A stretch of DNA of 33,794 nucleotides from Pseudomonadota bacterium (GTDB taxonomy: Bacteria > Pseudomonadota > Gammaproteobacteria > Burkholderiales > Rhodocyclaceae): contig JAGTRY010000033.1 of assembly GCA_018262235.1 (NCBI GenBank), positions 1 to 33,794 on the forward strand, read 5' to 3'. The notes below the pieces were generated by a model, which saw nothing but the letters and a program-made list of their open reading frames with translations, did not search any database and was not told the origin of the DNA. The translations under genes and the position numbers were made by a program. Shown here in pieces: positions 1 to 33,794 of the stretch. Each line of letters begins with the position of its first letter. The stretch's first letter is position 1.

Positions 1-1374
1 GAAGGCCTGATCGCGCTGCGCACCACGGCAATTGGAGCGCAGACAGCACTGGCGCGCATCATTGAACTGGTTGAAAACGCGCAAGCAAAGAAGGCGCCGA
101 TCCAGCATCTGGTGGATCGCGTCGCTGCCGTTTTCGTTCCGGTCGTGCTGGCCATCGCCCTCATCACCTTGCTCGGCTGGGGGTTTGCTCAAGGGGACTG
201 GCAGCAAGCCATCCTCAATGCGGTGGCAGTACTGGTGATCGCCTGTCCTTGTGCACTGGGTTTGGCCACCCCCACGGCAATCATGGCCGGCACCGGCGTG
301 GCCGCCCGTCACGGCATCCTGATCCGCGATGCAGAAGCGCTGGAAATTGCTCATCGCGTAAAAGTTGTGGCTTTCGACAAGACCGGCACGCTGACGCTCG
401 GCAAGCCGACACTGGTGGCGTTTGAGAGTAGCCCGGATACAGCGCAGCAGAATCCGGGAACGGGCGCGGATGAAGTCCTGCTCCCGGATTCCGGCCTGCA
501 GATTCCATCCGGGCTACAGATTGCCGCTGCGCTGCAAGCGGGCAGCGAGCATCCGCTGGCACATGCAGTGATGCTTGCGGCAAAAGGCCTCACCCTGCCC
601 GTGGCAAGCGGCATCAAGGCGGAGGCCGGACGCGGCATCCGCGGTAGCGTGGGCAGCCACGAATACGCCTTGGGCAGCCTGCGCTGGATGGAAGAATTAG
701 GCTTCGAGCGCGAGATGCTCACGGCCCAGGCGGCCACGCATCAAGACCAGGGGCATACCGTTTCCTGGCTGGCCGAAATCACTGACACGCCCAAGCTGCT
801 GGCACTGCTTGCCTTCGGTGACACGCCACGTCCTGAAGCACGCGACGCCATTGCCAGCCTGCTCGCTGCGGGCATCCGCCCGGTCTTGCTGACCGGGGAC
901 CATGCTGCAAGTGCCACGGCCATCGCCCGGCAACTCGGCATCGAGGATGTTCGCGCCGAAGTATTGCCGGCCGACAAGGCTCGCATCGTAAGTGAACTAC
1001 ATCACCGGCATGACATCGTGACAATGGTTGGGGACGGTATCAACGATGCCCCTGCCCTGGCCGCTGCCGATGTAGGCATCGCCATGGGCAGCGGGACCGA
1101 CGTCGCCATGGGCACTGCAGGCATCACCCTGATGCAGGCCGACCCGCGCCGGGTTCTTGATGCTATCGACATCTCGCGTCGCTCCACCGCGAAGATCCGT
1201 CAGAACCTGTTCTGGGCCTTCATCTACAATCTGATCGGTATTCCGCTGGCCGCCGCCGGCTTGCTCAACCCGGTGATCGCGGGTGCGGCCATGGCATTTT
1301 CGAGTGTCTGCGTGGTGACGAATGCACTCTTGCTCAAACGCTGGCGCCCCGAGCACACAAAGGGAAAAGCATGA
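1..1374 (+). CDS. copA: Copper-exporting P1B-type ATPase (CopA), 5' end outside window
   Basis: The reading frame is open from base 1, so this is the C-terminal 457 residues of a heavy-metal P-type ATPase that pumps Cu(I) out of the cytoplasm at the cost of ATP. Visible in order: the actuator-domain end, the membrane CPC metal-binding motif (bases 244-252), the phosphorylation motif DKTGT (Asp codon 376-378), the SEHPLAHA motif of the nucleotide-binding domain, and the hinge motif GDGINDAPA (from about base 1030), followed by the last two membrane helices. The N-terminal metal-binding domains would lie upstream. The stop codon overlaps the start of cueR (ATGA), so the two are co-transcribed. 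Odd: about 30 extra residues between DKTGT and the HP motif are encoded by a pair of REP-like palindromes (429-516). CopA is favoured over a silver or other P1B pump because of CPC and the CueR neighbour. Confidence 0.93.
429..516. repeat. REP-like inverted palindrome pair inside copA
   Basis: The outer arms TAGCCCGGAT (429-438) and ATCCGGGCTA (507-516) are perfect inverted complements. The inner arms ATCCGGGA (452-459) and TCCCGGAT (482-489) are also inverted complements. Each half (429-459 and 482-516) is thus a REP-type unit, and the two face each other. Similar GTAGCCCGGAT...ATCCGGGA units are, from memory, common intergenic dispersed repeats in proteobacteria. Here the pair sits in frame within the copA coding sequence and encodes the extra residues between the phosphorylation site and the HP motif. 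No second copy was found in this window. Confidence 0.7.
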
Positions 1375-1805
1375 AACCCCTCATCGAACACGCTGCAGCC
1401 TTGCAGGAAGGCTTCGTCGATATCGGAACAGCCGCCGTGGATAGCGGCGTATCGATCAAGATGATCCGCCACTACGAGGAACTCGGCTTGCTGGGCAGCG
1501 TCCCACGGACTGCGGCGAATTACCGCGTGTATGCCCCGCACCATGTCCATACCCTGCGCTTCATCCTGCGCAGTCGCAAACTGGGATTCTCGATGGACGA
1601 AATCCGTACACTGCTCGGGTTGTGGCAGGATCGACAACGTTCCAGCTCGGCGGTCAAGAAAATCGCCGCAGCCCATATCGTGGAACTCCAGGCCCGCATT
1701 GCCGAACTGCAAGGCATGGTGGATACGCTGAGCCAGCTCACCGCATGTTGTGCAGGCGACCATCGCCCCGATTGCCCCATCCTCGCCGACCTTGCCGGCC
1801 AATAA
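1371..1805 (+). CDS. cueR: Cu(I)-responsive MerR-family regulator CueR
   Basis: A 144-residue MerR-family protein. The N-terminal winged helix (about residues 17-85, with [20 protein letters not shown]) is followed by a dimerisation coiled coil (about 90-122) and a metal-binding loop with two cysteines, C127 and C135, separated by seven residues and followed by PI. This is the CueR spacing that binds Cu(I) linearly. CueR-type proteins distort promoters with long spacers to activate copper export genes, so the copA partner is expected. The ATG overlaps the copA stop by four bases (ATGA), which indicates translational coupling. The protein carries about 15 residues more than typical at the N-terminus, so initiation slightly downstream is possible, but no better start was seen. 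The operator should lie upstream of copA, outside the window. Confidence 0.9.
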
Positions 1806-1892
1806 GACAGCCGGCCCGCATGCCGTGACGATCAGCCGGCCCGCACCGGACTGCGGCGCTACAATGCCGGAAAATTCGCGGAGACCTGCAAC

Positions 1893-2495
1893 GTGGGCGT
1901 GCTGATTCTGGTGGCGTTACTCGGCGTGATGGGCTATTTCCTGTTCCGTGCCTGGCGCGTGTGGCAGGAACGCTTTGCCCACCGCCATGAATTCGATGCC
2001 GAGCATTTCGCCTTGCTGATGGCCCAGCGCGAAGAGATCGACCAGATTTCCGTTACACCCAGCCCTGCTCCCCGTCCCGTCAAGCTGGCCCACCCGAACA
2101 AACCACCGGCAGAAACGCCGCCGCCAGCCCAGGCGCATCCCGTACAGACCAGGCATCGACAACCTTTGCTGGATGCCACGGCGCAGGAAGTTTTCCAATT
2201 CCTGCGCACCAGTTTGCCAAACACCCCGATTCTGGCGGGCGTCGATATCGTCAGACTCCTCGATCCAGACGCCCCGCCTCCACCGCGCGTGCAAGCCGAT
2301 TTCGTTCTCTGCAAGAAGGATTTCATACCCGCGGTTGTAATCTTCATCGAACGCGATGCAGGCGTCCCCTTGCATGATCGCGCAGAGGCACTGCTACGCC
2401 AGCAGCGCCTGCGCGTCCTTCGCTGGCGCGCCGGAGCCCTTCCCAGCCACGAACAGATGCATCTTCAGATCTTCAAGCCCAAAACAGGGACATGA
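1893..2495 (+). CDS. Membrane-anchored protein with DUF2726-like domain
   Basis: A 200-residue protein with a GTG start and GGAGA about eight bases upstream. The first 20 residues form one membrane helix (VLILVALLGVMGYFLF). A Pro-rich, probably unstructured linker follows (about 50-88). The C-terminal domain (about 90-195) has the pattern ADFVLCKKDFIPAVVIFIER ... LRQQRLRVLRW, which resembles the DUF2726 family, a group related to restriction-endonuclease-fold proteins; that assignment comes from pattern memory only. Function is unknown. It stands alone between cueR and the integrated element. A TACAAT sequence at 1860-1865 could be a -10 element, but no good -35 was found. Confidence 0.75.
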   Translation: MGVLILVALLGVMGYFLFRAWRVWQERFAHRHEFDAEHFALLMAQREEIDQISVTPSPAPRPVKLAHPNKPPAETPPPAQAHPVQTRHRQPLLDATAQEVFQFLRTSLPNTPILAGVDIVRLLDPDAPPPPRVQADFVLCKKDFIPAVVIFIERDAGVPLHDRAEALLRQQRLRVLRWRAGALPSHEQMHLQIFKPKTGT

Positions 2496-2567
2496 CCGTA
2501 AAGATCGCGGGGAGCTCGGGAGCCGCCTGCGATACCAAACGCACGGCTAGAGCCAAAGCAAAGATAC

Positions 2568-2603
2568 AAAAAACAAAGCCCTGATCGTGAAATCAGGGCT
2601 TTG
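2568..2603 (-). terminator. Rho-independent terminator, probably the original tRNA-Ser(GCU) terminator
   Basis: A perfect 12-bp stem (2574-2585 with 2592-2603), a six-base loop and, in the minus direction, a run of six T right after the stem. It lies just outside the left repeat of the integrated element. Before insertion it would have followed directly after the tRNA-Ser 3' end that is now at 6465. Confidence 0.85.
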
Positions 2604-2610
2604 AAGTTCT

Positions 2611-2628
2611 ATGGCGGAGAGCAAGGGA
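2611..2628. repeat. Left attachment site (att) of the tRNA-Ser element
   Basis: ATGGCGGAGAGCAAGGGA is identical to 6464-6481, which contains the last bases of the tRNA-Ser(GCU) gene including CCA. After it the sequences diverge. This is the usual footprint of site-specific integration of an integrase element into the 3' end of a tRNA gene. Confidence 0.9.
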
Positions 2629-2725
2629 CGGACCCTAACTCTCTCGACTTCTAGCTGCAACGCGGGTTTCCGCGAAGTGGCCTCTAAGAACGAGGCCAGA
2701 ATGTTCCCATTATCGGCCCCCACCG

Positions 2726-3319
2726 TCAAGCACTTTGACCATCCCGGATTCGCATGATGGTCTGCCTGCTGGTATTGAAGTCCTTGGCAATCCCGGCCAC
2801 GCTGGCACCATCTTTCAGGTGCTTCAATACGGCGACCCTCTGAGCATCACTGAGACTCGCGGGACGTCCCAGCGTCTTCCCTTCGCTCTTGGCCCTCTCA
2901 AGCCCTGCTTGTGTCCGCTCCTTGAGCAGGTCCAGCTCGAACTCTGCGACCGCGTTTAGAACCTGCATGGTCATCCTGCCTGCTGGGCTGGTCAGATCGA
3001 CGCCACCCAACGCGAGGCAATGGACCCGCACCCCGAGCGCTTCGAGTTCTTCGACGGTCTCGCGGACATCCATTGCGTTACGCCCTAGCCGGTCCAGCTT
3101 GCTCACTACCAGGACGTCCCCGCCTTCAAGCTTGTCCTTGAGCTTCGAGAAGCCAGGGCGCTGGCTGGCTTGAACTGAACCACTGATGCACTCAGTAATG
3201 ATCCTGCGTGGCTCCAGGCTGAACCCGGCTCGGCTGATCTCTTGGACTTGATTTTCGGGGGTCTGGTCGGCAGTCGAGACGCGGCAGTAAGCGAACACAC
3301 GGGGCGAGGCTTGGGGCAT
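2726..3319 (-). CDS. Serine recombinase (resolvase/invertase family)
   Basis: A 197-residue small serine recombinase. The catalytic domain (about 1-140) opens with YCRVSTADQ, so the nucleophile is Ser15, and contains the family signatures VSKLDRLGRN and AEFELDLLKERTQAGLE. The C-terminus carries the resolvase HTH (about 150-195, GRPASLSDAQRV...GIAKDFNTSRQTIMRIRDG). These enzymes cut and rejoin short palindromic crossover sites through a phosphoserine link. The start at 3319 is chosen because AGGTG lies seven bases upstream; a start at 3379 is open but has no ribosome site and adds 20 unrelated residues. It may resolve or invert element DNA; a 28-bp palindrome about 140 bases upstream is a candidate site. 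Confidence 0.9.
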   Translation of the reverse strand: MPQASPRVFAYCRVSTADQTPENQVQEISRAGFSLEPRRIITECISGSVQASQRPGFSKLKDKLEGGDVLVVSKLDRLGRNAMDVRETVEELEALGVRVHCLALGGVDLTSPAGRMTMQVLNAVAEFELDLLKERTQAGLERAKSEGKTLGRPASLSDAQRVAVLKHLKDGASVAGIAKDFNTSRQTIMRIRDGQSA

Positions 3320-3459
3320 GGCAACACCTATGTACGGAAAGGATGTACGAATTGTGAGGTATGTCCGAAACTGCGTCAAGCTATTTTATGGACATGGTGC
3401 GAGGGGGTGTCCATAACCGTTCGTTTTCGTACAGGCTGGGCAGGCGAGGGACGTCCTGC

Positions 3460-3487
3460 GTAACTCATTGGAATTCCCATGAGTTAC
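3460..3487. promoter_or_regulatory. 28-bp near-perfect palindrome, candidate recombination or operator site
   Basis: The arms GTAACTCAT (3460-3468) and ATGAGTTAC (3479-3487) flank a core containing GAATTC; 13 of 14 base pairs match. Crossover sites of small serine recombinases are imperfect palindromes of about 28 bp located upstream of the recombinase gene, and this lies about 140 bases upstream of one. An operator is the alternative. Confidence 0.45.
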
Positions 3488-3818
3488 TGATCAAGTTGTT
3501 CGGTGCTCCGGGAGAACATCGCCCGTCCTCGATCTCTCCGACCTCAAGACCCCACCCCGTCCCCATTGTGCTTCCTGCCTGCACCTCGCCGACCCCATAC
3601 GGGGGGAATCAGGCTGCGCGGCGGGGAGAATATAGCTCACGGAAATTTTGGGAGTTTTCTAAGGCCAGGAGGTCATATCACTGCCCCCCATAGCGGAGGA
3701 ACAGGACGGGCCTTGATGTCGGGATGTCCGGTACTCCTTGCCGTCATGAGAGATGCACACCCAGATGCCAGGAGGGCGCAAACGGGCCGAAAAGGAGCTG
3801 CAACTCGGGCGGGCCTTT

Positions 3819-3852
3819 GCGAAGACCTATGCGACTCCCGCGAGGTCTTCGC
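3819..3852. repeat. Inverted repeat upstream of the small Cys-rich gene
   Basis: GCGAAGACCT (3819-3828) pairs perfectly with AGGTCTTCGC (3843-3852) across a 14-base loop. It ends 26 bases before the start codon at 3879. There is no T-run, so it is not a classic terminator; it could be a leader hairpin or a protein-binding site. Confidence 0.5.
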
Positions 3853-3878
3853 CCCTTCGACTACTCCCAGGAATCACT

Positions 3879-4424
3879 ATGAAACAATGCCCTAAGTACG
3901 ACACTTGCCACGCCCCTGTCTGCCCTCTCGATCCTCACCTTCCCGAACGTGTCATGGTCAGGGGTGAGCAAACCTGTCAGATGCTCCGCCATGCAGTGCG
4001 CGGGAAGTATGGACGCGTCCCGGAACTCATCCGGCCTGCCGTGTCGTCCTTTACCAATCAGATCATGCAGGGGCAGGACGTTATCCGTATCGGAACGCAC
4101 CAGCTACGTTCAGCCCTCAAGAAGGCCATGATCCCAGATGGTCGCAGAAGACTATGCCGATCCAAGCTTGATCCAGTGCATCCCATGACGGACAAGGAGA
4201 GGCCCGGAAGGGTTGGGCCTTCCCAGAGGTCTCAGGACGTCATGGGATGTAGTGTTATGTGCCGGAGGCGTATGGAATGGCGGCTGTTGTGCCGTGACCG
4301 TAAAAGACCGCACCCGCATCGCCGGGGGCTTCGGGCCACCGTTGGGCAGGAAGAGAGGTCAGATCGACAGGGGCTTCAACGCTGTCATCAATTTGAGCAG
4401 ACAGCAGCGTATCCAGCCGCCTAA
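3879..4424 (+). CDS. Small Cys-rich element protein (3' end uncertain)
   Basis: The start at 3879 has AGGA six bases upstream. The first 45 residues contain CPKYDTCHAPVCPLDP and a fourth Cys (TCQML), a pattern I recognise from small uncharacterised proteins of phages and islands, with spaced cysteines that could bind a metal. From about residue 85 the sequence becomes Arg-rich and low in plausibility. The frame also runs through an inverted repeat (4179-4190 with 4238-4249) and 170 bases into the convergent integrase gene. The functional protein may therefore end near 4190 after a frameshift: a neighbouring frame has a stop at 4186-4188. Function unknown. Confidence 0.45.
   Translation: MKQCPKYDTCHAPVCPLDPHLPERVMVRGEQTCQMLRHAVRGKYGRVPELIRPAVSSFTNQIMQGQDVIRIGTHQLRSALKKAMIPDGRRRLCRSKLDPVHPMTDKERPGRVGPSQRSQDVMGCSVMCRRRMEWRLLCRDRKRPHPHRRGLRATVGQEERSDRQGLQRCHQFEQTAAYPAA
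4179..4249. repeat. Nested inverted repeat between convergent genes of the element
   Basis: CATCCCATGACG (4179-4190) is perfectly complementary to CGTCATGGGATG (4238-4249), enclosing a second small stem AGGCCC (4200-4205) with GGGCCT (4215-4220). It lies at the 3' side of the integrase gene and of the Cys-rich gene. It is probably a bidirectional terminator-like structure, but it lacks a T-run. Confidence 0.5.
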
Positions 4425-6363
4425 ACGGCAAGCGCCAAGACTTCGGCTCATCAAGGACAAAGAAGAAACTGATAGGGTACCCTTCCCCAACCGGGCTTTG
4501 TGTCGCCTGCTCAATCCCGGCATGGCCCGTAATCAGGCCGTAGCGCGACTCCTGCGCGTACTCCGACTGCGTGATGAAGGTATGACGGAACGCATGGAAG
4601 CCGAGCAAGCACGCCTTCGGCGTTTCATCCCGCAGGCCCAGCGCCACAAGGTGACGCCGAAACCACTTCTCAGCCGCAGCCGACGCCTTACCCTTCGAGG
4701 GAGGAAACTCCGGAAACAGCAAGGCCGCGCCCTGCGCCTTGACCCGCTCGACGTACTGGAGAACCCCCAGATCAAGCAGCTTGGAATGGATCGGCACGGG
4801 ACGCCTTGAGCGCTCGTTCTTCACCGACTTATTCACGCCCTCGGCAGTTTCGGACTCGTCCGTGATGTCAAAGAACCAGATTCCAGTCTCCGCGTCTTGT
4901 CGGATGTCGCATTGCGGATTGAGCTGGCAGACCTCATTGACCCGAGCGCCCGTATAAAGGCCAATCAGGGGGAACCAATACTGATCATGCAGCGCCGGGT
5001 CGGCAGCGAAGGCAGCACACTCCACACCGTTGAACAGACGCCTCAGCTCGTCGGGCCTGATGGCTCGCTGCTTACGTTCATCCTCTTCCCGGTCGCCTCG
5101 ATACTCGATCCCCTCGACTGTCAGATGTCCCGGCCATCCCTCGTCCCCGTATGTCCGCTTGGCAAACTTCAGCAGGGGCCGCACCGCCGCGATATACGAA
5201 CTCTTGAACGTCTTGGGCGCAAGGCACTTCGGCCACTCCTGCGCTGCGATCTGGGGAACTGTCAGCCCCTTCTTCTTCCGCACATCGGCCCAATGCGGAG
5301 GCAAGCACAACAGGAGGTCGAAGTAACCATCGATCATCCGCTGCTTGATGTCCTGGATGGGACGGTCGCCGATCTGCTCCAAGAACATGGGCAGGACAGT
5401 GCTGTACTTCTTGAACATCGACGTCCCCACAGCCTGACGCCCCATGAAGTCCTTGAGAACATCCGAGAGCATGACGCCCCGCTTGGCGTCCTTTGCCCCC
5501 AGCACAGGGGCCGCAGGAGTCTCCGTGTATGGGCCACGATCACGCCGCGCCACGATCTCCGATGTTTCCGCGAAGATGGACAGCAATTCAGCCAACAGAG
5601 AAACGCCAGCAGGGGAAGCCCAATCCACCCGCAGCCCAACTTCCAATGCGGCCCGGACTGCGTAGGGCTTGATGACGTCGCACTGATTCCGCCCTGCGGC
5701 TCTGCCTAGGCGGTCCGCCGTGGCACGGTTCCGCGCCTCAAGCCAATCCCCTTCAGCATCAGTCAGCGGCCCGTGACTGTCAGGCGGAAGTGGGACAGCC
5801 AGCGCCTCGCCCGTCACTCCGGCCTGCCGTGCCTCAGAGACGGCAAGGAACGCCAGCGACCATTCACGATCACGCCGCACCGTGTCATCCCCGGCCATCA
5901 GCATCCGGCGTGCAGACGCCTTGATAGCCTCGCGCTGCTCATCGCTCAAGGAACGCAGAGTGTCCGCTCGCGCCGCCATTGCGTGCCGTTCGTGCTCAAC
6001 ATCCGTCAGCGGCATGCGCTCAAGGAATGCGCTCCCCTCCTCGGGATCAGGGAAAGCCTCGGGATTGGCCTTACGGAAAGCGTCTGCCTGCTTCTTCTGC
6101 GCGGTCAGACTGGCCTCGACGATAGCCCGCACAGCGGAGGTGCTCAGACGCCCGCGCCGCTCCGCGTGATCCTGCTTGAGCTGGGCGAGCCAATGCCAAG
6201 CGAGAACCCTGGCCGACTCTTGGTCTGGTTCTGCCGTGGTGAATACGTGGTACTTCTCGGGATAGTAGTGGGCTAGAAGTTCGGTAGGAACACGAACCTT
6301 GTATCGCCACAATTTTCCGCGCCATTCAAGGCGGATTTTCGACATATCTTCTAGGTCTTTCAT
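4255..6363 (-). CDS. Tyrosine recombinase / phage-type integrase
   Basis: A 702-residue site-specific recombinase. The N-terminal part (about 1-60, WRYKVRVPTELLAHYYP) resembles the DUF6538 integrase head. A core-binding region follows (about 295-400) and the catalytic domain covers about 430-640. The catalytic residues seen are Arg474 (TGARVNEV), His590 and Arg593 (HAFRH), His614 (ITGHAG) and the probable nucleophile Tyr629 (GEGYP). About 70 residues extend beyond the active site. The gene points away from the tRNA and begins about 100 bases from the right att repeat, so it is almost certainly the enzyme that inserted the element. An alternative start is Met7 (base 6345, MSKIRLEW), which fits the family start better; neither has a strong ribosome site. 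Confidence 0.9.
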   Translation of the reverse strand: MKDLEDMSKIRLEWRGKLWRYKVRVPTELLAHYYPEKYHVFTTAEPDQESARVLAWHWLAQLKQDHAERRGRLSTSAVRAIVEASLTAQKKQADAFRKANPEAFPDPEEGSAFLERMPLTDVEHERHAMAARADTLRSLSDEQREAIKASARRMLMAGDDTVRRDREWSLAFLAVSEARQAGVTGEALAVPLPPDSHGPLTDAEGDWLEARNRATADRLGRAAGRNQCDVIKPYAVRAALEVGLRVDWASPAGVSLLAELLSIFAETSEIVARRDRGPYTETPAAPVLGAKDAKRGVMLSDVLKDFMGRQAVGTSMFKKYSTVLPMFLEQIGDRPIQDIKQRMIDGYFDLLLCLPPHWADVRKKKGLTVPQIAAQEWPKCLAPKTFKSSYIAAVRPLLKFAKRTYGDEGWPGHLTVEGIEYRGDREEDERKQRAIRPDELRRLFNGVECAAFAADPALHDQYWFPLIGLYTGARVNEVCQLNPQCDIRQDAETGIWFFDITDESETAEGVNKSVKNERSRRPVPIHSKLLDLGVLQYVERVKAQGAALLFPEFPPSKGKASAAAEKWFRRHLVALGLRDETPKACLLGFHAFRHTFITQSEYAQESRYGLITGHAGIEQATQSPVGEGYPISFFFVLDEPKSWRLPFRRLDTLLSAQIDDSVEAPVDLTSLPAQRWPEAPGDAGAVFYGHGTTAAIPYASGT

Positions 6364-6463
6364 CCTGAGAATTTTACCGGTGTTCCCGGCTTTGTTCCCA
6401 GAATGAAAGCTAGAAGCTCCTGATTTCTCAGGTTTTCTTTATCCCTCAAAGACTTATAGAGGG

Positions 6464-6481
6464 ATGGCGGAGAGCAAGGGA
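6464..6481. repeat. Right attachment site (att) at the tRNA-Ser 3' end
   Basis: An 18-bp identical copy of 2611-2628. It covers the 3' CCA, discriminator and acceptor-stem end of the tRNA gene, so integration regenerated an intact tRNA. Confidence 0.9.
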
Positions 6482-6557
6482 TTCGAACCCTCGAGACAGG
6501 TTTTGCCCGTCTGCTCCCTTAGCAGGGGAGTGCCTTCGACCACTCGGCCAACTCTCC
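6465..6557 (-). tRNA. serX: tRNA-Ser(GCU)
   Basis: A 93-base class II tRNA with encoded CCA. The acceptor stem GGAGAG pairs with CTCTCC. The anticodon loop CTGCTAA, between CTCCC and GGGAG, gives anticodon GCT, which reads AGC/AGU. A long variable arm and GGTTCGAATCC T-loop are visible. It is the insertion site of the element at 2611-6481. Confidence 0.95.
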
Positions 6558-6570
6558 GCAAAGAGGGCGC

Positions 6571-6599
6571 ATTCTAGCTGCCCCCTTTTAGCTCGTCAA
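6571..6599 (-). promoter_or_regulatory. Sigma-70 promoter of tRNA-Ser(GCU)
   Basis: In the minus direction, -35 TTGACG (6594-6599), a 17-base spacer and -10 TAGAAT (6571-6576), followed by a GC-rich discriminator (GCGCCC) typical of stable-RNA promoters under stringent control. It overlaps nothing but the lysC 3' edge. Confidence 0.8.
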
Positions 6600-6601
6600 T
6601 C

Positions 6602-7831
6602 TCAACCAGCAGGTTGATCGAGTTCGAACGCTTTATGCAGCACACGCACAGCCAGTTCGAGATATTTCTCGTCAATCGCCACCGATATCTTGATCTCTGA
6701 AGTCGAGATCATCTGGATGTTGATTCCTTCTTCCGCCAGGGTACGGAACATGCGGCTGGCAATCCCGACATGTGAGCGCATACCGACACCAACGACAGAA
6801 ACCTTGGCCATGTAACGGTCACCCCGGACTTCACGCGCGCCCATGTGCGTCTTGACGCCTGACAGGATATCCATCGTGCGATCATATTCACCGCGCGGTA
6901 CGGTGAATGAAAAATCGGTCGTGCCATCCTGACCAACATTCTGGATGATCATATCCACATCGATGTTTGCCTCAGCCACAGGCCCAAGGATCTGATAGGC
7001 AATCCCGGGGCGATCCGGCACGCCCTGAACGGTTAGCTTGGCTTCGTCGCGGCTGAACGCGATGCCAGAGATGATCGGCTGTTCCATCTTGTCATTTTCC
7101 TCGAATGTAATCAGTGTGCCTTCACCTCCATCCTGGAAGCTCGAAAGCACGCGCAATTTGACTTTGTATTTGCCAGCAAATTCGACCGAACGAATCTGCA
7201 GGACCTTGGAGCCAAGACTCGCCATTTCGAGCATTTCCTCGAACGTGATGTGATCGAGCTTGCGCGCTTCGGGCACGATGCGCGGATCCGTCGTATAGAC
7301 CCCATCGACATCGGTATAAATCTGGCACTCATCCGCATGCAAGGCTGCCGCCAGTGCCACGCCGGTCGTATCCGAACCGCCACGACCGAGTGTCGTGATG
7401 TTGCCCGCGTCATCCACCCCCTGGAAGCCAGCAACGACTACGATACATCCTTCATCCAGATCACGCCGCATGCGATCTTCATCGATCTTCAGGATGCGTG
7501 CTTTGGTGAACGAATTGTCCGTCAGGATGCGAACCTGTGAACCGGTGTAGCTACGGGCTTTAAGTCCCTCGGCTTGAAGAGCCATGCTGAGCAGGCCTAT
7601 CGTCACCTGTTCACCCGTGGAAATCACCACATCCAGCTCTCGAGGATCCGGATTGGGCTGGATTTCTTTAGCCAAACCTATAAGGCGATTGGTTTCGCCA
7701 CTCATGGCAGACACGACAACGACCAGCTTGTGTCCTTCTGCATAGGATCGGGCCACCCGCTTGGCCACGTTCTTGATGCGTTCAGGGTTGCCAACCGAGG
7801 TACCGCCGTACTTCTGAACTATCAGCGCCAT
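6602..7831 (-). CDS. lysC: Aspartate kinase
   Basis: A 409-residue aspartokinase, which phosphorylates aspartate as the first step to lysine, threonine, methionine and diaminopimelate. The kinase domain (about 1-245) starts with [11 protein letters not shown]. Two ACT regulatory domains follow (about 265-335 and 345-405), so feedback inhibition by lysine and/or threonine is expected from the family. The length is standard. It is monocistronic: the tRNA-Ser promoter starts immediately behind its stop codon, and the upstream gene is divergent. A TAAAAT -10-like element lies on the minus strand at 7868-7873, 37 bases before the start codon, with a poor -35. Confidence 0.96.
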
Positions 7832-7955
7832 CTTGAAGTTTGTAATGCCGGAACAGGAAAAGGCGCGATTTTATCCCAAGCCCCGACTTCCGCACAGTTC
7901 TTTACCAAACCACCTAATTGACTTATTCACATTTTTTTACGCTCGGCACCGAACT

Positions 7956-7967
7956 TTTCGTACGAAA
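7956..7967. promoter_or_regulatory. Palindromic operator candidate TTTCGTACGAAA
   Basis: A perfect 12-bp palindrome with the related half CACGTAC right after it, ending 16 bases before the -35 of the XRE-regulator promoter. This location fits an autoregulatory site. Inference only. Confidence 0.4.
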
Positions 7968-7983
7968 CACGTACAAATGCTAC

Positions 7984-8013
7984 TTGAATGCCGTCGAATT
8001 ATTGATCTATACT
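7984..8013 (+). promoter_or_regulatory. Promoter of the XRE-type regulator gene
   Basis: -35 TTGAAT (7984-7989), an 18-base spacer and -10 TATACT (8008-8013). Confidence 0.6.
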
Positions 8014-8142
8014 GAGTGAAGCCTATAACCAAAGTCATAGGTCAATTTCAAGCTCCCGGCATGTTCGAAAGACAAGGGCTTAAACGGCAAGGCGGCCAAA
8101 CTCCCTCTGTGCCGTACTTCCAACTACTGACAAGGAATTTAC

Positions 8143-8436
8143 ATGAAAACCGTCGAAAACATCGATGTACGCGAAATTCGCCGCAAACTGGGCCTCAACC
8201 AATCCGAGTTCTGGTCTGAACTGGGCGTTACCCAAAGCGGTGGTTCACGTTATGAAAGCGGTCGCAATATTCCCCGCCCGGTACAAGCGTTGCTCCGCTT
8301 GGTGCACATCGAACAGATCGATATCGACAAGATCCGCAAGGATGACTTCGAAGTCATCGAATACCTGCGTGCCCACAAGTCGGACCTGTACAAGACCCTG
8401 AAAAAAGAAGCCAAGGCCAAGAAGAAGGAAAAGTAA
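8143..8436 (+). CDS. Small XRE-type helix-turn-helix regulator
   Basis: A 97-residue DNA-binding protein with an HTH of the Cro/C1 type (about residues 9-55, IRRKLGLNQSEFWSELGVTQSGGSRYESG) and a Lys-rich C-terminal tail (KKEAKAKKKEK). AAGGA lies six to ten bases upstream of the ATG. I recognise this as a family conserved as a stand-alone gene in betaproteobacteria; targets are not known to me. The upstream palindrome may be its own operator. A strong terminator follows. Confidence 0.85.
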   Translation: MKTVENIDVREIRRKLGLNQSEFWSELGVTQSGGSRYESGRNIPRPVQALLRLVHIEQIDIDKIRKDDFEVIEYLRAHKSDLYKTLKKEAKAKKKEK

Positions 8437-8472
8437 TCCTTCCGGGAGATCATCTCCCGTGACGCAGGCCCG

Positions 8473-8511
8473 AAACCCCGCCAGTTTCCGTACTGGGCGG
8501 GGTTTTATTTT
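8473..8511 (+). terminator. Rho-independent terminator after the XRE regulator
   Basis: AACCCCGCC-AGT pairs with ACTGGGCGGGGTT (one bulge), followed by TTTTATTTT. Confidence 0.85.
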
Positions 8512-8555
8512 CATGGGCTACAATTCGGCCTCATCTCTCTCCACACGCATTCATC

Positions 8556-8999
8556 GTGATCATCACTCGCCGTCTCGAATTCGATGCAGGGCATCGCATC
8601 CCCGACCACCGCAGCTTATGCCGGCACATGCATGGCCACCGCTACGCACTGGAGGTCACTGTTTCCGGTGACATAACCCGGATGGATGGAGATCCACGCA
8701 ACGGCATGGTGCTGGACTTTTCCGAAGTAAAGGCCCTGATGCATGAGCATGTTGTCGGCCGCTGGGATCATGCTTTTCTGGTTTATCAGGGCGATACATT
8801 GATCCTTGATTTCCTGAGCAGCCTGCCCGACCACAAGACCGTCGTGCTTGATGTCGTCCCGACCGCCGAAAATCTTGCCGCCAAGGCTTTCGAATTACTT
8901 GAACCTCACATCAACGAACTGTGTGACAAGGCGCTCACGCTGGAAAACGTACGGATTTACGAAACACCCAATTGCTGGGCAGATGCCAAGCACGCCTGA
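8556..8999 (+). CDS. queD: 6-carboxy-tetrahydropterin synthase (QueD/PTPS family)
   Basis: A 147-residue T-fold enzyme that turns dihydroneopterin triphosphate into 6-carboxy-5,6,7,8-tetrahydropterin, the second step to queuosine and other 7-deazaguanines. Zinc ligands H13, H26 and H28 (FDAGHR and MHGH) and the catalytic Cys22 are present, as are WDHAF and the C-terminal glutamate region (RIYETPNCWA). The GTG start is favoured because the protein then begins exactly at the family's first strand. TACAAT at 8518-8523 could be the -10. A 6-pyruvoyl-tetrahydropterin synthase role is the alternative within the same family. Confidence 0.9.
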   Translation: MIITRRLEFDAGHRIPDHRSLCRHMHGHRYALEVTVSGDITRMDGDPRNGMVLDFSEVKALMHEHVVGRWDHAFLVYQGDTLILDFLSSLPDHKTVVLDVVPTAENLAAKAFELLEPHINELCDKALTLENVRIYETPNCWADAKHA

Positions 9000-9035
9000 A
9001 ATTTTATCCGCAGCAGTCTGTCTTCCGTCACGCAC

Positions 9036-9064
9036 TGGACAGCTTCAGTCCTCGAAGGCACAAT
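9036..9064 (+). promoter_or_regulatory. Promoter of tRNA-Ser(UGA)
   Basis: -35 TGGACA (9036-9041), a 17-base spacer and -10 CACAAT (9059-9064), then a GC-rich discriminator GCGCGCCC as at the other tRNA-Ser promoter. Confidence 0.6.
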
Positions 9065-9087
9065 GCGCGCCCAGCGCGAAAGTTTCT

Positions 9088-9177
9088 GGAGGTGTGGCAG
9101 AGCGGTTGAATGCACCGGTCTTGAAAACCGGCGATGTTGAAAGACATCCGTGAGTTCGAATCTCACCGCCTCCGCCA
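9088..9177 (+). tRNA. serT: tRNA-Ser(UGA)
   Basis: 90 bases with encoded CCA. The acceptor stem GGAGGTG pairs with CGCCTCC (one G-U). The anticodon loop CTTGAAA, between CCGGT and ACCGG, gives TGA. A long variable arm and GTTCGAATC T-loop are visible. Confidence 0.95.
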
Positions 9178-9203
9178 GAACGAAGGACGGCAACGTCCGG
9201 AAC

Positions 9204-9245
9204 AGGCCGGAAGATCCAGCAAGAATGGAGCTTCCGGCCTTTTTC
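9204..9245 (+). terminator. Terminator after tRNA-Ser(UGA)
   Basis: AGGCCGGAAG (9204-9213) pairs with CTTCCGGCCT (9231-9240), followed by TTTT. Confidence 0.8.
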
Positions 9246-9271
9246 ATGGGCTTGACGCCCATGACGGCAGA

Positions 9272-10258
9272 TCAACCCGCAAAAGGAAGCCTGGATTCGG
9301 AAGGTAGTTCGCCAAACAATTGACGATAATCCTTCGCAAACTGGCTCAGGTGCGTAAAGCCCCAGGTATAAGCCACTGCCGAGATCGACATGCTGGCATC
9401 GCCCTGCTTGAGGGCACGCCGGACCTCGTTGAGACGGATGCTGCGAATGAAAGCCAGTGGCGACATGCCCGTCACTTCCTCGACACTGTTCTGCAGCGTC
9501 CGGCGGCTGACATGAAGATCACGACACAAGTCCGGTATGGAGGGAGCTTCGTCGGGCCGGGCAAGCACCTGCTCACGGATACGGCTGACGATCTGCTGGC
9601 GTGAAGAGATGCAACGCCGGGCCGCAGGAGGACTGGCCCGCCCTTGTTGCAGGACATCCACCAGCACATCGAAAACCCGCGCCTGCAGCGTTGCTGGATC
9701 ATCTCCGGCCAATTCCGCATCCGTCAGGATGTTGCTGAGGGTGGCGCAAAGACGATGTTTGCGGGCAGGAACCAGGGAAATCACGTCGCGCTGCAAAAGC
9801 ACACGATCCAGATCCAGACGCGTTGTTTCTTCAAGATACTCGGCGAAGGCCGGACGATCCACGACAATGCCGTAGAGATCGAAATTGGGCGCGGTCATCA
9901 GATCGAATTCCACACCGCCATCGCGCACGCACACGGCATCGGCGGCAAGCGGCTTGCTACCCATCCACATCATGCCGTCTTCCGCCGCCGGGATTCCAAA
10001 CCACACGGATTCGTGCCAGGCCGCACAGGTCTGACGCAACTGCCGATTGGCGCGCTCCACGAAAATCTGGGTTTTCGGCAGCCACAGCTCCATGACCTCG
10101 CCCTCGAACGCCCCGGCAGAGAGCTGGTCGTAGCGCTGGTCCCACTGTGAAAGATTGAGGGCATGTTCGTCCGCGTCGCGCGCACGACTGACACGACGCA
10201 CGCAGGTATCCGGAACAAGGACCCGGGGATCTTCCCAAGTCTCAGCAAGCAGGTTCAT
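9272..10258 (-). CDS. eutR: AraC-family activator, EutR-like
   Basis: An AraC/XylS regulator of about 328 residues. The C-terminal double HTH (about the last 100 residues, IPDLCRDLHVSRRTLQNSVEEVTGMSPLAFIRSIRLNEVRRAL ... WGFTHLSQFAKDYRQLFGELPSE) is close to E. coli EutR as I remember it. The N-terminal sensor part also matches EutR (EHALNLSQWDQRYDQL, SVWFGIP). EutR senses ethanolamine together with adenosylcobalamin and activates eut genes. It is divergent from the ethanolamine permease, which fits. The start is uncertain: 10258 has only a weak GAG upstream, 10294 (MAKVIEVS) and more distant ones are open, and no start has a good ribosome site. Confidence 0.85.
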   Translation of the reverse strand: MNLLAETWEDPRVLVPDTCVRRVSRARDADEHALNLSQWDQRYDQLSAGAFEGEVMELWLPKTQIFVERANRQLRQTCAAWHESVWFGIPAAEDGMMWMGSKPLAADAVCVRDGGVEFDLMTAPNFDLYGIVVDRPAFAEYLEETTRLDLDRVLLQRDVISLVPARKHRLCATLSNILTDAELAGDDPATLQARVFDVLVDVLQQGRASPPAARRCISSRQQIVSRIREQVLARPDEAPSIPDLCRDLHVSRRTLQNSVEEVTGMSPLAFIRSIRLNEVRRALKQGDASMSISAVAYTWGFTHLSQFAKDYRQLFGELPSESRLPFAG

Positions 10259-10431
10259 GACAGCCGATCTCGACACTTCTATTACTTTAGCCATAAGCAA
10301 GTGGCGTACCGGGCCTGAACATTGCATGACAGGGCCTGTAGCGACCGATTGACCGGCGTCATGCGGGATCCGGCGCCCTGGCCTGGTGCAAGCCTGCATT
10401 GAAGCTGTGCGCCGGACACGTAATGGCATGT

Positions 10432-10468
10432 GTGCCAAATCCTGATAGTGACGTGCCAAATCTTGATA
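10432..10468 (+). promoter_or_regulatory. Direct repeats, candidate EutR operator
   Basis: GTGCCAAATCCTGATA (10432-10447) and GTGCCAAATCTTGATA (10453-10468) differ in one base and are 21 bp apart start to start, i.e. two helical turns. This is the arrangement AraC-family dimers bind. The sites end 61 bases before the permease start codon. A TGGCA-TGTG-TGCCA palindrome (10424-10437) overlaps the first copy. Confidence 0.65.
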
Positions 10469-10529
10469 CGCGCGACAAGGGCCTTTGATCCACGATTCGC
10501 TCACCAAACCAACTCAACTGGAGTCAATC

Positions 10530-11918
10530 ATGAGTGGATCAACTCAAACGCCGCACAGTCTGGCGGCAAGTCTCGGAACCTGGCAACTGTGGGGCATCGC
10601 CGTCGGGCTGGTGATCTCCGGTGAATATTTTGGCTGGAGCTTCGGCTGGGCCTCGGCCGGCACGCTCGGCTTTCTGATCACCACCATCGCCGTGGCGCTG
10701 ATGTACGGCACCTTCATCTTCAGCTTCACCGAACTCACCACCAGCATCCCGCAAGCGGGCGGCCCCTTCGCTTACAGCTATCACGCCTTTGGCCCCACTG
10801 GCGGTTACCTCGCCGGCATGGCCACGCTGATCGAATTCGTCTTCGCACCGCCCGCCATTGCATTGGCCATCGGTGCTTACCTGAACGTGCAATTCCCCGC
10901 ACTGGATCCGAAGATCGCTGCCGTGGGCGCCTATATCGTATTCATGGCCCTGAACATCGCAGGCGTGACCATCGCGGCGACTTTCGAGCTGTGCGTCACC
11001 GTACTGGCCATTTTCGAACTGCTGGTCTTCATGGGCGTGGTCGCGCCGGGCTTCTCTTTCGCCAATTTTGCCAAGGGTGGCTGGTCGGGTTCCGACAGTT
11101 TCTCGCTGGCTTCGATCTCCGGCATTTTTGCCGCAATCCCCTTCGCGATCTGGTTCTTCCTGGCAATTGAAGGCGTAGCCATGGCCGCGGAAGAAGCTCG
11201 CGATCCGAAGCGCTCGATCCCGATCGCCTATACCGGCGGGATCCTGACCCTGGTTGTGCTGGCCATCGGCGTGATGGTGTTCGCCGGCGGCGCAGGCGAC
11301 TGGACCAAGCTCGCCAACATCAACGACCCGTTGCCACAAGCCATGAAAATGATCGTCGGCGAATCTTCCGGCTGGCTGCACATGCTGGTCTGGCTGGGCC
11401 TGTTTGGATTGGTTGCTTCTTTCCACGGCATCATCCTTGGCTACTCGCGTCAGATCTTCGCCCAGGCCCGCGCCGGCTACCTGCCCGGCTGGCTCGGTGC
11501 GGTGCATCCCAAGTTCAAGACCCCGCACCGCGCCATCATCGCCGGCGGCGTGATCGGCATTGCCGCCATCTTCAGTGATGAATTGCTGTCTTTCGGTGGT
11601 CAGACACTCACGGCCAACATTGTGACCATGTCGGTCTTCGGAGCTCTGCTGATGTACATCCTGAGCATGGCTTCGCTGTTCAAGCTGCGCATCAGCGAGC
11701 CGAACCTGACCCGTTCCTACAAGGCACCGTTCTTCCCGGTCTTCCCGGCCATCGCACTGGGCGGGGCCGTGATCTGCCTGATCACCGTGACCTGGTTCAA
11801 CCCGCTGCTGGCCGTTGTATTCGCCGGCATCCTGATGGCGGGGTATGGCTACTTCCGCGCCACCCACGCCCAGCGTGCGGCCGCGCCGATGGCGACTCTG
11901 GCGGCCGAGACCAAGTAA
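10530..11918 (+). CDS. eat: Ethanolamine permease
   Basis: A 462-residue APC-superfamily permease with about 12 membrane helices, beginning GTWQLWGIAVGLVISGEYFGWSFGW, the hallmark of the ethanolamine permease subfamily. It imports ethanolamine across the inner membrane for the ammonia-lyase encoded next. The start at 10530 is chosen because GGAG lies six bases upstream; an ATG at 10485 would add 15 unrelated residues. The 129-base gap to eutB holds no visible terminator, so an operon eat-eutB-eutC-porin is likely, probably switched on by the divergent EutR-like protein. Confidence 0.92.
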   Translation: MSGSTQTPHSLAASLGTWQLWGIAVGLVISGEYFGWSFGWASAGTLGFLITTIAVALMYGTFIFSFTELTTSIPQAGGPFAYSYHAFGPTGGYLAGMATLIEFVFAPPAIALAIGAYLNVQFPALDPKIAAVGAYIVFMALNIAGVTIAATFELCVTVLAIFELLVFMGVVAPGFSFANFAKGGWSGSDSFSLASISGIFAAIPFAIWFFLAIEGVAMAAEEARDPKRSIPIAYTGGILTLVVLAIGVMVFAGGAGDWTKLANINDPLPQAMKMIVGESSGWLHMLVWLGLFGLVASFHGIILGYSRQIFAQARAGYLPGWLGAVHPKFKTPHRAIIAGGVIGIAAIFSDELLSFGGQTLTANIVTMSVFGALLMYILSMASLFKLRISEPNLTRSYKAPFFPVFPAIALGGAVICLITVTWFNPLLAVVFAGILMAGYGYFRATHAQRAAAPMATLAAETK

Positions 11919-12047
11919 GAGGCGCAGACAACAGGTTCTGGCCTTGCCCGCCGCCTTGCCGTACCGCGATCTTTATCGGTGCGCCAGGTCAGAACCGTTT
12001 CGCGTCACGCCTATTTCAAACCTTCTAGACACTGGAGCCCGAGGAAA

Positions 12048-13445
12048 ATGCAGTATTCCGCCAGCGTAGGTGTCCGGCGTCATGTGTTCGCCGACCTCAA
12101 AACCTTGCTCGCCAAGGCCAGCCCGCTACGCTCCGGCGATCTGCTTGCCGGAATCGCCGCCGCCTCCGAGGAAGAACGGATGGCGGCCCGGATCGCTCTG
12201 GCCGAAGTCCCGCTGATGCATTTCCTGCAGGAAATGGTGGTGCCCTACGAAGCAGATGAGGTCACCCGCATCATCATCGATGAGCATGATGCGGCGGCTT
12301 TCTCGGTCGTGGCCGGTCTCACGGTTGGTGAGTTCCGCGACTGGCTGCTGTCGGACGCAACCGATGGCGTGGCCCTCGCTGCACTCGCCCCCGGCCTGAC
12401 GCCGGAGATGGTGGCTGCCGTCAGCAAGCTGATGCGCAATCAGGATCTGATCCTGGTGGCCGCGAAATGCGAAGTCATCACCCGTTTCCGCAACACGCTT
12501 GGCTTGCGCGGGCGGCTTGCCGTCCGCCTGCAGCCCAACCATCCGACGGATGACGCGCGGGGGATTGCCGCCTCGATGCTCGACGGCCTTCTTTACGGTG
12601 CAGGCGACGCGGTGATCGGCATCAACCCGGCGAGCGACAGCCTGCCCGCCATCACCACCTTGCTGCATTTGATGGACGGATTCCGCGAACAGTACGCGGT
12701 CCCCACCCAAAGCTGCGTGCTGACCCATGTCACCAACACGATCCGCGCCATCGAAAAAGGCGCACCGGTGGACCTCGTATTCCAGTCGATAGGCGGCACC
12801 GAAGCGGTCAACAGCAGCTTCGGGGTCACCGCAGCAATCCTTGAAGAGTCCATGCTTGCCGCGCGCAGTCTGAAGCGCGGCACGCTGGGTGACAACGTGA
12901 TGTATTTCGAAACCGGACAAGGCAGCGCACTCTCGGCCAACGGGCATCACGGAGCCGATCAGCAGACGCTGGAGGCGCGCGCCTACGGTCTTGCCCGGCG
13001 TTACCAGCCCTTGCTGGTGAACACCGTGGTCGGCTTCATCGGCCCGGAGTATCTCTATGACGGCAAGCAGATCATCCGCGCCGGCCTCGAAGACCACTTC
13101 TGCGGCAAGCTGCTGGGCCTGCCGATGGGCTGCGACATCTGCTACACCAACCATGCCGAAGCCGATCAGGACGACATGGATACCCTGCTCACACTGCTCG
13201 GCGTGGCCGGCATCAATTTCATCATCGGCGTGCCCGGCGCCGACGACATCATGCTCAATTACCAGAGCACGTCGTTCCACGACGCGCTCTACCTGCGCCG
13301 GGTGCTCAACCGGCGCCGCGCCCCCGAGTTCGAGGAATGGCTGGAGCACATGGGCATTGCCGATTACCACGGCGACTTGCTGCCCCAGACCGAACAGCAA
13401 CCCTTGCTGGCCATGGCAGGAACTAACTGGGGAGCGCACGCATGA
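12048..13445 (+). CDS. eutB: Ethanolamine ammonia-lyase large subunit
   Basis: A 465-residue catalytic subunit of the AdoCbl-dependent lyase that splits ethanolamine into acetaldehyde and ammonia. It is colinear with E. coli EutB: LRSGDLLAGIAAASEEER near the N-terminus, RLQPNHPTDD, GDAVIGINP, then YFETGQGSALSANGHHGADQ, VNTVVGFIGPEYLYDGKQIIRAGLEDHFCGKL and GDICYTNHAEAD-like segments that build the active-site barrel. The ATG at 12048 has GAGGA directly upstream and gives the family N-terminus; an in-frame start at 11979 adds 23 unrelated residues. Its stop overlaps the eutC start (ATGA). No cobalamin riboswitch was recognised in the upstream gap. Confidence 0.96.
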   Translation: MQYSASVGVRRHVFADLKTLLAKASPLRSGDLLAGIAAASEEERMAARIALAEVPLMHFLQEMVVPYEADEVTRIIIDEHDAAAFSVVAGLTVGEFRDWLLSDATDGVALAALAPGLTPEMVAAVSKLMRNQDLILVAAKCEVITRFRNTLGLRGRLAVRLQPNHPTDDARGIAASMLDGLLYGAGDAVIGINPASDSLPAITTLLHLMDGFREQYAVPTQSCVLTHVTNTIRAIEKGAPVDLVFQSIGGTEAVNSSFGVTAAILEESMLAARSLKRGTLGDNVMYFETGQGSALSANGHHGADQQTLEARAYGLARRYQPLLVNTVVGFIGPEYLYDGKQIIRAGLEDHFCGKLLGLPMGCDICYTNHAEADQDDMDTLLTLLGVAGINFIIGVPGADDIMLNYQSTSFHDALYLRRVLNRRRAPEFEEWLEHMGIADYHGDLLPQTEQQPLLAMAGTNWGAHA

Positions 13446-14260
13446 CGAAGAACCTCTGCACGCCGGATCCGTGGACCCGCTTGCGCAGTCTCACCAATGC
13501 CCGCCTGGCGCTGGGGCGCAGCGGCGTGAGCCTGCCCACCGCCGAGATCCTGCGTTTCGGTCTGGCCCACGCTCAGGCGCGCGATGCCGTCCATCAGCCC
13601 CTGGATGTCGAAACCTTGGCACACGCGTTCCAGATGGCCGGCTTCACCAGCCTGTGCGTTGCCAGCCAGGCACCGGATCGCGCCAGCTATCTGCGCCGCC
13701 CGGACCTGGGCCGGCGCCTCGCACCCGCCAGCGCAAGCCTGCTCCAGAACGTTGCCACCAGCCCCCTGCCACTGGTCTTCGTGGTCGCCGACGGGCTTTC
13801 CTCGCTCGCCACACACAGCCACGCTTTGCCGCTGATGCAAGCACTGCTGCCCTATTTTCCAGAGCTGCGCACCCTCCCGGTGGTGATCGCCACCCAGTCA
13901 CGTGTCGCACTCGGTGACGAAATCGGCCAATTGCTCCGGGCCAGGATGGTTGCGGTTCTGATCGGCGAGCGCCCAGGCCTGTCCTCGCCGGACAGCCTCG
14001 GGATCTACCTCACCTCCGGGCCACGTGTCGGTCTGACCGATGCCCAGCGCAACTGCATCTCGAATGTCCGTCCGGAAGGCCTGGTCTACCCGGAAGCAGC
14101 ACGCAAGCTCGCCTTCCTGATTGCCGGCGCGCGTCAACTCGGTCGTACCGGAGTTGATCTCAAGGATGACAGCGATGCGCCGGGCATTGCGCAATCCCCG
14201 GAAACGCCGGTACTGCCGGCCAACGAAGCCCCCTCACACCACACCGTGTGTGCCATTTGA
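13442..14260 (+). CDS. eutC: Ethanolamine ammonia-lyase small subunit
   Basis: A 272-residue small subunit that completes the cobalamin-binding site of EutBC. The N-terminal LRSLTNARLALGRSGVSLPTAEILRFGLAHAQARDAVH is typical, as are VVADGLSS, ERPGLSSPDSLGIYLTSGPRVGLTDAQRNCISNVRPEGL and the C-terminal KLAFLIAGARQLGRTGVDLKD. About 35 low-complexity residues follow the usual end. The start overlaps eutB by four bases, giving coupled synthesis of the two subunits. Confidence 0.95.
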   Translation: MTKNLCTPDPWTRLRSLTNARLALGRSGVSLPTAEILRFGLAHAQARDAVHQPLDVETLAHAFQMAGFTSLCVASQAPDRASYLRRPDLGRRLAPASASLLQNVATSPLPLVFVVADGLSSLATHSHALPLMQALLPYFPELRTLPVVIATQSRVALGDEIGQLLRARMVAVLIGERPGLSSPDSLGIYLTSGPRVGLTDAQRNCISNVRPEGLVYPEAARKLAFLIAGARQLGRTGVDLKDDSDAPGIAQSPETPVLPANEAPSHHTVCAI

Positions 14261-14295
14261 CCCTTTCTCCACCCCTTTTCTGACAGGAAAGAAAC

Positions 14296-15159
14296 ATGTT
14301 CACCTTCGCCAAACGCAGCATCCCCACCGCCATCGCCCTCCTCGGCTTGAGCCTGGCCTTGCCTGCTCACGCGGAAGAGACGCCCGCCCCGGCAGTCACC
14401 TCCGACTGGAGCTTCCCCAGCAGCGTCAGCCTGGTCAGCGATTACATTTTCCGCGGTCAGTCGCAAACCTGGGGCAAGCCCGCCGTGCAATTCGGCGTCG
14501 AAGCCGATCACGCCACGGGCCTGTACGCAGGCTTCTTCACGTCCAATGTCTCCGATCACTGGCTGCCCGGCGCATCGGCGGAGACCGACTTCTACGGCGG
14601 CTACCGCAACAAGATCGCCGATACGGTCGGCTACGATCTCGGCGTGATCTACTACGCCTATCCAGGCGCCAACTGGAACAAATCCGCGTTTTCTGGTTAC
14701 AACGACTCGAACAGCCTGAATACGGCCGAAGCCTATGTCTCCATGAGCTACCAATGGCTGAGTTTCAAGACCGGCCGGACCCTCACCGAATACTTCGGCT
14801 GGAGCACCAACAACTCTCCAGTCGGCGGCGGTTTTGCGGGTGACTCGACCGCAGGCGTGACCGGCAGCACACGCGGCTCCTACTTCTACGAGCTGAACGC
14901 CAGCTACGACGTGGCCGAAGGCTGGAATCTCAACGGTCAGATCGGGCGCCAGGTAATTGCCAACGCCACCGGACTGGACATCACTTACTACAAAGCCGGG
15001 GTAACCCGTGCCCTGCCTCAAGGGTGGTCGGTCAGCCTGACCTACAATGGCTCCAGCGAGCCGGACGCATACAAGAACTTCCTGAGTATCAGCAACACCA
15101 CCTCGGCCTCCAACATTGCCAAGGACCAGACTGTCCTGAGTCTGAGCAAAGCGTTCTGA
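14296..15159 (+). CDS. TorF-family putative outer-membrane porin
   Basis: A 287-residue protein with a clear signal peptide (positively charged start, hydrophobic core, cleavage after AHA at about residue 26). The mature part has alternating beta-strand character, VSLVSDYIFRGQSQTWGKPAVQFGVE near the front and a C-terminal aromatic (KAF), as in outer-membrane barrels. This matches the TIGR02001/Gcw_chp (TorF) family of unknown function. AGGAAAG lies six to twelve bases before the ATG. Only 35 bases separate it from eutC, so it is probably part of the eut operon and may let ethanolamine through the outer membrane; that role is inference. Confidence 0.85.
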   Translation: MFTFAKRSIPTAIALLGLSLALPAHAEETPAPAVTSDWSFPSSVSLVSDYIFRGQSQTWGKPAVQFGVEADHATGLYAGFFTSNVSDHWLPGASAETDFYGGYRNKIADTVGYDLGVIYYAYPGANWNKSAFSGYNDSNSLNTAEAYVSMSYQWLSFKTGRTLTEYFGWSTNNSPVGGGFAGDSTAGVTGSTRGSYFYELNASYDVAEGWNLNGQIGRQVIANATGLDITYYKAGVTRALPQGWSVSLTYNGSSEPDAYKNFLSISNTTSASNIAKDQTVLSLSKAF

Positions 15160-15182
15160 GGCATCTGGTGCCTGCACTTTCC

Positions 15183-15225
15183 GAACGGGGCCGATCATCC
15201 ATTAACATGTCGATCGGCCCCGTTC
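15183..15225 (+). terminator. Long hairpin after the eut operon
   Basis: A 14-bp perfect stem GAACGGGGCCGATC (15183-15196) with GATCGGCCCCGTTC (15212-15225). There is no T-run, so it is a likely but atypical terminator or mRNA 3'-end stabiliser. Confidence 0.6.
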
Positions 15226-15342
15226 TGAAACACCCAGGCCGCGCTCATTCCGATCCTGACGGGAACCTCTGCAGACTTGCCTTGTCAACGCAACAGGCGC
15301 CAGAATGGGCGCTAATCCTAAAAACGCATGGAGGACCCCTGC

Positions 15343-16029
15343 ATGGACCGCACTCTTAATACTTCTTCGCTCGATCTGGCACAAAGCCGCAACAAGGTCT
15401 TACGGAATACGTACAACCTGCTGGCCCTGTCGATGATCCCGACCGCAGCAGGCGCCTGGCTCGGCATGCAGATGCACTTCGCCGGCATGTTCCGGGGCAG
15501 TCCGCTGATGGGGCCCCTGTTGATGCTTGGTGTCATGATTGGCCTGATGTTCGCCATCCAGCGTTTCCGCAACAGCTCTACCGGCGTTGTCTTGCTGCTG
15601 GGCTTTACCTTTGTAATGGGCTTGATGCTCTCCGTTACACTGGAGCGGACCCTGCAGTTTTCCAACGGCGGCACCCTGATTGCCATGGCAGCAGGCGGCA
15701 CGACCGTGATTTTCCTTGGCATGTCGGCTCTCGCGTCATCGATCAAGCGCGATCTTTCCGGCATGGGCAAGTTCCTGTTCATCGGGACCCTGCTGATCAT
15801 CGTCGCCAGTCTGGCCAACCTGTTCTTCCAGCTGCCGGCTCTGCAATTGGCCCTGACCGTCATTACCTGCGGACTTTTCTCGGCATGGCTGCTGTTCGAT
15901 CTGAACCGCATCGTGACCGGCGGAGAAACCAATTACATCAGCGCAACCCTCGCTGTATATCTTGATCTGTACAACATCTTCGTTAGCCTGTTGCAGATTC
16001 TCGGCATCTTTGGTGGCAACCGGGACTGA
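15343..16029 (+). CDS. Bax inhibitor-1/YccA family inner-membrane protein
   Basis: A 228-residue hydrophobic protein with about seven membrane helices, ending LYLDLYNIFVSLLQILGIFGGNRD, the C-terminal signature of the BI-1/YccA (UPF0005) family. E. coli YccA modulates the FtsH protease; whether this paralogue does is not known. The start at 15343 is chosen because GGAGG lies seven bases upstream; the in-frame ATG at 15328 sits before that site. A bidirectional terminator follows. Confidence 0.92.
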   Translation: MDRTLNTSSLDLAQSRNKVLRNTYNLLALSMIPTAAGAWLGMQMHFAGMFRGSPLMGPLLMLGVMIGLMFAIQRFRNSSTGVVLLLGFTFVMGLMLSVTLERTLQFSNGGTLIAMAAGGTTVIFLGMSALASSIKRDLSGMGKFLFIGTLLIIVASLANLFFQLPALQLALTVITCGLFSAWLLFDLNRIVTGGETNYISATLAVYLDLYNIFVSLLQILGIFGGNRD

Positions 16030-16048
16030 CGCAAGCGCCTGATACAAA

Positions 16049-16079
16049 TGAAAACGCCCGCAGTTGCGGGCGTTTTCAT
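16049..16079. terminator. Bidirectional terminator between BI-1 gene and rlmD
   Basis: ATGAAAACGCCCGC pairs with GCGGGCGTTTTCAT, with A- and T-runs on either side, located between two convergent genes. Confidence 0.9.
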
Positions 16080-16095
16080 ATCTACTGTTGCCGCC

Positions 16096-17394
16096 CTAGG
16101 AGCGCTCGAACAGGGCAATCGACTCGACATGGGAGGTCTGCGGAAACATGTTGGCTACCCCCGCCCCTCTCAGGCGGTAGCCTTTCTCATGCAGCAGGAC
16201 CGCCGTATCGCGCGCCAGTGTGGAAGGATTACAGGAAACATAGACGATCCTGCGTGGCGCATCCTCCCCAAGTGCCTTGCAGAGGGCAATGGCCCCTTCG
16301 CGCGGAGGGTCGACCAGCATTTTGTCGAACGGCCCCAACGCTGCAAGACTTTGGGCATTTGCTTCAAACAGGTTGGAAACCCGGAATTCACACCGATCCG
16401 CCAACGCATTCAATGCAGCATTCTCGCCAGCACGTTTCGTCAGGGAGGCCAGTCCTTCCACCCCTGTCACCCGAGCACCGCGAGCCGCAATGGGCAAACT
16501 GAAATTGCCAAGCCCGCAAAACATGTCCGCGATCCGTTCTCCCGGTTGCGGATCAAGCAATTGCATCGCCCGATGGATCAGTACCCGATTGATCTGTACG
16601 TTGACCTGGGTGAAGTCTGTCGGCTTGAAGCGCAAGCGCAGGCCGAACTCAGGCAGCGTGTAGTAAAGGAATCTGTCCTCATCCTTACGCATCGGACGTA
16701 CCGTATCCGGCCCACCAGGCTGCAACCACATGCCAACACCATGCCTGTCACCAAAATCCAGAAGCAGGCTCTCGTCCCGAGCGGTCAGAGGCAACAGATT
16801 GCGCAAGACGAGAACGGTACGATCACTTCCCGCAGCGACTTCAACCTGAGGTATTCGATCCGGGATAGACAGTCCGGCAATCAGCTGGCGTAAGGGAATG
16901 AGCAATTCAGAGACATGCCTTGGCAGAATCTCGCAGGAACTTATATCTGCAATATAACTGCTCTTTTTCTCGTGAAACCCCACCAGAACCGTGTTTTTCC
17001 TGGGAACCAAATGCACGCTTAAACGCGAGCGGTCACGATAAGCCCAGGCAGGTCCATAAATGGCCGGAAACACCACCTCGGGTTTGATCCGCCCAATATG
17101 CCGAAATGCATCCTCCAGCACCCGTTGCTTGGCGGCGACCTGAGCACCGACCTCAAGGTGCTGCATGCTGCACCCACCGCAGACTCCGAAGAATTGGCAA
17201 CGCGGCCGAACACGCTGGGCACTTTCCTTGAGCACACGCAAAGTCGTGGCCTGCTCATAATTAGATTTCTTGCGGTAGCTGGAATATTCCACGCATTCGC
17301 CCGGCAATCCACCTTCTATGAAAATGACCTTCCCTTCATGGTGTGCAACGCCACGCCCTTCGTGATCCAACGATTCAACAAGCACAACAGGCAT
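16096..17394 (-). CDS. rlmD: 23S rRNA (uracil-1939-C5)-methyltransferase RlmD
   Basis: A 432-residue SAM-dependent rRNA methyltransferase (formerly RumA). It starts with a TRAM-type domain (about 1-60). The 4Fe-4S ligands are [10 protein letters not shown] (about residues 67-76) and a fourth Cys in SSCEIL. The methyltransferase domain (about 290-432) has [12 protein letters not shown] (SAM loop), DPPREG and the catalytic [10 protein letters not shown]. It acts on 23S rRNA in the cytoplasm. The first ATG (17394) gives a protein that starts inside the TRAM domain as expected. Expressed alone on the minus strand. Confidence 0.95.
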
Positions 17395-17727
17395 GCCCTA
17401 TACCCCAGATTCGGTAAAAAGGCACCGATTGTAGCGCTCGACCTACCTTTTGCAAGCCAACCACCCAACAAAACACATTACAATCAAATAGATGCAAAAT
17501 ATCCTCAGATATATTCCGCACGCCAAACAGCCTATATTCGGCAGCTTCCCTTTCGGACGAGGCGATCTTCGGGCAACTACCTATTGCGAACAGAACCTCC
17601 ATATTCTGTCTTTGTGCCAAACAGTTCCCTTTTTGCTTTTTGGGTTGTTATAATTGCGGCATCGGCCAAATGGTCGATTTCCGATTTTTGGCTTGTCCGC
17701 TCTCATTTTTTGCAAGGGAAACTAACA
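17395..17727. other. AT-rich intergenic region ahead of the lipoprotein gene
   Basis: Markedly AT-richer than the flanks and the divergent promoter region of rlmD and the lipoprotein. A perfect TATAAT with a preceding TGT (17649-17654) is a plausible extended -10 for the lipoprotein, giving a leader of about 65 bases; the -35 is poor. GCCAAA...TTTGGC in that leader could form a stem. No gene is supported. Confidence 0.5.
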
Positions 17728-17916
17728 ATGAAACAGTCTCTCCTCATCGCCGCCTTGATCGCTCTGGCTGTGTCCGCTTGTAGCAAGAAAGAAGAAGCTC
17801 CGGTTGTTGAAGCTTCTGCTCCCGCTGTTGAAGCCTCCGCCGTTGCTCCGGCTGCTGACGCTTCCGCTCCGGCTGACGCTTCTGCTCCGGCTGCTGACGC
17901 TTCCGCTGCTCAGTAA
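17728..17916 (+). CDS. Small Ala/Pro-rich lipoprotein
   Basis: A 62-residue protein. The N-terminal hydrophobic signal ends in the lipobox AVSAC (Cys18), then SKKEE, then an Ala/Ser/Pro/Asp tail made of near-repeats of ADASAPA. It is thus a lipid-anchored, unstructured tail, probably in the outer membrane. AAGGGA lies about nine bases before the ATG. The codons are unusually T-ending (GCT, TCT) compared with neighbours, which suggests high expression or tandem duplication. Small lipoproteins of this type are common next to betaproteobacterial housekeeping genes; function is unknown. Confidence 0.8.
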   Translation: MKQSLLIAALIALAVSACSKKEEAPVVEASAPAVEASAVAPAADASAPADASAPAADASAAQ

Positions 17917-17930
17917 TTCAGCGCGTCGTC

Positions 17931-17961
17931 AAAAAAGCCGACCAGTTGGTCGGCTTTTTTT
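17931..17961 (+). terminator. Terminator after the lipoprotein gene
   Basis: AAAAAAGCCGACCA pairs with TGGTCGGCTTTTTT around a two-base loop, ending in seven T. Confidence 0.92.
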
Positions 17962-18020
17962 GCGCCCGGTCGTTTTGTCTGCCCTGATCCTGCGCGCTCT
18001 TCATTGCTGCATCCGCGCAT

Positions 18021-18050
18021 GGGTTATCCAGGCCATCGCCTAGATAACCC
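18021..18050. repeat. Inverted repeat in convergent intergenic region
   Basis: GGGTTATC (18021-18028) pairs with GATAACCC (18043-18050). It lies between the 3' ends of the lipoprotein gene and the histidine-kinase gene, where 17962-18193 otherwise holds no gene. Confidence 0.4.
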
Positions 18051-18193
18051 CCGCTTCAGCAGACTCTCACAACATTTTTTGCGCTAAATCAAAAATCATT
18101 TTTCACCAAAAACCGGGTTCTGCGTGTCCTTCCCGGCGATTTGTCTGGGAAAGTCCCCCAACCCGCTCAGGCTTTCGCCTGTACGGTGATGGC

Positions 18194-19420
18194 CTAGACC
18201 AAGCCAAGCCCCGGATCCACCTGGGGCAACAGCAGCGTGAAGGTACTCCCCTCGCCAGGGACGGAAACCAGATCAATCACGCCCCCCATATGCTCGGCCA
18301 GATCACGGGCAATGCTCAATCCAAGACCCGTCCCTTCGTAATTCCGGCTCATGACATTGTCAGCCTGCTGGAAGCGCTCGAATACCATTCGTTGTGCCGC
18401 TTCCGGAATACCCGGACCAGTATCCGAAACAGAAAATGCCAACAATCCGTCCAGCACATGTACATGCATGCCGACTTTGCCCTGGACGGTGTATTTGATC
18501 GCATTACCAAGCAGATTATTAAGAATCTGCCGCACCCGGACCGGGTCAACCACCATGCGGGCGGGCACCTCCCGGGCTATCGACATGGTGGCGCCCAATC
18601 CCTTTTCCTGAGCCTGCCGGGAATGTGTGGCCCATATCTCGGCGCACATTTCCGCCAGATCAATATCCTCAGGATGCAGTGCCAGCCGATCCACATTGAG
18701 TTTTGCCAGATCCAGCAGATCATTGAAAACAGCATACAACTGCCGTCCGGATGACAGTATCGTTTTCGCATACTCGTTTAATTCGCTGCCGGTGCTTTCG
18801 AGCTGCAGCAATTCCGCGAACCCGATGATGCTGTTGAGGGGGGTACGGACCTCATGGCTGATGGCAGCAATGAATTCACTCTTGCTGCGCGAAACCGACT
18901 CCGCGTGCTCACGAGCAGCCTCCAGCGCCTGGTTCTGAGACCGGGTCAGCTCTAGCAAGGCGCGACTGCGGGCATGATCAAAGCAGGCTTGGCAGGACAG
19001 GGCCAGGCGTGGCATCAAAGCTCGCAAGGCAGACAGGGAGGCATCGCTGGCCGGCACCTTGCCATGCTGGATGAACAGGCAAGCATGCCCACCTACTCGC
19101 AGGGCAGTGATCAGCCCGTCCCGGTAATCCAGCGGGACTGCCCCGTCGAAATGTTCAACCAGCAAGCTATCGAGCCGCTCACGCCATTCTGCTTCGCCCA
19201 GCCAGTCATCCAGGCTGCAGGCTGGATAGGCATGCCGTTCGATCCGGCCATCTTCCTGCCACCACACATGCACCGCACGTACATGCAAGCGCTGCGTCAC
19301 GATCACCAGAAAACGGTGCAGCATTTCCGCCAGATCCAGCGATGTGCCAATGCACATGGACAACTCACATTGCAGCGACAACAGGCGCACGGTTTGTGGA
19401 TCGCGATCAGGCATTTGCAT
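18194..19420 (-). CDS. Soluble sensor histidine kinase partnered with a FIST protein
   Basis: A 408-residue histidine kinase without membrane helices. The N-terminal 150 residues look GAF-like (sensor role inferred). A coiled coil (about 155-180) leads to the phospho-acceptor box SHEVRTPLNSIIGF with His189, then the ATPase boxes NLLGNAIKY (N), DTGPGIP (G1), FERFQQ (F) and GTGLGLSIA (G2). There is no receiver domain. Its start overlaps the end of the FIST gene by 14 bases (ATG 19420, or ATG 19414), so the two proteins are co-translated and probably form one signalling unit. No response regulator is adjacent. Confidence 0.92.
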   Translation of the reverse strand: MQMPDRDPQTVRLLSLQCELSMCIGTSLDLAEMLHRFLVIVTQRLHVRAVHVWWQEDGRIERHAYPACSLDDWLGEAEWRERLDSLLVEHFDGAVPLDYRDGLITALRVGGHACLFIQHGKVPASDASLSALRALMPRLALSCQACFDHARSRALLELTRSQNQALEAAREHAESVSRSKSEFIAAISHEVRTPLNSIIGFAELLQLESTGSELNEYAKTILSSGRQLYAVFNDLLDLAKLNVDRLALHPEDIDLAEMCAEIWATHSRQAQEKGLGATMSIAREVPARMVVDPVRVRQILNNLLGNAIKYTVQGKVGMHVHVLDGLLAFSVSDTGPGIPEAAQRMVFERFQQADNVMSRNYEGTGLGLSIARDLAEHMGGVIDLVSVPGEGSTFTLLLPQVDPGLGLV

Positions 19421-20606
19421 CAGGCATCAGCCCCAGAACAAAAGTTTTGTTGAAGAGTTCAAGGCTGTAATCCCCGGGATTGGCAATTTCTCCCAGCGTC
19501 AAGGCGCCAAAGATAGGTGTATGCGCCTGCCCGGCATTGACCAGCACAGCGTTTACAGCCGCCAGTTCCTCGCCGTAACCATCTTCGAGAAACAAGGCCC
19601 GGCCAATGCAGTCCACAAGCAGTGCCCCGGCCACGCCATGTCCCTGCGCCTGGACAATCTGGACCGCCTGCATGCTGCCCGTGCTGGCAGCCCGGATCAG
19701 CGAGGCCTCTTCACCACGCAATACATGCAGGCAAGCCTGGCTGGGCACATCACCCACACAGATCAGGGTGTCTCCATCCAGGATGATCGGATCGCGGACC
19801 ACAAAGGATCCGTCAAAGCGTTCCAGTCCAAACGGGTAGTTCTTGGCGATGCCAAAGAAATTCTCTTCTGTCAGGACCAGTCCGGCCAGGGGTTCCACGA
19901 CCTCGCGATACACCTCTGTCGCGGAACGGAAATCCAGAGAGCGGATTTCGTGCCCATGCGCTTCGGAAACAATGAAGGGGCCGGCCAGTGGCTCCCAGCC
20001 ATGCTCCACCCCCAGAACCATGCGCGTCGGCAAACCAACCACCAGTGCCGCCCCTTGTAACATGCCCCGATTGGAAAACAGGCACTCCCCTGTACTGAAA
20101 CTCAGCGACCCCGCACCTCCGCCGATGTAGCAGGGCTGCGCACCCAGCACATCAAAGACGGACTCCATCAGCGCAGAAATATGGCGCGCCAGCCCGTCCA
20201 CCCAGATCATCACCGTTCCACACTGGCGCAAAGCCGCATAGTGCGAAGCATTGTGTTCGAAGCCCTGTTCCACCTCGTCCAGCCCCTCCGCAATACAGAC
20301 ATCTGCGTGGCACGCCAGACCGATCACCAAAACTCCCGCTGCATGCATCTGCAGCCCCAGCACGATGCGCGGAAAGATTCCGCCGAAGACCGGGACAGGC
20401 AAGGCTTGCAGCATTTCATCCCATTCCTTGGGACAGAAGTCCGTTTCCTCGCCAACCAACATCAGCAAAGAGCGGGCACCGGCGGACAGCAGCCGGGCAA
20501 TGTGCGCCCGTACAGACGCCACATCGCCACGTTCCAGCAATTCGACGGGGGCTATGATCATAAAAGGGATCTCGGGGAAGGATGCTGCGGCGCCAAGAAT
20601 ACACAT
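19407..20606 (-). CDS. FIST-domain sensory protein
   Basis: A 399-residue protein with FIST N and FIST C domains (about 30-220 and 225-370), including GGGAGSLSF, an ENFFGIAKNYPFGL segment and the C-terminal GEIANPGDYSLELFNKTFVLGL. FIST domains are predicted small-ligand (for example amino acid) sensors tied to bacterial signal transduction. The gene overlaps the histidine kinase gene downstream. The start may instead be Met16 (base 20561, MIIAPVEL); neither start has a strong ribosome site. It is divergent from nifV, so the 204-base gap carries promoters in both directions. Confidence 0.85.
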   Translation of the reverse strand: MCILGAAASFPEIPFMIIAPVELLERGDVASVRAHIARLLSAGARSLLMLVGEETDFCPKEWDEMLQALPVPVFGGIFPRIVLGLQMHAAGVLVIGLACHADVCIAEGLDEVEQGFEHNASHYAALRQCGTVMIWVDGLARHISALMESVFDVLGAQPCYIGGGAGSLSFSTGECLFSNRGMLQGAALVVGLPTRMVLGVEHGWEPLAGPFIVSEAHGHEIRSLDFRSATEVYREVVEPLAGLVLTEENFFGIAKNYPFGLERFDGSFVVRDPIILDGDTLICVGDVPSQACLHVLRGEEASLIRAASTGSMQAVQIVQAQGHGVAGALLVDCIGRALFLEDGYGEELAAVNAVLVNAGQAHTPIFGALTLGEIANPGDYSLELFNKTFVLGLMPDANA

Positions 20607-20762
20607 CGGTACATTTCCGACAGGATCATGCGCCCCAATGGCCGTATACGAACCTGACTTGGCACAAACCCCTCAAAAAACTGTCGGTGAAACCTCAAGG
20701 ATCACGTCCGCAACAACCTGAAAGCCCGCGCCAGTAGTGATTCCTGGCGTGGTTACAGAAGA

Positions 20763-20778
20763 TGGCACTGAGCTTGCT
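20763..20778 (+). promoter_or_regulatory. Sigma-54 (-24/-12) promoter of nifV operon
   Basis: TGGCAC-N5-TTGCT (20763-20768, 20774-20778) is a perfect match to the RpoN consensus, 32 bases before the nifV start codon. The only NifA-type upstream element seen is imperfect: TGT-N10-TCA at 20682-20697 instead of TGT-N10-ACA. Confidence 0.9.
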
Positions 20779-20810
20779 AGGAATAGCCTGTCCCAGTCGA
20801 GAACCGTGCC

Positions 20811-21947
20811 ATGAACCGCCAGCTCACCATCAACGACACCACTCTGCGCGACGGCGAACAAACCGCTGGCGTCGCCTTCAGTCGTGACGAGAAACTCGAC
20901 ATTGCCCGCAGTCTGGATGCCATGGGCGTGCGCGAAATGGAAGTCGGCATCCCGGCAATGGGTGAAGCCGAACGTGACAGCATCCGCGCTATTGCCGCGC
21001 TGGGACTCTCTGCACGCCTGATGGTCTGGGCGCGTCTGAATGACCATGACATCGCCGCCTGCGCCAATCTCGGGGCGCACCTGATCGACATCTCCGCCCC
21101 TGCCTCTGCACAACATCTGGCCAGCAAGTTGCAGCGTGACCCGGCCTGGCTGCTCGCCGAAATATTCCGCCTGGTCCAGCGCGCCCGCGATCTGGGCCTG
21201 GAAGTCTGTATCGGCATGGAAGACGCCTCACGCGCCGATCCTGCCTTCCTGCGCCAGATCGCCGAAGTAGCCCAGCGTGCCGGGGCCCGGCGCCTGCGCT
21301 ATGCCGACACGCTCGGCGTCATGGAACCCTTCGGTCTGGCCCGCGACATCAAGGCTCTGCGCCGCACTTGCGATCTGGAAATCGAAATGCATGCCCATAA
21401 CGATCTGGGCATGGCCACCGCCAACACGCTCAGCGCCGTGCGCGCCGGCGCCACCCACGTCAATACCACGATCAACGGACTCGGCGAGCGGGCCGGCAAT
21501 GCCGCACTGGAAGAAGTCGTGCTGGCACTCAAACAGTGTTATGACATCGACTCCGGTATCGAGCTGAAAGATTTCCCGGCACTTGCCGAACGTGTCGCCA
21601 AGGCGTCCGGCCGGCCGATCCCGGCACAGAAAAGCCTGACCGGATCAAACGTATTCACCCACGAATCCGGCATCCACGTTGATGGTCTGCTCAAGGACCC
21701 CGCCAACTATCAGGGTTTCGACCCGGCACTGGTGGGTCGCCAGCATCGTGTGGTACTGGGCAAGCATTCGGGAACGCGCGCCGTAAAATCGGTTTTCGCA
21801 GCCCTCGGCCGCCAGCTCGCTGATGAAGAGGCGGGCCTCTTGCTGACGCTGGTACGCCGCTTTGTCGATCTGAAAAAACGCACCCCTGATGAATCCGAAC
21901 TGATGCTCCTTTTCGAAGGCCTGCAGCACGAATGCCAGCACTGCTGA
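20811..21947 (+). CDS. nifV: Homocitrate synthase NifV
   Basis: A 378-residue enzyme of the DRE-TIM metallolyase family. It condenses acetyl-CoA with 2-oxoglutarate to homocitrate, the organic ligand of the FeMo cofactor. The N-terminal INDTTLRDGEQTAGVAF and the metal-binding HAHND with His194 and His196 are present, followed by INGLGERAGNAALEEV and the GIHVDG/GKHSG segment. The length suits NifV rather than the longer isopropylmalate synthases. It is the first gene of nifV-nifW-nifZ-nifM behind a sigma-54 promoter, so it is expected under NifA control when fixed nitrogen is scarce. Confidence 0.95.
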   Translation: MNRQLTINDTTLRDGEQTAGVAFSRDEKLDIARSLDAMGVREMEVGIPAMGEAERDSIRAIAALGLSARLMVWARLNDHDIAACANLGAHLIDISAPASAQHLASKLQRDPAWLLAEIFRLVQRARDLGLEVCIGMEDASRADPAFLRQIAEVAQRAGARRLRYADTLGVMEPFGLARDIKALRRTCDLEIEMHAHNDLGMATANTLSAVRAGATHVNTTINGLGERAGNAALEEVVLALKQCYDIDSGIELKDFPALAERVAKASGRPIPAQKSLTGSNVFTHESGIHVDGLLKDPANYQGFDPALVGRQHRVVLGKHSGTRAVKSVFAALGRQLADEEAGLLLTLVRRFVDLKKRTPDESELMLLFEGLQHECQHC

Positions 21948-21963
21948 ACCCAAAGGAAAAACC

Positions 21964-22290
21964 ATGACGACCAAAACCCTGAGTCCTGAAGCGTTTTCCG
22001 CCGAGCTTGCCGAGCTGGAAGGCATCGAGGATTTCCTCGCCTACTTTGCCATCGAGTACGACCCCGCCGTCGTGCAAGTCAATCGCCTGCACATCCTGCA
22101 ACGCTTTCATGACTACCTGCGTGGCGCCGGCAACGTGCCCGAATATGAAACCTGGCGTCGCCTGCTCGCACGCGCCTATGAGGATTTCGTGCGCTCGGAC
22201 GCCCTGACCGAAGGCGTGTTCAGCGTTTTCAAACGTGCCCGCGGCATCACCACCATCCCCCTTTCGGCCATTGGCAAGGCACGTTCATGA
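21964..22290 (+). CDS. nifW: Nitrogenase-stabilising/protective protein NifW
   Basis: A 108-residue NifW. The pattern LEGIEDFLAYFAIEYDPAVVQVNRLHILQRFHDYL and LLARAYEDFVRSDALTEGVFSVF is diagnostic. NifW protects or helps assemble the MoFe protein, by an unclear mechanism. AAAGGAAAA lies just upstream of the ATG. It is 16 bases behind nifV and overlaps nifZ by four bases. Confidence 0.95.
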   Translation: MTTKTLSPEAFSAELAELEGIEDFLAYFAIEYDPAVVQVNRLHILQRFHDYLRGAGNVPEYETWRRLLARAYEDFVRSDALTEGVFSVFKRARGITTIPLSAIGKARS

Positions 22291-22754
22291 AGCCCCGCTG
22301 GGATCTCGGTGACACCTTGCGGGTCACCCGCAACGTGCGTGACGACGGAACCTTCCCGGGGTGCTCGCGCGGGGATCTGCTGGTACGCCGGGGCAGCATC
22401 GGCACGGTCGTCGATATCGGGACATTCCTGATGGACCAGATCATCTATTCGGTACATTTTCTGGATCAGAACCGCATCGTCGGCTGTCGCGAGGAAGAGC
22501 TGATCGGGCTCGACGAAGCCTGGGCCGACTCCCGTTTTGAAACCCGCGAGCATGTCATTACCCAACGTGCGCTGGCCATTGCCGGTGAGGTTCGCGTACC
22601 GGCCGGATCACGCGGCGAAATCCTCATGGTGCTGCGTGACCGTCCGGACGGCATTGCTTACCACGTGCATTTCCATTGTTACGCCGGCCATCCCCTGATT
22701 GTTCGTGAAACGGCTCTGGAGAGCCCATTGCAGGAAGAAACACTTCATGTCTGA
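22287..22754 (+). CDS. nifZ: Nitrogenase maturation protein NifZ
   Basis: A 155-residue NifZ, needed for formation of the second P-cluster pair in the MoFe protein. The N-terminal half (about 1-80) has the family KPRWDLGDTLRVTRNVRDDGTFPGCSRGDLLVRRGSIGTV and the HFLDQNRIVGCREEELI stretch. The C-terminal half repeats an SH3-like pattern (VPAGSRGEILMVL ... YHVHF), so the protein looks internally duplicated. Starts in the nifW stop (ATGA) and overlaps nifM by eight bases. Confidence 0.93.
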   Translation: MKPRWDLGDTLRVTRNVRDDGTFPGCSRGDLLVRRGSIGTVVDIGTFLMDQIIYSVHFLDQNRIVGCREEELIGLDEAWADSRFETREHVITQRALAIAGEVRVPAGSRGEILMVLRDRPDGIAYHVHFHCYAGHPLIVRETALESPLQEETLHV

Positions 22755-23613
22755 TATCGCCACACCAACGGCTGCCCTCAGTGCAGCGACCTCTCCTTAT
22801 CTCACGCTCAAGCACGCCCATGCGCTGTTCTCGACCGCGCCCGAAGCGCTCAGCCTGGAGCAGAAACAGCAGGTCAGCGTGGTGGTGGCACGTCAGCGCG
22901 AAATCGAACGGCGCATTCTCAACAGCCCGCAAGCCGCACATGTCGTGGTCAACCAGGAGGCGATCACCCGCAGCGTGGCCGAAATTTCCGCGCGTTTCAC
23001 GACCGAAGCCGAATTCGTCTGTGATCTCGCCCGCTACGGCCTGACCCAACAGGCGCTCCGCGACGATGTGGAACGCGATCTGCGCGTGGAAGCCGTGCTC
23101 GAAGCCGTCTCGGCGCGGATTCCGCCAGTGAGCAACATGGAAACGGAGATTTTCTACCGCCTCCATCACGCCCGCTTCCAGACGCCGGAACGCCGGACCA
23201 TGCGCCATATCCTTGTCACCATCAATGAGGACCTCAAGGAGAATGGCCGCGAGGAAGCGCTTGCACGCATCGAACAGATCCACGCCCTGCTCAGCAAGTT
23301 CCCGGACCGCTTTGCCGAACAGGCTCTGCGCCACTCCGAATGCCCCACTGCCATGCAAGGCGGCCTGCTCGGCCAGGTGCAGCAAGGCCAGCTGTTCCCG
23401 GCACTGGATGCAGCCGCTTTCCGGATGCATCCGGCAAGCATTTCGGGCGTGCTGGAATCCCCGATCGGGTTCCACATCCTGCGCTGCGAGAACATCCAGC
23501 CGGCAGGCAGCGTGCCACTGGCCAGCGTGCGCGACCGCATCCGCGAGCAGATGCTCAAGACCCGTCGCGAGAACAAACAACGTGCCTGGGTAAAGAGCCT
23601 GTTGGCGCGCTGA
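22747..23613 (+). CDS. nifM: NifM, PpiC-type peptidyl-prolyl isomerase for NifH
   Basis: A 288-residue protein. The N-terminal helical part resembles SurA/NifM heads. The parvulin domain begins at MRHILVTINED (residue 152) and runs to GFHILRCENIQP (about 250). NifM is required for maturation of the Fe protein NifH. AGGAAG lies nine bases before the ATG at 22747; an upstream in-frame start at 22699 is inside nifZ without such a site. It is the last nif gene here. The 141 bases to the next gene contain no clear terminator. Confidence 0.93.
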   Translation: MSDIATPTAALSAATSPYLTLKHAHALFSTAPEALSLEQKQQVSVVVARQREIERRILNSPQAAHVVVNQEAITRSVAEISARFTTEAEFVCDLARYGLTQQALRDDVERDLRVEAVLEAVSARIPPVSNMETEIFYRLHHARFQTPERRTMRHILVTINEDLKENGREEALARIEQIHALLSKFPDRFAEQALRHSECPTAMQGGLLGQVQQGQLFPALDAAAFRMHPASISGVLESPIGFHILRCENIQPAGSVPLASVRDRIREQMLKTRRENKQRAWVKSLLAR

Positions 23614-23727
23614 CGGTGCAAAACCACGTCAGCCCAGCCGCCAAACTGGTGCATCCTTTACATCAGAACGCTGAAAAACGTCCAAAAATTTCTGTTTAGT
23701 TTTTGAAAATCAGGGCCTTGCAAACTC

Positions 23728-23743
23728 AGGCACGGGGTCTGCA
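23728..23743 (+). promoter_or_regulatory. Possible sigma-54 promoter before the NCS1-kinase gene
   Basis: AGGCAC-N5-CTGCA keeps the invariant GG and GC at the right distance, with two mismatches to consensus. The expected transcription start would fall at about 23754, directly at the annotated ATG, so either the message is nearly leaderless, translation starts further in, or the match is chance. Confidence 0.3.
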
Positions 23744-23754
23744 TCGTTTCGGGG

Positions 23755-26700
23755 ATGAACCCGAGCGCCGAGCCCCAGCACAGTGCACAGCCCGCCAGCA
23801 CCGATAGCGACGCGATCCAGCGCGTGGTGAAGGTGCGGCGCGACTACAACACCTGGGTCGCCAACGAAAGCATCGAAGACTACGCCCTGCGTTACACCCC
23901 GAAGAGCTTCCGCAAACTCTCGGAATGGCAGGTCGCCAATACAGCTTTCGGCGCGGCCGCGTTTCTGGTGCTGGAAGCCGTCGGCGCGACCCTGCTGGTC
24001 AATTACGGCTTCACCAATGCCGCGCTGGCGATCCTCGCCACGGGGCTGATCATCTTCCTGTGCGGCACGCCGATCAGCCTGTATGCCGCCCGCTACGGGC
24101 TGGACATGGACCTGCTCACGCGCGGTGCCGGCTTCGGTTATATCGGCTCGACCATCACCTCGCTGATCTACGCCAGTTTCACCTTCATTTTCTTCGCCCT
24201 CGAAGCGGCAGTGATGGCCTATGCGCTGGAGCTCGCCTTCGACATTCCCCCTGCATTGGGCTACCTCCTCTGTGCCCTGGTGGTGATTCCACTGGTGACC
24301 CACGGCGTCACCATGATCAGCCGCCTGCAGCGCCTGACCCAGCCGGTCTGGCTGATCCTGCTGGCCCTGCCTTTCGGTTTCGTCCTGGCAAAAAATCCCG
24401 GGGTGCTGGGCGAACTGGCCGGCTATGCCGGCAGCAAGGGCGATGGTGCAGGTTTCAACATGCATCTGTTCGGTGCGGCACTGACCGTGGGCATCGCACT
24501 CATCACCCAGATGGGCGAACAGGTTGATTACCTGCGTTTCATGCCGGCACGGACTCCAACCAATCGCAAGCGCTGGCTTGCTGCCGTACTTGTCGGCGGG
24601 CCGGGCTGGGTGGTACTGGGCGTGGCCAAGATGCTTGGCGGTTGCCTGCTGGCCTATCTCGCGATCCGCAACTCGGTGCCTATTGATCGTGCCGTCGACC
24701 CCAACCAGATGTATCTGGTGGGCTTTGAATCGGTGTTTTCGCATCCGGGCTGGGCGATAGCAGCCACGGCAAGCTTCGTGGTCATCTCGCAGCTCAAGAT
24801 CAACGTGACCAATGCCTATGCCGGGTCACTCGCCTGGAGCAACTTCTTCGCGCGCCTTACCCACAGCCACCCGGGCCGCGTGGTCTGGATGGTGTTCAAC
24901 ACTGCCATCGCGCTGATGCTGATGGAACTGGATGTATTCCAGGCACTGGGTCAGGTGCTGGGGCTGTATTCGAACATTGCCATTTCATGGCTGGTGGCCG
25001 TGGTGGCGGATCTCGTGATCAACAAGCCGCTGGGGCTCTCGCCACCGGGCATCGAATTCAAACGCGCCTATCTTTACGACATCAATCCGGTCGGCGTCGG
25101 CACCATGCTGGTCGCTTCCACCCTGTCGATCCTGGCCTATCTGGGCGTGTTCGGGGCCGATGCGCAGGCCTTCACATCTTTCATCGCGCTGGGCTCGGCG
25201 CTGATCTCCTCACCGCTGATTGCCTGGGCCACCGGCGGCAGGTATTACCTGGCCCGCCACCCGAGTGAGCCAAGCAGCAGCGGCACGCATCGCTGCGTAA
25301 TCTGCGAGCGCGAATACGAGGGGGAGGACATGGCGCACTGCCCCGCCTACCAGGGCCAGATCTGCTCGCTGTGCTGCTCGCTGGATGCCCGCTGCCACGA
25401 TCTGTGCAAACCCGATGCCCGCCTCTCCGCGCAGTGGCAGGCAAGCATGCGGCGCTTGCTGCCCAAGCCGATGTGGCCGTATCTGGATACCGGAGTCGGC
25501 CACTATCTGTTGCTGATGGCCGTCATCGTCACGGCCCTGATAGCGCTGCTTGGCATGCTTTACTACCAGCAACTGCAGACACTTGCCGACGCTGTCCTGC
25601 TGCCCGCCCTCCGGCTGGTCTTCATCAAGGTGTTCTGCGTGTTGTTGCTGGCCAGCGGCATCATCGCCTGGTGGCTGGTACTGACCCACAAGAGCCGCCA
25701 GGTTGCACAGGAAGAATCCAACCGCCAGACCCATCTGCTGATGCGCGAAATCGCCTCGCACCAGCTCACCGACGAAGCCTTGCAGCAAGCCAAGAAAGTA
25801 GCGGACGCGGCCAATCAGGCGAAGAGCCGCTACATCACCACGATCAGCCACGAGCTGCGCACACCGCTCAATTCCATTCTCGGCTATGCGCAGATCCTCG
25901 ATGGCGATCCGACCATCCCGACGCATCGCCAGCAGGCCATCAAGGTCATCCGGCGCAGCGGCGACCATCTGCTCTCGTTGATCGAAGGCACCCTGGACAT
26001 CGCCCGCATCGAAGGCGGCAAACTGACGCTGGATGTTCGCGCGCTGGATTTCCGCGAACTGCTGCAGCAGCTCACCCGCATGTTCGAGCTGCAGGCCGGC
26101 AACAAAGGTATCGCCTTCCGCTTCGAACACGCCCGCGAGATTCCCGCCGTGGTGCGGGCCGACGAAAAGCGCCTGCGCCAGATCCTCATCAACCTGCTGG
26201 GGAACGCCGTCAAATTCACCCGGCATGGGCATGTCACGTTCCGCCTGAATTACGCACGCGACATGGCCAACTTCGAGATCGAGGACAGCGGCCCCGGCAT
26301 CGCGGCAGAAGAAATCGAGCGCATCTTCGAGCCCTTCTCGCGCGGCGGCTCAGGACAGCAGGCCGGCGGCACCGGGCTGGGCCTGACCATCGCCCGCATG
26401 CTCACCGACCTGATGGGGGGCGAACTCAAGGTCAGGAGCGAACCCGGCCAAGGCACCTTGTTCACCGTGCGCCTATTCCTGCCCCAGGTGCACTCGGCGC
26501 AGGCCGCGCGCGAATTGCCACGCCGGCATTACACGGGTTACACGGGCGCGCGCCGGCGCATCCTGATCGTCGATAACGAAGCGGTTGATCGCGAACTGCT
26601 CGCCAGCATCCTCGCCCCGCTCGGCTTCGAGCTTGATCAGGCTGCCTCCGGCATCGAATGCCTGGAAGTACTGCCACGCTTCCAGCCGGACCTGATCTTC

Positions 26701-27210
26701 ATGGATCTGGCCATGCCCGGCATCGATGGCTGGGAGACGATCCGCCGCATCCGTGCCGGCCATCTGTCGACAGCACATATCGCCATCATCTCCGCCAATG
26801 CTTTCGACAAGGGTCTGGACAACGATGCCGGCATGGATCCGCAGGACTTCATCCTCAAACCGGTGCGCGTGGCAGAATTGCTCGACTGGATCGGCAACAA
26901 GCTGCAGCTGGAATGGCGAGAAGATCCTGCCGGGGCGACGAGCGCCCTGGAACGCCCGGCCACACCCCGCTCCGGCGAGGAACCCGGGTCCAGCCATGCG
27001 CCACCCCCGCGTGCCCTGCTCGAAGCACTCGCCCAGCAGATCAAGCTCGGCTATGTGCGTGGCATTCACGGCGTGCTTGACCAGATCGCCGCGCACGATG
27101 CGGGGCACGCCGGCTGGGTTGCACAGCAACGGGAATGGCTCGGCCAGTTCGATTTTGACGCCATGAACAACGCTCTCAAGAGGAGTCTGGATGCCGCCCC
27201 TGAATCTTGA
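23755..27210 (+). CDS. NCS1-type permease fused to a hybrid histidine kinase
   Basis: A 1151-residue fusion. Residues about 28-500 are a full NCS1-family permease (family substrates are cytosine, uracil, allantoin, hydantoin, thiamine) with about 12 helices, entered by [25 protein letters not shown] linker (512-553) holds eight cysteines: 514, 517, 529, 537, 540, 541, 547 and 551. Two more helices (about 583-603 and 620-645) and a coiled coil lead to the kinase: [11 protein letters not shown] with His699, [26 protein letters not shown] receiver follows (about 933-1045, phospho-acceptor Asp984 in FMDLAMPG), then a helical tail. It probably senses transport or binding of a nitrogen compound and passes phosphate on. 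The ATG has a poor ribosome site; a GTG about 24 codons in is an alternative. It overlaps the regulator gene by 20 bases. Confidence 0.93.
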
Positions 27211-28126
27211 CCGCACAAGTGCCGATCTGGTGCTGATCGTCGACGACGTACCGGACAACCTCTCGGTACTGCACGATGCGCTGGATGAATCGGGCTTCAC
27301 CGTACTGGTCGCGATCAATGGCGAATCCGCCCTGGCGCGAGCCCGCCAGAGTCTGCCGGACATCATCCTGCTCGACGCGATGATGCCGGGCATGGATGGC
27401 TTCGAAGTGGCGCGCCGGCTCAAAGCCGATTTTTCCACACGCCATATTCCGATCATCTTCATGACCGGGCTCACCGAGACCGAACATGTGGTCGCAGCCT
27501 TCAATGCAGGGGGCGCCGACTACGTGACCAAGCCGGTGCGCACCGGCGAGGTGATTGCCCGCGTGCACAGCCACCTGGCCAGCGCACGGCAAATGAAACA
27601 GGCGCGCAGCGCACTGGATGCCTTCGGCCAGGCCACCATCGCGGTACGCCCCGAATCCGGCCGGATCACCTGGCAGACCCCGCTGGCGCGGCGCCTGCTC
27701 GCAAGTTACTTCGACGGCGAATACGAACACGCCCCGTCGGCGATCCTCAACTGGCTGAGCACCAGCAGTCCCTCCGGCACCAACGCACTCCCGCTGAACA
27801 TCGTGCGCGAGAGTCGCCGCCTCATTCTCACCCTGCATGACCAGACCGCCGATGGCGAATGGCTGCTGGTGCTGCGCGAAGAAAACGATGCTGCGCAGAT
27901 CGAGACCCTGATCGCCAGTTTCGGGCTGACCCGCAAGGAAGCCGAGGTGCTGTACTGGGTGAGCCGCGGCAAAACCAGCCCGGATATCGGCGAGATCCTC
28001 GGCTCCAGCCCGCGTACCGTGAACAAGCATCTCGAACACATCTACGAAAAGCTCGGCGTGGAAACCCGCACGGCCGCAGCCAATCTCGCCCTGAACCGCT
28101 TGCATGCGGGCCCCTTGCAGGAGTGA
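27191..28126 (+). CDS. LuxR-type response regulator of the NCS1-kinase system
   Basis: A 311-residue response regulator. The receiver (about 14-130) has IVDD and the phospho-acceptor Asp62 (LLDAMMPGMDGF) and the conserved KPV. A middle segment of about 100 residues (about 135-235) resembles no domain I can name. The C-terminal LuxR/GerE HTH spans about 243-305 (LTRKEAEVLYWVSRGKTSPDIGEILGSSPRTVNKHLEHIYEKLGV). It begins inside the kinase gene with AGAGGAG six bases upstream, so the two are translationally coupled and very probably cognate partners. Target genes are unknown. A terminator follows directly. Confidence 0.92.
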   Translation: MPPLNLDRTSADLVLIVDDVPDNLSVLHDALDESGFTVLVAINGESALARARQSLPDIILLDAMMPGMDGFEVARRLKADFSTRHIPIIFMTGLTETEHVVAAFNAGGADYVTKPVRTGEVIARVHSHLASARQMKQARSALDAFGQATIAVRPESGRITWQTPLARRLLASYFDGEYEHAPSAILNWLSTSSPSGTNALPLNIVRESRRLILTLHDQTADGEWLLVLREENDAAQIETLIASFGLTRKEAEVLYWVSRGKTSPDIGEILGSSPRTVNKHLEHIYEKLGVETRTAAANLALNRLHAGPLQE

Positions 28127-28169
28127 ATGGCTTCCGCACCGAGGATCACGCTGCACGACTGCTAAAAGG

Positions 28170-28204
28170 AAAAGGCACCGCCGGCGAACCGGAAGTGCCT
28201 TTTG
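28170..28204. terminator. Bidirectional terminator between response regulator and ald
   Basis: AAAAGGCAC pairs with GTGCCTTTT around a GC-rich 16-base loop. There are T-runs on either strand, and it sits between convergent genes. Confidence 0.8.
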
Positions 28205-28228
28205 TTCAGACCGTTTGGAGTGCAGGAC

Positions 28229-29341
28229 TCAGAGCAACTGTTCGGCCGGCGTGCAGGGCAAAGCCAGCGCTTCGGCCACTTCCGGCCGGGTCAGCTTGCC
28301 TTGGCAAACATTCAGGCCGTTGCGCAAATGCACATCGTCACGCAGGGCCGCCTTCCAGCCTTTGTTGGCCAGCGCCAGCGCAAACGGCAGCGTGGCGGCG
28401 TTCAGGGCATAGGTCGAGGTCCGCGCTACGGCGCCCGGCATGTTGGCCACGCAATAGTGCACCACGCCGTCAATGACAAAAGTCGGTTCGTCATGGGTCG
28501 TGGCTTGCGATGTCTCACAACAGCCGCCCTGGTCGATCGCCACATCGACGATCACCGAACCGGCCTTCATCTTCGGCAGCATTGCGCGGGTAACCAGCTT
28601 TGGAGCGGTCGCGCCCGGAATCAGCACGGCCCCGATGACGACATCGGCACTGCAAACCGCGGCTTCCACCGTATCCCGATTGGCATGAACCGTCTTGACC
28701 TGCGTACCGAACTGGGCCGCCAGACGACGCAGTGCCGCCGGGCTGCGATCCAGCACCGTCACGTCGGCCCCCATTCCTGCCGCGACAAGTGCCGCGTTGC
28801 TGCCGACGATGCCGCCGCCCAAAATCACGACCTTGCCCGGCGCGACACCCGGCACGCCGCTGAGCAGCACCCCGCTCCCACCGGCCGCCTTCTCCAGGCA
28901 ATGTGCGCCAGCCTGCACGCTCATGCGCCCGGCCACTTCGGACATCGGTGCCAGCAAGGGCAGCGAGCCATCCGCGGCCGTCACGGTTTCATACGCAACG
29001 CATACGGCACCACTGGCCAGCAGCGCTTTGGTCTGCTCGGGATCCGGCGCAAGGTGCAGATAGGTAAACAGCAGTTGGTCCGCACGCAGCATGGCACATT
29101 CTTCCGGCTGCGGCTCTTTCACCTTGACGATCATCTCGGCCTGCTCGAACACCTCTTTGGCACTCGCCAGGATCCGGGCGCCCGCTGCGCGATAGTCATC
29201 ATCGGAAGCGCCAATGCCCAGACCGGCGCCTTGCTCGACCAGCAACTGATGACCCTGTGCCACCAGTTCGCGCACGGATGCCGGCGTGAGGCCGACCCGG
29301 TATTCGTGATTCTTGATTTCCTTGGGGACGCCAACAAACAT
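28229..29341 (-). CDS. ald: Alanine dehydrogenase
   Basis: A 370-residue NAD-dependent enzyme that deaminates L-alanine reversibly to pyruvate and ammonia. The N-terminus FVGVPKEIKNHEYRVGLTPASV contains the substrate-binding Arg15. VKVKEPQ and LHLAPD carry the Lys and His of the active site. The Rossmann motif is GGGIVGSNAA, and the end GLNVCQGKLTRPEVAEAL is typical. The start at 29341 is chosen because GGAG lies seven bases upstream and the family begins M(x)(V/I)GVPKE; a start at 29362 adds seven residues. It is divergent from an Lrp-type regulator, a common pairing for alanine-inducible ald genes. Confidence 0.95.
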   Translation of the reverse strand: MFVGVPKEIKNHEYRVGLTPASVRELVAQGHQLLVEQGAGLGIGASDDDYRAAGARILASAKEVFEQAEMIVKVKEPQPEECAMLRADQLLFTYLHLAPDPEQTKALLASGAVCVAYETVTAADGSLPLLAPMSEVAGRMSVQAGAHCLEKAAGGSGVLLSGVPGVAPGKVVILGGGIVGSNAALVAAGMGADVTVLDRSPAALRRLAAQFGTQVKTVHANRDTVEAAVCSADVVIGAVLIPGATAPKLVTRAMLPKMKAGSVIVDVAIDQGGCCETSQATTHDEPTFVIDGVVHYCVANMPGAVARTSTYALNAATLPFALALANKGWKAALRDDVHLRNGLNVCQGKLTRPEVAEALALPCTPAEQLL

Positions 29342-29452
29342 GATCTTGCTCCATTCATTCAAGGTGATTGATAAAAGACACGGCCCCTACAGAGATATTC
29401 AATGTTTTCTCTTAAATTAGCAGAGGATAAGCAAATACTATCGATCATCAAA

Positions 29453-29531
29453 CAGTGAATTTCACTGCAATAAAGCTAAAATTCCCGCCTATGTAGTGAA
29501 TAATCCATCCCGCTACTTCAAAGACAGTGAA
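29453..29531. promoter_or_regulatory. Candidate Lrp/AldR operator region
   Basis: CAGTGAA-T-TTCACTG (29453-29467) is a perfect palindrome in the gap between ald and the Lrp-type gene. The half-site AGTGAA recurs at 29495-29500 and 29526-29531, i.e. 41 and 31 bp apart, close to four and three helical turns. A TAAAAT (29477-29482) next to the palindrome may be the -10 of the regulator. Confidence 0.55.
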
Positions 29532-29993
29532 ATGATCGAACTCGACAAGACGGACCTGAAAATCCTCCAGATCCTGCAGCGTGAAGCCCGCATCCCGATC
29601 ACCGAACTGGCCCAGCGCATCAGCCTTTCGGCCACGCCTGTCAGTGACCGTGTCCGGCGTCTGGAACGCAACGGCGTCATCACCGGATACCACGCCCGCG
29701 TAGCCCCCCAGGCGCTTGGCTTGCGGATCCTGGTATTTGTGGAACTGCGCCTGGCGCAAAAATCCTCGGAGATTTTCGATTCGGTCAAACGCGAACTGGC
29801 CCACGTCCCCGAAGTGCTCGAATGCCATCTGGTTGCGGGAGAGTTCGACTATCTGATCAAGGCCCGCATTCCCGACATGCGGGACTACCGCGATTTGCTG
29901 GGGCGCATCCTGCTCAAGCTGCCGATGGCGATGGAGTCGCGCAGTTACGTCGTCATGGAAGAGATCAAGGAAAGCCACATCCTGGGTCAATGA
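29532..29993 (+). CDS. Lrp/AsnC-family regulator, probably of ald
   Basis: A 153-residue Lrp-type protein. The N-terminal HTH (LDKTDLKILQILQREARIPITELAQRISLSATPVSDRVRRLERNGVI, about 2-50) is followed by the RAM ligand-binding domain (about 62-145), which typically binds an amino acid. The start at 29532 matches the family's MIELDKTD; a GTG at 29496 would add 12 residues. Divergent from ald, with phased half-sites between, so an alanine-sensing activator is the best guess (AldR-like). No terminator before the next gene was seen. Confidence 0.88.
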   Translation: MIELDKTDLKILQILQREARIPITELAQRISLSATPVSDRVRRLERNGVITGYHARVAPQALGLRILVFVELRLAQKSSEIFDSVKRELAHVPEVLECHLVAGEFDYLIKARIPDMRDYRDLLGRILLKLPMAMESRSYVVMEEIKESHILGQ

Positions 29994-30095
29994 GGCACGA
30001 TACGCGGCGGCGCCCTGATTTTCCCGTCTAAAGTAGACAAGACCTAGAGCGATTCTTGCTTGATTTTGCGCATCTGATGCAAGGAAGGATGGAAG

Positions 30096-30878
30096 ATGCC
30101 TGCAACTGCTATCTTGCCTGCCCGGCCCCAGGGAATCCTCATCGATCTGGCAGGCGTTCTGCATACCGGAGACGCCGCCATACCGCGCTCCCTGGCAGCC
30201 CTGCACCAGCTTCGCGCAGCAGGGCTGCCGATGCGCTTTCTGACCAACACAACCCGCAGCCCCCGCACCACGATCATGCACAAGCTGGCGGCCATGGGCT
30301 TTGACGTGCAGGAATCCGAGATCATCACCGCGGCCCGCGCCACGCTTCAGCATGTCCATGCTCTTGGCCTGCACCCGCATTTCCTGATCCATCCGGATCT
30401 GGCTGAAGAAATGGGGCCCAGTGCCACCGAACCGGATGCCGTGGTGCTGGGCGATGCAGGCCCCTATTTCACTTTCGAGGCGATGAATCAGGTGTTCCGC
30501 CTGCTGATGCGCGGTCTGCCGCTGATCGCCATGGCTCGCAACCGTTTCTTCCAGGAACCGGATGGCTTGACCATCGACATGGGCGCCTATGTCAGCGCGC
30601 TCGAATATGCTGCAGGAGTAAAAGCCGAGATCGTTGGCAAACCGGCAACGGCCTATTTCGCAGCAGCCCTGGCCGACATGGGGGTGGCCGCAGAAAATGC
30701 GATCATGATCGGCGACGACGTGCGCGATGATGTGCAAGGCGCCCAGAACGCCGGGATTGCAGGCATTCTGGTCCGCACCGGCAAATATCGCCCGCAGGAC
30801 GAACACGATCCGCAGGCTCGTCCGGCGATGATTGTCGACGACTTCGCAGCAGCCGTCCGAACCATCCTCGGCCAATGA
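30096..30878 (+). CDS. LHPP-like HAD-superfamily IIA hydrolase
   Basis: A 260-residue HAD phosphatase of subclass IIA. It aligns by eye with LHPP (phospholysine/phosphohistidine/inorganic-pyrophosphate phosphatase): FLTNTTRSPR (motif II), EIVGKPATAYF with Lys (motif III), MIGDDVRDDVQGAQNAG (motif IV) and LVRTGKYRPQDEH. The nucleophile is Asp17 in LIDLAGVLH. The +2 position, usually Asp in HAD enzymes and Ser in LHPP, is Ala19 here. AAGGAAGG lies seven bases before the ATG. A role in phosphoprotein or pyrophosphate hydrolysis is inferred from family only. Confidence 0.85.
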   Translation: MPATAILPARPQGILIDLAGVLHTGDAAIPRSLAALHQLRAAGLPMRFLTNTTRSPRTTIMHKLAAMGFDVQESEIITAARATLQHVHALGLHPHFLIHPDLAEEMGPSATEPDAVVLGDAGPYFTFEAMNQVFRLLMRGLPLIAMARNRFFQEPDGLTIDMGAYVSALEYAAGVKAEIVGKPATAYFAAALADMGVAAENAIMIGDDVRDDVQGAQNAGIAGILVRTGKYRPQDEHDPQARPAMIVDDFAAAVRTILGQ

Positions 30879-30988
30879 AGCACGCCCGGCCCGGCATGTA
30901 AAACCGGATAAATCCGTGACACAGCGCGCCAATCCGGCGCAAGACTGATTACCCTAGCGGCTGTGTGTGTTCTTGAAGGGCTTGACGG

Positions 30989-32401
30989 ATGCCAGACGAT
31001 CCATTTGCCGAAGCAGTCGTATGCTTCAACGCAGGATTGGCCTATCTGACGAGTGGCGCAAAAAGCCACGCCGAAACCAGTTTCCGCCAGGCCATTGATC
31101 TGGCCCCCGAGCTGGCCGAAGCCCACGCAAACCTTGCCCTCGTACTGGATCAGCAAGGCAGTACGGGCCTGGCCGAGTCAAGCTACCGGCATGCCCTTTC
31201 CCTGAATCCGGACCTGCTTCAGGTCCACCAGAATCTCGGCGTATTGCTGGCGAACCAGCGGCGTTTTGCCGAAGCGGCGCAGTGCTATCAACAAGCACTC
31301 CAGCGCCAGCCGGACAACCCCACGATCTGGTCGAACCTCGGTGTCCTGCATGCCAGCGAGAAAAGGGAAGCGGAAGCCGAGGAATGCCATCGCCATGCCC
31401 TGATGCTGGATCCCACACATCGCTCGGCCCGCTTCAACCTGGCCTACCTGCTGCTGCGCCAGGGCAAATACACGGAAGGTTTCGCCTGCCTGGAAGCCCG
31501 CGACTGGTACGCGGTGTTTGCCGACATGCTGAGCAGGGAACGCGGGATCGCCCGCTGGCAAGGCGAAGCATTGACCGGCAAATCCATCCTGATCACCTGT
31601 GAAGCAGGCCATGGCGACATGATCCACTTCTGTCGCTATGCCAGCGAACTGAAATCGCGCGGGGCCATCCGTGTCGACGTGCTGTGCCACCCGGCGCTGA
31701 CACGTCTGTTCACCACCCTGGATGGCGTCGATCAGGTCTATGCGCTGGACCAGCCCTGGCCCGGGCAAGGCTGGGACTTCTGGTCGCCGCCCCTGAGCCT
31801 GCCGCATTTTTGCGCCACCCGCCTGGAGACGATCCCGGCCCATCTGCCCTACCTGCATGCCACGGCCGCGGACCTTGCTAAATGGCAACCCCGCCTGCCC
31901 ACTGGCGGTCTACGCATCGGGCTGGCCTGGAAGGGCAATCCGAAATTCGAGAATGACGCCGAGCGCTCAATCCCGCACATCACCCTCCTGGCTCCTTTGT
32001 GGTCGGTCAGCGGTGTGCACTTTGTCAGCCTGCAGAAAGGGGCGGGCGAAGAAGAAGCACGCACGATCAGCAGCGCTTGCCCGATCACCCTCATCGGCCC
32101 GGAACTGGGCGACTTTGCCGACACCGCAGCCGTCATCGAGCAGCTCGATCTGGTGATCTGCGTGGATAGCGCGGTCGCTCACCTCGCGGGCGCTCTGGGC
32201 AAGCCATGCTGGCTGCTGCTACCCGATTTCAAGACCGACTGGCGCTGGCTGAACGAACGCGAAGACTCCCCCTGGTACCCGAAAAGCATAAAACTGTTCC
32301 GTCAAACCCGCCATGGCGGATGGGGCCCCGTCATCGCCCACGTGTGCGCCGCGCTGGACGACTTCGTGAAACAGCAGACGGCGCACGACACACAGGCCTG
32401 A
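30989..32401 (+). CDS. TPR-repeat protein with C-terminal GT9-like glycosyltransferase domain
   Basis: A 470-residue protein. Residues about 8-165 are four to five TPR units (AETSFRQAIDLAPELAEAHANLALVLDQQG, then AESSYRHALSLNPD, AAQCYQQALQRQPD, AEECHRHALMLDP). The rest (about 190-460) resembles the glycosyltransferase family 9/heptosyltransferase fold, with LRIGLAWKGNP, DLVICVDSAVAHLAGALGKPCWLLLP and DWRW, the shared signature of TPR-linked transferases. It has no signal peptide or membrane helix. Acceptor and sugar are unknown. Transcribed like its neighbours, with about 110 bases to the HAD gene. Confidence 0.88.
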   Translation: MPDDPFAEAVVCFNAGLAYLTSGAKSHAETSFRQAIDLAPELAEAHANLALVLDQQGSTGLAESSYRHALSLNPDLLQVHQNLGVLLANQRRFAEAAQCYQQALQRQPDNPTIWSNLGVLHASEKREAEAEECHRHALMLDPTHRSARFNLAYLLLRQGKYTEGFACLEARDWYAVFADMLSRERGIARWQGEALTGKSILITCEAGHGDMIHFCRYASELKSRGAIRVDVLCHPALTRLFTTLDGVDQVYALDQPWPGQGWDFWSPPLSLPHFCATRLETIPAHLPYLHATAADLAKWQPRLPTGGLRIGLAWKGNPKFENDAERSIPHITLLAPLWSVSGVHFVSLQKGAGEEEARTISSACPITLIGPELGDFADTAAVIEQLDLVICVDSAVAHLAGALGKPCWLLLPDFKTDWRWLNEREDSPWYPKSIKLFRQTRHGGWGPVIAHVCAALDDFVKQQTAHDTQA

Positions 32402-32439
32402 ACAGGTAAAATTGCTCATCCGCGTCACGAAAGAACCCG

Positions 32440-33372
32440 ATGAGCCTGCTGTCCGCCTCCCTGCTGGGAATAGATTTTGCCAATCCCCTGTTGAATGCTT
32501 CCGGCGTCTGGTGCCGTGACAAAGCCGAACTGGATGCCCTCAACGCAAGTGCCGCCGGCAGCTTCATCACCAAGAGCTGTACGCTTGTGCCGCGTGCCGG
32601 CAATCCCGAGCCACGCTACTACGCCACGCCGCTGGGCAGCATCAATTCGATGGGCTTGCCCAACGAAGGCTATCCGTATTACCTCGATTACGCGCGCCAT
32701 CATGACTACCGCGCCAAGCCGCTGTTCATGTCGGTCGCCGGCCTGTCGCTGGCCGACAATCTCGCCATGCTCGCAGCGATCCGGGCGGCGGATCTGCCTG
32801 CCATCGTCGAATTGAATCTCTCCTGCCCCAATGTGCCGGGCAAACCGCAGATCGCCTACGACTTCGCGGCCATGACCGAAATGCTCGAAGCCGTCTCGCT
32901 TGAATACGCCCGGCCTTTCGGCGTGAAAATGCCTCCGTACTTCGACATCGCCCATTTCGATGAAGCAGCGGCGATCCTCAACCGTTTTCCGCATGTGACC
33001 TTCGTCACCTGCATCAACTCCATCGGCAACGCCCTGATCATCGATCCCGAAACCGAGAGTGTGGTGATCAAACCCAAGGAGGGTTTTGGCGGCATCGGCG
33101 GGGACTATGTGCTGCCCACCGCTCTGGCCAACGTCAACGCTTTCTACCGGCGTTGCCCCGGCAAGCAGATCATCGGCTGTGGCGGCGTAAGCACCGGTGA
33201 ACACGTGTTCATGCATCTGCTCGCCGGCGCCTCGCTGGTTCAGGTCGGCAGCGCACTCTACGAAGAAGGCCCGGCCATTTTCGCGCGCCTGAATGCCGAG
33301 TTGAGCGCCCTGCTCGAACGCAAGGGCTACGCCTCGATCGAATCCGTACGCGGCAAGCTGCGCACGCTGTGA
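32440..33372 (+). CDS. pyrD: Dihydroorotate dehydrogenase, class 1A
   Basis: A 310-residue soluble flavoenzyme for the fourth step of pyrimidine synthesis. It follows the class 1A pattern (Lactococcus PyrDA type): NSMGLPNEGYPYYLDY, NLSCPNVPGKPQIAYDF with catalytic Cys129, INSIGNALIIDPETESVVIKPKEGFGGIGG and IIGCGGVSTGEHVFMHLLAGASLVQVGSALYEEG. Class 1A enzymes use fumarate as electron acceptor. There is no N-terminal membrane helix, unlike the class 2 enzyme usual in proteobacteria. The ribosome site is weak (GAAAGAA). TAAAAT at 32407-32412 may be a -10. Confidence 0.93.
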   Translation: MSLLSASLLGIDFANPLLNASGVWCRDKAELDALNASAAGSFITKSCTLVPRAGNPEPRYYATPLGSINSMGLPNEGYPYYLDYARHHDYRAKPLFMSVAGLSLADNLAMLAAIRAADLPAIVELNLSCPNVPGKPQIAYDFAAMTEMLEAVSLEYARPFGVKMPPYFDIAHFDEAAAILNRFPHVTFVTCINSIGNALIIDPETESVVIKPKEGFGGIGGDYVLPTALANVNAFYRRCPGKQIIGCGGVSTGEHVFMHLLAGASLVQVGSALYEEGPAIFARLNAELSALLERKGYASIESVRGKLRTL

Positions 33373-33701
33373 GTGGACGCATTCACGCGCGCTCAAAAGC
33401 TCCCAAACATCATTCGCCCTGAGCGCCAGTCCTCGCACTTCCGAAAGTCATGAACCCTGGCGACAGCACCTCGCAGATCCCCGGGCAAAGCACCGTAGAA
33501 CCCCTCCCGGCCTCCCCTTGACAGGGGAGGAGCGAGGCATCCGGATTTTCTCCGCCCGGTTCCTCACAAACCCTTACACTCGCTTACACACCCTAACTCT
33601 CGGCCGCCCGTGTTGGCCTCTATCATGACGGCTGTCATCAGGATTTCCATCTCCCTGAAAAGCGGCAACGGAATGCGGCCTGGGATTGCGGGTTTGAAAA
33701 G
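33373..33701. other. Intergenic region with repeat-like elements
   Basis: No gene seen. It contains a hairpin CCTCCCC-TTGACA-GGGGAGG (33511-33530) in a stretch resembling a dispersed palindromic repeat, and two CTTACAC motifs one helical turn apart (33573-33579 and 33583-33589) ahead of a TATCAT (33621-33626). Confidence 0.5.
33511..33530. repeat. Short palindromic repeat-like hairpin
   Basis: A seven-base perfect stem around TTGACA in a CCCTCCC-rich context. There is no T-run, so a terminator is unlikely; it resembles intergenic repeat units but no second copy is in the window. Confidence 0.4.
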
Positions 33702-33794
33702 ATGACCCCCCGGATGCAGTACACGGCGACCTCGTTCTCCATGCCGATCCGGCGGGTACTCGGTTTTCTCTTTGCCGTGCGCGAACAGGTGGAA
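33702..33794 (+). CDS. Fragment resembling the C-terminal part of a hydrogenase-4/NuoL-type antiporter, runs off window
   Basis: An open frame from ATG 33702 to the window end encodes MTPRMQYTATSFSMPIRRVL and on to REQVE. The RMQYT(A)SSF motif is, as I recall, characteristic of the region after the last membrane core of HyfB/NuoL-like proton-translocating subunits. The upstream part of such a protein is absent here, and the preceding 300 bases are non-coding. It is either a truncated remnant or a short derived gene. The assignment rests on about 30 residues. Confidence 0.35.
   Translation, partial: MTPRMQYTATSFSMPIRRVLGFLFAVREQVE

Follow-up and report, generated by a model that had tools for sequence, protein, structure and literature searches.

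Transporters and histidine kinases joined in one polypeptide are known from CbrA/CbrB and CrbS/CrbR, in which an SLC5 transporter, a STAC linker and a kinase lie in a single chain (for CbrA, matched passages of PMC13022988); in the descriptions available in part, the kinase of CrbS is moreover of the hybrid type and works with its own regulator. Ks-Amt5 of an anammox bacterium is likewise a nitrogen-source transporter fold that became a kinase-fused sensor, in that case the Amt fold and ammonium (excerpts of PMC5764959), and according to a matched passage of PMC12918730 the regulator that belongs to it has yet to be identified. GrtK/GrtR of Burkholderia glumae is a membrane kinase and regulator for the response to a nitrogen waste, ammonia; we rejected it as an equivalent of the system described here, since PMC12918730 gives GrtK as a PilS-like six-helix sensor of 427 amino acids working with a Fis-type regulator. 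The fmdCABDEF cluster of Methylophilus methylotrophus combines a formamidase with uptake genes for urea and short-chain amides and is induced by formamide and urea, and its description names no sensor in the matched passage (PMC10781810). The matched passages of a survey of Azospirillum two-component systems name no link to urea or to a permease, and the main text of a 2026 preprint on an acquired urea-transporter/formamidase cluster of Klebsiella contains neither "histidine kinase" nor "two-component" (PMC13060141). Among the literature matches listed, which lay largely outside subscription papers, there was no membrane sensor for urea or formamide of the kind considered below.

The gene pair studied here lies in a window of 33,794 nucleotides, the whole stretch of DNA analysed, from a bacterium of the Rhodocyclaceae. 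The two open reading frames overlap by 20 bases and have the following features:

23755..27210, + strand: hybrid histidine kinase with an N-terminal NCS1-like membrane domain, 1151 aa, ATG start (ORF, Pfam, predicted structure)
23755..25269, + strand: NCS1-like permease domain, aa 1-505 (Foldseek and homologues)
25294..25407, + strand: eight-cysteine domain, aa 514-551, C-x2-C-x11-C-x7-C-x2-CC-x5-C-x3-C (alignment, motif)
25492..25674, + strand: pair of additional helices spanning aa 580 to about 640, of which the second continues into the long helix before the kinase (predicted structure)
25819..26019, + strand: HisKA with phospho-acceptor His699 (Pfam, residue motif)
26161..26481, + strand: HATPase_c (Pfam)
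26560..26886, + strand: receiver domain with Asp984 (Pfam, residue motif)
26929..27207, + strand: C-terminal tail, aa 1059-1151, with no Pfam family (Pfam)
27191..28126, + strand: response regulator, 311 aa, with a receiver (Asp62), a central region and a LuxR/GerE helix-turn-helix (ORF, Pfam)

The sensor has the components of a hybrid histidine kinase, namely HisKA (689-755), HATPase_c (803-909) and Response_reg (936-1044), with a regulator adjacent that matches Response_reg (14-125) and GerE (246-300). A sequence-only reading of this DNA had proposed such a fusion of permease, kinase and receiver with an overlapping gene for a LuxR-type regulator, and homologous loci confirmed it; sequence motifs located His699, Asp984 and Asp62 at the positions that had been given, and the cysteine-rich linker and two extra helices were recovered as eight cysteines and, starting near residue 580, two paired helices. 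Of 398 evenly drawn Pseudomonadota genomes, 52 had the sensor family, and at 54 of the 57 homologous places the regulator lay downstream of the sensor on the same strand. Members of the sensor gene cluster were found in 83/83 and of the regulator cluster in 77/83 loci of a first set that includes the window's own locus, some loci cut by contig ends and one with a broken frame (L050). The fused frame is therefore unlikely to be an assembly artefact, which had been named as a finding that would overturn it. Neighbours were judged by codon-scored ORF calls together with a reference panel; naive ORFs gave spurious frames in GC-rich DNA.

The membrane part had been described as a complete NCS1-type permease, a description that held for the predicted fold but not for the family as Pfam sees it. 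The Pfam NCS1 model (PF02133) did not match residues 1-510 even at E <= 10; it does match a 30% relative (L180) at 3.6e-9, and the NCS1 likeness was also reached through intermediate sequences. With the predicted membrane fold as query, the top five Foldseek matches were Mhp1 and CodB (E 2.1e-8 to 4.2e-6), and the best other protein followed at E 1.4e-4. Sodium/solute symporter structures (sialic acid, iodide) ranked below Mhp1 and CodB, and neither this ranking nor Pfam, which gave no match, identified the domain as SLC5. The mean pLDDT of the structure prediction was 78.8 from a 63-sequence alignment and 41.3 from the single sequence of the whole protein. Searches of PDB sequences with the membrane part, as a single sequence, as a profile and with two relatives, returned no convincing relative. 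Compared with CbrA and CrbS, the window's protein has an NCS1-like instead of an SLC5 core, eight cysteines and a helix pair apparently in place of STAC, and a family setting of urea and formamide genes, not of histidine or acetate.

Residues were mapped onto the NCS1 pocket contacts given in the accessible part of PMC9379551. Asp258, Arg261, Asn350 and Tyr355 align with identical residues of CodB. Asn350, the counterpart of CodB Asn280, is kept in 37/37 sequences, as is Glu150, which by our own residue count stands where Mhp1 has Gln121. The ring-stacking Phe204 of CodB aligns with Leu249, a leucine in 37/37 and 63/63 sequences of two alignments and an isoleucine in the distant L180 in a third, and CodB Trp108 aligns with Phe146 (Phe in 30 of the 37, Leu in six); the two aromatics that sandwich the base in NCS1 proteins are thus not both retained. 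Thr278 and Thr279 of the CodB Na2 site align with Lys348 and Ile349 and neither threonine is kept, which makes sodium coupling as in CodB unlikely on the basis of the alignment. Besides these changes in the sodium site and in one stacking aromatic, the protein differs from Mhp1 and CodB in its missing PF02133 match and its fused kinase. No residue separated urea-type from formamide-type loci in a clean or convincing way among the aligned family loci.

Genes of the urt, ure or fmd type were near the sensor at 54 of the 57 places in the stretches fetched from the 398-genome draw (35 urt and fmd, 8 ure and urt, 5 urt, 4 ure, 2 fmd); two of the three misses were cut by contig ends and the third is a 30%-identical permease without a kinase. 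Twenty of the drawn genomes each supplied a control stretch from another part of the same contig, and 0 of these 20 stretches contained such genes. Among 80 close homologues, 53 had ure or urt genes in the fetched flanks and 27 did not, some of the latter on short contigs. On a Klebsiella plasmid the sensor gene is divergent from urt genes. We favour, with a probability of roughly 0.7, the view that the protein is a membrane receptor on an NCS1-type fold for urea or short amides, whose signal passes by way of the eight-cysteine domain to the regulator and so controls the uptake and hydrolysis of urea; the neighbourhood alone is no proof of the ligand. Of the earlier proposal of a nucleobase, hydantoin or allantoin-like nitrogen source, the nitrogen-source role is supported and the ligands are not. 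A transceptor for such compounds, near which urea genes would handle only the catabolic end product, would suit the nearest folds, Mhp1 (hydantoin) and CodB (cytosine), and the annotation of paralogues as allantoin or cytosine permeases. We consider it very unlikely, given the 54 of 57 loci beside urea or formamide genes (by a tblastn panel without purine, hydantoin or allantoin genes), the replacement of the stacking aromatic by Leu249, and the annotated plasmid loci, whose incomplete gene tables name none of those catabolic genes apart from permeases.

Paralogues that lack the kinase were found in urease- or formamidase-type clusters at 7 of the 10 loci read: in urease operons of Klebsiella and of two Acinetobacter plasmids, and beside genes for a formamidase or an amidase in Moraxella, Tsukamurella, Arthrobacter U41 and Methylovirgula. 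The other three loci (Streptomyces L222, Arthrobacter L224 and A. baumannii L219) had no urea or amide gene nearby, and the A. baumannii paralogue adjoins a sensor. An unrooted tree of membrane domains, the outgroups being too long, placed nine kinase-less paralogues in one clade beside two non-hybrid kinases. The stand-alone paralogue of an Acinetobacter urease operon shares Thr143, Phe146, Glu150, Leu249, Gln252, Lys348 and Asn350 with the window's protein, and the identity of these seven pocket and ion-site residues points to a common small-amide ligand.

Bacteria commonly place the use of urea under nitrogen control, which speaks for a sensor of general nitrogen or ammonium status, or of pH changed by ammonia, that regulates the urea genes without sensing urea. 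The Amt-kinase fusion, which senses ammonium according to the excerpts of PMC5764959, would be a precedent. Both the best fold matches, which are NCS1 transporters, and the seven residues common to the urease-operon paralogue argue against this alternative, and it seems to us improbable. The same seven residues are compatible with a variant of the receptor model in which the protein is a working importer of urea or amides and the transport cycle, not occupancy, drives the kinase; CbrA has both transport and kinase activities, by the title of PMC7096432. Lys348 and Ile349 speak against importer function with CodB-like sodium coupling, and genes for a urea ABC transporter are present in any case on another contig of the window's genome, C41. 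We regard this variant as possible, at clearly less than even odds.

The cysteines of the linker (514, 517, 529, 537, 540, 541, 547 and 551) are all invariant in 63/63 aligned close homologues, and the motif is present in 56/56 loci of a further series (L124-L179). A Pfam search of the linker gave nothing above chance, in a library whose inclusion of a STAC model is unconfirmed. The domain probably couples the membrane core to the kinase.

A palindrome, ATACGyCAnnTGrCGTAT, recurs between the sensor and the urt or fmd genes. Its core, TACG-N8-CGTA, was the strongest of all enumerated 4-mer dyads and occurred upstream of the sensor in 30/56 loci, many of them near relatives, against 0.15 expected from shuffles. 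Matrix hits were found in six loci outside the matrix training, those of a Klebsiella plasmid (L091), Shinella (L092), Sinorhizobium (L093), A. baumannii (L219), Methylovirgula (L226) and B. vietnamiensis (L002), where they precede urt, fmd, amidase or permease genes. In genomes of the same order as the window, the relaxed consensus (11 or 12 of 12 positions) preceded urtA in 8 of the 22 that carry the sensor, at least one of which (G582) seems to be the same genome as the earlier-seen L043 and shares its site, and in none of 38 sensor-less genomes (Fisher p 1.2e-4); at 12 of 12 positions the counts were 6/22 and 0/38 (p 0.0015). The other 14 sensor-bearing genomes had no site before this type of urtA; among genomes whose sensor shares at least 70% identity with that of the window, 7 of 8 had one. 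Across genomes the palindrome thus appears tied to the presence of the sensor, and the regulator may bind it. In the close set, 10/77 regions upstream of the sensor reached 11 or 12 of 12 positions, where 1.5 would be expected, and the palindrome was absent there from many urease-type relatives, with none in L001. Two other dyads from these regions, AGGT-N7-ACCT and AAGA-N11-TCTT, were set aside, as they resemble conserved urease coding sequence.

In the window the sensor follows nifV, W, Z and M and starts 141 bp behind the nifM stop, a placement from which regulation linked to fixed nitrogen had been suggested. The homologues do not support a nif link, the nifM neighbourhood being no feature of the family: nifM, nifZ or nifV (at least 40% identity) was present in the fetched flanks of 0/80 close ones. 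Control of the nitrogen fixation genes by the pair might also draw on Dechloromonas aromatica, whose nif/urea gene table, in the part of PMC2907700 available, places a histidine kinase of 1131 aa and a receiver protein of 308 aa immediately ahead of urtA; by that table an island of nif and urea genes may have a long history in the group. With 0/80 close homologues near these nif genes and no matrix score above 6.7 anywhere in the window, regulation of nif here is most improbable. The window's sensor has no palindrome upstream of it, a point against the receptor model. No sigma-70 promoter was found in 23400-23900. The window's genome carries urtA'BCDE-ureDABCEFG on C41, which begins inside urtA; the urtA promoter is thus missing from the assembly, and the predicted urtA site is not seen for this reason. 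Genome-wide, the relaxed pattern occurred at 15 places, not above a reversed control, and no formamidase matched in a search whose empty answer shows little.

The architecture and its conservation, the neighbourhood, and the palindrome with its link to the sensor were read from sequence, and the receptor model would extend them as follows. Urea, or formamide and similar short amides in sister clades, would be the ligand, and its presence in the transporter core would cause a shape change that passes through the cytoplasmic eight-cysteine domain and the extra pair of helices until it reaches the kinase's dimerisation helix. Phosphate would then move from His699, with or without a relay through Asp984, to Asp62 of the co-translated regulator, which would bind the palindrome and presumably turn on urtABCDE and ureABC, or elsewhere fmdA, an amidase or a stand-alone permease paralogue. 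Such a pair is a candidate sensor for clusters of the fmdCABDEF kind.

We lean, by a modest degree, towards the broader reading that these proteins form an undescribed class of transceptors for urea and short amides, kinases of NCS1 fold with their own operator and their own eight-cysteine coupling domain, metal-binding-like in appearance, and that the kinase-less sisters are a new family of urea/amide permeases, sensing and transport having been traded between the two. The pair offers a concrete candidate for a urea/amide sensor with a predicted operator. If this is true, transporter-kinase fusions would extend beyond SLC5 and Amt, the kinase-less sisters would constitute a new urea/amide permease family, the present names of some allantoin or cytosine permeases would look like misannotations, and the protein would provide a scaffold for a urea/amide biosensor.

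The sensor and its regulator are encoded by two overlapping frames on the forward strand:

23755-27210, forward: sensor, an NCS1-like membrane domain and a hybrid histidine kinase, 1151 aa
27191-28126, forward: regulator, LuxR type, 311 aa, overlapping the sensor frame by 20 bases

Pfam identified HisKA, HATPase_c and receiver domains in the sensor protein and a receiver and a LuxR-type HTH in the regulator. The possibility that an assembly artefact had joined two genes, raised in the sequence-only reading, was not borne out; the sensor frame is genuine, as members of its cluster were found at every one of the 83 loci in a first set, which comprised 80 loci on genome contigs, two on plasmids and the window's own. 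Members of the regulator cluster were present at 77 of the 83, a set in which several loci end at contig ends and the frame of L050 is broken. The membrane domain was also found in 52 of 398 evenly drawn Pseudomonadota genomes, the window's genome included, and 54 of the 57 places beyond the window's own had an open frame of 1026-1365 aa with a same-strand regulator downstream. Loci L170 and L175 carry shorter kinases, with open frames of 894 and 899 aa respectively, the former without a receiver by Pfam, and L180 is a distant permease without a kinase. At L170 (7609-11419) the receiver-less fused kinase (885 aa) adjoins a 416-aa receiver-plus-kinase protein with a formamidase close by, a differently wired version of this sensor. 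The window's genome has one sensor copy (E <= 0.001). Between permease and kinase, eight cysteines in a fixed pattern were present in 56 of 56 phylum-sample loci (L124-L179), and in the predicted structure a helix pair past this stretch continues into the kinase.

The membrane part had been read as an NCS1-type permease, a label that stands as fold and remote kinship and not as a Pfam match, because residues 1-510 matched no NCS1 model in Pfam even at E <= 10, while the top five solved-structure matches to a model of residues 1-686 (pLDDT 78.8, pTM 0.78; built from an alignment of the window sequence and 62 homologues) were chains of the NCS1 transporters Mhp1 and CodB, and intermediate relatives do match. 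A 46% kinase-less relative hit a cytosine permease model weakly, at E 2.9e-4 and well short of that model's cut-off, and a 29-30% relative matched both PF02133 and an NCS1 subfamily model. Contact residues of E. coli CodB, as described in an excerpt of PMC9379551, were mapped through an alignment of about 20% identity that is uncertain away from the Asp258-Arg261 and Asn350-Tyr355 anchors. CodB Gln105, Trp108 and Phe204 correspond to sensor Thr143, Phe146 and Leu249, CodB Asn280 to Asn350, and the Na2 residues Thr278/Thr279 to Lys348/Ile349; Leu249, Asn350 and Glu150 were each constant in 37 of 37 aligned sequences, and an Acinetobacter paralogue has identical residues at these positions. For a pocket missing one stacking ring, with a constant Glu and Asn, a small polar amide would be a better fit than a base.

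A tblastn panel of reference proteins for urease, the urea ABC transporter (urt) and formamidase detected such genes at 54 of 57 phylum-sample loci; two of the three misses are truncated where their contigs stop, and the distant permease L180 is the other. Panel genes were found in none of 20 stretches elsewhere on the same contigs, taken from 20 of these genomes. Among 80 close homologues, urease and/or urt genes were present at 53 and absent at 27. In plasmid loci, the genes facing the sensor are those for urease in Mitsuaria, for urt, formamidase and nitrilase in B. vietnamiensis, for urt and formamidase in Klebsiella, and for urt in Shinella and Sinorhizobium. At the Klebsiella locus (L091, 8494-13369) the sensor gene and the urtA gene of a urea-formamidase cluster are divergently oriented, with a palindrome in the gap and a regulator homologue after the sensor. 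The urtA'BCDE-ureDABCEFG genes of the window's genome (urtA' being truncated) lie on another contig, C41, whose start falls within urtA. Within the window, the genes directly behind the sensor pair (28229-29993) encode an alanine dehydrogenase and, in divergent orientation, an Lrp-type regulator. A second small-amine nitrogen pathway lies at 10485-14260, where a permease of the amino-acid type precedes the ethanolamine ammonia-lyase genes eutB and eutC. Beside nifV, a FIST-domain protein gene overlaps a downstream histidine kinase gene (18194-20606, reverse strand), possibly a sensor-kinase pair, and the end of a P-type ATPase gene is followed by a MerR regulator at 112-1805.

Kinase-less paralogues of the membrane domain were surveyed at ten loci. 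They lie within urease operons in Klebsiella and on two Acinetobacter plasmids, and adjoin a formamidase in Moraxella and Tsukamurella and an amidase in Arthrobacter U41. The Methylovirgula paralogue shares one cluster with formamidase, sensor, the sensor's regulator and amidase. No urease, formamidase or amidase gene was found near the paralogue in Streptomyces (L222) or Arthrobacter (L224). The A. baumannii sensor and permease point away from each other, their matches about 220 bp apart, and the stretch at this locus gave no urease, formamidase or urtA match. A shortened Cys motif is retained in several paralogues; L223, L224 and L225 had none by the pattern used. The permeases at L220 (8956-10563) and L094 (5663-7270), annotated as cytosine or allantoin permease, lie inside urease operons and are likely urea/amide permeases.

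Every 4-mer dyad with a gap of 0 to 12 was enumerated in 56 regions upstream of the sensor (L180 left out), with Markov shuffles for expectation. The strongest, TACG-N8-CGTA, occurred in 30 of the 56 against 0.15 expected. A matrix for the putative operator, ATACGyCAnnTGrCGTAT, built from 28 distinct sites, scored at least 19 in 35 regions (the 30 training loci and five new), while 398 kb of control stretches held a single palindrome, found on both strands, that reached this score. A further scan of ten additional loci predicted sites in six. On the Klebsiella and Shinella plasmids and in B. vietnamiensis the site lies in the gap separating sensor and urtA; Sinorhizobium has one 95 bp ahead of urtA, A. 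baumannii one between sensor and stand-alone permease, and Methylovirgula has sites preceding fmdA as well as the aliphatic amidase gene. No matrix score came up to 12 at L094, L220 and L221 (stand-alone permease, no annotated sensor) or at L001 (sensor and urease). With a relaxed consensus of 12 specified positions, 15 urtA upstream regions of the first set matched at 12 (11 regions), 11 (three) or 9 (one), and the nearest relative, L004, has its site at -106. Matches upstream of the sensor itself were less common (11 or 12 positions in 10 of 77 regions of the close set, 1.5 expected).

Across 250 genomes of the order, urtA of the same type (E <= 1e-120) was called in 68, the sensor in 42 and both in 22 (Fisher p 2e-4), p-values here being guides only because related genomes are not independent and at least one, G582, seems to be the genome behind L043 of the first set. 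The window's genome, with only a urtA fragment, falls below this threshold. A site at 11 or 12 positions preceded urtA in 8 of the 22 sensor-bearing and 0 of 38 examined sensor-less genomes (p 1.2e-4), and a 12-position site in six and none (p 0.0015), again as guides. Where the sensor shared 70% or more identity with that of the window, the site was present in 7 of 8 cases; it was present in 1 of the other 14, among which G170, G249 and G255 are formamidase-type loci with the site at their own cluster.

Among the literature matches listed, none described this fusion or its function. Table 4 of the Dechloromonas aromatica paper (PMC2907700) places a kinase of 1131 aa and a receiver protein of 308 aa immediately ahead of urtA, in the company of nif and ure genes, and the Ectopseudomonas guguanensis paper mentions a LuxR-type two-component system beside a urtABCDE operon; neither excerpt includes an analysis. 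Size and place suggest that both belong to the same family as the sensor pair. We propose that urea bound in the NCS1-like core would cause a conformational change, which the Cys domain and hairpin would transmit to the kinase helix, with phosphotransfer that may be direct or run through a four-step relay. By analogy with the fmd cluster of M. methylotrophus, for which induction by formamide and urea is reported (PMC10781810), the regulator may activate rather than repress, and its action at the palindrome would lead to more urea uptake and hydrolysis.
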